Under the pieces are notes generated by a model. It was not told where the DNA came from. It saw nothing but the letters and a program-made list of their open reading frames with translations, and did no database searches. A program made the position numbers and the translations under genes. This document shows, one piece after another, positions 1-64,000 of a DNA stretch of 64,000 bases. The stretch spans positions 124,001 to 188,000 of the forward strand of contig CALJPQ010000003.1 of NCBI GenBank assembly GCA_937980645.1, read 5' to 3'. Each line of letters opens with the position of its first letter. Position 1 is the stretch's first letter. The DNA comes from an uncultured Saprospiraceae bacterium. Lineage in GTDB: Bacteria > Bacteroidota > Bacteroidia > Chitinophagales > Saprospiraceae.

Positions 1-60
1 ACCATCGAAACCTATGGCGGCGGCAGTGCCCGCTGCATGATGGCAGAGGTGTTTATGTAA
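1..60 (+). CDS. C-terminal end of arginine deiminase-type amidinotransferase (CtlX-like), partial
   Basis: Only the last 19 residues and the stop codon lie in the window. The visible tail reads GGGSARCMMAEVF near its end. The GGGS-x-RCM block with its late cysteine is typical of the C-terminus of the arginine deiminase/dimethylarginine dimethylaminohydrolase fold, in particular the CtlX citrulline-utilisation family of Bacteroidota, where that cysteine is the nucleophile. The match to the family is by eye over a very short stretch, so the specific substrate is inference. Confidence 0.55.
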   Translation, partial: TIETYGGGSARCMMAEVFM

Positions 61-114
61 AGAAAACGCCGGCAAGACCCTACACGAGTGCTTGCTCACC
101 TAAACCGCTTTGTT

Positions 115-2742
115 ATGCGTCCTGTTTTTCAGCATTGGCTTACGGTGGTCGTGGCCGGCCTGTTAGGGTTTTATGCTCCCGTTTATGGTCAGTTGGTGGA
201 GGATTTTTCCGATGGCGATTTCACCCAAAACCCGACATGGGTGGGCGATGTGTCGCATTTCATCGTCAATGCTGCCGGCGAACTGCAGCTGATGGCTCCA
301 CAGGCGGGTAGTTCGATACTGGCAGTGGGCTTAGACGTGCCAGATAGCGCCGTGTGGCTGCTCGATTTTCGGCTGGAATTTGCGCCCTCGGCCACCAATC
401 TGCTGCGTATTTACCTGATGGCCGACCAGCCCAATTTGTTGCAGGCCAATGGCTACTACATCGAAATCGGCGAGAACGGCAACGCCGATGCGCTGCGTCT
501 ATTTCGGCAGTCGGGCACTGTGCGCACGCTGCTATCGGCGGGCACGGCCGGCTTGGTGGCCTTCGAGCCGGTGTTGGTGCGCCTGCGCGTGCGGCGCAAC
601 ATCACCGGCCTTTGGGCCGTAGAAGCGCGTCTGCCCGGCGGGACGTTTCAGGCCGAAGGCAGCGCTACCGACCTGACGCATCTGCCCGGTGCGGGCAAGT
701 ACTTCGGATTTTATTGCCTCTATACCGCCACGCGGCGCGATCGCTTTTTTTTCGACAATATATCCGTCTTGCCTGACGTGCCAGATACTGTGCCGCCTGT
801 GCTGCTGTCGGCCAGCGCAGCAGAGAATGGGCAGGCTGTGCTGGTAACCTTCGACGAAGACCTGGACACGCTTTCGGCGCTCGATGTGGCTCATTACACC
901 GTGCTCGGTCAGCCTGCACCGGCGGAGGCTCTTTTTGATGGAACACCCGACCGCATTCGCCTGCGCTTAGCCCAGCCGCTGCCCACAGGCACCTACGAGG
1001 TGCAAACGCAGCAGATTGCTGACCGGGAGGGCAATGTCAGCGGCCTGCAGAGCGCTTTTTTCAACTACCTGCGCACAGAGACCGCTGGCGAATTTGATGT
1101 GCTCATCAACGAAATCATGTCCGACCCGACGCCCTCAGTCGGTCTGCCGGAAGTCGAATGGCTGGAACTGTACAACCGCAGTGCGCGCATCATAGACCTC
1201 AATACCTTGTTCATTTCCGATGGCGGCCCGACGCGCCGCTTGCCGTCCTACCTGCTTTACCCCGACTCGTTCGTCGTACTGACGACCACAGCGGGCGTTA
1301 CGGCTTTGGCGCCTTTCACGTCGGCAGCTGTGGCAGTGTCGGGCTTTCCTTCGCTCAACAACACCAGCGATACGCTCATCCTGACCGATACGGCCGGGCG
1401 CATCGTTGACCGCGTTTTTTACGCTGCAGCCTGGCATGAAAACAGCGCCAAACGCAGCGGCGGCTGGACGCTGGAGCGCATTAACCCCAACCTGCCTTGT
1501 CTGGAGCGCGAAAACTGGGTATCCTGCCCGGTATTGCCCGGCGGAACGCCCGGGCGCCGAAATGCTGCCGCGCAATTCATACCCGATACGATACCGCCGC
1601 GCCTCTTGGGCGCCTTCCCTTTAGCCGACAACCTTATCGAGATAACCTTCTCCGAAGGCTTGGACCGTACCGCTGCCGCCAACCTGGCCGGCTATCAGAT
1701 AGACCCGCCTTTAGCCCTTGCTTCGGCAACTCTTGCGCCAGAGAGCCGTCGCATTGCCTGGCTCGCGCTGCAAGAACCGCTCGAAACGGGCATCGTGTAT
1801 CGGCTCTGGACGACCTCAGCCCTCCGCGATTGCAGCGGTAACCCGCAGGTACGCACGGATACCATCCTGCTGGGCCTGCCCGAAGAACCCGCCCCTTTAG
1901 ATATCGTGGTGAATGAAGTACTCTTTAACCCCGAACCCTTCGGCTCCGACTTTGTCGAGCTGCACAACCGCAGCGGGAAAATCTTCGACTTGCGCGACTT
2001 TTTCATTGCTAACTTCTACGACGGCAGCAACGTGCGCAATATCGGCCTCAGGCGCCTGATGCTGCCGGGCGAATATTTAGCCTTCACCCCTAGCCCCGAT
2101 GACATCCGGCAGCGTTTTGCCCTGACGCAGCCGGAATTTCTTTTCCTGCTGGCGCTGCCCTCACTGCCCGACAAAGAAGGTAACGTTACGCTTTTCTGGT
2201 CGAAAGACGGCCAGCAGGTTACGGTGGACTCGTTCGTCTATTTCGAGACATATCACAATGCCCTGCTCACTTCCTCGCAGCGCGAAGGCGTGTCGCTGGA
2301 ACGCATCCGCATAGACGGCCCCACCAATGACCCGGCCAACTGGACGTCGGCAGCGCGAACAGCCGGCGGCAATGGCACGCCCACGCGCCCCAACAGCCAG
2401 CGCACAGGGCTGCCACCCGCCGGCTCGGGCATTGTTCAGCTGGGCACTCCGCGCCTGTCGCCCGACGGCGATGGCTACGAAGACTTTTTGGACATCCGCC
2501 TGCGCCCACCGGCACCCGGCTATGCCGCCACGGTGGTCATCTACGACTCCGAAGGCATCCCTGTGCGCTATCTCGTCCAGCAGCAACTCATCGCCACCGA
2601 TGGCGCCCTGCGCTGGGAAGGCGAAATGGACGACGGAACGCCCGCGCGACCGGGCATTTACCTCCTGCTGGCCGAACTATATGCCCCTACGGGTGAAGTG
2701 CGGCGCGAACGGCTGACCTTCGCCCTCGTACGACGCTTTTAG
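115..2742 (+). CDS. Exported lamin-tail-domain surface protein with Ig-like repeats
   Basis: A large exported protein of 875 residues. I chose the ATG at 115 over the in-frame GTG at 88 because it gives a clean signal peptide (MRPVFQHW, a hydrophobic core, then VYGQ). Visible order: a beta-rich lectin-like N-terminal region (about 25-220); an SbsA-type Ig-like domain beginning PDTVPPVLLS; a lamin-tail domain (INEIMSDPTP, about 325-440); a second Ig-like domain (about 490-590); a second lamin-tail domain (VNEVLFNPEP, about 597-715); and a C-terminal FlgD-like Ig fold containing GIYLLLAELY. Multi-domain proteins of this kind are common surface or secreted proteins in Bacteroidota. The FlgD-like end may act as a secretion signal, but it is not a canonical T9SS domain. 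The biochemical role is unknown. Confidence 0.75.
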   Translation: MRPVFQHWLTVVVAGLLGFYAPVYGQLVEDFSDGDFTQNPTWVGDVSHFIVNAAGELQLMAPQAGSSILAVGLDVPDSAVWLLDFRLEFAPSATNLLRIYLMADQPNLLQANGYYIEIGENGNADALRLFRQSGTVRTLLSAGTAGLVAFEPVLVRLRVRRNITGLWAVEARLPGGTFQAEGSATDLTHLPGAGKYFGFYCLYTATRRDRFFFDNISVLPDVPDTVPPVLLSASAAENGQAVLVTFDEDLDTLSALDVAHYTVLGQPAPAEALFDGTPDRIRLRLAQPLPTGTYEVQTQQIADREGNVSGLQSAFFNYLRTETAGEFDVLINEIMSDPTPSVGLPEVEWLELYNRSARIIDLNTLFISDGGPTRRLPSYLLYPDSFVVLTTTAGVTALAPFTSAAVAVSGFPSLNNTSDTLILTDTAGRIVDRVFYAAAWHENSAKRSGGWTLERINPNLPCLERENWVSCPVLPGGTPGRRNAAAQFIPDTIPPRLLGAFPLADNLIEITFSEGLDRTAAANLAGYQIDPPLALASATLAPESRRIAWLALQEPLETGIVYRLWTTSALRDCSGNPQVRTDTILLGLPEEPAPLDIVVNEVLFNPEPFGSDFVELHNRSGKIFDLRDFFIANFYDGSNVRNIGLRRLMLPGEYLAFTPSPDDIRQRFALTQPEFLFLLALPSLPDKEGNVTLFWSKDGQQVTVDSFVYFETYHNALLTSSQREGVSLERIRIDGPTNDPANWTSAARTAGGNGTPTRPNSQRTGLPPAGSGIVQLGTPRLSPDGDGYEDFLDIRLRPPAPGYAATVVIYDSEGIPVRYLVQQQLIATDGALRWEGEMDDGTPARPGIYLLLAELYAPTGEVRRERLTFALVRRF

Positions 2743-2754
2743 CCCCCCGTAACT

Positions 2755-2770
2755 GCCAAACTTGTTTGGC
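2755..2770 (+). terminator. CUUG-loop hairpin, copy 1
   Basis: GCCAAA-CTTG-TTTGGC folds as a 6-bp stem closed by a CUUG tetraloop. It lies 12 nt after the stop of the lamin-tail gene, between convergent genes. There is no U-tract, so termination is inferred from position only. Confidence 0.45.
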
Positions 2771-2778
2771 CCCAGTAC

Positions 2779-2798
2779 CGACCAAACTTGTTTGGTCG
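2779..2798 (+). terminator. CUUG-loop hairpin, copy 2
   Basis: CGACCAAA-CTTG-TTTGGTCG is an 8-bp perfect stem with the same CUUG loop and CCAAA/TTTGG core as copy 1, which lies 8 nt upstream. The outer pairs differ from copy 1 but still pair. It lies 15 nt before the stop codon of the converging oxidoreductase gene, so it may serve either strand. Confidence 0.45.
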
Positions 2799-2813
2799 CC
2801 CATGAGCGCAACC

Positions 2814-3839
2814 TCAGCAAGGCGCAGCCGTCTGCACCACCACTTTGCCTACCGTTTTGCCGCTCTGGAACAGCAGAATGGCCTCGCGCATCTGCTCGAA
2901 GGGGAAGGTATGCCCTACGTGCGGAGGTGTCAGGTGCATTTGCTCTAAGTGGTTCAGGATGGGCGGTAGCATTTCGATGCGTTCGTACAGGTAGATGAGG
3001 TTGAAGCCCAGCAGGCCGCGGTTTTGTTCGGGCAGGGCTTGTGGGTCAATTTTTGGCCGCGTCAGGTAATGCCACAGCAGTCGGAAGATGTTGGGTCTGT
3101 CGCCCACGCTGGCGTAGCGCGAGGAGCCGGCGACGATCATGCGGCCCATGGGGGCCAGCATGTTCCAGGGGATGGTGAAATAGCGTCCGCCGATGGTGTC
3201 GAACACGAGGTTGAGCGGGCGTCCGTCTAAGGCTTCGCGGAGTTCTTGCTCGAACTTTGGCCCGCGCACCAGCACGCGGTCGCAACCGTTGGCGCGGGCG
3301 ATGTCCACTTTGCTGGCGTTGCCGACGGTGCCCACCACGAAGCAGTTTTGGGCTTTGGCAATCTTGAGCGCTTGCAAGCCTACGCCGCCGGCCACGCTGT
3401 GCAGCAGTATGTTTTGGCCGGGTTGCAGGGCGCCTAAGTTGAACAGGCCGTAGTATGCCGTGATGGTTTGCACCAGATAGGCGGCGGCGATGCTGCACGT
3501 CCAGTCGTTGGGAATGGGCACGACGTATCGCTCTGGAATGTTCAGCCCGGTGGCAAAGGCACCGAAGCGTGTAATGCCCATGACGCGGTCGCCCGGGCGG
3601 ATGCGCGTTGCTTCCGGGCCGACGGCGAGCACGACGCCAGCATATTCCAGGCCGGGGGTGAAGGGTTCTTTGGGCGCCGCTTTGTAAAGCCCCCAGATGG
3701 AAAAGATGTCGGCAAAGTTCAGCCCGATGGCTCGGACGGCGATTTGCACTTCGTCGTGTTGCGGTGGCGGCAGGGTATCGTCCTGGAGCTGAAGGTGCTT
3801 CAATGAACCAGGGCGAACAGTGTATCGCTGGATTTCCAT
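2814..3839 (-). CDS. Medium-chain dehydrogenase/reductase, quinone-oxidoreductase/VAT-1 type
   Basis: 341 residues, full length for the zinc-free branch of the MDR superfamily. It has the N-terminal GroES-like domain (GLNFADIFSIWGLY, then PGLEYAGVV) and a Rossmann nucleotide-binding motif (SVAGGVGLQALKIAKA). The LLWHYLTRPKIDP stretch and the C-terminal GKTVGKVVV resemble the VAT-1/synaptic-vesicle oxidoreductase branch. Family members reduce quinones or enones with NADPH; the substrate cannot be read from sequence. The start is supported by a TAATTTTG box a few bases upstream, which would make the mRNA nearly leaderless. It is a lone gene, convergent with the lamin-tail gene. Confidence 0.85.
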   Translation of the reverse strand: MEIQRYTVRPGSLKHLQLQDDTLPPPQHDEVQIAVRAIGLNFADIFSIWGLYKAAPKEPFTPGLEYAGVVLAVGPEATRIRPGDRVMGITRFGAFATGLNIPERYVVPIPNDWTCSIAAAYLVQTITAYYGLFNLGALQPGQNILLHSVAGGVGLQALKIAKAQNCFVVGTVGNASKVDIARANGCDRVLVRGPKFEQELREALDGRPLNLVFDTIGGRYFTIPWNMLAPMGRMIVAGSSRYASVGDRPNIFRLLWHYLTRPKIDPQALPEQNRGLLGFNLIYLYERIEMLPPILNHLEQMHLTPPHVGHTFPFEQMREAILLFQSGKTVGKVVVQTAAPC

Positions 3840-3844
3840 GCGCG

Positions 3845-3852
3845 CAAAATTA
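3845..3852 (-). promoter_or_regulatory. -7 box of the MDR gene
   Basis: The minus strand reads TAATTTTG, matching the Bacteroidota -7 consensus TAnnTTTG. It ends 5 nt before the ATG at 3839. No clear -33 TTG was seen. Confidence 0.4.
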
Positions 3853-3966
3853 GCGGACGTCTTTGGCTGTAAGGCGCTTATCCAGGGCAGGAATTTGAGC
3901 GATACATATCAGCACAGGCGTTTGCCACTAATTTTTGACCAAAAATGGCCAAAAAACAAAAAAATG

Positions 3967-3999
3967 TTGCAGCCATTCAGGCATTCAATTTTACATTTG
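3967..3999 (+). promoter_or_regulatory. Promoter of the Omp28-like T9SS cargo gene
   Basis: TTG (3967-3969) and TACATTTG (3992-3999) are spaced 22 nt apart, close to the Bacteroidota -33/-7 arrangement. They precede the chosen start at 4033 by about 30 nt and argue against the longer in-frame start at 3820. Confidence 0.5.
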
Positions 4000-4032
4000 C
4001 TCCAGTTTCTTTCACTAAATTTTCTCTGTATT

Positions 4033-6036
4033 ATGCTACACAAATTGCTACTCACGGGTTTCTTTGTCGTGCTCAACCTCGCCCTGTGGGCGCAGGGAAC
4101 GGTCGTCTGGTCCGAGAACTTTGACGCAGTAACAACCCCGCTGCCGGCGGGCTGGACGCAGCAGACCGCAGCCACAGATGGTGGCTGGAAGGTGGCTACT
4201 ACGACGGCGCATTCTTCACAGTATTTTACAGTACCCTCGCGTCCGGGGCGTGTTATGGGTACCAACGACGATCAATGTAATTGCAACAAGAGCAACGAAA
4301 TCCTTCGTATGGCGCCCTTAGATTTGAGCGCTCAGGCTGGAGAGTTGCGCTTGCTGTTTGATCTTTTCTTCATTAAAGGTTCCTACCAGGGCAAAACAGA
4401 GTCGTTGCAATTGCTCGCCTCCACGGATGGTGGCACCACTTGGAAGGTGCTGCGCGACTTTAACGGTGCTTCCACCTGGCGTCTGGCCATCGTTGACCTG
4501 ACGGAGTTTGCAGGTAAAGCGGACGTGCGCTTGGCTTTCCGATACGATGATGCGGCAGACTGGCTCTACGGAGCCATGATTGACAATATGCGCGTTGTGA
4601 TACCGGATAACATCATTCGCGCGCGTCTGTCTGGGGTGGCTGCGGGTAAGTATATTCCGGCTGTGCCTGCTATCGTATCGGCCTACGATAAAGTGCTGCC
4701 CGGGCATCAGGTTGCCCTGCGCGGTGTGGTGCAGAACAACGGTTTCCCGGACATTACTTCCTACGAGATTGAGGTGAAATTCCCGAGCGGAGACACGGAG
4801 AAGCACGTTTTTGAGAACCTGAATATCGGGCTGGCGCAGACGCACACCTTCTTTATTCCGTATCCTACCAAGTTAGGCGTGAACGACTTCTCTTTCGATG
4901 TGCGCCTTTTGAACGTGAACCAGGTGGGCGACGACGATGACAGCGATAACACAGGTAAGGCCTCCTATAGCGTGCTGGGGGTTGAGCCTCAACCCAACCG
5001 CAAAGTTGTCGTCGAGGAAGGCACCGGCACGTGGTGTGTATGGTGCCCGCGCGGCGCGGTGATGATGGATTACTTAGCGAAAGAGTATGAGGGCATGGTG
5101 GTCCCGATTGCCGTGCATAACGGTAGTTCCAACCCGATGCGTCTGACGGCATACGATAGCGAGTTTTCCAAGCTGATAGCCGGCTATCCGGGTGGTATGG
5201 TGGAGCGCGAGCAAGACATTGATCCGCTGCTGGTTTCTTCGTCCGGAGAACCCAACTTTGAAATGAGCCTGATAGAGCATCTGATGTGGCCTGCGCGAGT
5301 CATTATCACACAGAACGTAGACTGGAACCCCACTATTCGCCGCGTAGGTATTCGCAGCTCGGTGCAATTTTTGGAAGAGATGAATGGTGACTACCGCCTG
5401 GCAGCAGTGCTCATCGAGGAAGGCGTGCGGGGGACGAGTTCTGGTTTCAATCAGGCCAATGCTTATGCTGGCGGTTCACGTGGCCCGATGGGTGGTTATG
5501 AGAATCTGCCCAACCCGGTGCCGGCTGCCCAGATGGTCTATAACCACGTTGCCCGTGCGCTGTTGGGTGGCTTTCGGGGGGCTGCCGGTAGTGTTCCTAC
5601 CAACAATCCTGCTGGCTCGGTAATGTCGTACGAGTTCTCGGCCATCGTTCCGGCAACGCAGAACATCAACAACATGCACGCCGTTACGATGCTGATTGAC
5701 CAGGCAACAGGGCGTATCATCAATGCCGAAATGACGCCTATTCCATTTGTCTCCACTTCGGCACCTGAGATTGCGGTAGAGCCGCTGCACCTGTCCATCG
5801 CACCTAATCCGGTGGTGGACGAAGCTATGCTGACCGTGCGCGTGGAAGGCACCGCTGACGTGCACATCCGCGTGTTCAACGCAATGGGCGTGCAGGTGGC
5901 CGAGCGCATCTACGACAACGTTTCGGGCCGTCAATTCTTGCCCTTCAATGCCGGCACGCTTCCCAACGGCATGTACAACTTAGTGGCTACGGCGAAAGGG
6001 CAGGTCGTCTCCACGCCGTTTGTCATTCATCGCTAA
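4033..6036 (+). CDS. Omp28-related secreted protein with CxxC motif and T9SS type A sorting domain
   Basis: 667 residues from the ATG at 4033, which gives a signal peptide (MLHKLLLTGFF, ending LALWAQ) and lies just downstream of a promoter match; the frame stays open back to 3820. After a choice-of-anchor-like N-terminal beta domain (WSENFDAVTTPLPAGW) comes an Omp28-like thioredoxin-fold region with the redox-type motif TGTWCVWCPRG (Cys335 and Cys338). The last 80 or so residues form a T9SS sorting domain (SIAPNPVVDEAMLTVRV, then GTLPNGMYNLVA). The protein is therefore expected to cross the outer membrane by T9SS and be surface-attached or released. The CxxC suggests disulfide chemistry, but no partner is visible nearby. 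Confidence 0.82.
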   Translation: MLHKLLLTGFFVVLNLALWAQGTVVWSENFDAVTTPLPAGWTQQTAATDGGWKVATTTAHSSQYFTVPSRPGRVMGTNDDQCNCNKSNEILRMAPLDLSAQAGELRLLFDLFFIKGSYQGKTESLQLLASTDGGTTWKVLRDFNGASTWRLAIVDLTEFAGKADVRLAFRYDDAADWLYGAMIDNMRVVIPDNIIRARLSGVAAGKYIPAVPAIVSAYDKVLPGHQVALRGVVQNNGFPDITSYEIEVKFPSGDTEKHVFENLNIGLAQTHTFFIPYPTKLGVNDFSFDVRLLNVNQVGDDDDSDNTGKASYSVLGVEPQPNRKVVVEEGTGTWCVWCPRGAVMMDYLAKEYEGMVVPIAVHNGSSNPMRLTAYDSEFSKLIAGYPGGMVEREQDIDPLLVSSSGEPNFEMSLIEHLMWPARVIITQNVDWNPTIRRVGIRSSVQFLEEMNGDYRLAAVLIEEGVRGTSSGFNQANAYAGGSRGPMGGYENLPNPVPAAQMVYNHVARALLGGFRGAAGSVPTNNPAGSVMSYEFSAIVPATQNINNMHAVTMLIDQATGRIINAEMTPIPFVSTSAPEIAVEPLHLSIAPNPVVDEAMLTVRVEGTADVHIRVFNAMGVQVAERIYDNVSGRQFLPFNAGTLPNGMYNLVATAKGQVVSTPFVIHR

Positions 6037-6070
6037 GTGCACTTACACCGCAGTGCTCTTGACTTGAGCA

Positions 6071-6115
6071 AAAGCGGCGGCCAGCAGAGAAGCTGCTGGC
6101 CGCCGCTTTATTTTT
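6071..6115 (+). terminator. Strong bidirectional intrinsic terminator
   Basis: A perfect 17-bp stem (AAAGCGGCGGCCAGCAG paired with 6093-6109) with a 5-nt loop, followed by ATTTTT on the plus strand and preceded by AAAA, giving Ts on the minus strand. It separates the convergent Omp28-like and folK genes. Confidence 0.85.
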
Positions 6116-6125
6116 GGTGTGGGCC

Positions 6126-6644
6126 TCAGCGCGGCTCTTCGTCCAGCATGACCACCTCGGACAGGTCAGTGCATTCCATGTACAGCTGGTCTATGGGTTT
6201 CTTAAGTATCGGATGTTGCAGGTCTGGCGCTAGTTCGAGCATGGGAGCCAGCACGAAGGCCCGTTTGTGCAATTCGGGGTGCGGGATTTCCAGGCCCTTG
6301 TCGCGAATGACGCGGCGCCCGTAGAATAGGATGTCAATATCAATGGTACGGGGGCCCCACTTTTCCTGGCGTTGGCGGCCCAGTTCGCGTTCGATTTTGG
6401 CGATAGCCTCCAGCAATTCGCGCGGTGAGAGGGTGGTGTTGACCATGATCACCCGGTTCAGGAAGGGCTCCTGTTTAGAGTTGCCCCAAGGCTCTGTTTC
6501 ATATACGTGGCTGCGCCGGGCAATTTTGCCGATAAAGCGTTGGATGAGCTCTTGCGCCTGGCGCAGGTTGTCAGCGCGGTCGCCCAGGTTGCTGCCTAAA
6601 GCTAGGTAAACGTTGATGTATTTGGCGTCTGGTCGTGCAGGCAT
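6126..6644 (-). CDS. folK: 2-amino-4-hydroxy-6-hydroxymethyldihydropteridine pyrophosphokinase (HPPK)
   Basis: 172 residues from the ATG at 6644. A longer reading to 6770 adds a basic segment unlike the family and overlaps the ridA gene. HPPK transfers pyrophosphate from ATP to 6-hydroxymethyl-dihydropterin in folate synthesis. The family motifs are present: LALGSNLGDR near the N-terminus, YETEPWG, and the Mg-ATP-binding block GPRTIDIDILFYG, followed by IPHPELHKRAFVLAPM. It lies 53 nt downstream of ridA on the same strand, probably co-transcribed. Confidence 0.93.
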   Translation of the reverse strand: MPARPDAKYINVYLALGSNLGDRADNLRQAQELIQRFIGKIARRSHVYETEPWGNSKQEPFLNRVIMVNTTLSPRELLEAIAKIERELGRQRQEKWGPRTIDIDILFYGRRVIRDKGLEIPHPELHKRAFVLAPMLELAPDLQHPILKKPIDQLYMECTDLSEVVMLDEEPR

Positions 6645-6697
6645 GTGAAAGGTCAGGTTAGGAAAGCGAAAAGATGTGGCTTTAAAAGGGTGAAGCG

Positions 6698-7084
6698 TTA
6701 CTGTTTTGGCACGTCCACAGCGGCAATGCAGTCTATTTCGACGGCGCAACCGTAGTGCAGCACGCCGCACGGTATAACAGCGCGGGCAGGCCGATGTTCG
6801 CCCATAACCGCCGCGTAAGCGGCATTAACACGCGGCCAGAGTGCCACATCGCTGATGTAGATGTTCACCTTCAGGATGAGTTCCATCCGGCTCCCGGCAG
6901 CGGCCAGGATGGTTTCAATATTATGCAGGCACAATCCTACCTGCTCTTCTACACTACCCAACTGCACTTGTCCGGAGGCATCTATGGGCAGCTGACCGGA
7001 GACAAAGACCAGTCCACCATGTACTACGGCAGGCGAGTAATGGCCTTTGGGAACGGGTAGGGTAGAGGGCTGAACGTATTCCAT
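6698..7084 (-). CDS. RidA family (YjgF/YER057c/UK114) enamine/imine deaminase
   Basis: 128 residues, the usual size for the family. RidA proteins hydrolyse reactive enamine/imine intermediates made by PLP enzymes such as threonine dehydratase. Visible signatures: VHGGLVFVSGQLPID, the helix HNIETILAAAGS, and the C-terminal RPARAVIP...GCAVEIDCIAAV block containing the substrate-binding Arg. I chose the ATG at 7084 because it starts directly at the YVQPSTLP strand. A threonine dehydratase lies elsewhere in the window (27.7 kb), so a metabolic link is possible but not contextual. The gene leads the probable ridA-folK operon. Confidence 0.88.
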   Translation of the reverse strand: MEYVQPSTLPVPKGHYSPAVVHGGLVFVSGQLPIDASGQVQLGSVEEQVGLCLHNIETILAAAGSRMELILKVNIYISDVALWPRVNAAYAAVMGEHRPARAVIPCGVLHYGCAVEIDCIAAVDVPKQ

Positions 7085-7102
7085 GGGCGAACAACTTTTG
7101 GG

Positions 7103-7110
7103 CAAAGATA
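7103..7110 (-). promoter_or_regulatory. -7 box of ridA-folK
   Basis: The minus strand reads TATCTTTG followed by CCC. It is an exact TAnnTTTG match about 18 nt before the ridA ATG. No convincing -33 TTG was found. Confidence 0.45.
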
Positions 7111-7213
7111 GGCCGATGTTGCGGTCTTCAGGCGGGGGGGCCCGCTTGTGGAGCGGCAGATGTCGTAAAGCCGTTATTTCGTCCTATAAATGCTTAAAAA
7201 AAGCCAACGCGCC

Positions 7214-7237
7214 GGGCAGATACGCTGCCCATCTTTG
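7214..7237 (+). promoter_or_regulatory. Inverted repeat and degenerate -7 box before the sulfide:quinone oxidoreductase gene
   Basis: GGGCAG-ATACG-CTGCCC (7214-7230) abuts CATCTTTG (7230-7237), one base off the TAnnTTTG consensus. The inverted repeat would sit in the promoter spacer, as an operator might. AAGGGAG at 7252-7258 lies immediately before the ATG. Confidence 0.35.
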
Positions 7238-7259
7238 CCCTAAACAAAATTAAGGGAGT

Positions 7260-8468
7260 ATGAAACAGCATTATCAAATCTTGATTATTGGCGGCGGCAA
7301 TGCCGGCATTTCGTTAGCAGCTCAGCTTTTGCGCAAAGAGAAGAAGCTGGACATTGCTATTATGGATCCTGCGGATAAGCACTATTATCAACCCGCATGG
7401 ACATTGGTAGGTGGCGGCGACTTTGATGTTCGAGACACTGTCCGATCAGAAGCAGAGGTGATGCCGCGTCAGGTAACGTGGATCAAAGAGGCTGCTACGC
7501 AACTGGATCCAGCCCAGAATGCTGTCGTAAGCCAGACGGGCGCGCGTTACACTTACGATTATTTAGTGGTTTGTCCTGGTATTCAGTTAGACTGGCATAA
7601 AATTAAAGGCCTGAACGGCCATTTGGGTAAAAACGGTATTACGTCCAATTACACGTTCGAGACGGCGCCCTATACGTTCGAGTGCATCAAAAACCTCAAG
7701 CGCGGTAAAGCGCTGTTTACCAACCCGAATACCCCTATTAAATGCGGTGGCGCACCGCAGAAAATCATGTACTTAGCCTCGGATTACTGGCGTAAGCATG
7801 GAGTACTGAAGAACATCGAAGTGCATTTTTACTCGGGTGGCGGGGTCATCTTCGGAGTGAAAAAGTATGCGGAGACCCTTCAAAAGGTCATTAATCGCTA
7901 CGGTATCAAGACCCACTACCTGCACAATTTGGTAGAGATTGATCCGGAGAAAAAGCAGGCGACGTTTGATGTGTACAAAGACGGTCAGGTAGTGGATCGC
8001 GTTACGGACACGTACGACATGATTCACGTAACGCCTCCGCAAAGCGCGCCAGATTTCATCAAAAACAGCCCCCTGGCCGTGCCGGGTAACCCGTTGGGCT
8101 GGGTAGATGTGGACAAGCATACCTTCCAGCATGTGCGCTATCCGAACGTGTACTCGATTGGCGATGCGTCCAGCACACCCAACGCTAAGACGGGTGCGGC
8201 CATTCGCAAGCAGGTGCCGGTATTAGTTGAGCAGCTTTTGAGCCAAATACGTTCAGGTAAGCCCGCTGCCGCTCAGTACACCGGATACGGTTCTTGTCCG
8301 CTCATCACGGGCTACGGCAAATTGGTGCTTGCTGAGTTCGACTACAATAACGAGCCAGTGGAGACCTTCCCCTTCGACCAGTCGAAGGAACGCTGGACGA
8401 TGTACCAGCTCAAGCGCCGCATTCTGCCGTGGCTGTACTGGAACAAGATTCTCAAAGGCACTGCCTGA
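7260..8468 (+). CDS. sqr: Sulfide:quinone oxidoreductase, type II (SQOR-like)
   Basis: 402 residues. A flavoprotein that oxidises sulfide and passes electrons to membrane quinone. The N-terminal FAD motif LIIGGGNAGISLA is followed by HYYQPAWTLVGGG, a hallmark of the SQR family. The two redox cysteines expected for type II/mitochondrial-like enzymes are present: Cys162 in PIKCGGAPQKIMYLASDYW and Cys346 in GYGSCPLITGYGKLVLAEFDY. A second FAD contact is NVYSIGDAS. The C-terminal KRRILPWLYWNKILKG is an amphipathic tail likely to anchor the enzyme to the membrane. No persulfide dioxygenase or rhodanese lies next to it. It has its own terminator. Confidence 0.92.
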   Translation: MKQHYQILIIGGGNAGISLAAQLLRKEKKLDIAIMDPADKHYYQPAWTLVGGGDFDVRDTVRSEAEVMPRQVTWIKEAATQLDPAQNAVVSQTGARYTYDYLVVCPGIQLDWHKIKGLNGHLGKNGITSNYTFETAPYTFECIKNLKRGKALFTNPNTPIKCGGAPQKIMYLASDYWRKHGVLKNIEVHFYSGGGVIFGVKKYAETLQKVINRYGIKTHYLHNLVEIDPEKKQATFDVYKDGQVVDRVTDTYDMIHVTPPQSAPDFIKNSPLAVPGNPLGWVDVDKHTFQHVRYPNVYSIGDASSTPNAKTGAAIRKQVPVLVEQLLSQIRSGKPAAAQYTGYGSCPLITGYGKLVLAEFDYNNEPVETFPFDQSKERWTMYQLKRRILPWLYWNKILKGTA

Positions 8469-8518
8469 GAGGAAAAGACCTATAGCAGTACGTTTGTTTT
8501 CAAGGTTTGAAGGTGTAC

Positions 8519-8554
8519 GCCGGCGCGCCGTAAGGCACGCCGGCGCTTTTTTTT
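8519..8554 (+). terminator. Intrinsic terminator of the sulfide:quinone oxidoreductase gene
   Basis: A GC-rich stem (GCGCCG at 8525-8530 with CGGCGC at 8541-8546, or alternatively GCCGGCG with CGCCGGC) is followed directly by eight Ts (8547-8554). It ends 2 nt before the stop codon of the converging large gene. Confidence 0.85.
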
Positions 8555-8555
8555 A

Positions 8556-11500
8556 TCAGAACTTGCGCCCACTGCGCACGCGATTGACGAAAGCATCGGC
8601 CAGGGCCGGATTAGCAGCAATGATCTCGTACACCTCACCGTTGGGCATCTTCAGCTGCGTGTCTTTGGGCTTCAGCGCCAACAGGGCTTCGTTGAAGCGC
8701 ACACTGCTCGACACGACATTGAGCGCACCCGCCTGATAGCCAAAGAAATACCATAGGTCGGCTGAGGCCTTGATGTACAGATAGAAACGGTCGTCGCGGT
8801 TGCCGGGCATCTTGTACTCCACGTAAGCCGTCAGCATTTTCTGAATAGGTTCGCCCGCAATAGAGATGATAGGGATACGGTCTTCGGTGCTGAGGAACGA
8901 CTGATATTCCGGGTTCCAGATAACGGGGTGGCGTCCCAGTAAAAAGGTGTATTTATTGTCTTTGCGCGGCAGCTGCAGAAAGTTACTGTTCAGGTTGTTG
9001 AACGCCTCCACTAAGTCCGTAGAGTCTGTAACGAATTCGCTCAGGGCAGGGCGGTAGAATGCCTGTTGAGAGTTGAACGGTGGTACAGGCGCGTCGAAAC
9101 TGGAAGCCCGGATGTCGTTGAGCATTAGGTCTACCAGTACTTTGGGAATAGTTACTTCGATGCCGGTCATCAGTTCTCCTGTGATGAGGTAGATGGCTGT
9201 GTCTGGAATGTTAAATTCCGTCTTCAGGCGGCCGGCGCCTTTGACTTTCATGAATTCCAGGCCCTGACCCAGTTGCACTGGGCCTTCGGTCGAGAATGTG
9301 CCGGTGCGGTTGTCGTAGGTGAGCTTAGAACCGCGCAATTGTGCAGCGGAGAAGATACGCGCCGAGTCGCCGAAGATGAAGCGGTCGTTTTGCTGTTCGT
9401 AGCGGAAATAGCCTTCGCCGTTGAAGATGACCCGGTCGAGCACAGAGGTAGGCGGCTGCAGAAGCGATGGGTACATCTGGCCCGTTTCGCGCGATTGAAA
9501 GAAGCCCACAAACAGCGGCTCGCCGTTGCTGTCTTTGGGTTTGGTTACCCGAATGATGGGGTTGTTCTTGTCCACCTCCGAATAGATGGAAAACCAGGGG
9601 ACTTGGGTGAAGTTGGTCTGGATTTGTGCCAGTCCTTCAAAGCGCAGATTTTGCTGGTTGGCTTTGAGGATAACCGTTCCGGCGAAGCGTGTTTTGGTAT
9701 CAATGTAAAAGCTGTCGCTCGAGCGTACTTCGCCACTGGCCGTAGTGAGCACCTTTTTGGTAGCGGGTGTGCCCGGGCCGTAGCGTTCGCCGACGATGTT
9801 GTTGAAGAACACCTCTTGCTGGCGGCCAGGCAGGTTGTATTCGTAATAGCCTGAGGCCTTATAGTCTTTGCGACCCAGGATATTAACTGTGGCCCGGTTG
9901 ATGGTGTGGTACTTGTTGGAGGTGTCGGCCACAATGCGCGCCTCCGAGAGCGGTCGCATAACGCCGCCTGGGTCAATGTCCACGTTGCCATCGGACGGAT
10001 AGATGAAAGCATCGGCGGACTTGATGACCTCCACACCACCGACTTTCAGGCGGCTGTTGCGCATGTCGTAGAGCGCCGTTTTGCCACGGAAGTTGAGGGT
10101 GTCCTGTTTAGGGTCTGTCGAGACGAAGTAACCCGGCTCGCGCTCATCGCTTTTGAAGGTTACCGTCTGGCCTTTCATGTCCCAGGTAAATTCGTTCATC
10201 GAGGTGCGGTAACGGTTGAGCGGCAGGTCTGTGTTGGCGTCGGCCGTGTTGGCTTTGAATTCGCCCAGCTGGCGGTCGAAGTCCAGCTCGCCGCGCACGT
10301 TGCGCGAGTCGAACACAATACCCTGACCATCAAGGGCCTTGATTTGCAGGTCTGCCGTATCGGAACTGGCCTGAAACGGTCCGTAAGAAATGACGCGCGC
10401 CGTAAGTCGCCCGCCAAACCAGTCAAATTCGCCGCGACCTTTCAGACCCGAAGGCGTAAGCACCAGCACACCTTTATGGTAGTACCCTGGCTGACGGAAT
10501 AACTCAAAGGCTTTGGCCCGGCTTTCCACGTACATCGAGTCGCGGTAGGGTAGCCAGTTCACTTTCACGTCTTCGCCTTTAGCCTGTGGCACTTTCACCT
10601 CGCTCTTGCGGTCTTCTTCCATGAAGAAACGGCGCGCCGTGCAGGTCATTTGTTTGGGGCGGAATACGATGTCTTCTGACTCGATGTCGGCCGTCAGGTA
10701 CTCTACCGTCCCGATGCCCAGGAAGCCGCTATTGCTCAGGTCAATTTTGCCCGTATAGTTGCCACGCCGCTGATAGACCGGATAGCCCTTGGGCGGCGTC
10801 TGGTGAATGAAGCCAAAAGAGCGGTCGTGTTCGCGCACGATGATGGTTTCGCGGAAAGGATCAAAAATCTCCGCCGAGGTCATTTCTCCCTTAAAGCGCA
10901 GGCGGTCGGCCGTGTAGCTGTCTAAGGCGTTGAAGGTGAAGGGGTCTAATTTGAAATAAAAGGAGTCGCGTTTGTACACCCCGCTCTGGATGGTCGAGTC
11001 ATCGTAGAATACAAACGAGTGTTTTTTGGACTCCAGCGAAGGGAAGATGTCAATGTCCACTTTACCCGACTTGTTGTTGGGTGCATCCACCAGCAGGAAA
11101 CCCGACACCTTTTCGATGTAGGAATTCATCGCGTCAGCAATGGGATTGCCCTTGTCGTTAGTTTTGCCGGTGGGCAGGTAGAAATGCAGACGCTTCACGG
11201 AGTCAAACTGAACGTGGAACCTTTCGTAGTTGAAATACATGCTATCACCCAGGAAAACCGCAAACCCCGCAAAGAGCCGTCCGCCCATGCGCATATCGCG
11301 GTTTTCGAGCAGCGTAATTGTTTCATTGGGCACAATACCCACGCGTTGGCGCTCGCTCAGCTCCACGCTGGAGACCCCTCGCACGCTGGTTTCTTTAGTC
11401 TTTAAATCCAGCGTAGCGCCTGGCCCGGATTTTTCGTTGGCCTGAATTTTAATGGCATCGTAGTCGCGTTTGCCCTGGCTGGCCAGTGCGTAAAGAGCTA

Positions 11501-13076
11501 GTTTGGGTCTTGGTTCGATTTCGTGGCGTTGGAAGTTGTAGTTGATAAATCCTTTAGCGACCATTTCGGCCAGCAAGGTTTGAATGCTGGAGTAGTCGAA
11601 TTTGGGATCGAGTGCACGGGCAAAGACGTCATCCGAAATAATCTTCGTCATGCGCGTGCTGTCCCACGGCGTCTCTTCCGCTAAGCGATGCAGCACGGAG
11701 ATGGGGTTGACGCTGGTGATGTTCTGCATGCGTACGTATTCGGCCGGGTCGAAGCGGTTGCTGCTCTCGAACTCCACCTTTTGCACTCCACCCTTAGCAC
11801 CTGCAATGCTGGAAGAAATTTCCAGGGAGTCTTTGAGCACGTGCCAGGCCACCCGCTCTGCGTTGAGGTTCATGTTATAGAATGACGAGAAGAACGGGTT
11901 GCGCTCCGGCCCTTTTTGTCCGCGCGTCAGCGTGATGATTTGGTTGGGGATGTCCAAGCGGAAGTTGACTGCCGGGTGATAGATGCTGTCCTTATCCATG
12001 AACAGACGCGCCGTTATGCCCTCGGCAATGACGCTTTCCTCCCGGCGGATGATGAACAGGTCTCCTACGCCGAAGAAGATGCGCTCGCGTTTGTGGTTGT
12101 ACACTGTCAGGCGCGCCGGCTGCTGGCCCGAGCCGTATCCGTACACTGAACGGCCCTCAATACGAAAGCCGCCTTCGTACTCAATGCCCTGGCCGATGCG
12201 GGTAATCTTCAGGGTTCGCTCGAAAGACTCGAATTTCGGATACTCTATAGTCATACCTTTGGTCAGCACGACTACATTTTCCTCCAGCTTGCCCCACAGG
12301 CTGCGGTTAGGAAAGAGCACCGGATAGAAAAACTCCGCTGAGTCGCAGGTGAACATGGGTTTTTTGGCTTCCACCGTGTAGTTCGTCAGCCGCGCATAAA
12401 CCGTCGAGTCCAAGCCTGTGCGCGTCCAGCCTAAGCGGCCTCCTGTGCCGCGCCAGGTTTCTTCATACGGGTAATAGGCCCCCGACGTACCCTGAATGAG
12501 CGTAGAGTCGTTTTTGCGAACGCCCACCAGGTCAATATTCTGGCAACGCAGCACAGGTGTTTGATTTTCAAAAACAAAATCCACCTTTCCTCCGCGCACT
12601 TTCCAGATAATGAGGCCCGCCTCGCGCGCCCAAAAGGCACGTTGGCTGAAAAAGTCTGCTGAGAAGTCCAGAATTTGAGAAATAGGCTTGGTGCGGCCCT
12701 GCTCAATGGCTGCAATGGCGCTTTCCAGATACGTATGCCACTGACGGAACAGGGTAGAGTCCCCTTCTGCTTTGGCTGCCGTCAGGGCATTGACGTAGCT
12801 TTTATAGTAAGGAAAAGCACTCAAGCGCTGCCCGGCCAGCAGGTTGCAAAGCCGGATGACGCCAGCCATTTCATCCGCCGAATACAGGCCGCTACGGTAC
12901 TGCTTTTTGAACACTGCAAACGCCTCCGCCATGTCGGGCCGCTTCGAGGCGTTCATGAACTGATCCAATTTCTCCACAAACTCGTTTGGATTTTCGGGAA
13001 AGGTCGTTACCTGCGCATGCAGGCGCCAGCCAAACCAGATGAGCAGCAATAGGGCGGTCAGTACGGATTTTTTCAT
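8556..13076 (-). CDS. Very large exported beta-rich protein of unknown function (1506 aa)
   Basis: I do not recognise a named domain. The start at 13076 gives a textbook signal peptide (MKKSVLTALLLLIWFGW, cleavage after LHAQ). Residues about 25-150 look helical. The rest is a long succession of short beta strands with recurring phrases that name a value, a colour or a layer, for example GGRLGWTRTG, EYEGGFRIEGRSVYGYG, GRGEFDWFGGRLTARV and GKTALYDMRNSRLKVGGVEV. This pattern suggests a repetitive beta-solenoid or stacked beta-sheet body of the LptA/AsmA/TamB general type, but that is inference from texture only. There is no lipobox or T9SS sorting domain, so it is probably periplasmic. It appears to be transcribed alone. 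Confidence 0.7.
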   Translation of the reverse strand: MKKSVLTALLLLIWFGWRLHAQVTTFPENPNEFVEKLDQFMNASKRPDMAEAFAVFKKQYRSGLYSADEMAGVIRLCNLLAGQRLSAFPYYKSYVNALTAAKAEGDSTLFRQWHTYLESAIAAIEQGRTKPISQILDFSADFFSQRAFWAREAGLIIWKVRGGKVDFVFENQTPVLRCQNIDLVGVRKNDSTLIQGTSGAYYPYEETWRGTGGRLGWTRTGLDSTVYARLTNYTVEAKKPMFTCDSAEFFYPVLFPNRSLWGKLEENVVVLTKGMTIEYPKFESFERTLKITRIGQGIEYEGGFRIEGRSVYGYGSGQQPARLTVYNHKRERIFFGVGDLFIIRREESVIAEGITARLFMDKDSIYHPAVNFRLDIPNQIITLTRGQKGPERNPFFSSFYNMNLNAERVAWHVLKDSLEISSSIAGAKGGVQKVEFESSNRFDPAEYVRMQNITSVNPISVLHRLAEETPWDSTRMTKIISDDVFARALDPKFDYSSIQTLLAEMVAKGFINYNFQRHEIEPRPKLALYALASQGKRDYDAIKIQANEKSGPGATLDLKTKETSVRGVSSVELSERQRVGIVPNETITLLENRDMRMGGRLFAGFAVFLGDSMYFNYERFHVQFDSVKRLHFYLPTGKTNDKGNPIADAMNSYIEKVSGFLLVDAPNNKSGKVDIDIFPSLESKKHSFVFYDDSTIQSGVYKRDSFYFKLDPFTFNALDSYTADRLRFKGEMTSAEIFDPFRETIIVREHDRSFGFIHQTPPKGYPVYQRRGNYTGKIDLSNSGFLGIGTVEYLTADIESEDIVFRPKQMTCTARRFFMEEDRKSEVKVPQAKGEDVKVNWLPYRDSMYVESRAKAFELFRQPGYYHKGVLVLTPSGLKGRGEFDWFGGRLTARVISYGPFQASSDTADLQIKALDGQGIVFDSRNVRGELDFDRQLGEFKANTADANTDLPLNRYRTSMNEFTWDMKGQTVTFKSDEREPGYFVSTDPKQDTLNFRGKTALYDMRNSRLKVGGVEVIKSADAFIYPSDGNVDIDPGGVMRPLSEARIVADTSNKYHTINRATVNILGRKDYKASGYYEYNLPGRQQEVFFNNIVGERYGPGTPATKKVLTTASGEVRSSDSFYIDTKTRFAGTVILKANQQNLRFEGLAQIQTNFTQVPWFSIYSEVDKNNPIIRVTKPKDSNGEPLFVGFFQSRETGQMYPSLLQPPTSVLDRVIFNGEGYFRYEQQNDRFIFGDSARIFSAAQLRGSKLTYDNRTGTFSTEGPVQLGQGLEFMKVKGAGRLKTEFNIPDTAIYLITGELMTGIEVTIPKVLVDLMLNDIRASSFDAPVPPFNSQQAFYRPALSEFVTDSTDLVEAFNNLNSNFLQLPRKDNKYTFLLGRHPVIWNPEYQSFLSTEDRIPIISIAGEPIQKMLTAYVEYKMPGNRDDRFYLYIKASADLWYFFGYQAGALNVVSSSVRFNEALLALKPKDTQLKMPNGEVYEIIAANPALADAFVNRVRSGRKF

Positions 13077-13160
13077 GGCAAAAAACCGGATGATGAAGGT
13101 GAGCAAAAACGGCATGGGAAACGGAAATCGTCGGCCCGAAAGTACACACACGCCAATTGG

Positions 13161-13168
13161 CAAAGATG
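13161..13168 (-). promoter_or_regulatory. Degenerate -7 box of the 1506-aa protein gene
   Basis: The minus strand reads CATCTTTG followed by CC, the same variant seen before the sulfide:quinone oxidoreductase gene. It lies 85 nt upstream of the ATG at 13076. Confidence 0.3.
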
Positions 13169-13294
13169 CCAACAACGGCAAAGAGCGCGCTAACGGCGGT
13201 GAAGGCTGAAATAGGCGGTATGGACGAAATGGGTGGCCTATCGAAGCCTTTTAGCGGGTGGCTCTTTTTTCAAGGAACCCTTCGCGAGCCGGTG

Positions 13295-14128
13295 CTATGT
13301 CTTTTCAAAAGTCAGGCAAAGCCACTGCCCGCGTTCGTCGCGTTTTTGCAGGGTAAAGCCCGCCTGTTCAGCAGCAGCCCGCACCGTGTCAGCATCTGAA
13401 AGAAGGATGCCCGAAACAAGCAGCCAGCCGCCTGACCGTAAGCGTTGGCTCAGGTCGGGCAACGACGCCAGAATGACGTTGCGGTTGATATTGGCCATGA
13501 TGCCATCAAAAGCGCGCTCCGGCACAGCGCTTAGGTCGCCCCAATAGGGTTTCACCCGTGCGGCTACACCATTGGCCGTGCTGTTTTCTGCTGTGCTTCG
13601 GAAGGACTCCTCCTCGATGTCTACGGCAGCAACTTCCGTGGCGCCCAATCGGGCGGCCAGAATGGCCAGCACGCCGGAGCCGCAGCCGAAGTCGAGCAGG
13701 TGTGCACCGGCACAGGGCAAATCACGCAGGGCGCGCAGGCACATCCACGTCGTCTCGTGGTGGCCAGTACCAAAGGCCATTTTCGGTTCGATGACCAATT
13801 CGTGCGCTACGCCGGCAATAGGGGCGTGAAAGGGTGCGCGCACGGCGCAAAAGTCTTCGATGACCACGGGCGAAAAATTGGCCTCCCAGATGGCGTTCCA
13901 GTTTTGTGCGGGCAAAAACTGGCTTTTCCACTCAAAAGGGAACTGCCGTTGCAGATCCAACAAAAGGGCCTCGGCGCTTTCGCGATTGCCCGGAGCATCG
14001 GGCAGGTAAGCGTCGAGGCCCTCGTCAGTCTCTTGAAAACTATCGAAAGGTGCTTCGGCCAGGAAGGGCACCAGGATTTCCGCCGTGGTGCTGTCGTTCG
14101 TCCGAAGGCGATACTTCCAGTAATCCAT
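13295..14128 (-). CDS. prmA: Ribosomal protein L11 methyltransferase
   Basis: 277 residues, normal length. PrmA trimethylates ribosomal protein L11 with S-adenosylmethionine. The N-terminal L11-recognition domain spans about 1-100. Then come EPKMAFGTGHHETT (114-127), the SAM-binding motif LLDFGCGSGVLAILAARLG (144 onward), the acidic loop VDIEEES, and MANINRNVI, which replaces the usual NILA catalytic-loop motif. It starts 7 nt after the stop of the upstream thioredoxin gene, so the two are one operon. Confidence 0.92.
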   Translation of the reverse strand: MDYWKYRLRTNDSTTAEILVPFLAEAPFDSFQETDEGLDAYLPDAPGNRESAEALLLDLQRQFPFEWKSQFLPAQNWNAIWEANFSPVVIEDFCAVRAPFHAPIAGVAHELVIEPKMAFGTGHHETTWMCLRALRDLPCAGAHLLDFGCGSGVLAILAARLGATEVAAVDIEEESFRSTAENSTANGVAARVKPYWGDLSAVPERAFDGIMANINRNVILASLPDLSQRLRSGGWLLVSGILLSDADTVRAAAEQAGFTLQKRDERGQWLCLTFEKT

Positions 14129-14135
14129 TGGCGCC

Positions 14136-15212
14136 TTAGAGCAGCTTGCGCACCTCTTCCTCTAAGTTGGCGCGCGGGTTAATGGCGGCGATGTTGCCGT
14201 TGCGGTCCACTAAGAACGTGGCCGGTATGGCATTAACTCCATAGATACGCGCCGGAGCGGAGTTCCAGAATTGCAGGTCGCTGACGTGGTTGTCCCATAC
14301 TAAACCGTCCTGTTTAATGGCGGCGACCCAGGCGTCTTTCTGGCCCGGACGGTCGAGGGAGACGCTGTACACGTCGAAGCCTCTGTCTTTGTATTTGTGA
14401 TAAATCTCCACGACGTGTGGGTTGGCCATACGGCAGGGCCGGCACCAGCTGGCCCAAAAGTCAATGAGCACCACTTTGCCACGCAACGACGACAGCGAGC
14501 GCACCTTGCCGTCGGGCCCGGGCAGGCTGATTTCAGGCGCAGGCTGGCCAATCTTGATAGGCCCGGCAGCTTGTGCCGCCTGCATCTGTTGCAGCTGCTG
14601 TTCAATGTTGGTCGTAATCTGGGCAAATTGCGTCGCATAAGTGTTGCCCGGCATGGCGCCGGAGAGCGCTTCGCTGGCTGTTTTAAAGTCATTCAGGTGT
14701 TCGCCGGCATTGCGGCCCATTAGTTGTAGGGTAAAGAAGGCCTTCATTAGTGGCGAACAACCCCGCTGCACAAAGTCCTTCGCCATCTGTGGCGTGATTT
14801 GCCCGGCCCGTACCATATCCTGTACCAATCGGGCATAGCAGGCCATCTCTTCAGAGCCTTCCACCGAGATTTCTAAGCGGTCCATGGTCTCCAGATCGCC
14901 CTTAAATGAGACGGTTTTCTCTTTGCCATCGAGCATGAAGAACATGCGGCGGGCGCCCACCGTCAGGCGGTAGATGCCCGGGGCAAAGGCCTGTTTTTGC
15001 TCAATAGCAAAGCGACCTTCCGCATCGCACGAGACACGCCCTAAGGCTACGGGCGGAGTGTTCTGGTCGAAAAAGACCTGTTCCAGCAGTACCTGCATGT
15101 TGCCGGCTTTTGCGAGAGAGCCTTTAAAAGTATAGGTGTCGTTGCCCGCGCAAAGGCTAAAGACAAAGGCCGGAATGAGAAACCAGATAGCTGTTCTAAA
15201 TAGCGTTTTCAT
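14136..15212 (-). CDS. Exported TlpA/ResA-like thioredoxin with DUF4369-type N-terminal domain
   Basis: 358 residues. A periplasmic thiol-disulfide oxidoreductase of the form common in Bacteroidota. The signal peptide MKTLFRTAIWFLIPAFVFS leads into a beta-rich DUF4369-like domain (TYTFKGSLAKAGNMQVLLEQ to about residue 115), a helical linker, and an AhpC/TSA thioredoxin fold beginning IKIGQPAPEISLPG. The active site is FWASWCRPCRMANP, with cysteines at about 257 and 260, and the cis-Pro is in INAIPATFLVDRNG. I took the second Met (15212) as start because it begins the signal peptide. It precedes prmA in a two-gene operon. The physiological partner is unknown. Confidence 0.88.
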   Translation of the reverse strand: MKTLFRTAIWFLIPAFVFSLCAGNDTYTFKGSLAKAGNMQVLLEQVFFDQNTPPVALGRVSCDAEGRFAIEQKQAFAPGIYRLTVGARRMFFMLDGKEKTVSFKGDLETMDRLEISVEGSEEMACYARLVQDMVRAGQITPQMAKDFVQRGCSPLMKAFFTLQLMGRNAGEHLNDFKTASEALSGAMPGNTYATQFAQITTNIEQQLQQMQAAQAAGPIKIGQPAPEISLPGPDGKVRSLSSLRGKVVLIDFWASWCRPCRMANPHVVEIYHKYKDRGFDVYSVSLDRPGQKDAWVAAIKQDGLVWDNHVSDLQFWNSAPARIYGVNAIPATFLVDRNGNIAAINPRANLEEEVRKLL

Positions 15213-15287
15213 TGCTTGATACAAAATTTTTATTCAGAAATGGTGTCAGCCTCCGAACGGCTTGTAAGCGCTCGAAGGCTGGTGTCG

Positions 15288-17519
15288 TCATTGCATGATT
15301 TCTTCTAAGCGATGCTCATACACTTCCTGCCACTCGCGCACGGCGCCCCAGTCTTCGCCGTCTATGCGAACGCGGTCGCCCTGTACATAACCGAGCAGGG
15401 TAAATGGCTGCTTGTGTTCGCGCAAGAAACGCTCGAAGGCCGCTGCCTGTTCGGGCGCTGTACTGACGACGACGCGGCTTTGCGACTCGCCAAAGAGCCA
15501 GGCATCTTTGCGAAGGTCGGACGGACTGCTGACCGCAAAACCCAAGCCATAGGGCATGGCGCACTCCATGAGGGCCACAAAGAGGCCGCCGTCCGAAACG
15601 TCGTGAGCGCTTTTGACCAAACGCTCGCGTAGCAGCCCGCGCAATGTTGTCAGCAGGTGGTATTCCTCCTCCAGGTCGAAGTGCGGGCAAGGGCTGTGCT
15701 CTACGCCATGCACTTCGCGCAGGTATTCGCTGCTGCCCAGGTCGTTGCGGCTGATGCCGAGCAGGTAGATGTGGTCGCCTTCGCTCTTGAAGTTCAGCGT
15801 CATCAGCTGGTCCCAGTCGTCTAAGATGCCCAGCATACCGATGGTGGGTGTGGGGTACACCGGGATGACCTTGCCATTTTCGGTGTACTGGTTGTAAAAG
15901 CTGACGTTGCCGCCCGTAACGGGGGTATTGAGCTTTCGGCAGGCTTCGCCCATGCCTCGAATGGCTTGGGCAAACTGGTAGTACACTTCCGGATTATATG
16001 GATTGCCGAAGTTAAGGCAATTGGTAATGGCTAAAGGTTCTCCGCCGGTGCAGGTGATGTTGCGCGCGGCCTCGCACACGGCGATCATGGCGCCGCGGTA
16101 TGGGTCGGCATAGACATAGGCGGAGTTGCAGTCGGTCGTCATGGCCAGGGCCTTGCGCGTGCCTTTTACATAGACCACAGCGGCGTCGGCGGGGCGGTTG
16201 GTGGTCATCGTACCGGTGCGCACCATGGAGTCGTATTGGCGTGTTATCCAGCGCTTCGAGGCGATGTTGGGCGAGGCCCAGAGCGTTTGCGCTGCCTGTC
16301 GCAGGTCGGCGGGTTGCGGGATGCCTTCTAAGCGGAAGCGTGCGATGTCGGCCAGGTAGGTAGGCTCGCGTTGTTCGCGCACATACACAGGTGCGCCGCC
16401 GCCCAGTACTAAGGACTGTGCCGGCACTTCGGCCACTTTCTCGCCATGCCAGTAGTATTCCAGAATGCCGCCTGCGGTGGTTTCGCCGATGTGCTCGCAG
16501 GGCAGGTCCCATTTGTCGAAGACCGCCTTCAGCACGTCTTCGTGCCCGGGCTTGCAGACGATGAGCATGCGCTCCTGGCTTTCGGAGAGCAGGATTTCCC
16601 AGGCTTTCATGTTGGTCTGGCGCTGAGGCACTTTGTCTAAGTCTATGCGCATGCCGCATCCGGCGCGGGCGCTCATTTCGGAGGTGGAACAGGCTATACC
16701 GGCGGCGCCCATGTCCTGCATGCCGACGATAGCGCCGGTTTTGATGGCTTCCAGCGTGGCTTCGAGCAGCAGTTTTTCCTGGAAAGGGTCGCCCACCTGC
16801 ACGGCGGGCAGGTCTTCGTGGCTGTCTTCGGTCAGGTCAGCGGAGGCGAAAGTGGCGCCGTGGATGCCGTCTTTGCCCGTGGCGGAGCCAACGATGAACA
16901 CCGGATTGCCTGGGCCGCCGGCGGTAGCGCTCACCGTTTCACCTACGCGCACAATGCCTACGGACATGGCGTTGACCAAGATGTCGTGGTGGTAGCAATC
17001 GTAGAAATAGACTTCACCCCCGACAGTGGGCACGCCGAAGCAGTTACCATAGTCGCCGATACCTTTCACGACGCCCGCAATGAGGCGTTTCATGCGCGGG
17101 TTATCGGGCTTGCCAAAGCGCAGGCTGTTAAGCGCTGCAATAGGGCGCGCGCCCATGGTGAAAATGTCGCGGTGAATACCGCCCACGCCCGTGGCTGCCC
17201 CCTGATACGGCTCGATGGCCGAAGGGTGGTTGTGGCTTTCAATCTTGAAAGCACAGGCCCAGCCCTCGCCGATGTCCACCAGACCGGCATTTTCTTCGCC
17301 CGCACTGACTAACAGGCGCCCACCACTGCGCGGAAGGGTCTTGAGCTGCAGGATGGAGTTCTTGTATGAGCAGTGCTCGCTCCACATCACGGAGTAGAGC
17401 GATAGCTCAGTAAAATTGGGCGTTCGACCTAAAAATTCGATGATTTTTTCAAATTCTTCGGGAAGCAGGCCAAGACTTCTGGCGGTATCTACCGTGGGCA
17501 ACGGTTCCGTTGTAACCAT
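15288..17519 (-). CDS. purL: Phosphoribosylformylglycinamidine synthase subunit PurL
   Basis: 743 residues, matching the small PurL of the three-subunit PurLQS enzyme and not the 1300-residue fused form. It carries out the ATP-dependent amidation of FGAR in purine synthesis; PurQ and PurS must be elsewhere. Motifs: [19 protein letters not shown] near the N-terminus, [24 protein letters not shown] (ATP/Mg and catalytic His region), [14 protein letters not shown], and [18 protein letters not shown] in the second half. The start at 17519 was chosen over 17564 because it begins the conserved helix and lies downstream of a -7 box. Confidence 0.95.
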
Positions 17520-17561
17520 GAAATGCAGTGAGAATAATAAAAGGTGTGCTGAACAGCGCTG

Positions 17562-17569
17562 CAAAGGTA
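17562..17569 (-). promoter_or_regulatory. -7 box of purL
   Basis: The minus strand reads TACCTTTG followed by C, an exact consensus match about 42 nt upstream of the purL ATG. No PurR-like operator or riboswitch fold was recognised. Confidence 0.5.
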
Positions 17570-17668
17570 GCGAAGCTCTTTGGGCTTGCTCGATGTTCTA
17601 TGTCAGCCTTTGAAGCAGGTTTTTGTTTTTTAGCAGCAGGCTTTTTTGTTTTGAACGGAACAGGTTGG

Positions 17669-18907
17669 TCAGATTAAATCGCGTAGAACGATAATTTTTT
17701 TCAAGCGCTCATCGCCACGCAGGATGGTCAGGCGAATTTTTTTGCCGGGCTTTCGTTGGAAGACGTTCGTCAGGTCGCTCAGGGTGTAGAAATGTGCTGG
17801 TGTGTTGCCGATGCGTACGATCTGATCGCCCGGGCGGATATCGGCCTCTGCCGCCGGGGAGTTGGCCAGCACGTGCTGCACGATGAAGTCGCTGAGGCGC
17901 GGACCATGGGCCAGCACGACCATACCGCTGCGGTCATAAACATAGGTGTCGCGGAAGTAGCGCGCGGGTTTGAGCCAGATCTGGCTGCCGTAGTAGTCCA
18001 GGATGACGTGAAAGCGGTGGAGTAGGGCGTTGCCGATGAGGCCGTCGCGCTGGTTGAGGTATTCTAAATTTTGCGTGGTATCGAGTTCCTGGAAGTAAGT
18101 GATGACACCCGTTTGGGTGAGTTCGCCCAGAGCCAGCTGGTGTATGCGGCCTGTGAAGCCCTGCAAGAAGCCGCCCAGGCCCAGGCCGATGCTGGTCGGG
18201 ATGACTTTTTCGGGCGGGCGCACTAAGGGGTGCGAATTGCTGAACATGAGCAGCGGCATCCCTGCACCGGTGTCTATGAGAAGCTTCACCGAAGCGCTCA
18301 CGTCGGGGGTCGGGCGCAGCGTAGTGCGCACGTACATTTTGTTTCGGGCAATTTCTACGGGTATCGAGGTGTAGCCGCGTTCTTTAAGGTGGAAGGACTC
18401 GCGCTCGTGTAGTGTGAGGGTCTGCCGGTCATAGTTAATCTGGATGATAAAACGCGAAAAGGCGTTGGCCGATAAAATGCCGTGGATGGGAATGCCCGTG
18501 AATTCCTCAAAGCGCAGGTAGTCCTCCTGCAGCACCAAAATGTCTTCGCTTTCGGAATAGGCTTTGCCCGGGATGTCGAAGCGCACGCGCCGCACTAAGT
18601 AAGCGATCAGCGTGGTGTGCAGGTCGGAGCCGGCCACCTTAAACTCGCGTTCGTAGCGCATGCCGAGCAGGTCGGTTACTTCGCGCTTAATGATGATGGT
18701 GTGCTCAGCGCCGGTATCGAAGATGAATTTAAGCGGGAGCACCCCGCCGAAGCGCACCGACAGGATGATGAAATTGTTGGCATACTCGAAAGGAATTTCC
18801 ACGCTTTTTTGGTCACCCACCAGGATATAGCCGTACTGGGCATGTCCTCGATGGGCGGCGAAAAGCCAGAGGCAGATAGCCCCCCAGATGAGCATGGCGC
18901 GCGACAT
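17669..18907 (-). CDS. Exported retropepsin-like aspartyl protease with C-terminal PDZ domain
   Basis: 412 residues with a signal peptide (MSRAMLIWGAICLWLFAAHRGHAQ). Two aspartyl-protease half-sites occur in one chain: FIFDTGAEHT (Asp64) and LLIDTGAGMPLL (Asp212), each followed by an ILSANAF/LIGNALLHRF-type strand. This is the clan AA arrangement of periplasmic retropepsin-like proteins. Residues about 325-405 form a PDZ domain (VLANSPAAEADIRPGDQIVRIG), which probably selects substrates. It lies 14 nt downstream of the PhyH gene on the same strand. Substrate unknown. Confidence 0.87.
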   Translation of the reverse strand: MSRAMLIWGAICLWLFAAHRGHAQYGYILVGDQKSVEIPFEYANNFIILSVRFGGVLPLKFIFDTGAEHTIIIKREVTDLLGMRYEREFKVAGSDLHTTLIAYLVRRVRFDIPGKAYSESEDILVLQEDYLRFEEFTGIPIHGILSANAFSRFIIQINYDRQTLTLHERESFHLKERGYTSIPVEIARNKMYVRTTLRPTPDVSASVKLLIDTGAGMPLLMFSNSHPLVRPPEKVIPTSIGLGLGGFLQGFTGRIHQLALGELTQTGVITYFQELDTTQNLEYLNQRDGLIGNALLHRFHVILDYYGSQIWLKPARYFRDTYVYDRSGMVVLAHGPRLSDFIVQHVLANSPAAEADIRPGDQIVRIGNTPAHFYTLSDLTNVFQRKPGKKIRLTILRGDERLKKIIVLRDLI

Positions 18908-18921
18908 GGCAGCGTAAAAGG

Positions 18922-19902
18922 TCAGGGTTTAATAATAGCCGGGCGTTGTGAGATTTCGTGATAGCAAAAGACGCCCTGCGCGAAGTAGTGGCAAACGATG
19001 CTTCGGCGGGTAGCACCCGGGCGGGCAATAGGACTACCGCCGTGCAGGAGATTGGCATGCCAGATGAGCACATCACCGCGCCGGGCCAGGTGCAGTTTCT
19101 TTTGCAGGCTGTGTTGGTGGATGAGCATTTCGATGTAATCTTCGTAATGGCGGTTGCTGTAGCGGCCTATAGTGAAGCGTGTATTGCCCGAGGGATAATC
19201 TGCCGTCGTAATGTAGGGCAGTCGGTGGCTACCAGGGTAATAGAACAGCGGACCGCTGTCTTCAGCGCAATCTTCTAAGGCCGTCCAGGTAGCGATGAGG
19301 TAGCCCGGTGGCATCGTAGTCATGTGGATGGAGTCGGAGTGGGCGCGTTGTTCGCTGCCCTGTACGAAGCTGAGCGATTGGAAGGGTAGGGCAGGCTTAC
19401 CCAGCAAGAAAGACAACAGCCGCAGTAACGCTGGATTTCGGAAAAAGCGCTCGTTGGCCAGGGCGCTCTTTTCATGGATATTGAAGATCTTGCGTCCGGT
19501 ATAATTGAAACCGACTTGACCGCTGCCCAGCAGGCGATCCACTTCGGCGTTGAGGGCATCGGTTTCTTCAGGTGTGTAAAAGCCTTCCAGTATGCAGTAG
19601 CCTTCACGTATGAACCGACGCGCTCCATCTTGCCAGGCGGCTGGCAAATTGTTGAACTCAGGGTGGCTCTCTAAGCGTCTCAACGCATCAGGTTGGTCCA
19701 ACCAGGGCAAGTCGGCCGGCGGTATATCTTTTTTAAAGTCAGCACTGCCAATAGGCGCAAGTACACTTTTGCGCACGCCTAGACGCTGATAATGCTGGCG
19801 GTTGGACCGCAAATAGCGATAATTCAAGGCGTTGTTCAACACATAGACCACCTTGAGGCTGCGCAAAAAACCGCGATATCGCTCAAAAAGTCGTTGAAGC
19901 AT
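18922..19902 (-). CDS. Phytanoyl-CoA dioxygenase (PhyH) family protein
   Basis: 326 residues from the ATG at 19902 (MLQRLFERYRG); a further in-frame Met at 19965 adds an unlikely basic tail. A non-haem Fe(II)/2-oxoglutarate oxygenase of the PhyH family. The iron-binding facial triad is visible as HSD (His188, Asp190) in EQRAHSDSIHM and His287 in WHANLLHGG, followed by the 2-oxoglutarate-binding Arg in GATRRSIVCHYF. Family members hydroxylate lipids, small molecules or natural products; the substrate here is unknown. It lies immediately upstream of the retropepsin/PDZ gene, probably as an operon. Confidence 0.85.
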   Translation of the reverse strand: MLQRLFERYRGFLRSLKVVYVLNNALNYRYLRSNRQHYQRLGVRKSVLAPIGSADFKKDIPPADLPWLDQPDALRRLESHPEFNNLPAAWQDGARRFIREGYCILEGFYTPEETDALNAEVDRLLGSGQVGFNYTGRKIFNIHEKSALANERFFRNPALLRLLSFLLGKPALPFQSLSFVQGSEQRAHSDSIHMTTMPPGYLIATWTALEDCAEDSGPLFYYPGSHRLPYITTADYPSGNTRFTIGRYSNRHYEDYIEMLIHQHSLQKKLHLARRGDVLIWHANLLHGGSPIARPGATRRSIVCHYFAQGVFCYHEISQRPAIIKP

Positions 19903-20004
19903 GGAATACGTCGGAGGGTTGGTTTTACGCCCTAAAACAAAGCCGGAATGTAAAGGTATGCGCATCCTCTACATTCCGGCGAATGGTCGCAGTGCTTGCG
20001 TTCT

Positions 20005-20733
20005 TTACTGAGCCATATCGCGCACTAAAAGTCGGAAGCCGTTGCCGTGGATGTTGACAATTTCAATGGCAGGGTCTTTCGCTAAGTATTTGCGCAGTTT
20101 GGTGATGAACACATCCATCGAACGGGCCGTGAAGTAGTTGTCTTCACGCCAGATTTTGAGGAGCGCTTCCGAGCGTGGCATGACGTCGTTCATGTATTTG
20201 CAAAACATGCGCAGCAGCTCCGCCTCTTTTGGGCTGAGTTTCCACTGATTTTCTTCTCCCGGTAGCGCGTCGGTATAGGTCAGCAGGCGGAGCGGATAAT
20301 TGAAGTGGTATTTACCGATGACAAACTCCTTTTGCTCGTCGCGCGGGTCGGGTGCCTTGCGCGTGCGCTTAAGCACGGCCTGGATGCGCAGGAGCAGCTC
20401 TTCGGAATTGAAGGGCTTGACGATGTAGTCGTCGGCACCGATTTTAAAGCCCTGGAGCACGTCCTCCTTGAGTGCCTTGGCTGTCAGGAAGATGATGGGA
20501 GTTTCGCGGTTGCGCTCGCGTATTTCCCGCGCCAGGGTAAAGCCGTCTTTTCGGGGCATCATTACATCAAGGACGCACAGATCATAGTCGTCCTTTTTGA
20601 AGCGCTCCCAGCCGATCATACCGTCCACGGCCAGATGGACTTCGTAGCCGTTCATTTCTAAGTAAGACCGAAGGACGTCGCCAAAGTTCAGGTCGTCTTC
20701 CACGAGCAGGATTTTGTACTTTGCGTCTGACAT
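20005..20733 (-). CDS. rprY: OmpR/PhoB-type response regulator, RprY-like
   Basis: 242 residues. The receiver domain (1-120) has the acidic pair E12/D13, phospho-acceptor Asp56 in LCVLDVMMP, Thr84 in IIFLTAKA and Lys106 in YIVKPF. The winged-helix DNA-binding domain (about 140-238) has LSPKEAELLRMFCKYMNDVMPR and SMDVFITKLRKYL. The sequence texture matches RprY of Bacteroidota, whose partner kinase RprX is usually adjacent; here no kinase gene lies on either side. It diverges from the TMTC-like gene at 20911. Confidence 0.9.
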   Translation of the reverse strand: MSDAKYKILLVEDDLNFGDVLRSYLEMNGYEVHLAVDGMIGWERFKKDDYDLCVLDVMMPRKDGFTLAREIRERNRETPIIFLTAKALKEDVLQGFKIGADDYIVKPFNSEELLLRIQAVLKRTRKAPDPRDEQKEFVIGKYHFNYPLRLLTYTDALPGEENQWKLSPKEAELLRMFCKYMNDVMPRSEALLKIWREDNYFTARSMDVFITKLRKYLAKDPAIEIVNIHGNGFRLLVRDMAQ

Positions 20734-20894
20734 AAAGAACCGGTTTGTTGCTTGTTGTTGGCGTGTTGAATGGATGAGTGAATGATTAAAGTCTAACGGC
20801 GCAACGTTCGGGCGCTATAACGCACAGCCTTTTGGATACAGTATTTGAGCGGAGCGCTTCCTTGCATCTCATCATCGAAGCCGTCGGGGTGTTG

Positions 20895-20902
20895 TACTTT
20901 AG
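20895..20902 (+). promoter_or_regulatory. -7 box of the TMTC-like gene
   Basis: TACTTTAG, one mismatch from TAnnTTTG, followed by CGCCC. It ends 8 nt before the chosen ATG at 20911, which would give an almost leaderless mRNA. Confidence 0.35.
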
Positions 20903-20910
20903 CGCCCGTT

Positions 20911-22896
20911 ATGGCAAAACCTGCGCGCAAACCTGCGGCCCGTTCGGGGGCTGTACCCGCAGCGGTAAACGTTTCGCCGCCTGTTGTGGTCGCATCTGTT
21001 CCGGCTTTTTTTCAAAGCGCTACGCTTCAAAGCATCCTGCTCTTTGCCTTTGCCTTGCTGCTGTACGCCAACACGCTAACGCACGGCTTTGTGCAGGACG
21101 ACGCTATTGTCATCACGGACAACATGTTCACGACGCAGGGCGTCCGGGGTATTCCGGGCATCCTGACGAAGGACACGTTTTTTGGCTTTTTCAAAGTGGA
21201 GGGCAAGGAGACGCTGGTGTCGGGGGGGCGCTATCGCCCGCTAACGCTGGTGGTGTTTGCCCTGATGTACGAGTTTTTTGGGCCGAAGCCTTTTGCCTAC
21301 CATCTGCTGACGGTGCTGCTGTTTGCTGCTACGTGCGTGCTGCTGTATCGGGTGTTGTTGCTGTTGTTGCGCGGCTGGGAGGCCGGGCGTGCACAGGCGC
21401 CGCTAGTGGCCTGGATAGCGGCTTTGCTATTTGCAGCGCATCCCATTCACACGGAGGTGGTAGCCAACATCAAGGGGTGCGACGAGATTGTGGCGCTGTT
21501 GGGCAGCCTGGGGGCGCTCTGGCTTACGGTTCGCTACGCCGATACGGGCCGTTGGGTGTGGGCGGCGCTGGCAGGCGTGGTGTTTTTTCTGGCCTGCCTT
21601 TCCAAGGAAAATTCGGCCACATTTGTGGCCGTCATACCGCTGGCATTGTGGTATTTTCGAGGGCTAAAGGCCGGCGCTGCTCTTCGTGCTACGCTGCCGG
21701 TGTGGGTAGGCTTTGCCGTGTTTTTTGTCTTGCGCGGCACTATCCTGAACTGGAGGTTTGGCGGCACGCCATTGGAGTTGATGAACAACCCGTTCCTTAA
21801 AATTGAGGGCGACCGCTGGGTGCCGTTTTCGGCAGCGGAGAAGCTGGCCACCATCTTGTTTACTTTGGGTAAATACGTGCAGCTGTTGGTGTGGCCGCAT
21901 CCGCTGACGCACGACTACTACCCGCGTTTTATCGGCATCAAAACCTTTGCAGATGCGGCGGTTTTGGGTGCAGGCGTGCTTTATGCCCTGCTGTTGTGGC
22001 TGGCCATTCGAGGCCTGCGCCACCGAGAGCCGGCGAGCTTTGGCATCTGGTTTTACCTGCTGACCATCAGTATTGTGTCGAATTTAGTGTTCCCTATCGG
22101 CACCAACATGGGCGAGCGCTTTGCTTTTATGCCCTCTGCGGGCTTTTGCCTGGCAGCGGCCGTGTGGTTGGTGCGTCTGCCCAATTGGAAGACGTCCGTA
22201 GGCGTGACGTTAGTGGTGGCGCTGATCTTTTCCGTGCTTACGCTGCTGCGCAATCCGGTGTGGGCGAGCAACGAGCGGCTTTTCTTTACGGATGCAAGGA
22301 CCTCCGTCAACAGCGCTAAAATCAACAACGCTTGCGGGGGGGTGCTGTTTGAGAAGGCCGTAGCTGAGCAGGACTCGGTCAAACGCGAGGCACTCTTTCG
22401 GCAATCTCTTGAGTACGCCAATCGGGCGTTGAGTATTTATCCGAATTACAAGGATGCCCTAGTTACGCGGGCCGGCTGCCGGTTTTATCTGAAAGATTAT
22501 GATGGTGCAGTGGAAGACTACCGCTTAGCCGTAGTGCTCTCCAACCAGGACGAGCGCGTGCGCACCAACTTAGCGCTGGCCTTGCGCGAAACGGGCAAGT
22601 ACTACGGCGAGAAGCGCGGCGACTTAGCCAAAGCCCTGCAATATCTGCGCGAGTCCTGGCAGATACGCCCCGACGACCCCGAGACGGCGCGCCTGCTGGG
22701 CGTAGCGCACGGGGTGCAAGGGCAGGCACAGGAGGCACTCCGGTGGTTTCAGAAAGCCGTGGAACTGGCTCCCCAAAATGCCAGCTACCTCTTCGACCTG
22801 GGCACGGCATACTACCTTGCCGGCGATAAAGCCCGAGGCGAAGCCTATCGCAAACGCGCCATAGAACTTGACCCGGGAGTCGTTCGGCAAAAGTGA
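20911..22896 (+). CDS. Polytopic membrane protein with C-terminal TPR repeats, TMTC-like (glycosyltransferase-C fold)
   Basis: 661 residues. After a short cytoplasmic Pro/Ala-rich N-terminus (MAKPARKPAARSG) come about 10-11 membrane segments. The first periplasmic loop has the acidic motif FVQDDAIVITDN, and a later one has HPIHTEVVANIKGCDE; both are typical of the TMTC/GT-C family of O-mannosyl transferases. Residues from about 445 to the end carry TPR units (YANRALSIYPNYKDALVTRAGCRF; ALRWFQKAVELAPQNASYLFDLG). It may transfer a sugar from a lipid carrier to exported proteins, by analogy with TMTC proteins; this is inference. I chose 20911 over an earlier in-frame ATG because it lies just after a -7 box. 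Confidence 0.78.
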   Translation: MAKPARKPAARSGAVPAAVNVSPPVVVASVPAFFQSATLQSILLFAFALLLYANTLTHGFVQDDAIVITDNMFTTQGVRGIPGILTKDTFFGFFKVEGKETLVSGGRYRPLTLVVFALMYEFFGPKPFAYHLLTVLLFAATCVLLYRVLLLLLRGWEAGRAQAPLVAWIAALLFAAHPIHTEVVANIKGCDEIVALLGSLGALWLTVRYADTGRWVWAALAGVVFFLACLSKENSATFVAVIPLALWYFRGLKAGAALRATLPVWVGFAVFFVLRGTILNWRFGGTPLELMNNPFLKIEGDRWVPFSAAEKLATILFTLGKYVQLLVWPHPLTHDYYPRFIGIKTFADAAVLGAGVLYALLLWLAIRGLRHREPASFGIWFYLLTISIVSNLVFPIGTNMGERFAFMPSAGFCLAAAVWLVRLPNWKTSVGVTLVVALIFSVLTLLRNPVWASNERLFFTDARTSVNSAKINNACGGVLFEKAVAEQDSVKREALFRQSLEYANRALSIYPNYKDALVTRAGCRFYLKDYDGAVEDYRLAVVLSNQDERVRTNLALALRETGKYYGEKRGDLAKALQYLRESWQIRPDDPETARLLGVAHGVQGQAQEALRWFQKAVELAPQNASYLFDLGTAYYLAGDKARGEAYRKRAIELDPGVVRQK

Positions 22897-22921
22897 CCAC
22901 CTATTCTTTGGCCGTATAACA

Positions 22922-22949
22922 TTGCCGCACGGGCATTTTTTTACCTTTG
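22922..22949 (+). promoter_or_regulatory. Promoter of the skp-like gene
   Basis: TTG (22922-22924), 17 nt, TACCTTTG (22942-22949), followed by CCGCGCC. A full match to the Bacteroidota housekeeping promoter. It predicts an 75-80 nt 5' leader. Confidence 0.6.
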
Positions 22950-23028
22950 CCGCGCCAAAGGCCGCTCTGTCTTCGTTTGACGGGCTTCTGAACTGACTTT
23001 GATGTTTTTCTTTCAAGCAACTGCACAC

Positions 23029-23544
23029 ATGTATCGTTTCACTTTTTTGCTCCTTTTTTCCATGCTGCTCTCGGCGGCTACTGCTGAGGCTCAGACGTAC
23101 AAATACGGCCATATTAACTTAGGAAACCTGTTGGAGGAACTTCCCCAAACCGCTGAAGCAGAGGCCAAACTGCGCGTTGTAGCCGATAGCCTCAACCGTA
23201 AGGACAGCCTCATGACGGCGGCATTCCAGGCGGCTTATTTAAAGCTGAAAAAGGAATATGACGAGGGCATGCTCACGCCTATCCAGGTGCAGCAGCGTCA
23301 GGCCGAATTGGAAAAGCAGCGCGACGAAATCCAGAACTTTGAAGAGGAAGCGCAGCGCATGCTGGAAGCCAAGCGCGCCGAATTGCTGGAACCCATCGTC
23401 AAGCGCGTTAACGATGCCATTCAGGCCGTGGCCAAGCGCGAAGGCTATGCCATGATCTTCGACATCGGCTCGGGCGCATTGCTGTTTGCCATTGAGACCA
23501 TTGACATTACGGCATTGGTGCGCAAAGAGCTGGGCTTGCAATAA
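23029..23544 (+). CDS. OmpH/Skp family periplasmic chaperone
   Basis: 171 residues. Skp/OmpH chaperones escort unfolded outer-membrane proteins across the periplasm. The signal peptide (MYRFTFLLLFSMLLSAATAEAQ) is followed by the conserved first strand YKYGHINLGNLLEELP, a long charged helical hairpin (about residues 40-130, rich in Glu/Lys/Gln and likely coiled coil), and the family's closing strands GYAMIFDIGSGALLFAIETIDIT. The ATG at 23029 is chosen over one 10 codons upstream because it starts the signal peptide. Confidence 0.88.
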   Translation: MYRFTFLLLFSMLLSAATAEAQTYKYGHINLGNLLEELPQTAEAEAKLRVVADSLNRKDSLMTAAFQAAYLKLKKEYDEGMLTPIQVQQRQAELEKQRDEIQNFEEEAQRMLEAKRAELLEPIVKRVNDAIQAVAKREGYAMIFDIGSGALLFAIETIDITALVRKELGLQ

Positions 23545-23649
23545 AGACTGCTTCGGCAGGCTGTTATTCTCAAAACAAAAGGTAAAACAAGGCGCAGGCC
23601 ATTGGCTGCGCAGGCCCAAATGGGCCGGAAATAATCTTCCTTTTTTCGC

Positions 23650-26600
23650 ATGAATACATCGTTTCAAACGCTGAATAATCTGACGGGCTGGCTGGTGTTT
23701 GCCGTTACGGCCTTAGTGTTAGGTGCATCGGTAGAGCCTACGGGCAGCCTCTGGGACTGCGGCGAATTTATCGCTGGTGCATACAAGTTGCAGGTGGTGC
23801 ACCCGCCCGGGGCACCGATTTTCTTGCTGGTGGGTCGCCTGTTTGCCTGGGTGGCCGAAACGGTGTCGGACAATCCGTCGGACATCGCCTATGCTGTCAA
23901 CCTGCTGTCGGCCTTGTGCACGGCCTTTGCGGCGATGTTTATTGCCTGGAGCACGACCATCCTGGCGCGTTTGGCGCTCGTAGGGCGCGAGGGCACTCCG
24001 ACGGGCGCGCAGACGGTAGCCATTCTTGGCGCGGGTGTTGTGGCCGGCTTGAGCACGGCTTTCGCCACTTCGGTGTGGTTTTCGGCTGTGGAAGGCGAAG
24101 TGTACGCCATGTCCACATTCTTCACCTGCCTGACGCTGTGGGCCACCCTGAAGTGGTACCAGCTGCCGGATACGGTAGAGGCTGACCGGTGGCTGGTGTT
24201 TGCGTTTTACAGCATTGCGCTTTCTATCGGCGTACACCTGCTCAGCTTGCTGACATTGCCGGCCCTGGCGCTGTTTTATTATTTTAAAAAGACACCCCGC
24301 CCGACGTTTTGGGGCGCTATTGGAGCCGCTTTTGTGGGCGTTGTCTTTATCTATGTCATCCAAAAATTCATCATTGCCGGCATTCCGGCGCTGTGGGCGA
24401 CGTTCGACCGCCTGTTTGTCAACGGCTTTGGCTTGCCGTTCCACAGCGGTTTGGTGATGGTAGCGCTGATATTCGGCGGGGCCATTTATTTAGGTTTGCG
24501 CTATGCGCATAAGACGCAAAACAGCCTGCTGCAGCGCCTCACGGTGATGATTGGCGTGGTGGTGATTGCTTACATGGCGTATGGCATGGTGGTGCTTCGG
24601 GCTAATGCTAACCCGCCCATCAACATGAATGATCCCTCCGACGCCATGCGCCTGTTGCCCTACCTCAACCGGGAGCAGTATGGCGAACGTCCGCTCTTGC
24701 GCGGGCCACACTTCGATGCCAAGCCTATCGGCATCAAAAGTGCACCCCGCTATGGTCGCGTCGGCAATCGCTACGAAGTGGTGGATGAAAAAATGGACTA
24801 CGAGTATGCTCGGGGTAGCCAAACGCTCTTCCCGCGCATGGGCGACTACTCGCAAGGTCGTCCGCAGTTGTACCGCCAGTGGATCAACAAGCCCACCGGC
24901 GAGCCTAACTTCGTAGATAATATCAAGTTCTTCGTGCGCTATCAGCTCAACTGGATGTACCTGCGCTACTTCCTCTGGAACTTTGCCGGACGACAAAATG
25001 GAGAACAGGGTCTGTACTCGTGGGACCCCACTTCGGGCAACTGGATCAGCGGCATTGATTTTCTGGATAAAAACCGCATCGGTAGCGTGCGAGACATGCC
25101 CGACCACATGAAGAATAACCCGGCTCGCAACACCTATTACTTTATACCGCTCATTTTGGGGCTGATTGGGCTTTTTTTTCACTACAAACGCCGCCCGCGC
25201 GACTTTTCGGCGCTCATGGTGCTGTTTCTCATCACGGGCGTGGGCATCATCGTGTACTCCAACCAGCCGCCTAACGAGCCGCGCGAGCGCGACTACGTGC
25301 TGGTCGGCTCCATCTTCACCTTCGCCATTTGGATAGGGCTGGCTGTGGCAGCGCTGTACGAGCGCCTCACGGAGTCTGTAAGATTGCCCGGAGTTCCTGC
25401 AGCCGCATTGGCTTTGGGCGTGTCGCTGGCGGTACCGCTGCTCATGGTTACCGAAAACTGGGACGACCACAGTCGCGCCCATCACTATGCCGCGCGCGAT
25501 TACGCTAGTAACTTCCTCAACTCTTGTGCACCCAACGCCATCATTTTCACCTATGGCGACAACGACACCTATCCGCTGTGGTACTGCCAGGAGGTAGAGG
25601 GCATCCGCACCGATGTGCGTGTGGTGAACCTCTCGCTCATCGCCGTGGATTGGTACATCGAGCAACTGCGCCGGAAAGTGAATGACTCGCCGCCCATTGA
25701 TATGGTCATTCCGCAAGAGCAGCTGCGCGGCTACAAGCGCGTGCAGGTGCCCTTCTTCAACCCGCGGGGCGACAACCCGGAAATGACGCTGACCGATTTG
25801 CTCAAGTTTATCGGCGAAGACCATCCGGTGCCAGCCCAAGGCGGACGCGACTTCGACTCCTACGTGCCCACTAACCGCGTGGTCATTCCGATAGACAAAC
25901 AGGCCATGATAGCCAATGGCCTGCTCGACCCGAACGAACCCAACGTGGTGGACACCATCCGCTTTAGCCTGGGCGACCGCTCGTACCTCATCAAAGACGA
26001 TCTGGCCATCCTCAATGTCATCGCTGCTAACATTCACAAGCGCCCCATTTACTGGGCCGTGACAGTGCGCGACGACAAGATATTGGGCCTCAACAATTAC
26101 CTGCAGCTGGAAGGCCTCGCCTTGCGTTTGGTGCCCATCCAGTCGCGTGGCGAAGGCGGCGCTTTCGGCAGCATCATCGGTAGCGGGCGCGTGGCCACCG
26201 ACATCGCCTACGACAACATCATGAACAAATGGCGCTGGGGCAACTTCGACAAAATGTGTACTTACGTCAACCGCGCCTACATGCCCAGCTTGCAGACGAT
26301 GCGCGTCGCCATAATCCGCGTGGCGCGCAATCTGGTACTCGAAGGCAAGAAGGACAAGGCCGAAGCGCTGGCCGATCGCTACTTCGAGGTCTTCCCGGAG
26401 TGCAACTTCCCCTACGATCAGTTTGCTGCCTACATGGCCGACATCTATGCGCGGGTGGACAACAAGGAAAAAGCTGCCGAGAAAATTCGGGCTATTGCTC
26501 GAACCCAGGAAGGCATCCTGCGCTTCATTAACGCGCAGCCCGAGCACATCAAAAACGGCTATGAACAGGAGTTCCGCTTTGCCGCCAGCACCGGCCAGAC

Positions 26601-26718
26601 GCTGATGACCATTGCGCAGTCTATGCAGGATACAGCACTGCTGGAAGAGTTATCCAAAAAGTTTGAACCATACGTGCCGGGGCTGTCGGAATTTATGATG
26701 CCGATGCCTACGGAGTAA
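23650..26718 (+). CDS. DUF2723 (GT117) multi-pass membrane protein, probable protein O-glycosyltransferase
   Basis: 1022 residues. The N-terminal half holds about 10 membrane helices and the DUF2723 signature SLWDCGEFIAGAYKLQVVHPPGAPIFLL. The acidic pair in the first extracytoplasmic loop is the catalytic-site hallmark of GT-C enzymes. The C-terminal half is soluble (YGDNDTYPLWYCQEVEGIRTDVRVVNLSL...), ending with a helical TPR-like stretch (GKKDKAEALADRYFEVFP). DUF2723 is classed as glycosyltransferase family 117 and is linked to protein glycosylation in Bacteroidota; donor and acceptor here are inferred. It leads a tight co-directional run with ruvX 8 nt downstream. Confidence 0.85.
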   Translation: MNTSFQTLNNLTGWLVFAVTALVLGASVEPTGSLWDCGEFIAGAYKLQVVHPPGAPIFLLVGRLFAWVAETVSDNPSDIAYAVNLLSALCTAFAAMFIAWSTTILARLALVGREGTPTGAQTVAILGAGVVAGLSTAFATSVWFSAVEGEVYAMSTFFTCLTLWATLKWYQLPDTVEADRWLVFAFYSIALSIGVHLLSLLTLPALALFYYFKKTPRPTFWGAIGAAFVGVVFIYVIQKFIIAGIPALWATFDRLFVNGFGLPFHSGLVMVALIFGGAIYLGLRYAHKTQNSLLQRLTVMIGVVVIAYMAYGMVVLRANANPPINMNDPSDAMRLLPYLNREQYGERPLLRGPHFDAKPIGIKSAPRYGRVGNRYEVVDEKMDYEYARGSQTLFPRMGDYSQGRPQLYRQWINKPTGEPNFVDNIKFFVRYQLNWMYLRYFLWNFAGRQNGEQGLYSWDPTSGNWISGIDFLDKNRIGSVRDMPDHMKNNPARNTYYFIPLILGLIGLFFHYKRRPRDFSALMVLFLITGVGIIVYSNQPPNEPRERDYVLVGSIFTFAIWIGLAVAALYERLTESVRLPGVPAAALALGVSLAVPLLMVTENWDDHSRAHHYAARDYASNFLNSCAPNAIIFTYGDNDTYPLWYCQEVEGIRTDVRVVNLSLIAVDWYIEQLRRKVNDSPPIDMVIPQEQLRGYKRVQVPFFNPRGDNPEMTLTDLLKFIGEDHPVPAQGGRDFDSYVPTNRVVIPIDKQAMIANGLLDPNEPNVVDTIRFSLGDRSYLIKDDLAILNVIAANIHKRPIYWAVTVRDDKILGLNNYLQLEGLALRLVPIQSRGEGGAFGSIIGSGRVATDIAYDNIMNKWRWGNFDKMCTYVNRAYMPSLQTMRVAIIRVARNLVLEGKKDKAEALADRYFEVFPECNFPYDQFAAYMADIYARVDNKEKAAEKIRAIARTQEGILRFINAQPEHIKNGYEQEFRFAASTGQTLMTIAQSMQDTALLEELSKKFEPYVPGLSEFMMPMPTE

Positions 26719-26726
26719 GGAAGGCC

Positions 26727-27152
26727 ATGAGCCGCATTGTTGCTATTGATTTTGGGCTGAAACGCACGGGTATTGCTGTTACCGACCCGCTGAAGATCAT
26801 CGCCAGCGGCCTGACCACGCTGCCAACGGCGGAGGTGTTGCCTTTTCTGAAAAAATACTGTGCCGAAGAGCCAGTAGAGTGCTTCGTCGTTGGCTTGCCG
26901 CTATACCCAGACGGCAATCCTGCCCAAATTGCCGCTCAGGCCGATGCTTTCGCCCAACAATTGCGCAAACAATTCCCGGGCAAGCCCGTTTTTCGGCAGG
27001 ATGAGCGCTATACCTCCAACGAGGCCAAACGCATCCTGCTGCAAAGCGGTGCCCGAAAACAAAAGCGACGCGACAAAGCGCTGGTGGATAAAATTGCTGC
27101 GGCGCTCATTTTGGAACAATTCATGCAAGAGCATCACTGGAAAACGCCATGA
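26727..27152 (+). CDS. ruvX: Putative pre-16S rRNA nuclease / Holliday junction resolvase YqgF
   Basis: 141 residues, normal for YqgF/RuvX. RNase H-like fold with the first catalytic Asp in IVAIDFGLKRTGIAVTD (Asp8), the FVVGLPLYPDGNP loop, the conserved DERYTSNEA block, and the late acidic residue in DKALVDKIAAALILEQF. E. coli YqgF trims the 5' end of 16S rRNA; resolvase activity is less certain. It overlaps def by 4 nt (ATGA), so translation is probably coupled. Confidence 0.92.
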   Translation: MSRIVAIDFGLKRTGIAVTDPLKIIASGLTTLPTAEVLPFLKKYCAEEPVECFVVGLPLYPDGNPAQIAAQADAFAQQLRKQFPGKPVFRQDERYTSNEAKRILLQSGARKQKRRDKALVDKIAAALILEQFMQEHHWKTP

Positions 27153-27721
27153 TTTTGCCCATATATGCCTATGGTCAGCCGGTGTTAAAAAAGGTGGCCG
27201 CACCCATAGGCCCGGATTACCCCGGTCTGCAAGACCTTATTGCGAACATGTGGGAAACCATGTACCACGCCCATGGCGTGGGGTTAGCTGCTCCGCAAAT
27301 TGGGCTGTCTATCCGGCTCTTCGTGGTGGACACTACCGGCTACGAGAAATCGAAAAAAGAGGAGGAACCTCAAGATGCGGGTATTAAGAAGGTGTTCATC
27401 AATGCCCAAATCCTCTCTGAGGAGGGACCGATGTGGTCGTTTGAGGAGGGTTGCCTGAGCATCCCGTACATCCGCGGCGAGGTGGAGCGCCCGCCCATCG
27501 TTCGCATCCGCTACCAGGACGAGAACTTTCAGGAGTTTGAGGAGACTTATACGGGGGTGAATGCCCGCGTCATTCAGCACGAATACGACCACATTCAGGG
27601 CGTCCTGTTTGTTGAACGCCTCAAGCCGCTCAAAAAGCGCATGATACAGCGCAAGTTGGAGGATATCCGCTGTGGGCGCATACAGGCCGAATACAAGATG
27701 CGCTTTGCTGCCGTTCGCTGA
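27149..27721 (+). CDS. def: Peptide deformylase
   Basis: 190 residues. Removes the formyl group from nascent N-terminal Met. All three metal/active-site motifs are present: GVGLAAPQIG (43-52), EGCLS (100-104, metal ligand Cys102) and HEYDH (144-148, two His ligands and catalytic Glu). An insertion KSKKEEEPQDAG (about 67-78) between strands is common in Bacteroidota deformylases. It overlaps ruvX upstream by 4 nt, and its stop shares bases with the next start codon. Confidence 0.95.
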   Translation: MILPIYAYGQPVLKKVAAPIGPDYPGLQDLIANMWETMYHAHGVGLAAPQIGLSIRLFVVDTTGYEKSKKEEEPQDAGIKKVFINAQILSEEGPMWSFEEGCLSIPYIRGEVERPPIVRIRYQDENFQEFEETYTGVNARVIQHEYDHIQGVLFVERLKPLKKRMIQRKLEDIRCGRIQAEYKMRFAAVR

Positions 27722-28686
27722 TGAGTACGTACACGAGCATTACTTGGGCCGACATTGAGGCAGCGCATGCGCGCATTGCGCCGTACATTCACCGCACACC
27801 GGTGCTCACTTGCCGCAGCATAGACGCCCTGGCGGGTTGTTCGCTGTTTTTTAAATGCGAAAATTTTCAGAAAGTCGGCGCCTTCAAAATCCGCGGCGGC
27901 ATGAACGCTGCCCTGAGCCTGCCGCCGGAAGTGGCGCAGCGCGGGTTGGCCACGCACTCGTCGGGCAACCACGCCCAGGCCGTAGCGTATGCAGCGCGCC
28001 AGTTGGGCGTGAAGGCCTACATCGTCATGCCCGAAAATTCGCCTGCCGTTAAGGTCAATGCCGTGCGCGGCTATGGTGCTGAGGTCATCTTCTGCTCACC
28101 CAATCAGGCGGCGCGCGAGGCGACTTTGCAGGACATTGTGGAACGCACAGGCGCTGCTTTCATTCACCCTTACGATGACGACCGCGTCATTGGCGGGCAG
28201 GCCACATGTGCCAAAGAGCTGCTCGAAGAGGTGCCTGGGCTGGAGGCCATCATCGCGCCTGTGGGCGGTGGAGGGCTGCTTTCGGGTACCTGTCTGAGTG
28301 CACACCATATAGCCCCCGGCGTACAGGTCTATGCCGGCGAGCCTGAGGGCGCTGCTGATGCTGTGCTGAGTGTGCGTTCGGGGCGTGTGGAAAAGGCTCC
28401 CTACATCAACACTATTGCCGACGGCCTGCTCACCACTTTGAGCGAGCGAACGCTGCGCATCATCTGCCGGCATGTGCGCGACATCTTTACCGTTAGCGAT
28501 GCCGAAATCCTGGCAGCCCTGCGGCTGGTTTATGAGCGCATGAAAATCGTCATCGAGCCCAGCTGCGCTGTGCCTTTGGCAGGCGTATTCAAGCACCCTG
28601 AAACTTTCGCTGGTAAGCGAGTAGGCGTCATCCTGACGGGCGGTAATGTGGACCTGGGCCGTCTGGCGGCATGGTTTGGCCAATAG
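27721..28686 (+). CDS. PLP-dependent threonine dehydratase / serine racemase-like protein
   Basis: 321 residues, fold-type II PLP enzyme. The cofactor lysine is Lys56 in GAFKIRGG, the substrate-binding loop is SSGNHAQAVA, and the phosphate-cradling glycine loop is PVGGGGLLSG. It has no C-terminal ACT regulatory domain, so it matches the catabolic (TdcB-like) threonine ammonia-lyase/serine racemase branch rather than feedback-inhibited IlvA. Its start codon overlaps the def stop codon, indicating one transcript. Whether it deaminates Thr or Ser or racemises Ser cannot be settled from sequence. Confidence 0.9.
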   Translation: MSTYTSITWADIEAAHARIAPYIHRTPVLTCRSIDALAGCSLFFKCENFQKVGAFKIRGGMNAALSLPPEVAQRGLATHSSGNHAQAVAYAARQLGVKAYIVMPENSPAVKVNAVRGYGAEVIFCSPNQAAREATLQDIVERTGAAFIHPYDDDRVIGGQATCAKELLEEVPGLEAIIAPVGGGGLLSGTCLSAHHIAPGVQVYAGEPEGAADAVLSVRSGRVEKAPYINTIADGLLTTLSERTLRIICRHVRDIFTVSDAEILAALRLVYERMKIVIEPSCAVPLAGVFKHPETFAGKRVGVILTGGNVDLGRLAAWFGQ

Positions 28687-28690
28687 CCGC

Positions 28691-28698
28691 TATCTTTG
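28691..28698 (+). promoter_or_regulatory. Candidate internal -7 box before rodA
   Basis: TATCTTTG is an exact TAnnTTTG match 26 nt before the rodA ATG, in the gap after the dehydratase gene. The only nearby TTTG is spaced just 12 nt away, so promoter activity is uncertain. Confidence 0.35.
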
Positions 28699-28724
28699 TT
28701 GCTACATTCACGCACACGGCCTTC

Positions 28725-30218
28725 ATGAGCAGCATACGCGGCAACTTTCGGAATACTGCAACCTCCATTGGAGAGCTGGACTATGTCCTGTTGGTGTGCT
28801 ATGTGGCGTTAGTGGCCATTGGCTGGCTTATGATTTACTCCGCGGGCGGTGCCTACAAAACGTCGCTTTTCGACCTGGGTACGAATGCTGGCAAGCAGCT
28901 GCTGTTCATCGTCGCGTGCATGGTGTTGCTTTTTTTTATTCAAATGCTGGACTGGACCTTCTGGCGGGCGCTGGCATTTCCAATCTACATCGTGTCTCTA
29001 ATAGTGTTGGCGGGCACGCTGGTCTTTGGCCGCGAGGTCAACGGTGCTAATGCCTGGTATCAGTTTGGCGGGTTTTCATTTCAGCCCTCTGAAATCGTCA
29101 AGTTCAGCACGTGCCTGGCCATGGCCAGTTACCTGAGCGGCACCGGGGTCCATCTGCGCGATACTCGTACGCGCCTGGTTGCTTTTGCGCTTTTTCTGGT
29201 GCCAGCCCTTGTTATTCTTTTGCAAAAAGATACCGGTTCGGCGCTGGTGTTTTTTTCGTTCCTGCTGGTACTCTACCGCGAGGGGCTTCCGGGCGGGTGG
29301 TATGCGTTGGCGTTTGGCTCGGCTCTGATGGGTATCCTGGGGCTGATGTACCCGCCGCTGAGTGTTTCTATGGTCGTCCTGTTGGTGAGTGCCGGGCGTA
29401 TCGCCTGGATACACGAGATGCCGCGCCCGTGGTGGATAGCGTTGCTTGTGCTGGCTGCCTTTGCCTATTGGGGCGATGACTTGCTGGGCTGGCTTTGGGA
29501 ACAGCCGTGGTTTGCCGGGGCCAAGGGCGAACTACCTGTGGAGTTCATAGCGCTCTGGGGCCCCCTCGCGCTGTTGCTGGCGTTCTGGCTGGTCGTTTTT
29601 TTCAAAAATTACTGGAAAAAGAACCTCATCATCCAGCGCCGTTTGCAACTGATTGCCCTGGTTACTTTTCTGGCCTGCGGAATAGCCTTTGCCGCCGGGT
29701 ACGCTTACACGTTGTTGCCGCCACACCAGCAGCAACGCATTCGGCTTTGGCTCAATCCCGCGGAAGCGGCGGCAGACACTCGCGGTTCGGCCTACAACCT
29801 GTTGCACTCGAAAATGGCCATCGGCTCGGGTGGCCTGTTTGGAAAAGGCCTTTTTGAAGGCAACATGACCAAGCTCAAATACGTACCCGAGCAAACCACC
29901 GACTTCATCTTCTGTACCGTTGGCGAAGAGCACGGCTTTGTGGGCGTGGTCGGTGTGATAGGGCTTTTCTTCGTTATGCTTTACCGCATTACGCAAATTG
30001 CTGAGCGTCAGCGCTCCAATTTTTCGCGCATCTATGCCTACAGCGTGGCAGGGGTTATTTTCGTGCATGTCGTCATTAATCTGGGCATGACGATGGGGCT
30101 TTTTCCCATTATTGGCATCCCATTGCCGTTTATCAGCGCGGGTGGCTCGTCGCTCATCGGTTTTACCTTGATGGTGGGCGTGCTGCTGAAATTGGACAGT
30201 CGTCGCAATCTGGCCTGA
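28725..30218 (+). CDS. rodA: Rod shape-determining protein RodA (SEDS peptidoglycan polymerase)
   Basis: 497 residues from the ATG at 28725 (MSSIRGNFRNT), giving a short cytoplasmic tail before the first helix (YVLLVCYVALVAIGWLMIYSA). SEDS family proteins polymerise glycan strands from lipid II with a partner class B PBP. Ten or so membrane helices are visible. Family motifs: NGANAWYQFGGFSFQPSEIVKF, LLQKDTGSALVF and the C-terminal PIIGIPLPFISAGGSSLIGFTLMVGVLL. The periplasmic loop around WLNPAEAAADTRGSAYNLLHSKMAIGSGGLFGKG is longer than usual but typical for Bacteroidota. No mreBCD or pbp2 gene lies in the window. Confidence 0.93.
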   Translation: MSSIRGNFRNTATSIGELDYVLLVCYVALVAIGWLMIYSAGGAYKTSLFDLGTNAGKQLLFIVACMVLLFFIQMLDWTFWRALAFPIYIVSLIVLAGTLVFGREVNGANAWYQFGGFSFQPSEIVKFSTCLAMASYLSGTGVHLRDTRTRLVAFALFLVPALVILLQKDTGSALVFFSFLLVLYREGLPGGWYALAFGSALMGILGLMYPPLSVSMVVLLVSAGRIAWIHEMPRPWWIALLVLAAFAYWGDDLLGWLWEQPWFAGAKGELPVEFIALWGPLALLLAFWLVVFFKNYWKKNLIIQRRLQLIALVTFLACGIAFAAGYAYTLLPPHQQQRIRLWLNPAEAAADTRGSAYNLLHSKMAIGSGGLFGKGLFEGNMTKLKYVPEQTTDFIFCTVGEEHGFVGVVGVIGLFFVMLYRITQIAERQRSNFSRIYAYSVAGVIFVHVVINLGMTMGLFPIIGIPLPFISAGGSSLIGFTLMVGVLLKLDSRRNLA

Positions 30219-30323
30219 GAAAGCTGGCTGTTGGTTGGGGCTTGCAAAACAGGCCGCAAAAGTCCACAGCGGTTTGGTCATCGAAAGGTCAGGGCGTTTG
30301 GTTTTCGCTGTTGTTTTTCGCAC

Positions 30324-31700
30324 ATGTTGCCCTATTTACTTCGCCGTCTGTTGTTGGCCATTCCAACGCTGCTCGTCGTCTCGCTGGCGACGTTTGCGCT
30401 AAGCCATTGCACCGGCGGCGACCCTATTCCCTATGATTACGACGTCCAGCCGGCGGCCTATATGGCGCAGGCGCGGCAGCTGGAGCTGGATAAACCGCTG
30501 TTCTACTTTTCTTTGCGCAGCGCCGCGCTGCCCGATACGCTGCACCGGATTTTGCCGACGGAAACACGCGAGCATTTAGCCGACCTGGCCCAAAAATGGG
30601 GGAATTGGCCTGCCATAGACCGCTATTGGAAGGCTGCCACGGCAGCCGAAGCATTTTTGCGCCCCTACATCAGTGTAAGCGCTTCGGTGGCTCTGACAGC
30701 GATGCGGCTGGCCCGTTCGCCGCAGGATGCCGCTCTGCAGGTTGCCACCTTGAGTGCCTGGGCCGATACGTTGACCGATGCTGCCTTGCGCACACGAGCA
30801 AAAGAGCGCCTGGCTACCGTAGAAGAGGCTCAGGCACACTGGGCCGGGCAACCGCAGCGCTGGAAAACCCTCATGCCAGCACTGCACTGGCACGGCGCCG
30901 ACAACCGCTATCACCGCTGGCTGGTGGGTTTCCTCAGCGGCAACCCCGGTGTTTCGGTGGTTACGGGCAATCCGCTGCTCAACGAATTGCGCCCACGCCT
31001 GTACGCCACTTTGCTCATCAACGGTGCGGCGCTGCTGCTTGCCTACACGCTGGGCATTCCGCTGGGCATGTTCATGGCCCGGCAGCGAAAGCAATGGGCC
31101 GACGGCGGGCTCCGTCTGAGCACTTTGTTTGTATATTCGATGCCCGTCATCTGGTTGGGCAGTGTTCTCATGTTGCTGCTGGCCCGTCCGGATGTGGGTT
31201 TGGGCTGGCTGCGCGGTGGCTCCGCCGAGCCCTGGCTGCTTAGCGGTAAATCCTTCTGGCGTTGGGCATGGGACAACGCCGACCGCTTTCTCCTGCCGGC
31301 GCTCACCCTGGCGCTTCACCACGGCGCCGTTATCGCCCTGCAAATGCGCACCGGCTTAGTGGAGGCTCTGCAAAAAGACTTCATCCGCACTGCTCGCGCC
31401 AAAGGGCTGAGTGAGCACACTGTCTTTTGGCGGCATGCCTTCCGCGATGGCCTCTTTCCCGTTATCACAACCTTCGGCTACCTGTTTCCCGTGTTATTTG
31501 GAGGCTCCTTAGTCGTGGAGTACCTCTTCGATTTCCCGGGTATGGGCGTCAAGATGCAAACCTCTTTTGCCCAGCATGATTACCCGGTGCTTTTCGCCAT
31601 GGTCATGTTCATCGCCGCTGTAACACTTCTGGGCATGCTCATCGCCGACGCTCTCTACGCCTGGGCCGACCCGCGTGTGAGGTTAGGGAGAAGGAAATAA
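30324..31700 (+). CDS. DppB/OppB-type ABC transporter permease with a large periplasmic insertion
   Basis: 458 residues from the ATG at 30324 (MLPYLLRRLLLAIPTLLVVSLATFAL). The C-terminal 260 residues are a canonical binding-protein-dependent permease: LYATLLINGAALLLAYTLGIPLGM, and the EAA-type loop LQKDFIRTARAKGLSEHTVFWRHAFRDGL that contacts the ATPase. Between the first helix and this core lie about 130 extra helical residues (about 60-195). Normal DppB proteins are about 310-340 residues. No second permease, ATPase or binding protein lies nearby, so the rest of the importer must be encoded elsewhere. Confidence 0.87.
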   Translation: MLPYLLRRLLLAIPTLLVVSLATFALSHCTGGDPIPYDYDVQPAAYMAQARQLELDKPLFYFSLRSAALPDTLHRILPTETREHLADLAQKWGNWPAIDRYWKAATAAEAFLRPYISVSASVALTAMRLARSPQDAALQVATLSAWADTLTDAALRTRAKERLATVEEAQAHWAGQPQRWKTLMPALHWHGADNRYHRWLVGFLSGNPGVSVVTGNPLLNELRPRLYATLLINGAALLLAYTLGIPLGMFMARQRKQWADGGLRLSTLFVYSMPVIWLGSVLMLLLARPDVGLGWLRGGSAEPWLLSGKSFWRWAWDNADRFLLPALTLALHHGAVIALQMRTGLVEALQKDFIRTARAKGLSEHTVFWRHAFRDGLFPVITTFGYLFPVLFGGSLVVEYLFDFPGMGVKMQTSFAQHDYPVLFAMVMFIAAVTLLGMLIADALYAWADPRVRLGRRK

Positions 31701-31735
31701 AGCAGGCGGAGCAAGGGAGATGAGCAGGTTACAGG

Positions 31736-33187
31736 TTATAGTCCGTATTTGTCTATCAGGTAAATGAGTGCTGCCATGCTGGCCGCTCCGAGCTGCAGTT
31801 CGCGCGGGTGTACGGCCTCAAACACGTCGGCTGCCGTGTGGTGAAAATCGAAATAGCGCTGCGAGTCGGGTCGGAGGCCAGCTAGAAGGCCTTTTTGTCC
31901 GCGCAAAGGGCTGATGTCGGCCCCAGAGCCGCCGCGCCACAGCATGAGGCCGAAGGGGCGCAAGACTTCTTCAAACTGCGACACCTGGTCGAAGTAGTAA
32001 TCAATCATTTCCGGGTCGGCGTCGAAGCTGAAGCCACGCGGTGTAAAGCCACCAGCGTCACTTTCTAAGGCAAATAGGTGTATTTCTTCCTTCTCCTCGG
32101 CAGCGGCGGCATAGGTCAGACCTCCGCGCAGGCCGTTTTCTTCGTTCATGAACAGCACACAGCGCAGCGTGTGGCGCGGGCGATAACCCAATTTGCGCAG
32201 CAGGTAGAGCACTTCCATGCTTTGCACACAGCCGGCGCCATCGTCATGGGCACCTTGGCCTACATCCCAGCTGTCTAAGTGGCCGCCGACGAGGAGGACT
32301 TTGTCGGGCATCAGAGAGCCGCGAATCTCGCCGATGACGTTGTACGACAGCACGTCGGGCAGCGTGCGGCAATTCAATGTCATGGACACGCGCACGTTCT
32401 TCTCTTCGCGAAGCAATGCACTGAGGCGTTCAGCAGCGTTGGTGCTGATAGCGGCTGCCGGAATGAGCGCATAGGCAGAGTCGTAACGCAGTGTACCTGT
32501 GTGCGGATAGTCGTCGAGCGCCAGGCCCATCGAACGCACCAGCACAGCTACTGCACCATACTTGGCTGCACGCGACGGGCCAGATACGCGCTGGTCCACG
32601 GCGCCGCCATAGGCCTCGAAGGTGTTGATGTGCCGGCATTCCATCGGGCGGTTGTAAAACACAATTTTACCCGTAACGCCCTGCCTGCCCAGCGAGTCTA
32701 AGGCTTCCCAGCTGCATATCTCGACCACTTCGCCGACAACTGCTTTGCCGCCTGTGCCAACAGAACCACCCAGCGCCAGCGCGGGCAGGCGCATGGCTTT
32801 ACGCTTAGGCGTACCTGTTACTTCTACCACTTCGGGTGCGCCGCGTTCCCAGCGCGGAACCATCACCGGCTGCAACCAGACGCTGTCCAAGCCGCAGGTG
32901 TCGAGCACGGCCTTCGCCCAGCGCACAGCTTTCTCCGCTCCCGCACTGCCGCTTAGCCGGTGGCCGGCGCCGTAGCACAGGTCGCGCAGCCAGGGGTGTG
33001 ATTGCCCATCGGACAGTGAGCGGTCAAAAATCTTTCGGATAAAGGCTTTATCCGCCGCCCAAGGGTCTTTCTGGGCCAGTAGCTCAGCGGGGAGTGTAAG
33101 GCTTACAATAAGGAAGCCAATCCAGAAACGCCAGATGCCTTTCGCGCGCAGCAAACTGGCGAGGTAACTCGTTGTTTTGTTTTTCAT
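31736..33187 (-). CDS. Exported M28 family metallopeptidase (carboxypeptidase Q/PGCP-like)
   Basis: 483 residues with an N-terminal signal (hydrophobic stretch 18-38, ending LLAQ). A PA domain insert (about 120-250) splits the peptidase, as in plasma glutamate carboxypeptidases. The zinc ligands are in order: GGHLDSWDVGQGAHDDGAG (His and bridging Asp), MNEENGLRGG (catalytic Glu and ligand Glu), LESDAGGF (Asp) and FDFHHTAAD (His). It is expected to remove N-terminal or C-terminal residues from peptides in the periplasm or outside. Convergent with the permease gene, 35 nt apart, with no clear terminator between them. Confidence 0.88.
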   Translation of the reverse strand: MKNKTTSYLASLLRAKGIWRFWIGFLIVSLTLPAELLAQKDPWAADKAFIRKIFDRSLSDGQSHPWLRDLCYGAGHRLSGSAGAEKAVRWAKAVLDTCGLDSVWLQPVMVPRWERGAPEVVEVTGTPKRKAMRLPALALGGSVGTGGKAVVGEVVEICSWEALDSLGRQGVTGKIVFYNRPMECRHINTFEAYGGAVDQRVSGPSRAAKYGAVAVLVRSMGLALDDYPHTGTLRYDSAYALIPAAAISTNAAERLSALLREEKNVRVSMTLNCRTLPDVLSYNVIGEIRGSLMPDKVLLVGGHLDSWDVGQGAHDDGAGCVQSMEVLYLLRKLGYRPRHTLRCVLFMNEENGLRGGLTYAAAAEEKEEIHLFALESDAGGFTPRGFSFDADPEMIDYYFDQVSQFEEVLRPFGLMLWRGGSGADISPLRGQKGLLAGLRPDSQRYFDFHHTAADVFEAVHPRELQLGAASMAALIYLIDKYGL

Positions 33188-33345
33188 TGCTAAATAAAAA
33201 AATGCCTTAGTGAAGGATGCAGTTTTTGTATTGCTGTTTTTATTGAGCTATAATTTGGCTTAAAATCGCCTTTAAAAATTTAATTCCAGTATTGATGTGG
33301 CCACTTTTCGTTCGTCGAAAAAACACAAAAAAAATGTCTGTGTTC

Positions 33346-33377
33346 TTGTTTGAATTACACAAAGCCCTTTACCTTTG
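33346..33377 (+). promoter_or_regulatory. Promoter of a candidate small RNA
   Basis: TTG (33346-33348; also TTTG at 33349-33352) precedes TACCTTTG (33370-33377) by 17-21 nt, a full match to the Bacteroidota promoter. The nearest downstream coding start is almost 300 nt away and beyond a terminator. Confidence 0.55.
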
Positions 33378-33381
33378 TAGC

Positions 33382-33473
33382 GCAAAAACAGGGCGAAAGT
33401 ACAAAGAGCAATAATTTGGTTTTATTTGGTTAGGGCTGAGGTAGTGCTGTGGTGGCGCTACCTCATTTTTTTT
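33382..33473 (+). ncRNA. Candidate small RNA of about 90 nt (or terminated leader)
   Basis: This is the stretch between the predicted start of transcription after TACCTTTG and the end of a strong terminator. It contains no ATG, so a leader peptide is unlikely. The 5' part is A-rich and unstructured (CAAAAACAGGGCGAAAG), followed by a U/G-rich TTTGGTTTTATTTGG stretch and the terminator stem. I cannot match it to a known RNA family by eye. It could instead be an attenuated 5' leader of the M14 peptidase gene at 33673. Confidence 0.4.
33437..33473 (+). terminator. Intrinsic terminator ending the candidate small RNA
   Basis: TGAGGTAGTGC pairs with GCGCTACCTCA (one T-G wobble) around a 7-nt loop, followed by eight Ts (33466-33473). 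Confidence 0.8.
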
Positions 33474-33672
33474 ACAGGCAAAAAAAGGGTGGTTTGGGTG
33501 GATACAGGTATTCCGCGTCGTAGGTGGGGGAGTGGGTGTTCAGCTGTTCTTCGGGCGCATTTGGGTATGCGTTAAGTAAAGGAGGTCGGGTTAATTCTGG
33601 CCAATTTTTCCGGCATGAGGTGGGAGAATAGGGAAACCACTACTTTAGCTAAGAAGCTAAAGAACTACCCTT

Positions 33673-36267
33673 ATGCACTTGATATCAACCCTGTGTTGTA
33701 CGGCTGTATGGCTTTTCGGAACCATTTTTTACCCAGTAGCGATGGCTCAAAAGCCCTCCCTGGATTACTACTTGCCTGCAGCATCCTACGACCCTGCGGT
33801 GCCCAAGCCCGCCGACGTGTTGGGCTACGAAGTAGGCGAGTGGCACGTTTCGCCCGACCAGCTGGTTACCTACATGCGCGAGTTGGCCCGCACCAGCCAG
33901 AGAGTAGTGCTGCGCGAGTACGGACGCACACACGAGCGGCGGCCCTTGGTTTACCTGACCATCACCTCGCCGGAAAACCACCGGCAGTTAGACGACCTGC
34001 GGCAACGGCGGCGCTTGTTAGCCGATCCCGCCCGTAGCAGTGGATTAGACCCCGCGGCCCTGCCCGCCGTGGTGATGATGGGCTATTCCATCCACGGCAA
34101 CGAAGCCAGCGGAAGCAACGCCGCCCTGTTGGTGGCCTACTATCTGGCCGCAGCGCAATCACAGGAGGTCGAGCAACTGTTGCAAAATACCGTCGTTCTC
34201 CTTGACCCGTGCTTCAATCCCGACGGTCTGCAGCGCTTCTCCACATGGGTCAACAGCCGGCGCAGCCAGACGCTGATGCCCGACCCGGCCCATGAGGAGT
34301 TTCACGAACCCTGGCCCGGAGGACGCACCAACCACTACTGGTTCGACCTCAACCGCGACTGGTTAGTCATGCAGCAACCCGAGTCCGCCGGGCGCGTGGA
34401 ACTCTTTCAGGACTGGCTGCCCAATGTGCTGACCGACCACCATGAAATGGGCACTAATACGACCTTTTTCTTCCAACCCGGCGTGCCTTCGCGCGTGCAC
34501 CCGCTCACGCCGGCCCTCAACCAGCGGCTGACGGCCCGCATCGGCGAGTATCACGCTCGCGCTCTGAGCGAAAAAAAGGTGCTGTTCTACTCTGAGGAGA
34601 ACTACGACGACTTTTACTACGGCAAAGGCTCCACATACCCTGACATCAACGGCAGCATCGGCATCCTATTTGAGCAAGCCAGCAGCCGTGGCAGCGCGCA
34701 GGAGAGCAACTACGGTTTGCTGACTTTTCCCTACACCATTCGCAACCAGGTAATTACGTCGCTCTCTACGCTGCGTGCTGTCGGCGATATGCGCGCAGAT
34801 TTGAACAAATACCTGCGCGATTTTTACGCGGAGGCGCTCAACGAGGCACGTGCGGATAAGATAAAGGGCTACGTTTTCAGCGACCCAGGTGGCACCAACT
34901 CTCGGCCCGTACGCGAATTTATCCGCTTATTGTTGCGCCATCGCATCCGCGTGCATCCTGTATTGGGAGCTGTGGAAGAAAAAGATGTGGAAATGTCTGC
35001 TGGCCAGACCTGGGTGGTGCCCACCGACCAGCCGCAGTATCGCCTCATTCAGGCCATTTTCGAGCACCGGACGACCTTTCAGGACAGCATTTTCTACGAC
35101 ATTTCTGCCTGGACGCTGCCCGATGCTTTTGGCCTGAACTGGTCGTCTCTGCAATCGAGCGCCCTGTTGCTGACGCGACTGGGCCCACCTTTGGAACGCG
35201 AGCCGCAGTGGCCTGCGCTGTCGGTTCCGGAGGTCTCGCCCGACGTGTACGCTTATGCCGTGGGCGCCGAGGGCTATGACGTGCCGCGCTTGCTGGCGGG
35301 CCTGCACCGGGCGGGCATCCGCGTAATGGTAGCCCAGCGCCCGTTTGAGGCGGAAGGACGGGCTTTCCGCGAAGGAGCGTTGCTCATTCCACTTGACCGG
35401 CAGCCCATGAATGCCGAAGCGATACGCCAGCGCATCCTGCAGAGCGGTGCAGAAGACATTCAAGTGTTTGCTTTACGTAATGGTTTGACGCCTAAAGGCC
35501 CGGACCTCGGTAGCAGCCATTTTGCCGTCCTCCGCCCGCCTAAAATAGTGCTGGTAACGGGCCGCGACGCCGGCACAGCGGAAGTGGGCGAAATCTGGCA
35601 CCTGCTCGATGTGCGTTGCGGCATGCCACCGTTATTGGTGGATGCCGAGCGCTTCAACAACCTCGACCTGACAAAATACAATACCCTTGTGCTGGCTGGC
35701 GGAAATTTCAGCCGCCTGTCGGCCGACAAAGTGAAGCAATTCGTCTCGGGTGGCGGCACGCTCATTGTGCAGGGTACAGCCGTGCGCTGGGCCAAAAATG
35801 CCGGCCTTGTTTCCTGGGATTTGCGCCCTGTGCCCCGCGTAGAGGAGAACACGCGGCGGCCGTACGCCAGCATGGAGGAAGATGCGCGGGCTTTGAGCCT
35901 CCCGGGGGCTATCCTGCGGGCAGAATTGGACCTGACGCATCCGCTGGCCTATGGCTATCGGCGGGTGGCCATATCTCTATTTGTTACGGGCGATGTGTTT
36001 GTGCAGCCGCCAGCAAATGCTTATTCCACTCCGGCAATTTATAGGGCTCAGCCCCTGATAGCCGGGTACTTACATCGGCAGCATCATGCCTTAGTTTCCG
36101 GAGCTGCGGCCATGGTGGTGCAGTCTTCCGGTAGTGGGCGTATCATCGGGTTTTGTGCCAACCCTGCTTTCCGTGGTTTCTGGTACGGTACCGACCGGCT
36201 GTTGGCGAATGCGGTGTTTCTGGGCAGCATCATCCGCACCAGCAGTCGCTCCAGCGGTGAGGATTAG
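33673..36267 (+). CDS. Exported M14 zinc carboxypeptidase with C-terminal GATase1-like domain
   Basis: 864 residues. Signal peptide MHLISTLCCTAVWLFGTIFYPVAMAQ. The peptidase domain (about 55-400) has the M14 zinc motif GYSIHGNEASGS (His, Glu), DPCFNPDG, FDLNRDW (substrate Arg), DHHEMGTNTTFFF (third His) and a candidate catalytic Glu in GILFEQASS. A long C-terminal half (about 490-860) contains a flavodoxin/GATase1-like fold (LDVRCGMPPLLVDAE, KYNTLVLAGGNFSRLSADKVKQFVSGGGTLIV), as in a subset of Bacteroidota M14 peptidases. It probably degrades exogenous peptides or cell-wall peptides. There is no sorting domain. It converges on the next gene with only 6 nt between stops. Confidence 0.88.
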   Translation: MHLISTLCCTAVWLFGTIFYPVAMAQKPSLDYYLPAASYDPAVPKPADVLGYEVGEWHVSPDQLVTYMRELARTSQRVVLREYGRTHERRPLVYLTITSPENHRQLDDLRQRRRLLADPARSSGLDPAALPAVVMMGYSIHGNEASGSNAALLVAYYLAAAQSQEVEQLLQNTVVLLDPCFNPDGLQRFSTWVNSRRSQTLMPDPAHEEFHEPWPGGRTNHYWFDLNRDWLVMQQPESAGRVELFQDWLPNVLTDHHEMGTNTTFFFQPGVPSRVHPLTPALNQRLTARIGEYHARALSEKKVLFYSEENYDDFYYGKGSTYPDINGSIGILFEQASSRGSAQESNYGLLTFPYTIRNQVITSLSTLRAVGDMRADLNKYLRDFYAEALNEARADKIKGYVFSDPGGTNSRPVREFIRLLLRHRIRVHPVLGAVEEKDVEMSAGQTWVVPTDQPQYRLIQAIFEHRTTFQDSIFYDISAWTLPDAFGLNWSSLQSSALLLTRLGPPLEREPQWPALSVPEVSPDVYAYAVGAEGYDVPRLLAGLHRAGIRVMVAQRPFEAEGRAFREGALLIPLDRQPMNAEAIRQRILQSGAEDIQVFALRNGLTPKGPDLGSSHFAVLRPPKIVLVTGRDAGTAEVGEIWHLLDVRCGMPPLLVDAERFNNLDLTKYNTLVLAGGNFSRLSADKVKQFVSGGGTLIVQGTAVRWAKNAGLVSWDLRPVPRVEENTRRPYASMEEDARALSLPGAILRAELDLTHPLAYGYRRVAISLFVTGDVFVQPPANAYSTPAIYRAQPLIAGYLHRQHHALVSGAAAMVVQSSGSGRIIGFCANPAFRGFWYGTDRLLANAVFLGSIIRTSSRSSGED

Positions 36268-36273
36268 TCCAAC

Positions 36274-37839
36274 TCACGGTAGCTCTAACGGTTGTCGGGC
36301 TTCGCCATAGGGCGTTTTTAGCGCAATAACATAGTGTCCAGATGCGCGAAAGAGACGCCGCGGAAGCGATATGCCGTGGCGACCAGCGGAGTAGAAGCCG
36401 TTGATGGTGTGAGTGATAGCGCCCTGACTGTCTTTTACGTCAATGCTCAGCGTGGCGGCCTCTGGCAGGTAAAAAGTAATCTCTGCTGCTTCGGGCGTGA
36501 GGGTGGGCAGGTAGAGCGTTAGCGCGGTAGGCATTTCCGCATCCTCTGGTTGTGGCAGGCGCGGCGTTTGCACGGGGATGAACGTTACTGCTGTGACCAG
36601 GCCGGAGAGGTCGTACCCAGCAGCCTGCAGGTTGTGGAGGCGCAGAGTGTAGAGTGTGGTGTCGTTGGAGGGTGTCAGAGCGGGCAGGTCTTCCTCGGGT
36701 GAAACGTGAAACTCGCTTCCATTGACCGACAGGCTGAAGGCCAGGTCGGTTACGCGCGTGTCGTCCACCCACAGGATAGGTCGTGCTGTGGAGAGTTCGA
36801 GCAGGGAAGCACGGGCGAGGGTAAAGCGCACGACGTAAGGCAGGTCTGCAGGGAGCTGTGTGCCGTTGCTGCTTTTCACCGAGGTGAGATAGACGTTTGT
36901 CCATTCGTACGTTAAAGGCCCCCATTGCAGGCGTGCGCGGTGGGCGTCGCGGTGGCGGCGCAGGGCTAAGCGCGGGTCGTTTTCGTCCACTAAGCGCAAA
37001 ATATGTTCGTAGAGGCGGTCATAGCGGCTGGAGTACAAGCTCAGGGTAAGGAGCGCTCCCGGCCGCAGCAGAAAGCGGTACTGCCTGACATAGTGCAGAA
37101 TTTGCTGATAGGCTTCCGGGTCGCTCAACAGGACGCGCGAGCCGTGCTGTGCACCTCCGGGCTGGGTAATTTGCACGTCGGCATAAACGGGCTGTGGCGA
37201 CAGGTGCGGCTGCCATTCGACCACGGGCTGTTGGCGCAAGATCTCCAGTGCCTCGCGCGGCGTAAAAAAGTCGCGCTCCGAAACCTCATGGCGCTCCAGG
37301 CCCCATCGCACATCCGTCACTAAGTTTTTACTGAGCCAGGAAACGGGATAGCGTTCCGAAGGAATAACGACGGTGCCGTTGTCATCGGTGGTCGGCGGCT
37401 CTTCGAGGCGGACGTCAATGGCGCCTACGCGCTCAGGAGTAAGCGCTAGGTCGGTAATGGCAAAGATTTGCCCATGGGCTATCTTATCCGAAAAGCGCTC
37501 GTACAGTTCTAGGGCTGAGGCTTCGTAGTCCTGTTGGCCGCGCGTGGCTATTACGGGCAAGCCGTTGAGGCGAAAGGCTACCCGTTCGGCCATGGTGCGC
37601 CCGTTCCACAGATAGGGCACTTGCAGGAGCATTTGCCGGAATTCTTTGGGCTGGAGCGTCCATTCGGCGCGGTATTGGTTATCGGCGGTCAGCGCCGCTT
37701 GCGCGGTGCCCCAGTAGAAGATGAATTTTTCCGGTGTTGGCGCTAAGGCTGGCGAGCCGTCAGCTGTCTGGCCAAGCGCTGGGGCTATCAGCCCGAAAGC
37801 CAGTAAACCTGTGCAGAAGGAGATGAGGCGTGTGGTCAT
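36274..37839 (-). CDS. Exported protein of unknown function (521 aa)
   Basis: Not recognised. The ATG at 37839 gives a signal peptide (MTTRLISFCTGLLAFGLIAPALGQ). The body is a set of beta-rich segments with repeated talk of pairwise strands, and residues about 160-200 include the phrase GTVVIPSERYPVSWLSKNLVTDV. The C-terminus (ISLPRRLFRASGHYVIALKTPYGEARQPLELP) resembles the last strands of a FlgD/T9SS-type Ig fold but lacks the usual NP-x-G block. It follows the ABC ATPase gene on the same strand after 92 nt, so the two may be co-transcribed. A surface or periplasmic location is inferred. Confidence 0.65.
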   Translation of the reverse strand: MTTRLISFCTGLLAFGLIAPALGQTADGSPALAPTPEKFIFYWGTAQAALTADNQYRAEWTLQPKEFRQMLLQVPYLWNGRTMAERVAFRLNGLPVIATRGQQDYEASALELYERFSDKIAHGQIFAITDLALTPERVGAIDVRLEEPPTTDDNGTVVIPSERYPVSWLSKNLVTDVRWGLERHEVSERDFFTPREALEILRQQPVVEWQPHLSPQPVYADVQITQPGGAQHGSRVLLSDPEAYQQILHYVRQYRFLLRPGALLTLSLYSSRYDRLYEHILRLVDENDPRLALRRHRDAHRARLQWGPLTYEWTNVYLTSVKSSNGTQLPADLPYVVRFTLARASLLELSTARPILWVDDTRVTDLAFSLSVNGSEFHVSPEEDLPALTPSNDTTLYTLRLHNLQAAGYDLSGLVTAVTFIPVQTPRLPQPEDAEMPTALTLYLPTLTPEAAEITFYLPEAATLSIDVKDSQGAITHTINGFYSAGRHGISLPRRLFRASGHYVIALKTPYGEARQPLELP

Positions 37840-37931
37840 GAGCGCGTCCCTTTGGGCTAGAAAACGGATACGGGTGTTTCCCATTATCTTCAAAGGACGG
37901 GCCAGAACGCTGTCGGCGGCACTCGGATGGC

Positions 37932-38633
37932 TCAGGAGGCCAGCGTTGCCACGTGCTCGTTGCGTTCGTCGGACTCGACCAGCCCATCGCGCAGGCGTAC
38001 AATGCGATAGGCGTGCTGGGCAATGTCGGCTTCGTGCGTTACGAGCACGATGGTGTTGCCCGCACGGTGGAGTTGCTCGAAGAGTGCCATGATTTCATGG
38101 GAAGTTTTGGTGTCTAAGTTGCCCGTAGGTTCATCGGCCAGGATGATGGCCGGATTATTGACCAGCGCGCGGGCAATGGCTACCCGCTGGCGCTGGCCTC
38201 CGGAAAGTTCGTTGGGCTTGTGCAGCATGCGGTCGCCTAAACCCACTGCCTCCAGGGCAGCGCGGGCTTTTTTCAAGCGCTCCTCTTTGGGCAGGCCGGC
38301 ATAGACCAGCGGGAGCGCCACGTTTTCCAGAGCCGTCAGGCGTGGCAGCAGGTTGAAAGTTTGAAAGACAAAGCCGATTTGCTTGTTGCGTACTTCGGCC
38401 AGCTCGCTGTCGCTCATGGTGCTCACCTCGATGCCGTTGAGCCAGTATTTGCCGCGCGTGGGCGAGTCTAAGCAACCGATGAGGTTCATCAGCGTGGACT
38501 TCCCGCTACCCGAAGGGCCCATGAGCGCCACGTATTCGCCGCGGTCAATCTGCAGGCTCACGTCTTTAAGGGCTTCGACCTTCTCGGCCCCCATGATGTA
38601 GGTCTTATTGAGGTGTTCGATGGAAATCAGCAT
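37932..38633 (-). CDS. ABC transporter ATP-binding protein, MacB/LolD type
   Basis: 233 residues. Walker [11 protein letters not shown]-loop [18 protein letters not shown], signature [15 protein letters not shown], Walker [16 protein letters not shown] and switch His in [10 protein letters not shown]. The [22 protein letters not shown] region is diagnostic of the LolD/MacB/FtsE subfamily, which drives mechanotransmission permeases for lipoprotein release or efflux. No MacB-, LolC- or LolE-like permease is adjacent. Upstream on the same strand is a 56-residue two-helix membrane protein; downstream is an unknown exported protein. Confidence 0.92.
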
Positions 38634-38670
38634 ACGAGCGCGAGCAATTTGAAGGGATGGAACGATGCAG

Positions 38671-38841
38671 TCATTTTTTCCTTCTAAAAAATAAACCCAG
38701 CACCACCACCAGAAGCCCTACGAGCCATTGTACAAACTCCTGAATGAGTTTTGGGAAGAAGAGGTAGCCCGCCGCAATGACGAGTGCCACCACCACTGCG
38801 GTGATGAGTAGGGCGGTGCGGAATGTAGCGTTGCCGGCCAT
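38671..38841 (-). CDS. Small membrane protein, 56 aa, two predicted helices
   Basis: Read from the minus strand: ATG at 38841, stop at 38671. The peptide starts [20 protein letters not shown] and ends with the basic tail LFFRRKK. Two hydrophobic spans (about 9-29 and 36-52) are joined by a short [11 protein letters not shown] turn, giving a hairpin with a basic C-terminal tail. It precedes the LolD-like ATPase gene by 37 nt on the same strand, so they are likely one transcript. I do not recognise the family. It is short, but hydrophobicity, start, stop and context all support a real gene. Confidence 0.62.
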
Positions 38842-39181
38842 GTAAAATTATATAACAAGGTGAGGAATTCGTTTCGGGCGCTAAATACGGCGTTTTTGCC
38901 CGGATATCTGCCACAAGGTTAGATAACCGGTGGCGACATTTCGGCCAATACACCCTGATGAACGAACAACGGAAGGAAGCACCAGCATTACCGGTGTACT
39001 CAGCAGCCCAAATTCCGCGCGTCTTTTCCAGCCATTGCGGGCATTTTCTCCGCCCTTCGGCGGCGCCCCTGGCGAACGGGGCAACTACTCTACAGGAGCG
39101 ATTGCCTGGCTCCATTGGCAGACGGCTCGGCCCACTTGAGCGCAACGGCGTACTTTTGCCCGCCTGAAGCATACCGCAAAA
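38842..39181. other. 340-bp intergenic region with tandem GC-rich hairpins
   Basis: No convincing gene. Near 38870-38890 the minus strand has a degenerate -7 box (GTATTTAGCGCCCG) for the small membrane protein gene. At 39050-39063 lies CCGCC-CTTC-GGCGG and immediately after it GCCCC-TGGCGAAC-GGGGC (39065-39082), two adjacent hairpins without a U-tract. The plus-strand -7 box for rdgB is at 39151. Confidence 0.5.
39151..39158 (+). promoter_or_regulatory. -7 box of rdgB
   Basis: TACTTTTG followed by CCCGCC, an exact consensus match 23 nt before the rdgB ATG. No well-spaced -33 TTG was found. Confidence 0.45.
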
Positions 39182-39772
39182 ATGACAACATCGCCGACCA
39201 CACTGGTTTTTGCTACCCAAAATGCTCATAAGGCGCGCGAAATCGCACAAATTCTGGGACCGCAGTACCGCATCCTGACCCTGCCCGATATCGGCTGCAC
39301 GGAGGAAATCGAAGAAACAGCACCTACGCTGGAGGCCAATGCCCTGCTGAAGGCCCGCTATGTGAAGGAGCACTACGGCTACGACTGCTTTTCGGAGGAC
39401 ACCGGCTTGGAAGTGGATGCGCTGGGCGGCGCACCTGGCGTGCATACGGCGCGCTATGCTGGCGAGGCCAAAGACCCAGAGGCTAACATTGCCCTGTTAC
39501 TGAACAACTTAGCCGGGCACGACAACCGCCGCGCGCGTTTTCGCACCGTCATTGCCTGCATCTTTGGCCAACGCGAGGCGCTGATTGAAGGCGTGTGCTA
39601 CGGCCGCATTGCTCCGGAAAAACGCGGCACGGGCGGCTTTGGCTACGACCCGGTGTTCATCCCCGACGGTTACGAACAGACCTTTGCCGAATTGGGAGAG
39701 GCCGTAAAAAATCAAATCAGCCACCGCGCTATGGCCACGGAGAAATTTCGCTTGTGGCTCCAAAATGCTTGA
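39182..39772 (+). CDS. rdgB: dITP/XTP pyrophosphatase (RdgB/HAM1)
   Basis: 196 residues, normal for the family. Hydrolyses non-canonical purine triphosphates (dITP, XTP) so they are not incorporated into DNA. Motifs: FATQNAHKAREIAQIL near the N-terminus, ETAPTLEANALLKA (Mg-binding Glu), FSEDTGLEVDALGGAPGVHTARYAG, and GFGYDPVFIPDGYEQTFAEL followed by NQISHRAMA. The ABC exporter gene follows 20 nt downstream on the same strand. Confidence 0.95.
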   Translation: MTTSPTTLVFATQNAHKAREIAQILGPQYRILTLPDIGCTEEIEETAPTLEANALLKARYVKEHYGYDCFSEDTGLEVDALGGAPGVHTARYAGEAKDPEANIALLLNNLAGHDNRRARFRTVIACIFGQREALIEGVCYGRIAPEKRGTGGFGYDPVFIPDGYEQTFAELGEAVKNQISHRAMATEKFRLWLQNA

Positions 39773-39792
39773 ATTGCCGCCCTGACCCTTTC

Positions 39793-41607
39793 ATGCTTCG
39801 CCTGCTGCGTTATTTTCGACCGTACAAACGCCTGCTGTTGCTGGCCGTGCTCAGCAATTTGCTCATGTCGCTATTTCTGGTCGTGAGCATCCCGGTGCTT
39901 CAGCCGTTTTTGCAAATCCTTTTTGATATTCCCAGCAAAGCGCCGACATCGCAGGCTCTTTCAGAGGCGACGGGCTTTCGGGCCGTAGAGGAGGCCGTGA
40001 GCGGCTATTTCGCCGACCTGGTACGCACTCATGGGCGCGAGCGGGCGCTGCTGTGGGTGTGTGGGCTGTTGGTGTTTACATTTTTGGGCAAAAACCTGTT
40101 TCGCTACCTGTCGCTCTACTTTCTGGCGCCGGTGCGCAACGGCGTGGTGCGCGACTTGCGCAACCGATTGGTAGCCAAAATTCTGGAGTTACCACTGTCC
40201 TATTTTTCGGATGCGCGCAAAGGGGACCTGATGAGCCGGGCCTCGGCCGATGTGCAGGAGGTGGACAGCAGCATTATAGGCGTGGTGGAGTCGGTAGCGC
40301 GCGAGCCAATTGTCATTCTGGGCAGCCTGGCGTTCATGCTTTATGTGTCGCCGACGTTGCTGGGTTTTGCCCTGTTGCTCATGTTGTTTTCAGGCATAGT
40401 GATTGGGCGTTTAGGGCTGGCCTTGCGTCGGCAGTCTAAGGATGCGCAGAGCAATTTGGGCATGGTGTCGGCCATATTAGAGGAGACGCTGAGCGGTCTG
40501 CGCATCATCAAAGGGTTCAACGCGCAACGCTGGCAGCAGGCGCGTTATGAGCGCGAAAATGCGCGCTATGCAGCCCTGCTGACGCGCATCAGCCGGCGAC
40601 GCGATTTAGCCTCGCCGTTGTCGGAGTTCTTGGGCATAGTAGCAGTAGCCATCATCCTGTGGTTTGGTGCCCGCCAGGTATTCTCCGGTGAGATGACGGC
40701 ACCCACGTTTATTACCTTTTTGTATGCCTTTTACAACATCATCGAGCCTGCCAAGCACCTGAGTGCGGCGTCGTACAGCATCCGTAAGGGACTGGGTGCT
40801 TTAGAGCGGGTAGAGGCGCTGCTGGCCGAAGCCGTTTCCATCCGAGATAGTGAAGGCGCGCAGTCGGTGCAGACCTTTGAGCGGGCTATCGAATTTCAGA
40901 ACGTTTCCTTTCGGTATCCCAACGCAGAGGGCTATGCGTTGAAGGGGGTTAACCTGATTATTCCCAAAGGAAAGGTCATTGCGTTGGTAGGGGCTTCCGG
41001 CGCGGGCAAGAGCACGCTGGCCGACTTGCTGCCGCGCTTTTACGACGTTACGGAGGGCCGCATCCTGCTGGATGGCGTGGACATTCGCCAGCTGCGCATC
41101 CGAGACTTGCGAGCGCTGATGGGCATCGTGAGCCAGGAGGCCATTCTATTCAACGACACGGTGCGCAATAATATCGCCTTTGGGCTGGAGGGCGTATCGG
41201 ATGCTGACATTGAGGCGGCGGCGAAGGCCGCCCATGCGCACGAGTTCATCACGGCGCTGCCCAACGGCTACGATACCAACATCGGCGAACGCGGCACAAA
41301 ACTTAGCGGTGGCCAGCGCCAGCGCCTGACCATCGCACGCGCGCTGCTCCGAAATCCGCCCATCCTCATCCTCGATGAGGCCACTTCCGCTTTGGACAGC
41401 GAGTCGGAAAAAATCGTGCAGGCTGCTCTGAACCGCTTGCTGCAAAACCGGACGGCACTGATCATCGCTCACCGGCTCAGCACGGTGCAGCATGCCGACG
41501 AAATTCTCGTGCTCGACCAGGGCCAGATCGTCGAACGCGGCGGACACGATGAACTCATCCAGCAAAGCGGCATCTACCGTAACCTCGTCGCCCTCCAGGC
41601 GCTGTAA
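39793..41607 (+). CDS. MsbA-like ABC exporter (fused membrane and ATPase domains)
   Basis: 604 residues. A half-transporter acting as homodimer: six membrane helices (about 12-320) and one nucleotide-binding domain. Walker A GASGAGKST, signature [15 protein letters not shown], Walker B ILILDEATSALD, switch His in LIIAHRLSTVQHAD. The start at 39793 (MLRLLRYFRPYKRLL) is right for the first helix; the frame is open upstream into rdgB but that part is not conserved-looking. The MsbA/lipid flippase assignment rests on overall similarity; multidrug export is the alternative. Confidence 0.9.
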   Translation: MLRLLRYFRPYKRLLLLAVLSNLLMSLFLVVSIPVLQPFLQILFDIPSKAPTSQALSEATGFRAVEEAVSGYFADLVRTHGRERALLWVCGLLVFTFLGKNLFRYLSLYFLAPVRNGVVRDLRNRLVAKILELPLSYFSDARKGDLMSRASADVQEVDSSIIGVVESVAREPIVILGSLAFMLYVSPTLLGFALLLMLFSGIVIGRLGLALRRQSKDAQSNLGMVSAILEETLSGLRIIKGFNAQRWQQARYERENARYAALLTRISRRRDLASPLSEFLGIVAVAIILWFGARQVFSGEMTAPTFITFLYAFYNIIEPAKHLSAASYSIRKGLGALERVEALLAEAVSIRDSEGAQSVQTFERAIEFQNVSFRYPNAEGYALKGVNLIIPKGKVIALVGASGAGKSTLADLLPRFYDVTEGRILLDGVDIRQLRIRDLRALMGIVSQEAILFNDTVRNNIAFGLEGVSDADIEAAAKAAHAHEFITALPNGYDTNIGERGTKLSGGQRQRLTIARALLRNPPILILDEATSALDSESEKIVQAALNRLLQNRTALIIAHRLSTVQHADEILVLDQGQIVERGGHDELIQQSGIYRNLVALQAL

Positions 41608-41695
41608 ACAGCGCACAACGCTCAACCCTGTCCTTTTGGCGGCATATTTGCTATTTTTATCCGGAGGCGCAACCTAAAACCATTTTCAGGTATCT

Positions 41696-41703
41696 TACCT
41701 TTG
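41696..41703 (+). promoter_or_regulatory. -7 box of the T9SS cargo gene at 41762
   Basis: TACCTTTG, exact consensus, 58 nt upstream of the ATG. No -33 TTG at a suitable distance. Confidence 0.45.
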
Positions 41704-41761
41704 AGGCTGCTATTTCAGACCCTTTCGCTAAGATCCACCCTTTTACCCACCACATTTTTTT

Positions 41762-42931
41762 ATGAAAGGAATGCTACTTGCTGTACTCTCTACGCTCTGG
41801 CTTTCGGCCGTCGCCCAAATCACGATTACCAATGCGTACTTCCCTGCTGTCGGTGATACGCTGCGCTACACTACGTTGGCCAACGCAGCCACGATGCTGG
41901 AACTCATCACGCCGCCCGGCGAAGACCAGCAGTGGGACTATTCCTACCTGAAATTGAACCAAAATACGGTTACGGCTTATCTGGCGCCTTCGGCGGGTAA
42001 TAGCGCGGCCCTCTTCCCGGGTGCCGACTTGTTGGTCAAGACCTTTGGAGGCGGAGAGTCGTACTACAACGTAACCAATACCCAGTTTGAATTTATGGGC
42101 TTTCTGGGCGGTGCGGCTATCCCGTTTGTGCCTACCGCCATTGGGCGCTACAGTCCAGCGCTCATCGAGCGGCGCGCACCGCTATCCTATCAAAGCACTC
42201 ACAGTCAGGTCTCCAATCTCACTATCCCTTTTGCGGTCTCTGACCTGCCGCCCATCTTTGACTCCATTTTGGTCGGCATCCCGCTTCAGTTTGACTCCGT
42301 GCGCGTGCGCGTGCGCGTGCAAAACGCCGACACGGTGGATGCCTGGGGCCAGCTGAAAATACCCAACGCCAAAGAGTACTACCCTGTGCTGCGCCAAAAG
42401 CGGATAACAAAAACGCGCAATGCTGTAGAAGCCCGCATCGCCGGGCCTTTCCCCTTATGGGTGGACATCACGGCCTTCCTGGGTGGCACACCTTTCGGTG
42501 GATTTACGGGCGCAGACTCCTTCGTGGTGTATCGTTTCCTGAACAACGACCACAAAGAGGAATTACTAACCGTTACTGCCGACTTCTTTGAAGACACCAT
42601 CCGAACTGTGCGCTACAAAACTTTACCGCTGAGCGTTTCCATAACGCCCCCACTCGACGACGCTCCCGGCACGGCCAGCGTACAGGCCCTGCCCAACCCG
42701 GCCGTGGACAAGGTGCGCTTCGAGTGCAACAACCTGCCTTCCGACGAATACACGCTGAAAATCTTCAACTTAGTGGGCAAAGTCGTCTGGCGCGAAACCT
42801 TCCAGGCATCGGGGCGGCGCGTCATCCACTTAGATTTAGACGACTTCAATAAAGGCACCTACCTGTACAGTTTATCCAACAAAAAGGGTGAAATCATCGG
42901 TACCAGGCGGCTGATTGTGGTGAAGCCCTGA
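41762..42931 (+). CDS. Secreted protein with T9SS type A sorting domain
   Basis: 389 residues. Signal peptide MKGMLLAVLSTLWLSAVAQ. The body (about 20-300) is beta-rich and of unknown function, with short motifs such as VGDTLRYTTLANAATMLELITPPGEDQQWDY that recur in other Bacteroidota surface proteins. The C-terminal 80 residues form a T9SS domain: VQALPNPAVDKVRFECNN, LKIFNLVGKVVW, and KGTYLYSLSNKKGEIIGTRRLIVVKP. A GTGCGC microsatellite encodes VRVRVRV at 42299-42320. Its function outside the cell cannot be told. Confidence 0.82.
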   Translation: MKGMLLAVLSTLWLSAVAQITITNAYFPAVGDTLRYTTLANAATMLELITPPGEDQQWDYSYLKLNQNTVTAYLAPSAGNSAALFPGADLLVKTFGGGESYYNVTNTQFEFMGFLGGAAIPFVPTAIGRYSPALIERRAPLSYQSTHSQVSNLTIPFAVSDLPPIFDSILVGIPLQFDSVRVRVRVQNADTVDAWGQLKIPNAKEYYPVLRQKRITKTRNAVEARIAGPFPLWVDITAFLGGTPFGGFTGADSFVVYRFLNNDHKEELLTVTADFFEDTIRTVRYKTLPLSVSITPPLDDAPGTASVQALPNPAVDKVRFECNNLPSDEYTLKIFNLVGKVVWRETFQASGRRVIHLDLDDFNKGTYLYSLSNKKGEIIGTRRLIVVKP

Positions 42932-42946
42932 TGTGCCGCCCGTGGC

Positions 42947-43564
42947 TCATTCCCAGCGCACATACGGCCCATAGCAAAACAGCAAATCCAACGACGACAG
43001 GTCGGGCTGGAAGCCAAAGCGCTCTTCAAACACCTGCGGATAACGTACCAGCGGGACAATCGGCGGCTGGCTCCAAGCAATTTGTCCACGCGCATCGAAG
43101 ACGGCATTTTCGGCCCCCTGTTCCGAAGGTGCTGTGTAGCGCTCCGTAAGCCGGATTTCCGCCCGAAGATTCATTTTTTGGATTAAAAAAAGCAGGATAT
43201 TGTAGTTGAGGTCAAAAAGGAAGTCGTAGCGTTCTTCGAAGAAAATAGCGACCTCATCGGCGAAATGCTCGAAGAAAGGTGCGCTTCCGTAGGCCGTCCG
43301 AATGGTGCGCCAGTGCGAGCGTTGCCAGGGCATGTCGTAGGCGATTCGGACATCGCGGATGGGCATCTGGCGGTTTTTTCCCTTTTGGAGTGGAACGCTC
43401 AAGCGCTGCACACCATTAGGGCCGGCGATGTAGCAGCGGCTGCGATAGCTGCCCTTCTGGTAGTGTTCACAGGCCTCTATCCACAGTATGTCGGCCTGGC
43501 GGGTCAGGGCCAGCCACGAGACTGGAGGCCAGTAGAACAGTTCGAGCAATACTTCACGGGGCAT
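42947..43564 (-). CDS. WbqC-like family protein
   Basis: 205 residues from the ATG at 43564 (MPREVLLELFYWPPV). WbqC-like proteins begin with a strand carrying PP-x-x-x-x-A and bear an HYQKGSYRSR block, both seen here (LFYWPPVSWLAL; EHYQKGSYRSRCYIAGPNG). Then come SVPLQKGKNRQMPIRDVRI and W-x-x-x-H-x-x-x-I (WQRSHWRTIRTAYGSAPFF). The family occurs in O-antigen loci and in general Bacteroidota genomes; its reaction is not established. The start overlaps the end of the TraB gene by 11 nt, so translation is coupled. Last gene of a four-gene operon. Confidence 0.87.
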   Translation of the reverse strand: MPREVLLELFYWPPVSWLALTRQADILWIEACEHYQKGSYRSRCYIAGPNGVQRLSVPLQKGKNRQMPIRDVRIAYDMPWQRSHWRTIRTAYGSAPFFEHFADEVAIFFEERYDFLFDLNYNILLFLIQKMNLRAEIRLTERYTAPSEQGAENAVFDARGQIAWSQPPIVPLVRYPQVFEERFGFQPDLSSLDLLFCYGPYVRWE

Positions 43565-44363
43565 GTTGCACGATAGGATTGACGCTAAAGCCCAGCCGCT
43601 TGATGAGGCGCAGCATGCCTTTGCCACCGGCCAGATGAGCGGCGCCCACGGCAGCAAAGAGGCTTTGGTGGTGCGCTATGTCGGCAAATCGTCGGGCCAG
43701 GCGTTCGTTGCGCTCCAGTAGCAGGGTGCGGCGCATCCAGCGGGCGTCGCGTCGGCTGGCCCGATACAGCTGGCAGATATTGCCCTGCTGGTACCAGCGC
43801 AGCATCTTCTTGAGGCGCTCGCGCTGGCGGTTGTAGTTTTTGATGAAATGCGTCAGGCTTTTCAAATGGTCTTCGAGCGGGATACGGTGCAAGATCTCTA
43901 CCTGCTCGGCAAAGGTTTCCAAACCCGTCATGGCTTTGCCCTGTGCGGCAGCGTATGCCCATAGCGTTTCATCCAGCGATTGGGGCATCTCTTCCCGCAG
44001 GAGGCTGGTGGTCAGAGCGGTTTGCACCTGCATAGGGTGTGCATGCCGAAAAGTTTCTACCGAAACGCCGAGTTTCTTCTGGGTGTGGTAGGCCAGGTTT
44101 TTCCAGGCGCGGCGGGAGAGCATCTGCTCTAAACTGGTCTGTTCGGGCAAAGCCCACGCGGCAGCCATCGCGTTAGGGTCAGCCTGCGAAAAGTCAAATT
44201 CGGCGGCAAACACTTCACACTGCGCTAAGTGAGCACGGGCCAGTTCCCACCACGTAAAGGCGCGCAAATCGCGTATGTGCATCGTGCCAAACAGGTACGA
44301 CACCGGGCCGCCTTCGAGCGGCGAGATTTGCCATAGCAGGCTATCTTTTTTGCGTTGCGTCAT
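43554..44363 (-). CDS. TraB/GumN family protein
   Basis: 269 residues from the ATG at 44363. TraB/GumN is a metalloprotease-like (Tiki/EreA-superfamily) fold. Visible hallmarks: the N-terminal SYLFGTMHIRD with the first His, acidic AAEFDFSQ, the helical centre, GLETFAEQVEILHRIPLEDHL, and the C-terminal FAAVGAAHLAGGKGMLRLIKRLGFSV containing the second His. There is no signal peptide in this frame. It overlaps the upstream polytopic membrane protein gene by 4 nt (ATGA) and the downstream wbqC by 11 nt. Substrate unknown. Confidence 0.87.
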   Translation of the reverse strand: MTQRKKDSLLWQISPLEGGPVSYLFGTMHIRDLRAFTWWELARAHLAQCEVFAAEFDFSQADPNAMAAAWALPEQTSLEQMLSRRAWKNLAYHTQKKLGVSVETFRHAHPMQVQTALTTSLLREEMPQSLDETLWAYAAAQGKAMTGLETFAEQVEILHRIPLEDHLKSLTHFIKNYNRQRERLKKMLRWYQQGNICQLYRASRRDARWMRRTLLLERNERLARRFADIAHHQSLFAAVGAAHLAGGKGMLRLIKRLGFSVNPIVQHAP

Positions 44364-45562
44364 TCCACTTTCAAAGAGGAGCAGGGTGTTTCTTCCCAGT
44401 GCTCGCCGTTGCGGTTCCAGGGCTTTACCTCCAAGCGCCACAGGCCGGCCTCACAGGCGCCTTCTATGTTCTCGCAGAGGTATAGCGCCAGCTGCCGCTG
44501 AGTATGCCGGTGATTAAACATGGGCACATGCAGTTCGGCCATAGCCCAGTCATCAAAGAGCAGCCTCCCGGTCTCCTCCTGAGCGTACTGCTCCCAAATA
44601 GGGCGCCACGAAGAGGGGAGTAATGCTTCCGACCAGACGTAGAACCCGGCCTCCGGCTGCGTATTCGAGTACATTTTCCACGAGAATGCCTCTGGCCACC
44701 AACCTATGAGGTTAAATGCCGGCGACAACCACACCAGCCACACAATGACTAAACTCGTGCGACTCCGCATCCACCAGAGTGAGCCCCCCCCGTAGCGGCC
44801 AAACTTGCCTGCCCAGATACCCACCCTGACCGTCTGGCTCGGCGCCCCCAGCACCCACACCATCCCTGCCATGGCTACATTCCACGGCAGCACCACCGCA
44901 TTCCATCCCAAACCCAACGGGCTCAGTGCCAACACGATGAACGCATGAAACCCCACCGCCAGATACCGAATGAACGGCCGCAAGCGCTCCCACATCAGCC
45001 CCACACCCAGCAAGATTTCCCCCACAGCTACCGCATAACCCAGCTCCGGGTACTGCCCCAGTGGCTTCGTCCAGGCAAACGCCTCGCAAAACCACGGAAA
45101 GTTGTCTTCGATAAAATAAGGCGTCAACTTGTGCAGCCCGCCCCATACATATACGCCCGCCACCAACAGCCGCAGCGTTGCTGACGGATTTTTTCGCTCA
45201 AAAAAAAGAATGCCCCATGTCAGCAAATAGAAATACGTCCACGGCTGCAGCCGGTTGAGGTCCAGAACGACAAACGCCAAAAGCGCCAGCATGCTGCCCA
45301 GCAACAGTCGACGATCGTTGGGCCACACAAGGCTGAGTACCAGCGTGAACACCCATACTCCCAGGAGCAGGGCTTCACTTATCCGCTGAACGGCAACGGA
45401 CGTGTTGCCCCACAATTCCGCGGGCAAATGCGCCTTGCCCCACAGCGGCAGCAGCGGAAAAGTACGCTCCATTCCGGCGTACCACAGCCGCCACGAGAGG
45501 GCGATGTGGGCCAATAGCGCCAGGGCTATCAGGCGAACGACAGGAACAGATACCGACTTCAT
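44360..45562 (-). CDS. Polytopic membrane protein, HTTM/DoxX-like
   Basis: 400 residues with about 8 membrane helices (residues 8-25, 65-85, 90-110, 112-150, 190-225, 228-250, 280-300) and a soluble C-terminal tail of about 90 residues (SNTQPEAGFYVWSE...). The segment VAGVYVWGGLHKLTPYFIEDNFPWF resembles the HTTM/vitamin-K-dependent-carboxylase-like or DoxX membrane superfamily. I cannot assign a reaction. It overlaps both neighbours by 4 nt: its start sits in the end of the DUF4403 gene and its stop in the start of the TraB gene. Confidence 0.75.
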   Translation of the reverse strand: MKSVSVPVVRLIALALLAHIALSWRLWYAGMERTFPLLPLWGKAHLPAELWGNTSVAVQRISEALLLGVWVFTLVLSLVWPNDRRLLLGSMLALLAFVVLDLNRLQPWTYFYLLTWGILFFERKNPSATLRLLVAGVYVWGGLHKLTPYFIEDNFPWFCEAFAWTKPLGQYPELGYAVAVGEILLGVGLMWERLRPFIRYLAVGFHAFIVLALSPLGLGWNAVVLPWNVAMAGMVWVLGAPSQTVRVGIWAGKFGRYGGGSLWWMRSRTSLVIVWLVWLSPAFNLIGWWPEAFSWKMYSNTQPEAGFYVWSEALLPSSWRPIWEQYAQEETGRLLFDDWAMAELHVPMFNHRHTQRQLALYLCENIEGACEAGLWRLEVKPWNRNGEHWEETPCSSLKVE

Positions 45563-46935
45563 AATCCCCGAACGTTGAGCCGAACCCGGCCTTTTGAGTA
45601 CACATCGGCCCGAATGCCGGAGGGTGTGATGAGTGTGCGTTCGACCGCCACGGTGTCCACCGTACCCGTCAGCACCACACCGGGCTGGATGACGTACTGC
45701 TGAAGCGCCTGCTGTGCCGAAGTGCGCAGGGCCTGAAGGTCTTCGTCTAACGGAAAGACCAACGCTTCACCGATTCGGCGCTTTAAGGTGCTGGAAAACA
45801 ACCACGAAGCCGTGCGGTGCAGGAAATTGCGCGTTTCGGCGTGAAATTCCAGATCGGTGACTTCTATCCGGTTTTTAGCCATATTGACTATGGGCTTGCC
45901 GATGAGGTAGATATCGCCGTTAAAGGTGCCCGCCAGTGCCGTATTCACTACCAAGCGGTCGCCGTTGCCCCACAGGCGCAGGTTTTGCACCGTTACCTGT
46001 TTTTTCCCCGAGGAAAACGACTGCCCTACCACTATGCTGCGGGCGATGCGTTCGGCTTCGGCGAAGGGTACCTCTGTCGTCAGGCGTAGATGAAAGCCAT
46101 CGGAGGCATCGCTCAGCAGGCGCAGGTTGGGCAGAGTGCTGTTGGGCCGGAAGGTTGGGCGCTGACCCAGCGTAGCCTCGTTGTGGCACTCGACCGAGAG
46201 GGTAGCCCTGAGTTCATCGCCTACGGCTAAGAGCGGCGTCATGCCGATGCTGATGGGTGTCGTCTTGACCCACAGCTGCTGGGCGGTGTCTAAGAGTACG
46301 GGCTTTTGCAGGGCGTCCCAGGCCATTTGGGCGTAGGGCCGCAGGCTGAGCTGCTGGCTGATGAAGCGGTCGAGCGCCTGAGTGAGTGTTGTGCGGCTTT
46401 GGGCAAGCATCAGGTTGGCCAGTGGCTGGATGTTCACATCGCCCAGCGCCGTCTTGAGCACGGGCGCTGAAAGCCATTCGTGAAAATCTACCGTCGTCTG
46501 CGTGCGCAGCGACCAATCGGGCTGGATGCTGAAATTTGTTTTCAGCCCCAGTTGCAGCTCGCCTTCGGCCTCGGCGGCGCCGAAGAGGATTTGCTGTTTG
46601 GCCCAGATCTTCAGCGGCACGCGGTAGCGAATGGTCTGGCTCGACACGTCCACCTCAAACGGGCGCGTGCGCCACAGGCGGAGCATGAGGCCATCGTTGC
46701 CGTTGTCGGTGAAGGAGTTGTCTTCGTACAGCAGCCCTTGTACGCGCTGGTTAAGGGTCTGCAGCAGATCGCGCACCGACAGGGTAACAGGGATAGTGAT
46801 GGCTGAAACAGCAGGCGCCTCCGTTGGCAGCGTACGGTACTGCTCGCCGGGGTTGGGTGCGCTGGCGCGTTGGGCAGTACGGCATTGCAGCAGCAGGACG
46901 AGAGCAGCAGTCCACCAAAAAAGGCTTGAGCGCAT
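45559..46935 (-). CDS. DUF4403 family lipoprotein
   Basis: 458 residues. The N-terminus MRSSLFWWTAALVLLLQC is a lipoprotein signal with Cys18. The rest shows the DUF4403 pattern: ITIPVTLSVRDLLQTLNQRVQGLLYEDNSF, then GLMLRLWRTRPFEVDV, LKIWAKQQ, a second copy (ISIGMTPLLAVGDELRATLSVE) and the DLEFHAETRNFLHRTASWLFSS block. The family is made of two similar beta halves and may be a lipid-binding TULIP-like fold; that is inference. First gene of the operon that ends with WbqC. Confidence 0.85.
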   Translation of the reverse strand: MRSSLFWWTAALVLLLQCRTAQRASAPNPGEQYRTLPTEAPAVSAITIPVTLSVRDLLQTLNQRVQGLLYEDNSFTDNGNDGLMLRLWRTRPFEVDVSSQTIRYRVPLKIWAKQQILFGAAEAEGELQLGLKTNFSIQPDWSLRTQTTVDFHEWLSAPVLKTALGDVNIQPLANLMLAQSRTTLTQALDRFISQQLSLRPYAQMAWDALQKPVLLDTAQQLWVKTTPISIGMTPLLAVGDELRATLSVECHNEATLGQRPTFRPNSTLPNLRLLSDASDGFHLRLTTEVPFAEAERIARSIVVGQSFSSGKKQVTVQNLRLWGNGDRLVVNTALAGTFNGDIYLIGKPIVNMAKNRIEVTDLEFHAETRNFLHRTASWLFSSTLKRRIGEALVFPLDEDLQALRTSAQQALQQYVIQPGVVLTGTVDTVAVERTLITPSGIRADVYSKGRVRLNVRGL

Positions 46936-46955
46936 GGGTTGAGTAATTTGAACAG

Positions 46956-46963
46956 CAAAGGTA
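46956..46963 (-). promoter_or_regulatory. -7 box of the DUF4403-TraB-WbqC operon
   Basis: The minus strand reads TACCTTTG followed by CTG, exact consensus, 20 nt before the ATG at 46935. Confidence 0.5.
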
Positions 46964-47253
46964 AGGCAGCCACGGGGGGTAAGTGTGGGTGTGCTATTGG
47001 GTACCAGGATAATTGCATTTAAAAACTGCCTTTGTGCGTCGTCTCAACCGTGCGTAACGTCAATTATGTTATTACATCATACCCCTTATGCGCTCTCCTC
47101 GCGGCCTCCAGCGGGTACAAACATGGATAGGTCGTTTGATCTAACGGTTTTTACCCAAACCAATAAGCCAGGGTTGCCCTCCTGGGCCGGGCACTCGCCA
47201 GGGCTGATGCGCCAAATGTTGCGCATTGCGGAATATGCGCCAGCGTTTTTCCC

Positions 47254-47281
47254 TTTGGACTTCCTGGCGCGCGTACCTTTG
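47254..47281 (+). promoter_or_regulatory. Promoter of cysS, near-leaderless
   Basis: TTTG (47254-47257), 16 nt, TACCTTTG (47274-47281), followed by CCGC and then the ATG at 47286. If transcription begins 4-6 nt after the box, the mRNA starts at or next to the start codon. Confidence 0.6.
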
Positions 47282-47285
47282 CCGC

Positions 47286-48797
47286 ATGAATACGACCAAG
47301 CGCACCCTTAAAATTAGCAACACTCTCAGCGGGAAGAAGGAGGTTTTTACGCCCTTACACGAAGGCTTTGTCGGCATGTACGTATGCGGACCGACGGTTT
47401 ACAACAATGTGCATCTGGGCAATTGCCGCACCTTCACCAGTTTCGACATCATTTACCGCTATTTGCTTCATCTGGGCTATCGCGTCCGCTACGTGCGCAA
47501 TATTACCGACGTAGGGCACCTGACCGACGACGGCGAAGACCGCATGGCCCAAGGCGCGCGCATCAACAAGATTGAGCCGATGGAAGTAGCGCAGAAGTAC
47601 ACACTGGACTTCCACGACATGATGCGCACGCTCAACAACCTGCCGCCCAGCATTGAGCCGCGCGCCACGGGGCACATTCTGGAGCAGATCGAGATGGTGC
47701 AGCGCATCCTGGAGCGCGGCTATGCCTACGAGCGCAACGGCTCAGTATATTTCAACACGCGCAAATTTGCCCAAGAGAACCCGGGTGTTTACGGGCGCCT
47801 GTCGGGCCGCGTGCTCGACGAACTGATGGCCGAAAGCCGCAGCAACCTCAAGAGCCAGGACGAGAAAGACCACCCGGCCGACTTTGCCCTTTGGATGAAA
47901 GCGCGCCCGGGCGACCTGATGGTGTGGAAGAGCCCCTGGTCGGTGGGCTTCCCAGGGTGGCACTTAGAGTGCTCGGCCATGAGTACCAAATACTTAGGCC
48001 AGACCTTCGACATCCACGGCGGCGGCGGCGACCTCAAGTTTCCGCACCACGAAAATGAAGTGGCCCAAAACCACGGCGCCTGCGGCTGCGCACCCGCCCG
48101 CTATTGGATACATACCAATATGTTGCAGCTCAATGGAGCCAAAATGAGTAAATCGGAAGGCAACTACATCACGCCCGAACAGCTCTTCTCCGGCGATAGC
48201 CCGCTGTTGAGCAAGGCGTATTCGCCCATGGTGCTCCGCTATTACTTCCTGCAGGCCCATTATGCCAGTGTGCTCGATATGACCGATGAAGGGCTGCTGG
48301 CCGCCGAAAAGGCTTACCGCAAAATGATGGAGGTCAACAAAATCCTGCAGCAGCTGCCCGCCGATACGACGGTCTATGACGGTTCGGAAAGCGAACACGA
48401 CCGCGCCATCCTGCGCCACATTGAAGAGGCCTATGAGGGCATGGACGACGATTTCAATACCGCCATAGCGCTGGCCCACCTGAACGAACTGAGCAGCTAT
48501 GTGCACAAAATCGCCAACCAACAGATTCCGCTCAACGATGTGTCCCCGTGGGTTATCGAACGCCTGAAGGCGACGTTCCGGGCCTTTCTCTTTGACATTT
48601 TTGGCCTCAAAGACGAGACCGAGTCTGCCAATGGCAGCGACCTCGTCGAGGGCCTGATGGCACTCATCCTGGACATCCGCGCCAATGCCCGCGCTCAAAA
48701 GGACTGGGCCACGAGCGATAAAATTCGAGATGCGCTGGCGGCGTTAGGCATTGCCGTTAAAGACGGCAAAGAGGGCGCCACCTGGACGCGCATTTAG
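47286..48797 (+). CDS. cysS: Cysteinyl-tRNA synthetase
   Basis: 503 residues from the ATG at 47286 (MNTTKRTLKISNTLSGKKE); an earlier in-frame Met would lie upstream of the promoter. Class I synthetase with the HIGH variant HLGN in GPTVYNNVHLGNCRTF, zinc ligands in FPGWHLECSAMS and FPHHENEVAQ, and KMSKS in NGAKMSKSEGNYI. The anticodon-binding helical domain follows (DFNTAIALAHLNEL). Complete and uninterrupted. Charges tRNA-Cys. Confidence 0.97.
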   Translation: MNTTKRTLKISNTLSGKKEVFTPLHEGFVGMYVCGPTVYNNVHLGNCRTFTSFDIIYRYLLHLGYRVRYVRNITDVGHLTDDGEDRMAQGARINKIEPMEVAQKYTLDFHDMMRTLNNLPPSIEPRATGHILEQIEMVQRILERGYAYERNGSVYFNTRKFAQENPGVYGRLSGRVLDELMAESRSNLKSQDEKDHPADFALWMKARPGDLMVWKSPWSVGFPGWHLECSAMSTKYLGQTFDIHGGGGDLKFPHHENEVAQNHGACGCAPARYWIHTNMLQLNGAKMSKSEGNYITPEQLFSGDSPLLSKAYSPMVLRYYFLQAHYASVLDMTDEGLLAAEKAYRKMMEVNKILQQLPADTTVYDGSESEHDRAILRHIEEAYEGMDDDFNTAIALAHLNELSSYVHKIANQQIPLNDVSPWVIERLKATFRAFLFDIFGLKDETESANGSDLVEGLMALILDIRANARAQKDWATSDKIRDALAALGIAVKDGKEGATWTRI

Positions 48798-48838
48798 GCT
48801 CCTGATCCGTATCACCTGTTTCACTCGATTTTCCCACA

Positions 48839-49912
48839 ATGGCTCTTGCTTCGTTTCTCCGAAATAAGCGGCTCTGGCTGGTGCTTTTACTGCTGGCCGC
48901 CTTTGTCATCCCGTATTTGATGCGCTTCTTTCCCAGCAGCGGCCCTTCCAGACCTTCTGCATCGGAGCCTTCAGCGGCACCGCGTGTGCAGGTTCAGGTG
49001 CCGCCCTTCAGTGCCGACTCGGCGTTTGCTTTTGTCGAAAAGCAGGTGTCGTTCGGCCCGCGAGTGCCGGGCACTTCGGCGCACAAAAAATGTGCGGCCT
49101 GGCTGGTGGGCGAGTTCAGGCGCTTTGGCTTAGACGTCATCGAGCAGCCGTTTGTGGCTAAGACCTACTTTGGCCCGCGCGATGCCATCAACATCATCGC
49201 TCAGTACCACCCGGAGCGGCCCAATCGGGTGCTCCTGTGTGCTCACTGGGACTCGCGCCACATCGCCGACAAAGACACCAAAGACACCGAAAAGGCCATC
49301 CTCGGCGCCGACGACGGCGGCAGCGGAGTGGCCGTCCTGCTTGAACTGGCCCGCATGCTCCAGCAGCACCCCATTGAAGGCATCGGTGTGGACTTCGTGC
49401 TCTTCGACGCCGAAGACCTGGGCGACGACCGCTCAGAGTCGGGCCAATCGGTCATGATGCAGGCGTCTAACGACCAGAAGACCCTCACCTGGTGCTTAGG
49501 CTCGCAACACTGGGCGCGCACACCGCACCGTCCAGGCTACACAGCCCAGTTCGGCATCCTGCTCGACATGGTGGGTGCGCGCGGCGCCCTCTTTCCGCGT
49601 GAAGGCTATTCGGCCCAAAATGCTCCGGCTATACAAAACCGCATCTGGTCCATCGCACAGGAACTCGGCTACGGCGGCTTCTTCGTGGACCGCCCCGGCG
49701 GCTTCATCACGGATGACCACGTTTTCGTTATGCGCGGGCTGCGCATCCCGGTGGTCAACATTATCAGCATTCCCAACCCGCCGCCAGCCGCTTTTGGGGC
49801 GCATCACCACACGCATAACGACAACTTAGCCGTCATTGACCGCAACGTACTGGGCATGGTCGGCCATGTGGTGGCCACGGTCCTTTACCGCACTGCTGCC
49901 GGCGCCCTGTAG
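48839..49912 (+). CDS. M28-family glutaminyl-peptide cyclotransferase-like protein
   Basis: 357 residues. A single N-terminal membrane anchor or uncleaved signal (RLWLVLLLLAAFVIPYLM) precedes a Ser/Pro-rich linker and an M28 fold. Zinc-site residues: LLCAHWDSRH, GADDGGSGVAVLLELAR, FDAEDLGDDRS, and GAHHHTHNDN with the third ligand. The GADDGGSG block and DAEDLGD resemble bacterial glutaminyl cyclases, which form N-terminal pyroglutamate on exported proteins, rather than aminopeptidases. In Bacteroidota such an enzyme is often needed because many exported mature proteins start with Gln. It follows cysS by 41 nt. Confidence 0.85.
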   Translation: MALASFLRNKRLWLVLLLLAAFVIPYLMRFFPSSGPSRPSASEPSAAPRVQVQVPPFSADSAFAFVEKQVSFGPRVPGTSAHKKCAAWLVGEFRRFGLDVIEQPFVAKTYFGPRDAINIIAQYHPERPNRVLLCAHWDSRHIADKDTKDTEKAILGADDGGSGVAVLLELARMLQQHPIEGIGVDFVLFDAEDLGDDRSESGQSVMMQASNDQKTLTWCLGSQHWARTPHRPGYTAQFGILLDMVGARGALFPREGYSAQNAPAIQNRIWSIAQELGYGGFFVDRPGGFITDDHVFVMRGLRIPVVNIISIPNPPPAAFGAHHHTHNDNLAVIDRNVLGMVGHVVATVLYRTAAGAL

Positions 49913-49913
49913 C

Positions 49914-49931
49914 GGCCAAACTTGTTTGGCC
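49914..49931 (+). terminator. CUUG-loop hairpin, copy 3
   Basis: GGCCAAA-CTTG-TTTGGCC, a 7-bp perfect stem with the same loop and core as the copies at 2755 and 2779. It begins 2 nt after the stop codon of the M28 gene. No U-tract follows. Confidence 0.45.
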
Positions 49932-49969
49932 CAATTACACAGCCCCATCCCAAGCCTTCGCTAACCGCC

Positions 49970-50746
49970 ATGCCTCCTACACTCATTGACACCCACGCGC
50001 ACCTGTACTCCAGCAAATTCGACCACGACCGCCCCGAAATGGTGCAGCGCGCCCTGGCGGCCGGCGTGGAGCGCATGTATCTGCCCAACATTGACTCCAC
50101 CTCCATTCAGCCCATGCTCGAGCTGGAAGCTGCCTTTCCGCAGCACTGCTTCGCCATGATGGGCCTGCATCCGACACACGTTCAGCCCGACACATATCAC
50201 GCGGAGCTGGAAACGGTGGAGCACTGGCTCGCACAACGCTCCTGGGCCGGCATCGGCGAGACGGGCATTGACCTGTACTGGGACAAAAGCACGCTTGCCA
50301 TTCAACAGGAGTCTTTTGCCCGGCATTGCTGTTGGGCCAGGGATCTCGGGTGCCCGCTTATCATCCACAGCCGAAGTGCCAACCGCGAGGCTATGGATAC
50401 AGTGCGTCAGCATCAGGACGGCCGCCTGCGCGGCATCTTCCACTGCTTTGAAGGGACGCTTGATGAGGCGTTAGAGATGATTGACCTGGGTTTCCTGCTG
50501 GGCATCGGAGGTGTGCTCACGCGGGCCAATTCACCCATACGGGAGGTGGTGCAGCAAGTTTCCTTAGAGCACATCGTGTTGGAAACAGATGCACCCTACC
50601 TGACGCCCACGCCCTACAAAGGCCGGCGCAACGAAAGCGCATTTATGGTGGCCGTGGCCGAAACACTGGCTCAGGTGCACGGTATCTCGTTGGAAGTAGT
50701 GGCGCAAGTTACCACGCAAAATGCGCTGCGCCTGTTTGGCCCTTAG
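49970..50746 (+). CDS. TatD family metal-dependent DNase
   Basis: 258 residues from the ATG at 49970 (MPPTLIDTHAHLYSSKF), chosen because the family begins directly with the metal-binding DTHAHL. Other ligands: GIGETGIDLYWD (Glu), PLIIHSRSA (His), GIFHCFEG (His) and LETDAPYLTP (Asp). Family members act as 3'-5' exonucleases or D-aminoacyl-tRNA/quality-control hydrolases, so the exact substrate is open. Its stop codon overlaps that of the convergent OsmC gene. Confidence 0.93.
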   Translation: MPPTLIDTHAHLYSSKFDHDRPEMVQRALAAGVERMYLPNIDSTSIQPMLELEAAFPQHCFAMMGLHPTHVQPDTYHAELETVEHWLAQRSWAGIGETGIDLYWDKSTLAIQQESFARHCCWARDLGCPLIIHSRSANREAMDTVRQHQDGRLRGIFHCFEGTLDEALEMIDLGFLLGIGGVLTRANSPIREVVQQVSLEHIVLETDAPYLTPTPYKGRRNESAFMVAVAETLAQVHGISLEVVAQVTTQNALRLFGP

Positions 50747-51186
50747 ACCAGCCGTGCCTCTAACGAGATGGGTACGGCGCTCAGGGCGCGACTGACTGGG
50801 CAGCCGTTTTTGGCGCCGTTAGCCAATTCCTGGAATTTTTCCTCTGAAATGCCCGGTATTTTGGCTTCCAGTTGCAGGGCGATGTGGGCGAACGTCCATC
50901 CGGCATCGGTTTTTTCCATAGAAATGGTGGCCGAGCAGTGCAGGGTTTCGGGGATGAAGCCGGCGTTGGTAAGGGCGAAGCTGAGCGCCATGGCGTAGCA
51001 GCCGGCGTGAGCGGCGGCGATGAGTTCTTCGGGGTTGGTGCCGGCGCGTCCGTCTTCGTTTTGGAAGCGCAGTTTGGCCGAATAAGGGGTGTTTTGCAGG
51101 ACGCCTGAAGGGCCATTGAGGATGCCCGAGCCATCGGGACCGTTGCCATGCCAGACGGCGGAAGCAGTGCGTTTGAAGGATGCCAT
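50743..51186 (-). CDS. OsmC family peroxiredoxin
   Basis: 147 residues from the ATG at 51186 (MASFKRTASAVWHGNG); a longer frame to 51258 reads through a terminator. Thiol-dependent hydroperoxide reductase fold. The two redox cysteines are in ELIAAAHAGCYAMALS and KNGCPVSRALS. The GTNPEELIAAAHAGC block is the OsmC signature of the organic-hydroperoxide branch. It converges on tatD with overlapping stop codons. Confidence 0.93.
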   Translation of the reverse strand: MASFKRTASAVWHGNGPDGSGILNGPSGVLQNTPYSAKLRFQNEDGRAGTNPEELIAAAHAGCYAMALSFALTNAGFIPETLHCSATISMEKTDAGWTFAHIALQLEAKIPGISEEKFQELANGAKNGCPVSRALSAVPISLEARLV

Positions 51187-51225
51187 GTGCGGAATGCTGT
51201 TTTGATGTGAAGGTGCGATCGAAAC

Positions 51226-51263
51226 AAAAAAGCCTTGCAAAGGATGCGTCCTTTGCAAGGCTT
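51226..51263 (-). terminator. Intrinsic terminator of the haloperoxidase-like gene
   Basis: A perfect 15-bp stem (51230-51244 with 51249-51263) with a 4-nt loop. On the minus strand it is followed by a run of six Ts. It lies 23 nt after the stop of the gene at 51286, just upstream of osmC. Confidence 0.9.
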
Positions 51264-51285
51264 GGTGTGAATTTTCGATTGTGTT

Positions 51286-52668
51286 TTACCGCCGCCAGGG
51301 CAACTGGTTGACGTATCGGCCTACGAGGGTGCCGTATCGCATACCTTCGTCGCCGTCCATGCGGAAGTGGACGCCCAGTAGCACGCGCGACCAGGCGTTT
51401 TCCTGAGCCATTTCGTAGAAGCTGTCGAACGTGCGCGGAGTTCCGACAAATTCGGTGCGGCTCTCGTGGCAGCGGTCGGTCATCGGATAGGCATAGCCAA
51501 AGACGCTGGCCAGTGCTTCGGCGGCGGCGGCGCCGAAGGTGGCGTGGTCCGACGGATAGGTCGGGAACGAAGGGGTTATGCTGCGGTCGCTGTTAAGTGG
51601 GTTGTTCAGGTTAGTTTGCCAGTTAGGGTCAATGACGCGCCGGATGTAGGCCTGCGGGCGTTCGATGTTGTAATGATATTTGGAGTGCCAGCAGCCTACG
51701 GAGGCATCGTTGAGTGCCAGACCTACTTTGGCGTATGCCTCCAAGGCGGTAGCCAGCGAAGCCGACTCCTTTTGGATAACCTGGTTGGCAATAGCAATCC
51801 AGCGCGAAGGCGGGCTGAAGGTCAGGTTAAGTAGGTCATCCGACCAGAATTCGGCTATCCAGCGCGATTCTGCAGATAGTTGCGGCGTGTTTTGAGCATA
51901 TACTTCCAGCGCTTGGGTGTAGAGCGGTGAGTTAAGCGCTTCGCTATACGGCAGCGGAGGACGGCAGAGCAAGGCAGCGCCGGGCAAAGCAAAAGTGCGC
52001 GCATTGCCCCAGTACGGAAACAGGCCATTGCCTGGGCCGGGCTGGAGGGGTTCCCAGTCATAAGGTTTAGTGTTGCGCGCCTGCCAGTTGTAGCCGCGGA
52101 AAGGGTCTTTGTGGGCGTTGTGGCCTACAGCATCGCTTTGCGCCCATTCCCAGATGCGCTGCGCCACGTCGCGCCCGTGTTGGCGCGAGCGGATGAAGAC
52201 GCTTTCAGTCGTTTCCTCAAAAAGTTTTTGATCCAGTTGGGCTTCGAGCGCCGTTATCTTTTGTCGGTCGGCTGCGGCGATATGATCGAAGAACAGCGGC
52301 ATCAGGTAGCCATAGGCGGCATTGACGACTTCGGGCCAGTAGTACTCCTCATTTTTTTCCGTTTTGGGAAGCGCAAGCCCCAATGCCCGTTCGGCAATAG
52401 AATTGTAGCCGGGCATGCCTGCGACACACGCTTCGTAGGCGGCCAGCCCCATATAAGCCAGTGCACGTGCTGCTGGGCAAGGACGATAGTTGGGAGCATA
52501 GCGCTCCAATTCCAGAAACAACTCATTCCAGCGGAGGGCGGCTTCTACCGATTGCGTGGTAGCGTCGTTGCGTAAGCGCGCTGTGCCGTCGCCGCAGCTG
52601 TGCCACGCCACAGAGGCCAGCACAAACACCCCGAATGAGAGAAGGAGTCGAAAAAAGGTTTTTCTCAT
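51286..52668 (-). CDS. Vanadium-dependent haloperoxidase-like (PAP2 superfamily) exported protein
   Basis: 460 residues. N-terminal signal with a lipobox-like ASVAWHSC (Cys25), so probably a lipoprotein. The vanadate/phosphate site of the haloperoxidase-PAP2 fold is recognisable: KYHYNIERPQAYIR (Lys and Arg seven apart), PTYPSDHATFGAAAAEAL, and SRVLLGVHFRMD (Arg and His six apart). The middle motif reads PSDH where most family members have PSGH. Halide preference or phosphatase activity cannot be read from sequence. Confidence 0.85.
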   Translation of the reverse strand: MRKTFFRLLLSFGVFVLASVAWHSCGDGTARLRNDATTQSVEAALRWNELFLELERYAPNYRPCPAARALAYMGLAAYEACVAGMPGYNSIAERALGLALPKTEKNEEYYWPEVVNAAYGYLMPLFFDHIAAADRQKITALEAQLDQKLFEETTESVFIRSRQHGRDVAQRIWEWAQSDAVGHNAHKDPFRGYNWQARNTKPYDWEPLQPGPGNGLFPYWGNARTFALPGAALLCRPPLPYSEALNSPLYTQALEVYAQNTPQLSAESRWIAEFWSDDLLNLTFSPPSRWIAIANQVIQKESASLATALEAYAKVGLALNDASVGCWHSKYHYNIERPQAYIRRVIDPNWQTNLNNPLNSDRSITPSFPTYPSDHATFGAAAAEALASVFGYAYPMTDRCHESRTEFVGTPRTFDSFYEMAQENAWSRVLLGVHFRMDGDEGMRYGTLVGRYVNQLPWRR

Positions 52669-52811
52669 GATGACATACGTTTTGATAGGCGTTCTCTAAG
52701 ACATACGCCGGCTTTCGGCAAAAAAAATGCCATAAAGGGGAGGGGGCTGACATAGGGAGCGGTAGGCTTTGATGAGAAACCGGTTTTGGGCAGAGCTTGG
52801 CACAGCCCTTT

Positions 52812-54065
52812 TCACTTTGTCGGGCAGGGCTTCCCCTCAATACGTCGCCACAGATTACCCAGAAACTGCCGGATTTCCTTAGGGTCTTGTGGCGATCGGT
52901 TGCGCTGGTAAATGTCCCAGTGGCCGTCGGGCTTCCGAAACAGCAGGAAGGGGAAGATGTAGTTTCGGTTGACGAGGGTGTCTGCCTGGAGTCCAAAACG
53001 CAGGTCGTTAACCTGGAGAGTATCGCCGGTTTGCCCATAGGGCAGCACATCGTAGTATCCGTCGGAGAACCAGCGCAGGAAACGGAGGGCGCGCTCGTCG
53101 GGCGGGATGTGGTCGAGCAGGTGGTGGTTTTTAGGAATGGCAGTGAGGCGCTCGAAATCTGGCTGGCAGTCGCGGAGGCCGACGAGACCGTAATAGTAAG
53201 CGCTGTCGGTTTCGGCCACGCCGTACCAGACGATGTTGTTGAAAATCGTTGGGTTGGTCATGTAGCGCTGGTAGGCTATCTGGCGTTGAGCTAGCGCCTG
53301 CTCGAAGAGGCGCCCGACGTGTTGTTTATTGAAATAGGTGTAGGCCAAATAGCCGCAGCTCCACAGGATGCCGGCCCAGGCCAGATACAGGCGCAGCGGT
53401 TGGGTGCGCTCTAAGCGAGCGGCCAGCAGCAGGCAGAGGGCGAAGGGCACGGTGTAGAGCGGGTCCACCACCGATATGGTGTTCCACTGCACGCGCAGGT
53501 CAGAAAAAGGCTGCCAGATTTGTGTGCCAAAATTGGTGCAGCAGTCTAAAAGTGGGTGGGTAAAGATACTCCAAAAGAACAGCGACACCCATGTCAGATA
53601 GGGGGCTTGCACGTGGCTAAGTTCGCGCATCCAGTAGTCGCGCCATAGCCAGAGGGCAAACCAGAAGCCCAGAATGAGTGTGGGAATAAACACATACCAG
53701 CTGATGTGGCCAAACAGCACCACCGGCACATAGTTGATGCCGGCAGCCGCCACTATGAAGAACAGCACCCAAATCAGCCCGGCAATGCGCTTGTAGCCGC
53801 GCAGCTGGTGAACACGCTGGCTGTAGAAGAATTGGGCCAGCCAGGCAAACACCCACGGCGCCACGGCTGCAAAGAGCATCGAGTGCATAAAACCGCGATG
53901 GAAGCTCATGGCCGTCAGGCGGTCGGTGAAGAGCTCTGCCATCACGTCTAAGTCGGGAATAGTGCCGCCCACCGCGCCCCAGAGCATGGCGCGATTGCCC
54001 AAACGCCGGCCTGCCACAACCTCGCCACAGGCGGCCCCAAGCACGATTTGCGTCAGTGAGTCCAT
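52812..54065 (-). CDS. Membrane-bound metal-dependent hydrolase, YdjM/LexA-binding-hydrolase family
   Basis: 417 residues. It begins MDSLTQIVLGAACGEVVAGRR, typical of the YdjM/inner-membrane hydrolase family. About 6 membrane helices carry the conserved metal-ligand set: GTIPDLDV, HRGFMHSMLF, and IFTHPLLDCC. A soluble C-terminal part of about 150 residues (VAETDSAYYYGLVGLRDCQPDFERL) is common to this branch. The reaction is not established. It follows the 184-residue exported protein gene by 13 nt on the same strand. Confidence 0.87.
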   Translation of the reverse strand: MDSLTQIVLGAACGEVVAGRRLGNRAMLWGAVGGTIPDLDVMAELFTDRLTAMSFHRGFMHSMLFAAVAPWVFAWLAQFFYSQRVHQLRGYKRIAGLIWVLFFIVAAAGINYVPVVLFGHISWYVFIPTLILGFWFALWLWRDYWMRELSHVQAPYLTWVSLFFWSIFTHPLLDCCTNFGTQIWQPFSDLRVQWNTISVVDPLYTVPFALCLLLAARLERTQPLRLYLAWAGILWSCGYLAYTYFNKQHVGRLFEQALAQRQIAYQRYMTNPTIFNNIVWYGVAETDSAYYYGLVGLRDCQPDFERLTAIPKNHHLLDHIPPDERALRFLRWFSDGYYDVLPYGQTGDTLQVNDLRFGLQADTLVNRNYIFPFLLFRKPDGHWDIYQRNRSPQDPKEIRQFLGNLWRRIEGKPCPTK

Positions 54066-54078
54066 AAGGCAGAGCGCG

Positions 54079-54633
54079 TTACGGTTGCTTTTTCAGGACT
54101 GCCCGCTGGAATACGCTCAGCGGGTAGGTGTTCACCTCCGGGATTTTCTCGCCCCCGTGTTCAGCATTGCCTGTGGTGCTGATAGGCTTATCGAGACCGG
54201 AATAAACTTCAAAGAGCAACGTTTCGGCATCCTGCTTTTCGTAGGTGCACATCAGTCGGTTGTTCATGACTGTGAAATGGCTGACGAATTTAGGCCCGTA
54301 GAGAAAGCCTTCGATGACGATGCTGTTTTTTTCGTCCACCTTCCACAGCCCGCGCTCAGGTGCTACGGGCACCAGCTCATAGGGTCGCCAGTCCTCTTCT
54401 TTCGAGCCATAGACGATGCCGAAAGTGTAGCGGCCCTCTTTGGAGGTGTCTATGGGATAAATCTCTAAGTGCATTTGCACAGAGTTGGCCAGGCCTTTTG
54501 GGCCGTAAATGTGGAGCGTACCCGACCACGTGCCCGTCCAGTCGTCAGGGAAGGCCGGCGATGCGGCCTTCTGGGCAGGCAGCCAGCCCGGGTTGAGGAA
54601 AAGAAAAAATGAGAGCAGGATGCAGGATTTCAT
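54079..54633 (-). CDS. Exported lipocalin-like protein of unknown function
   Basis: 184 residues with a signal peptide (MKSCILLSFFLFLNPGWLPAQ). The rest is short and beta-rich, opening WTGTWSGTLHIYG and continuing with alternating strands (SVQMHLEIYPID, RYTFGIVYGS, GLWKVDEKNSIVIEGF, FVSHFTVMNNRLMCTYEKQ), which suggests a small barrel such as a lipocalin. That fold assignment is from pattern only. Probable operon partner of the YdjM-like hydrolase downstream. Not recognised further. Confidence 0.7.
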   Translation of the reverse strand: MKSCILLSFFLFLNPGWLPAQKAASPAFPDDWTGTWSGTLHIYGPKGLANSVQMHLEIYPIDTSKEGRYTFGIVYGSKEEDWRPYELVPVAPERGLWKVDEKNSIVIEGFLYGPKFVSHFTVMNNRLMCTYEKQDAETLLFEVYSGLDKPISTTGNAEHGGEKIPEVNTYPLSVFQRAVLKKQP

Positions 54634-54721
54634 GCGAAATGAGACCTTTGAGCAGATTTTTCGGGCTTTACGCCGTTCTTGTTCGACCCTTTTACCCTTT
54701 AAAAGCAGCCTTTTGTGCTGG

Positions 54722-54729
54722 CAAAAGTA
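54722..54729 (-). promoter_or_regulatory. -7 box of the 54079-54633 gene
   Basis: The minus strand reads TACTTTTG followed by CC, exact TAnnTTTG, about 88 nt upstream of the ATG at 54633 and just inside the leader of the divergent gene. Confidence 0.4.
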
Positions 54730-54735
54730 ACGTCT

Positions 54736-56532
54736 ATGCGTTTCTCCCTGCAGCTTCCTTCGTTTTCGATTTCCCTGTGGTTTCGCGCGTTTGCCGAGGC
54801 ATGTGGGCGTTTTCCGGCAGCCATGTTGTGCGCTGCAGGGTTTACGGGCGCCCTCATCCAGCTTGTAGCTGCCGAGTCAGAAAATACGGAGGTCATCCGG
54901 TTGCTGATGGCGTCCTTGCTAGGTATTCCAACGAGTATTGGCTTTGCAGCATTGGCCGAACGAGCAGGGTGGGAGGGGTGGAAGCATTACGCCCTCCAGA
55001 GCCTGGGCATCCTGTCAGCGGTGGCGGCCTATTTTCTGCTGCATCCGAAGTTACCAAATTGGGAAGGTATGCAGATACCGCGCTATTGCGTGGCACTGGT
55101 CATAGCGCATCTGTGGGTGGCTGTATCGCCCTTTTTAGGGCGCCGCAGCGCAGTGGCCGATTTTTGGGAGTACAACAAGCGTCTGCTGACGCACTTTGCT
55201 GTTGGCACTGTGTATGCCGCCATTATCTTCGTAGGGTTGGCGCTGGCCATTGCTGCCATCAATGCGTTGTTCGATCTGCACTGGAGCTCGCGGGTTTACG
55301 GCTATCTGTTCGCGCTGATGGCTGGCATGTTCCAGACGACGTTCTTTCTCTACCATTTCCCTGCCCGTATGGTGTTCGACGATGAGGAAGCGGGCTATCC
55401 CGCTATTCTCAAAAACCTGTGTCAGTACGTTTTCGTGCCGATTGTCGGGCTGTACTTTCTCATCCTCTATGCCTATTCGGCTAAAATCCTGCTGGAGTGG
55501 GCGTTGCCTCGCGGCTGGGTATCGTCGTTGGTGTTGGGTTTTTCGGTAGCGGGTATTTTCACGTATCTCATCAATTATCGTTTGCCCGAGTATCCGGTGA
55601 GTCGGTGGGTGTTGCTGTATCAGCGGTTTTTCTGGTGGGTGCTGGCGCCGATGATTGCCTTGCTGTTTGTGGCCATTGGCCGGCGTATTTCGGACTATGG
55701 TGTTACGCCGGAGCGCTATTTTGTGGCGCACGCCGGTGTGTGGTTGCTCGTGGTGTGTGTGTATTTCTTGTGGTCAAAGGCGGACGACATTCGTTTCATC
55801 CCTGTATCGCTGGCGCTGTTCCTGTTGCCGGCCGTTGTGGGGCCATTCGATGCTTTCGAGGTGTCGCAGCGCAGTCAGGTGGGGATTTTGAAAGAAATTT
55901 TTGAAAAAAATAAGGCTTTTGAAAGCAGCGGCCTGCTCAAAAAAGACCTTTCGGATCTGCCCGACGAGGACCGCGAGCGTGTGCGCTCCGTTGTATATTT
56001 TCTGAGTGAGCAGGGGGCTTTAGGCCGTATAGGCGGATGGTTTTCGACGCCGATGGCCACCCTTGCGCCAGACTCGTTGGTACCCTATGAGCGCGCCCAG
56101 AGGGTGCTCGAACTGCTACGTCTGGAACGCCAGCGCATCAATGAAGTGCTGTACCTGAGCGCCAAAACCTCCGAGCAGGTCTCATATGCGGTCAATATTG
56201 CCGGCTTTCGCACATTTTACGCGCTAGATTTGATGACATGGTCGCCTCCGAGTGCGAATGCGCCCTCAGCTGTGCACCTGTCGCCTTCGGGCAAGGCGCT
56301 GGTCATTCGCCTCAATGGCGCCCGGAGCGTTGCAGATACCCTCGAATTTGGGCCACGCCTGCGGCAGTGGGAAATCGAAGGCCTCAAACGCGAAAGTCTG
56401 ATGCCCGATAGCCTAAGCACGCTGAACTGGAGTGTAGGGCAGCGTGCCTATCGTCTTTTTGTGCAGGAAGTCTGGTTAGAAGAAAAGACGCAACAAGTGC
56501 GACAATTGAAGGGCGCCCTGTTTGTCAAATAG
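54736..56532 (+). CDS. DUF4153 family multi-pass membrane protein
   Basis: 598 residues from the ATG at 54736 (MRFSLQLPSFSISLW). About 11-12 membrane helices occupy the first 390 residues; the rest is soluble, charged and partly helical (about 395-480), ending in a beta-rich tail. Segments such as FWEYNKRLLTHFAVGTVYAAIIFVGLALAIAAINALF and PVSRWVLLYQRFFWWVLAPMIALLFVAI are characteristic of DUF4153, a family without an assigned activity. It is transcribed alone, divergently from the exported-protein gene. Confidence 0.82.
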   Translation: MRFSLQLPSFSISLWFRAFAEACGRFPAAMLCAAGFTGALIQLVAAESENTEVIRLLMASLLGIPTSIGFAALAERAGWEGWKHYALQSLGILSAVAAYFLLHPKLPNWEGMQIPRYCVALVIAHLWVAVSPFLGRRSAVADFWEYNKRLLTHFAVGTVYAAIIFVGLALAIAAINALFDLHWSSRVYGYLFALMAGMFQTTFFLYHFPARMVFDDEEAGYPAILKNLCQYVFVPIVGLYFLILYAYSAKILLEWALPRGWVSSLVLGFSVAGIFTYLINYRLPEYPVSRWVLLYQRFFWWVLAPMIALLFVAIGRRISDYGVTPERYFVAHAGVWLLVVCVYFLWSKADDIRFIPVSLALFLLPAVVGPFDAFEVSQRSQVGILKEIFEKNKAFESSGLLKKDLSDLPDEDRERVRSVVYFLSEQGALGRIGGWFSTPMATLAPDSLVPYERAQRVLELLRLERQRINEVLYLSAKTSEQVSYAVNIAGFRTFYALDLMTWSPPSANAPSAVHLSPSGKALVIRLNGARSVADTLEFGPRLRQWEIEGLKRESLMPDSLSTLNWSVGQRAYRLFVQEVWLEEKTQQVRQLKGALFVK

Positions 56533-56684
56533 CCTCAAACCTGGCTGCCCTGCAAGAAGGCGGCACGCGCGAAGGCATCCTGTCCTGCATTTGGCCAGGT
56601 TTTCTTAATGAAAAATTGACAAACCTGGCAAATGCGCCGCCAGGCACTTGTCTATCTTCGCCCATTACCTCACCGATTACACAC

Positions 56685-57032
56685 GTGTTCTCAACCCGAT
56701 TTACGGAAAAGTACTCTCCTCTTTTGCTTCTGCTGGCCCTGCTGGCAGGCGCTTCTATGGCATTAGCGCAGAACAGCCACCCCAAAGACAAGCCCGGCGC
56801 CGCTGACCACCCTATGTTCAACCGAATGAACAACTTTTACATCTACGACTACTCGAACAATTACGATGCCTTTGAATTCTTCCTACCCGACGGCAAGCGC
56901 CAGCGCGTAGAAGGAAAGCGCGTGAGAGTTTACTATATGCACGGTTTTGGCTGCGAAGTGTCTGTTGCCGACAACCGCAAGGAAAGCGGTCGCGCACAGA
57001 ACCGGCGCGTCGAGGTGGTGAAATTGCGCTAA
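56685..57032 (+). CDS. OmpA-family remnant with large internal deletion
   Basis: 115 residues from a GTG at 56685, which gives a signal peptide (FSTRFTEKYSPLLLLLALLAGASMALAQ). Residues about 30-85 (HPMFNRMNNFYIYDYS..., LPDGKRQRVEGKRVRVYY) match the N-terminal region of Bacteroidota OmpA-family lipoprotein-like proteins. The chain then jumps at VYYM|HGFG to the extreme C-terminus of an OmpA peptidoglycan-binding domain (VADNRKESGRAQNRRVEVVKL). The normal protein would have over 200 residues between these parts, including the TD-x-x-G-x-x-x-x-N-x-x-L-S-x-x-R motif, which is absent. The frame is intact across the junction. I judge it an in-frame deletion product, probably non-functional; I kept it as CDS because it remains translatable. 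Confidence 0.6.
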   Translation: MFSTRFTEKYSPLLLLLALLAGASMALAQNSHPKDKPGAADHPMFNRMNNFYIYDYSNNYDAFEFFLPDGKRQRVEGKRVRVYYMHGFGCEVSVADNRKESGRAQNRRVEVVKLR

Positions 57033-57094
57033 GCGCCTGCCGGCAGGTGCTGTATTGCTGCCCGGGATTTTTTCAGGTTTTTGCCCGTATCTGA

Positions 57095-57127
57095 TTGCTT
57101 CATTGCAGGGAAGAAGCGTTACCTTTG
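57095..57127 (+). promoter_or_regulatory. Promoter of carB leader
   Basis: TTG (57095-57097), 22 nt, TACCTTTG (57120-57127) followed by CGCTCC. The predicted start of transcription lies at about 57131-57133, a few bases before the leader ATG at 57137. Confidence 0.55.
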
Positions 57128-57136
57128 CGCTCCGAA

Positions 57137-57217
57137 ATGTATCGGAGAAGAGAAACACCTTTTGTTTTATCGGATAAACCGGAAGCGGCCTGCTGCGCTG
57201 CTTCCGGTTTTTTTTAA
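57137..57217 (+). CDS. Putative 26-aa leader peptide of carB
   Basis: ATG at 57137, TAA ending at 57217, reading MYRRRETPFVLSDKPEA... to the C-terminus ASGFF. It starts about 5 nt after the predicted transcription start and reads through the U-rich stretch CCTTTTGTTTTAT and the whole terminator stem, stopping within the T-run, 10 nt before the carB GTG. It is in a different frame from carB. It has the layout of the pyrBI leader peptide of enteric bacteria; its translation is inferred, not shown. Confidence 0.45.
   Translation: MYRRRETPFVLSDKPEAACCAASGFF
57176..57215 (+). terminator. Intrinsic terminator inside the carB leader (putative attenuator)
   Basis: AAACCGGAAGC (57176-57186) pairs perfectly with GCTTCCGGTTT (57200-57210), an 11-bp stem with a 13-nt loop. 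It is followed directly by Ts to 57215. A smaller hairpin CTCCGA-AATGTA-TCGGAG precedes it at 57130-57147. The whole lies between the promoter and the carB start codon. Confidence 0.85.
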
Positions 57218-57227
57218 AGCACCTGCT

Positions 57228-60137
57228 GTGAGAGACCCATCCATCCAGACCGTTTTGATTATTGGCTCGGGGCCGATCATCATTGGCCAGGCGTGTGAAT
57301 TTGATTACTCCGGCTCCCAGGCCAGCCGTTCGCTGCGCGAGGAGGGCATCCGGGTAGCCCTCATCAATTCCAACCCGGCCACCATCATGACCGACCCGGT
57401 AACTGCGGACTACATCTACCTGCGCCCGCTGACGCCGGAAAGCATCGAGCGGATCCTGCAAGAGCATCAGGAGAACCCCGCGCTACCGCCTATAGATGCC
57501 GTGCTGCCCACCATGGGTGGCCAGACGGCGCTCAACTTGGCTATCGAGTGCGAAAAGCTAGGCCTATGGGAACAATATGGTGTGCGCATGATTGGCGTGG
57601 ACACACGCGCTATTGAGACTACCGAAAACCGCGAGGAATTCAAGCGTTTCGTCGTCGGGCTGGGCCTGTCGGTAGCGCCCTCGTACATCGCCAACTCGTT
57701 TCTGGAAGGCAAGGAGGCGGCGCAAAAAATTGGCTTTCCACTCGTTATCCGGCCTTCCTACACGCTGGGCGGCACAGGCGGCGGCTTCGTCATGCGCGAG
57801 GAGGATTTCGACGAAGCCCTCAAGCGCGGCCTGAATGCCTCGCCCACGCACGAGGTGCTGGTGGAAAAGGCCGTCCTGGGCTGGAAGGAATACGAATTGG
57901 AACTCCTGCGCGACCGCAACGACAACGTCGTCATCATTTGCACGGTCGAAAACCTCGACCCCATGGGCGTACACACGGGCGATAGCATCACCATCGCGCC
58001 TGCCATGACACTAAGCGACACGTGCTTTCAGGAAATGCGCGACCAGGCACTGCGCATTATGCGCGGGCTGGGCAACTTCGCCGGTGGCTGCAATGTGCAA
58101 TTCGCCCAAAACCCGGAAACAGAGGAACTCATTGCCGTCGAGGTGAACCCCCGCGTGTCGCGCTCGTCGGCCTTGGCCAGCAAAGCTACCGGTTACCCCA
58201 TCGCTAAAATCGCAGCCAAACTGGCTATCGGCTACACGCTGGACGAACTGGCCAACCAGATAACTAAAACCACCTCAGCCCTCTTCGAGCCAGTACAGGA
58301 CTACGTCATCGTCAAGATGCCGCGCTGGAACTTTGAGAAATTCCCTGGCGCCGATGTGCGGCTGGGCCTGCAAATGAAATCGGTAGGTGAAGTGATGGCC
58401 ATCGGGCGCAGTTTCACCGAAGCCCTCCAGAAGGCCTGCCAGAGCCAGGAAAACAACCGCAACGGCCTGGGCGCCGACATGAAAGAATGGCTCAAGACCG
58501 ACGATATCCTGGAGCGCTTGGAAAAGGCCTCCGACGACCGCATCTACCGAGTCAAAGACGCCCTGCGGCTGGGCATCCCGTCGCGCACGGTGCAAAAACT
58601 GACCGGTATTGACCCATGGTTCATCCAGGAAATCAAGAAACTGGTCAAAATGGAAGAGCAGCTGCAGCGCTACAATGTGCCCGAAGATATTCCAGATAAT
58701 GTCTTCTTGGAGTTGAAGAAAAACGGCTACTCCGACGCACAAATCGCCTGGCTGTTGCGTGTGGATGAAAAATCCGTAACGCGCGAGCGCAAACGGCGCG
58801 GCATACGGCGCGTGTATAAAATGGTGGATACCTGCTCAGCGGAATTTGAGTCGAAGACCAACTACTTCTATTCCACCTTTGAGAGCGGCATAGCGCAATT
58901 GCCTTCACCTGCTGAAGGGGAGGTAAAGGGCGAAGCGTCGGCGCCTATTTTTCAGCCTAAAAATGAGAGCATAGTCCAACACGATCGCAAGAAGATCGTA
59001 GTGCTTGGCTCTGGCCCTAACCGCATTGGCCAGGGTATCGAGTTCGACTACTGCTGCGTGCATGGTGTGCTGGCCGCCAAAGAGCTGGGCTACGAGACCA
59101 TCATGGTCAACTGTAACCCGGAGACGGTGAGCACCGACTTCGATGTGGCCGACAAGCTCTATTTTGAGCCGGTGTACTGGGAGCATCTGGAAGAAATCCT
59201 CGAGCACGAGCGCCCCGATGGCGTCATCGTACAGCTGGGCGGCCAGACGGCCCTCAAACTCGCCGAAGACTTGTACAAAAACGGCTGGAACATTGTTGGT
59301 ACCTCGTTTCCAGACATGGACATTGCCGAAGACCGCGGTCGCTTCAGCGACCTGCTCAAAGCACTCGATATTCCCTATCCGAAATACGGCGCTGCGCGTG
59401 ACGTGGACGAAGCACTCGACATTGCCCGGCGCCTGCCGTACCCGCTACTGGTGCGTCCCAGCTACGTACTGGGCGGCCAGCGCATGAAGATTGTCATCAA
59501 CGACCACGAACTGGAACGCCAGGTGCTGAGCATCTTCAAGCACATGCCTGACAACCGCGTGCTCATTGACCAGTTCCTCGAACGCGCTAAAGAGGCCGAA
59601 ATAGACGCCATCTTCGACGGTGACGAACTGCACGTCATGGGCATCATGGAACACATCGAACCGGCGGGAATCCACTCGGGCGACTCCTCAGCCGTATTGC
59701 CATATTACTCACTTGGCCCTATCGTCATTGAGCGCATGATCGAGTACGCTGAAAAAATCGCCCGCGCCTTGCGCATCAGGGGCCTCATCAACATTCAGTA
59801 CGCCATCAAAGACGACCAGGTCTATGTCATCGAGGCCAACCCGCGTGCCTCGCGTACGACGCCCTTCATCGCCAAAGCCTATAATATCCCGTACCTGAAT
59901 ATCGCCACTAAGGTGATGCTGGGCACGCACAAGCTGCGCGACTTCCACTTAGAACAGCAACTGGAGGGTTACGCCATCAAAATACCAGTCTTCTCGTTCG
60001 AGAAATTCCCGGGGGTGGACAAACGCCTGGGCCCCGAGATGAAGAGCACCGGCGAGGCCATTTATTTCATCCGTGACCTCAAAGACCCGTATTTCCGCGA
60101 ACTGGAGCGCAACCGCAGTATGTACCTCTACAGCTAA
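57228..60137 (+). CDS. carB: Carbamoyl-phosphate synthase large subunit, lacking the MGS-like allosteric domain
   Basis: 969 residues from a GTG at 57228. The upstream frame is open but the family begins close to VLIIGSGPIIIGQACEFDYSG. Makes carbamoyl phosphate for pyrimidine and arginine synthesis, with ammonia from the CarA subunit, which is not in the window. First ATP-grasp half about 1-390, oligomerisation region, second half from about 590 (VVLGSGPNRIGQGIEFDYCC). The protein ends at about the position where the E. coli enzyme (1073 residues) starts its C-terminal allosteric domain: FEKFPGVDKRLGPEMKSTGEAI then a short tail to MYLYS. Loss of that domain is usual in Bacteroidota. An extra linker of about 25 residues (LPSPAEGEVKGEASAP region) lies between the halves. 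Confidence 0.95.
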   Translation: MRDPSIQTVLIIGSGPIIIGQACEFDYSGSQASRSLREEGIRVALINSNPATIMTDPVTADYIYLRPLTPESIERILQEHQENPALPPIDAVLPTMGGQTALNLAIECEKLGLWEQYGVRMIGVDTRAIETTENREEFKRFVVGLGLSVAPSYIANSFLEGKEAAQKIGFPLVIRPSYTLGGTGGGFVMREEDFDEALKRGLNASPTHEVLVEKAVLGWKEYELELLRDRNDNVVIICTVENLDPMGVHTGDSITIAPAMTLSDTCFQEMRDQALRIMRGLGNFAGGCNVQFAQNPETEELIAVEVNPRVSRSSALASKATGYPIAKIAAKLAIGYTLDELANQITKTTSALFEPVQDYVIVKMPRWNFEKFPGADVRLGLQMKSVGEVMAIGRSFTEALQKACQSQENNRNGLGADMKEWLKTDDILERLEKASDDRIYRVKDALRLGIPSRTVQKLTGIDPWFIQEIKKLVKMEEQLQRYNVPEDIPDNVFLELKKNGYSDAQIAWLLRVDEKSVTRERKRRGIRRVYKMVDTCSAEFESKTNYFYSTFESGIAQLPSPAEGEVKGEASAPIFQPKNESIVQHDRKKIVVLGSGPNRIGQGIEFDYCCVHGVLAAKELGYETIMVNCNPETVSTDFDVADKLYFEPVYWEHLEEILEHERPDGVIVQLGGQTALKLAEDLYKNGWNIVGTSFPDMDIAEDRGRFSDLLKALDIPYPKYGAARDVDEALDIARRLPYPLLVRPSYVLGGQRMKIVINDHELERQVLSIFKHMPDNRVLIDQFLERAKEAEIDAIFDGDELHVMGIMEHIEPAGIHSGDSSAVLPYYSLGPIVIERMIEYAEKIARALRIRGLINIQYAIKDDQVYVIEANPRASRTTPFIAKAYNIPYLNIATKVMLGTHKLRDFHLEQQLEGYAIKIPVFSFEKFPGVDKRLGPEMKSTGEAIYFIRDLKDPYFRELERNRSMYLYS

Positions 60138-60186
60138 CTAGTACCCGGCCGCAGCCTTTTATTCGCCTTGCGCCATTACAAATAGA

Positions 60187-60223
60187 TTTGACGCTATTAA
60201 ACGCCGTTTTTTTTATACTTTTG
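60187..60223 (+). promoter_or_regulatory. Promoter of the half-size glycogen synthase gene
   Basis: TTTG (60187-60190) and TACTTTTG (60216-60223), followed by CGCCAC. The spacing of 25 nt is a little long. It predicts a leader of about 68 nt before the ATG at 60296. Confidence 0.45.
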
Positions 60224-60295
60224 CGCCACATTTTCGAATATCTACCGCCGCGCATCGGAAGCGATTAGAAAACATTAGTCAGAATATCGTCTTAC

Positions 60296-61123
60296 ATGGA
60301 AAAGAAACGTCTGCTTTTTGTGACTCAAGAGATGGAACCCTACACCGAAGGAAACTTTATTTCCTACTTAGTGAGCCAACTCCCCAAATTCCTGCACGAC
60401 AACGGTTACGAGTTGCGCATTCTCATGCCGCGTTACGGCATCGTCAACGAGCGTCGGCACCGTCTGCATGAGGTCGTTCGCCTCTCGGGGATGAACATCA
60501 TTGTGGACGACGACGATTACCCCCTGATTATCAAAGTAGCCTCGTTGCCTGGTACTCGGCTGCAGGTGTACTTCCTGGATAATGAAGATTTCTTCCGGCG
60601 ACGGCAACTTTTTGAGGATGAAAATGGGGTGCCGTTTGAAGACAACCCTGACCGCATGGCCTTTTTCTGCAAAGGCGCCTTAGAGACGGTGAAGAAATTC
60701 GGCTGGGCGCCCGATATTATCATGTGCCATGGCTGGCTGACGGGCCTCATACCGCTCTATACCCGCAAGGCTTATCAGATGGAACCGCTTTTTGCTCATT
60801 CCCACATTGTTTTTTGTGCTTACGATACGCCCCACGAGCGCTTGAACGCTAACCGTTTTGTTCAGAAAGCGACCATCAACAACATTCAACCAGCGCACTT
60901 AGAACCTTACCAGACGCAGGAAGGAGTGTCGGTTCACAAGGGCGCCTATTACTATTCTGATGCCGTCGTCGTAGCCGGTTCGGAAGTATGCGTGCAGGCC
61001 GAACAAATGGGACTGGCTACCGAAAAGCCGGTGCTGACCTGGCACCAGGAAGAAAACGGCAACATGTTTGATGGCCTCATAAACTTCTTGCGCCAGTTGA
61101 GCGAAGTGGAGGAAGTGTCGTAA
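60296..61123 (+). CDS. Glycogen/starch synthase-like protein, N-terminal (GT5) domain only
   Basis: 275 residues. It aligns with the catalytic N-terminal domain of ADP-glucose starch synthases: LLFVTQEMEPYTEGNFISYLVSQLPKFLHDNGYELRILMPRYG, then WAPDIIMCHGWLTGLIPLYTRKAY, HIVFCAYDTPHERLNANRFV and the closing YYYSDAVVVAGSEVC. Enzymes of this family need a second Rossmann domain with the nucleotide-sugar site (about 200 residues), and this protein stops before it. It is therefore not expected to make glycogen alone. Bacteroidota keep such a short protein as a conserved gene next to a DUF4270 protein and glmS, as here. Function unknown. Confidence 0.85.
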   Translation: MEKKRLLFVTQEMEPYTEGNFISYLVSQLPKFLHDNGYELRILMPRYGIVNERRHRLHEVVRLSGMNIIVDDDDYPLIIKVASLPGTRLQVYFLDNEDFFRRRQLFEDENGVPFEDNPDRMAFFCKGALETVKKFGWAPDIIMCHGWLTGLIPLYTRKAYQMEPLFAHSHIVFCAYDTPHERLNANRFVQKATINNIQPAHLEPYQTQEGVSVHKGAYYYSDAVVVAGSEVCVQAEQMGLATEKPVLTWHQEENGNMFDGLINFLRQLSEVEEVS

Positions 61124-61149
61124 TCAGTGCATCGTATTATTCCTTATGC

Positions 61150-61190
61150 AGCGCATCTTCGGGCCAGGCAACCCCGAAGATGCGCTTTCT
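61150..61190 (+). terminator. Hairpin terminator between the half-synthase gene and DUF4270 gene
   Basis: AGCGCATCTTCGGG (61150-61163) pairs perfectly with CCCGAAGATGCGCT (61173-61186) around a 9-nt loop, followed by TTTCT. The U-tract is weak, so partial termination is expected. Confidence 0.6.
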
Positions 61191-61231
61191 AATCAAATAA
61201 GCATCCAGAGCAGAACCCATTTTATTCACTT

Positions 61232-62596
61232 ATGCGCCTGACCAAAGTTATCCCATTTCCGGCCATCGGGCTGTTGCTCGCCGGAGCAGCTTTGATGTTC
61301 CAATGCTCCAAGCCCACCGACTTTGGCGCCGACCTCCTGGAAAACGAGCGCGGCGAGTTTGGCTACACCGACACCCTTACGCTGCGCATCACCGTCGAGC
61401 GGGAGGACAGCGTGGAGACCTCCGACCGCACCTCTACCAGCCCCTATCTGATGTGCGGGGAACTGCAAGACCTTAACTTCGGGCGCACCAGAGCGGACCT
61501 GTACACCCTCTTCCGGCCCAGCGACCTCAGCCCGCGCTTCCAAAATGCAGTGGTGGACTCCATCGTCATGTTCCTGCGCTATGCCGCTGATGGCTTCTAT
61601 GGCGACACGACCCAACGCCAAACTATACAGGTGCACCGCGTTGCAGCCGGAAGTGCCCTGCGCTGGAACCAGACCTACTACTCCAACCAATCCCTACCCG
61701 TGGACGAGCTACTGGGAGAAGTGGTAGACTTCTTCCCCCGCCCACGCACCAATGTGCCGTTGTTTGATACCATCGAAAAAGGCCCCTACCTGCGCATTCC
61801 GCTGAGTGACGCCTTCGGACAGGAAATCCTCGACACCGATAGTCTCACCCTCACTTCGGACACGCTCTTCTGGCAAAAAATACGCGGCCTGCGCATCACC
61901 GCAGCGTCCAACGCTACTCCAGGCGCCATGCTTGCCTTCAACCTCAACAACCGCGGCTTTAGCTTCATACGGCTCTACTACAAATACACGGATGATACCC
62001 TGACAACTTCGCGCGTCTTCGAGTTCTCCTTCTTGGGCGGTAACAAGTTCAACCATTTCGAGCACGACTACACTGGCAGTCTGGCGGAGAACCACATAGG
62101 CAAACCGGCAGAAGATTTGCTTTTCATCCAGGGCCTGACCGGCCTCCGGCTCAGGGTAGAAATACCCTATGCCCATTTGCTGGAAAACATCGCTGTTAAT
62201 AAAGCAGAATTAGAGATGACTGTGGCTCATCCTTCGGGGGCTAATGCCGCCCTACCCCCCGTCAATCAGCTGGTACTTTCGGAGCGCCTCGGCGACTCTG
62301 TGCGGCTCTTCATCCCAGACGTCTTCTATTCCCTGACCACCTTCAACGATTTCAGCCGCTTCGGCGGAAAACCACTACACACTTTTGAGAATGGCCAGGA
62401 ACTCGAACGCTACCGGCTCACCCTGACGCAGCGGTTTCAGGGCATGGTGGACAATACCTCCGGCGACTTACAAAAGCAAACGTTACTCGTCAACGTCTTT
62501 CTGCAAGGCCGCTCAGCGCATCGCGTCGTCCTCTTCGGCCCTAAAAGCGCTACCTTTCCGGCCAAACTGACGCTGAAATACACACGAGTTCGTTAA
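61232..62596 (+). CDS. DUF4270 family lipoprotein
   Basis: 454 residues. Lipoprotein signal MRLTKVIPFPAIGLLLAGAALMFQC (Cys25), then the DUF4270 opening TDFGADLLENERGEFGYTDTLTLRITVEREDSVETSDRTSTSPYLMCGELQDLNFGRTRADLYTLF. The family is beta-rich, about 450-550 residues, restricted to Bacteroidota and has no established activity. The mature protein is expected in the outer or inner membrane leaflet facing the periplasm. It sits between the half-synthase gene and glmS, an order conserved in the phylum (established from general knowledge, not checked here). Confidence 0.88.
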   Translation: MRLTKVIPFPAIGLLLAGAALMFQCSKPTDFGADLLENERGEFGYTDTLTLRITVEREDSVETSDRTSTSPYLMCGELQDLNFGRTRADLYTLFRPSDLSPRFQNAVVDSIVMFLRYAADGFYGDTTQRQTIQVHRVAAGSALRWNQTYYSNQSLPVDELLGEVVDFFPRPRTNVPLFDTIEKGPYLRIPLSDAFGQEILDTDSLTLTSDTLFWQKIRGLRITAASNATPGAMLAFNLNNRGFSFIRLYYKYTDDTLTTSRVFEFSFLGGNKFNHFEHDYTGSLAENHIGKPAEDLLFIQGLTGLRLRVEIPYAHLLENIAVNKAELEMTVAHPSGANAALPPVNQLVLSERLGDSVRLFIPDVFYSLTTFNDFSRFGGKPLHTFENGQELERYRLTLTQRFQGMVDNTSGDLQKQTLLVNVFLQGRSAHRVVLFGPKSATFPAKLTLKYTRVR

Positions 62597-62647
62597 TCTG
62601 GCGCTACAGCCCAAACCCATTTTTTCACCCAATCCTTCTCTGATCCT

Positions 62648-64000
62648 ATGTGCGGCATTGTAGCATACATTGGCCCTCGCCCCGCTTACCCTATTCTGAT
62701 AAAAGGCCTGCACCGTCTGGAATATCGCGGCTATGACAGCGCCGGCATTGCCCTGCAAAATGGCCGGCTTAACATTTACAAAAAGAAAGGAAAGGTCAGC
62801 GATCTGGAAGAGTACGCCGCACAGCAGGACACCAGCGGCAATGTGGGCATTGGGCACACGCGCTGGGCCACCCACGGCAAACCCGACGACATCAACGCTC
62901 ACCCGCACGCCAGCGGCAACGGACGATTGGTGCTGGTGCACAACGGCATCATTGAGAACTACGCCGTGCTGAAGAATGCCCTTATCAACCATAGCCATGC
63001 CTTCCAGAGCGAAACCGACACGGAGGTGCTGGTGCACCTGATTGAGGAAATTCAGGAGCGCGGCCAGCTATCGCTGGAGGATGCCGTGCAGCAGGCCTTG
63101 ACACAGGTACAGGGCGCATATGCTATTGTAGTCATGGACCGCAACGACCCAGACCTGTTGGTGGCGGCGCGCAAGTCCAGCCCGTTGGTCATTGGCATTG
63201 GGGAGGATGAGTTCCTGATAGCCTCCGACGCCACACCCATCGTGGAGCACACCAAGCAGGTCGTTTACTTAGACGACGAAGAGGTGGCGGTAGTGCGACG
63301 CAACGCGCCGCTGCGCATACGCGACCTGCGCAACCAGGAGAAAGACCCCATAGTGCAGGAGATCGAGTTGGAGATTGAACAGCTCGAAAAAGGCGGCTAC
63401 CCGCATTTCATGCTCAAAGAGATCTTTGAACAGCCCTCCACCATTGCCGAATGTATGCGTGGGCGCATGAACGCCGAAGAGGGTTGGGTGCGTTTGGGCG
63501 GCATGGAAGAGTACAAGAAGCGCATGATCAACGCCCAGCGCATGATTATCCTGGGCTGTGGCACGTCGTGGCACGCCGGTATGATTGGCGAATACCTGTT
63601 TGAAGACCTGGCCCGCCTGCCCGTAGAGGTGGAATACGCCTCCGAATTTCGCTACCGCAATCCGGTAGTGCGCGAGAGCGATATTGTACTGGCCATTTCC
63701 CAATCCGGTGAAACGGCCGACACCTTGGCAGCGCTCCAATTGGCCAAAGAATACGGAGCGCTCACTTACGGAATCGTCAACGTCGTAGGCTCCTCTATTG
63801 CACGCGCTACTGATAGTGGCTCATACATCCACGTCGGGCCAGAAATTGGCGTTGCCTCCACCAAAGCGTTTACCGGCCAGGTAACCATGCTCGGTATGAT
63901 GGCCCTCATCCTCGGCTACGAACGCGGCTATTTGGGCAAATCGCAGTATCAGCGCTTAGTGCAAGAACTGGCCTTGGTGCCTAAAAAGGTAGAGCAGCTG
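62648..64000 (+). CDS. glmS: Glutamine--fructose-6-phosphate aminotransferase, truncated by window end
   Basis: 451 residues are visible, the frame being open to the last base; the family is about 610. Makes glucosamine-6-phosphate from fructose-6-phosphate and glutamine, the first step to UDP-GlcNAc. The nucleophile Cys2 follows the start Met (MCGIVAYIG). The glutaminase domain continues with LEYRGYDSAGIALQNG and GHTRWATHGKPDDINAH. The first SIS domain shows LGCGTSWHAGMIGEYLFEDLARLPVEVEYASEFRYR and AISQSGETADTLAAL. The GT5-like and DUF4270 genes upstream may share its transcript. No glmS ribozyme could fit in the 51 nt before the start. Confidence 0.95.
   Translation, partial: MCGIVAYIGPRPAYPILIKGLHRLEYRGYDSAGIALQNGRLNIYKKKGKVSDLEEYAAQQDTSGNVGIGHTRWATHGKPDDINAHPHASGNGRLVLVHNGIIENYAVLKNALINHSHAFQSETDTEVLVHLIEEIQERGQLSLEDAVQQALTQVQGAYAIVVMDRNDPDLLVAARKSSPLVIGIGEDEFLIASDATPIVEHTKQVVYLDDEEVAVVRRNAPLRIRDLRNQEKDPIVQEIELEIEQLEKGGYPHFMLKEIFEQPSTIAECMRGRMNAEEGWVRLGGMEEYKKRMINAQRMIILGCGTSWHAGMIGEYLFEDLARLPVEVEYASEFRYRNPVVRESDIVLAISQSGETADTLAALQLAKEYGALTYGIVNVVGSSIARATDSGSYIHVGPEIGVASTKAFTGQVTMLGMMALILGYERGYLGKSQYQRLVQELALVPKKVEQL

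Follow-up and report, generated by a model that had tools for sequence, protein, structure and literature searches.

The window, the whole 64,000-nucleotide stretch of DNA from an uncultured Saprospiraceae bacterium, carries on its plus strand a carB gene (57228..60137) which starts with GTG and encodes a carbamoyl-phosphate synthase large subunit of 969 amino acids. The product matches NCBIfam models NF003671 and TIGR01369 and the Pfam domains CPSase_L_D1, D2 and D3. Both NCBIfam matches stop short of the profile end (923/1058 and 931/1052), and 10 Pfam families include no MGS domain, which bears out an earlier reading of this DNA (the sequence-only reading) that the enzyme is without its C-terminal domain.

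The elements proposed by that reading for the region upstream of carB, namely a promoter box, a 26-codon ORF, a U-rich stretch and a stem with a T-run, were all found again on the plus strand where it had placed them. The -7 promoter box TACCTTTG (57120..57127) agrees with the TAnnTTTG consensus and, since such a box occupies -12 to -5 in the available text of PMC9723704 and PMC6847099, transcription is predicted to start at 57132, just 5 nt 5′ of the leader AUG. A TTG at 57095..57097, 22 nt (N22) away from the box, had been proposed as a -33 element; the case for it is weak and not established, since the F. johnsoniae promoters described in the accessible part of PMC6847099 display no obvious -33 motif. 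The AUG opens a near-leaderless ORF of 26 codons (57137..57217, translation MYRRRETPFVLSDKPEAACCAASGFF, stop codon 57215-57217) with CGG-AGA-AGA as codons 3-5. In the folded leader the AUG lies in the loop of a 5′ hairpin, which in its window form (CUCCGA/UCGGAG, 57130..57147) has its first two bases before the predicted start. The U-rich tract CCTTTTGTTTTAT (57158..57170) is followed by an intrinsic terminator at 57176..57215, made up of a stem (57176-57189/57197-57210) with a loop of 7 nt and a run of eight T residues (57208-57215). The perfect 11-bp stem of the sequence-only reading corresponds to 11 consecutive Watson–Crick pairs at the base of this structure, which has 14 pairs in all when one G-U is counted. 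Only 10 nt separate the ORF stop from the carB GTG at 57228, and 12 nt separate the T-run from it.

This terminator is more than a chance structure, being the best of 23 terminator-like sites in 8 kb (14 pairs, next best 7; shuffled sequence has a mean of 9.3 such sites), part of one of two units in the whole window, both strands included, in which a strong stem and T-run lie 70-110 nt after a TAnnTTTG box, and kept in relatives by compensatory change. Another conserved promoter–terminator unit of the same window lies at 33370-33473.

A comparison across the genus covered 36 carB loci (35 genomes and one named record) with 33 distinct leaders. Box, 5′-proximal AUG and terminator are kept together at all 36 loci. 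T1, A2, C4, T5, T6 and G8 of the box are invariant in 33/33 distinct leaders, and the distance from the start of the box to the end of the T-run is 87-99 nt in 32 of them and 112 nt in the remaining one (G014). At 10 of the 14 pairs both arms of the terminator stem have changed, and 97.0% of the cells are paired, a result matched by none of 500 shuffles. Apart from box, AUG, pairing and T-run the leader sequence has diverged. A scan for box and terminator within 300 nt of the start recovers 30 of the 36 loci; it misses four in which the leader lies 600-1350 nt from carB (G007, G009, G021, G031) and two copies of the G030 leader, whose imperfect stem falls under the threshold.

In 38 of 41 genus genomes a covariance model gave a single strong match (57-97 bits), which fell at carB in every case where the locus was examined. 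In the three exceptions the carB start is off the contig (G015) or only weak matches occur (G036, G063). With model R1 the leader was found only at carB. Among the second-tier matches read, three (G000:C19, G036:C177, G060:C375) are, by eye, stems just past the end of an ORF, and a fourth (G061:C587) is a carB leader broken by a contig end; for G002:C87 the analysis covered the ORFs. None of 19 carB loci in other genera of the family carries the leader. A box with a terminator within 300 nt of the start was likewise seen at 0/10 carA, 0/10 pyrR and 0/9 pyrD loci (a tenth pyrD start, L227, was not located by its motif), so that no pyrimidine regulon is evident.

One might suppose that the terminator simply closes the upstream gene and that carB starts downstream of it, and in the window a co-directional ORF does end at 57032. 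However, the nearest long upstream ORF (>200 aa) is antisense to carB in 10 genomes (G034, G014, G033, G025, G030, G006, G005, G008, G004 and G017), the spacing from box to terminator is nearly constant, and no -7 box is found between terminator and carB at 35 of the 36 loci. We therefore assign the terminator to the carB transcript, as the sequence-only reading had done, and regard an upstream-gene terminator as highly improbable.

The leader AUG lies 9-16 nt past the box in all 33 distinct leaders and has been retained even where its flanks changed (window clade, G030, G014). From it the ORF is open to the base of the stem in 32/33 leaders, with 24.0 expected, and in 30 of 33 it continues for 12 nt inside the stem (22.0 expected). 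No distinct leader has its ORF stop more than 3 nt ahead of the stem, and all others overlap it. The position of the stop varies between this limit and sites beyond the carB start, and falls at -14 to +8 relative to that start at 10 of the 36 loci. The openness signal within the genus is modest, since 26/33 leaders have frame +2 open as far as the stem too and the leaders are related. The encoded peptide, and the frame past about codon 5, are not conserved, as seen from 1-nt length differences within the pairs G007/G022 and G034/G023. The U-rich tract is absent in two of three sister species, G002 and G011: the U fraction of the last 20 nt before the stem is 0.50 in the window and 0.35 in G019, 0.30 in G011 and 0.15 in G002 (mean 0.365, range 0.15-0.55 over the 33 leaders). 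Of the joint conservation expected by the sequence-only reading, the terminator with its compensatory changes is kept, together with box and AUG; peptide and later frame are not, and the U tract is missing in these two sisters. A competing antiterminator was looked for as leader-to-arm duplexes, which are no better than in shuffles (mean z -0.41, below -1 in 6/33). Mutually exclusive pairing of the trp type (1:2 / 2:3 / 3:4) appeared good in single leaders and failed over the whole set.

Outside the genus, 79 carB loci were surveyed for a similar upstream ORF, with L019 and L062 set aside as their match was not at the CarB start. A box was present at 65 loci, and an AUG at most 16 nt from it at 14, among them three with the AUG immediately before carB (L135, L212, L213) and one duplicate (L133, of L253). 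In 10 of the 12 genomes of a second family an AUG lies 7 or 9 nt after the box and the ORF has no stop farther than 11 nt ahead of carB. All 10 are open in this frame compared with 3.24 in shuffles, frame 1 being open in 5 and frame 2 in 2 of the same leaders, and all 10 stop between -11 and +19 around the carB start.

In most of the genus a CCGAA...UUCGG pairing encloses the AUG, and initiation should be hindered by it. The hairpin has a z below -1 in 23/33 leaders, none of them from the window clade, whose 4 leaders all have a z above -0.6. In alignment A2 the outer 4 pairs are intact in 25/25 distinct rows; A2 omits 7 of the 33 leaders (window clade, G014, G030, G033) in which the hairpin is by eye absent or altered. 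Compensated variants occur in G012 and G003 (CCGAC/GUCGG) and in G005 (CCAAAAUGA/UCAUUUUGG), and the formal count of covariation in A2 is not above that of shuffles.

As to the pathway, argininosuccinate synthase was not found in G000, G019, G002 and G011, each of which has a single carbamoyltransferase gene; G022 is likewise without the synthase and G007 has a match only under the family cut-off. In the window clade carbamoyl phosphate is therefore without an arginine outlet, which makes arginine sensing unlikely and a pyrimidine signal fitting. PyrR is encoded in the genome (NF003549, 172.6 bits, cut-off 138), as in 29 of 30 genomes searched (19 of 20 among those of the family's other genera), and pyrR adjoins pyrB on its upstream side in 10/10 genus genomes examined. 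As a co-occurring partner of the leader PyrR was rejected, since it occurs both with and without it. Rfam includes a PyrR element; a search of the leader against Rfam gave no family match and, up to E = 5, returned nothing but an unrelated microRNA model.

Judged by its anatomy the carB leader is a real attenuator-like element of pyrBI-like build, in which the comparisons above establish a conserved terminator and an ORF open across it. Since the terminator overlaps this tiny ORF, ribosomes on the ORF probably decide carB expression. For the full interpretation, in which the stretch 57120-57215 (96 bp) acts in cis to attenuate carB transcription, is antiterminated by the ribosome and most likely responds to pyrimidine supply, we would put the chances at about even. 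Transcription would begin at ~57132 and the intrinsic terminator would halt the polymerase at ~57213 unless prevented, start and termination site both being predictions, and carB would be transcribed solely by polymerases reading through. By analogy with enterobacterial pyrBI, the most likely antiterminator would be a ribosome that initiates at the AUG 5 nt off the 5′ end, translates the presumed leader ORF and so runs into the stem's 5′ arm. Termination would be the default where ribosomes load slowly, as the AUG hairpin would cause them to do in most of the genus, or where the early codons are slow, as with CGG-AGA-AGA in the window; read-through would be promoted by a polymerase that moves more slowly. 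Pyrimidine supply appears the most likely signal because of the missing arginine outlet in the window clade; UTP itself might, rather tentatively, be the molecule sensed. In E. coli, according to the available text of PMC4824070, a terminator lost efficiency, from ~90% to <10%, once a stop codon had been shifted to a site 5 bp ahead of it. The same text has ribosomes usually failing to affect terminators that lie less than 100 bp into a reading frame, and this counts against the proposed mechanism.

Other readings of the conserved leader have to be weighed against this attenuator. The ribosome could stall at early Arg codons (MYRRR, MKKR) under arginine shortage and thereby allow carB transcription, in the manner of trp and his. 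Arg is indeed found at codon 3, 4 or 5 in 29/33 leaders, and the window has a tandem AGA-AGA even though AGA makes up just 17 of 18,907 codons. But early Arg codons are also kept in the genomes without argininosuccinate synthase (G000, G019, G002, G011, G022) and in G007 with its sub-cut-off match, while they are missing in G031, G026, G008/G024 and G004, and elsewhere in the genus the CGA/UCG pairs of the hairpin account for some of them. As there is in addition no conserved antiterminator and the ORF stop does not precede the stem by 20 nt, an arginine-codon attenuator seems distinctly improbable. A switch in which a protein or ligand, PyrR being the obvious candidate, binds the 5′ hairpin CCGAA(A)UGAAA...UUUCA(C)UUCGG and gates the AUG, and so termination, would make sense of the conserved hairpin shape, of its compensated variants and of the place of pyrR immediately before pyrB. 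It would have to operate in a window clade that has not retained the hairpin, and neither the formal covariation nor the Rfam search lends it support; moreover, PyrR is also present in 19 of 20 non-genus family genomes, where the 19 carB loci seen lack the leader. We consider such a switch unlikely.

Similarly unlikely in our view is that the unit is a separate small RNA gene ending at a terminator of its own, with carB depending only on constitutive partial read-through. A 5′ hairpin plus terminator is the usual layout of small RNAs and the window does hold another conserved promoter–terminator unit, yet the leader diverges save for box, AUG, pairing and T-run, it occurs once per genome, at carB, and in 35/36 loci there is no other promoter box for carB. 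A role of its own for the terminated leader RNA is nevertheless conceivable.

The attenuator reading can be extended to a 5′-terminal timer governing carB in this order of Bacteroidota through a near-leaderless upstream ORF, a generalization that we hold to be doubtful. The ribosome would have to load on the 5′-end AUG before the hairpin closes over it; with scarce pyrimidine nucleotides slowing the polymerase, the ribosome would win and cross the nested terminator, ending at the carB start in several lineages. If true, one upstream ORF would couple antitermination with carB translation without Shine–Dalgarno sequence, regulator protein or antiterminator.

In Bacillus, pyr attenuators are under the control of PyrR. 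The carB leader shares with them a pyrimidine gene with a leader terminator and a genome encoding PyrR, but has no conserved antiterminator and no Rfam match, and PyrR does not co-occur with it. Control of carbamoyl-phosphate synthase through the 5′ region is also described for E. coli carAB P1, where, in the part of PMC6245113 available, reiterative transcription acts at a GUUU start run as against the predicted start CCGAAAUG here, and for the Polynucleobacter carA RNA motif, which in the accessible text of PMC8632094 is one extended hairpin beside the ribosome binding site, unlike the carB leader. Literature searches on pyrimidine control or such attenuators brought up no carB attenuator in Bacteroidota; amino acid attenuators of the phylum include the Bacteroid-trp motif RF01692 (PMC2864571), and there are clues to leader peptides in F. 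psychrophilum (PMC9723704, in part). With trp and his attenuators the carB leader has in common an ORF and a terminator ahead of a biosynthetic gene, here with early Arg codons. It differs from them in that the ORF overlaps the terminator, whereas amino acid attenuators, as far as PMC4824070 covers them, hold the stop codon >20 bp away, in the missing antiterminator and in a window clade without arginine synthesis from carbamoyl phosphate.

The closest likeness is to the translation-coupled, UTP-sensitive attenuator of enterobacterial pyrBI, which the sequence-only reading had invoked. The terminator, the ORF overlapping or abutting it and the lack of an antiterminator speak for this assignment, the unconserved peptide and the U tract missing in G002 and G011 against it. 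Both systems have a promoter, a short ORF overlapping an intrinsic terminator and an early gene of pyrimidine synthesis downstream. The carB leader is shorter (~80 nt versus a pyrBI leader gene of 135 bp in the available text of PMC4824070), and unlike that of pyrBI its AUG is near-leaderless and in most species within a hairpin. Such a leader could provide feedback where CarB itself, having no C-terminal domain, may be unable to do so. Since Bacteroidota initiate translation without Shine–Dalgarno pairing, as reported in the accessible portion of PMC6847099, a terminator nested in a near-leaderless upstream ORF would also offer a natural test of how closely ribosomes follow the polymerase in this phylum. 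With no conserved antiterminator and an ORF that overlaps or abuts the stem, the geometry of the carB leader is that of pyrBI and not that of trp or his.

The carB gene of the window (GTG at 57228, plus strand, 969 aa; 40-contig genome, window at G000:C3:124001-188000) is preceded on the same strand by a promoter box TACCTTTG (57120-57127), a leader AUG (57137) and a strong stem followed by T8 (57176-57215), all located between the end of the upstream plus-strand ORF at 57032 and the carB start. In Flavobacterium, mapped promoters carry such a box at −12 to −5 (PMC9723704, PMC6847099); transcription is accordingly predicted to start at 57132, which would place the AUG only 5 nt from the 5′ end. 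This predicted distance is unusual compared with mapped transcriptomes, where leaderless mRNAs are reported at 5.5% in F. psychrophilum (PMC9723704), 5′ UTRs of <10 nt at ~3.7% in B. thetaiotaomicron (PMC7366714) and those of ≤10 nt at 13% in F. johnsoniae (PMC6847099). The ORF 5′ of the leader (56616-57032, plus strand; 138 aa) has weak OmpA-like C-terminal matches; 278- and 277-aa ORFs occupy its place in the sister species G019 and G011, and the window may carry what is left of a truncated or disrupted gene.

Within the genus, the sequence upstream of carB was compared at 36 loci. Of these, 35 come from genomes, namely the window's own and 34 relatives out of 36 (no carB start was obtained for G015 and G036), and one from the named record M3007, which has the same leader as G030. 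All 33 distinct leaders contain the box, an AUG 9-16 nt 3′ of it and the terminator, with 87-99 nt from the box to the end of the T-run in 32 of them and 112 in G014. The sequence-only reading had proposed a terminator stem here, and compensatory changes in relatives bear it out: in the stem alignment (A1) 97.0% of cells are paired and 10 of 14 pairs have changed on both sides, values matched by none of 500 shuffles. Searching 41 genus genomes with a covariance model gave a single strong match (57-97 bits) in each of 38, lying at carB in every locus retrieved; the next match (39.6 bits) comes from a truncated carB leader, and the lower-scoring ones inspected lie 3′ of other genes.

From these comparisons the terminator is best assigned to the carB unit. 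That it merely ends the upstream gene is very unlikely: no −7 box is found 3′ of the terminator in 35 of 36 carB regions, the exception being G031 with 1350 nt and an extra ORF before carB, and the nearest long upstream ORF varies among relatives, lying on the opposite strand in 10 genomes. Extra ORFs or repeats separate the leader from carB in G007, G009, G021 and G031, where the leader keeps its promoter box. In G021 (locus L009, 94-1500) the leader ORF reads across the terminator and is fused in frame to an inserted gene, which we take to be LamG-like; the resulting frame of 460 codons stops 4 nt short of carB. G031 has a similar-looking insert without the fusion. In G007 and G009 (L006, L007), AATCGAATC-type repeat arrays and a small, presumably four-helix-bundle-like ORF lie between terminator and carB.

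The leader AUG is kept in the genus even where the surrounding sequence has changed. Of 33 leader ORFs, 32 run without a stop to the stem base, where shuffles predict 24.0, and 30 are still open 12 nt into the stem, where they predict 22.0. Given the kinship of the leaders, and since frame +2 is open as well in 26 of 33, this openness, taken alone, is modest evidence of translation. Single-nucleotide frame shifts occur among leaders and the peptide is conserved only over its first codons, as expected if ribosome passage alone matters, and equally if the ORF is irrelevant. Among 12 genomes of a second family of the order in which a carB start was located, 10 have a box followed after 7 or 9 nt by an AUG whose ORF stays open until no more than 11 nt from carB, against an expected 3.24 of 10; frames 1 and 2 are open in 5 and 2 of the 10. 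These ORFs (21 to 80 codons) stop at −11 to +19 nt relative to the carB start; of the 36 uORFs in the window's genus, 10 end no more than 14 nt from it. Six of the ten genomes belong to one genus whose leaders have no terminator, and the near-leaderless carB uORF thus seems more widespread than the terminator, with an apparently independent parallel in this family. The uORFs of G058, G076 and G154 run across a stem followed by a T-run, detected in G154 only at a lower threshold; a second, weaker one is visible there by eye.

CCGAA/UUCGG pairing surrounds the AUG in most of the genus (z < −1 in 23 of 33 leaders). The outer four pairs are intact in all 25 distinct rows of the hairpin alignment (A2), covariation by formal count is not above shuffles, and the hairpin is lost in the window clade (G000, G019, G002, G011). 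Where present, it may slow ribosome loading and make termination the default. Box, AUG, terminator and an ORF that overlaps or nearly reaches the stem are conserved together in the genus, but the U-rich tract pointed out in the sequence-only reading is not kept throughout: G002 and G011 lack it, and in relatives it forms in part the 3′ arm of this hairpin. The case for UTP sensing is thus one of analogy.

We considered three attenuator types. A trp/his-type device sensing arginine would account for the early Arg codons in 29 of 33 leaders and for the tandem AGA, the rarest Arg codon (17 of 18,907 codons in the window), early in all four window-clade ORFs (57143-57151 in the window). However, the antiterminator that it requires is not apparent, as duplexes of the leader with the 5′ arm do not surpass shuffles (mean z −0.41), and in all 33 leaders the ORF overlaps the stem or ends no more than 3 nt short of it, whereas trp/his-type attenuators are described with a stop codon >20 nt upstream of the terminator (PMC4824070). 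The window clade, a small-genome group (3.4-3.9 Mb), also lacks argininosuccinate synthase and has a single carbamoyltransferase gene, so that arginine control would be of little purpose there; its members are likely arginine auxotrophs, unlike G005, G012, G035 and G021. For a PyrR-type device the RNA parts are absent at the carB leader, and PyrR is also encoded in relatives lacking this leader. At the pyrB loci of ten genus genomes (L168-L177), pyrR lies directly 5′ of pyrB in all ten, and none has a leader terminator. This leaves the pyrBI geometry, in which a leader ORF spans a terminator with no further device.

No terminator follows the box at 19 carB loci of other genera of the family, and across 198 genomes of the order the covariance model, under stricter filters, returned only the window genome's own match at E <1e-5; the unit therefore looks like an invention of the genus. 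The window holds a second promoter-terminator unit (33370-33473, plus strand), TACCTTTG followed by the stem TGAGGTAG...CTACCTCA and T8. It is flanked by a minus-strand ORF whose 5′ side ends at 33187 and a plus-strand ORF at 33673. All ten genus genomes compared show DNA matches to it, with a 63-70 nt core 97-100% identical in G002, G011, G007 and G005 and the remaining matches 79-86% identical over longer stretches. An Rfam search gave no relevant match, and it is perhaps a new small RNA.

We thus consider it highly probable that carB has an attenuator-like leader. Ribosome passage is somewhat favoured as the antiterminating event. That the signal is UTP, or pyrimidine supply in general, seems less likely than not. 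The host group, the near-leaderless start and the nested arrangement are new, the principle itself is not.
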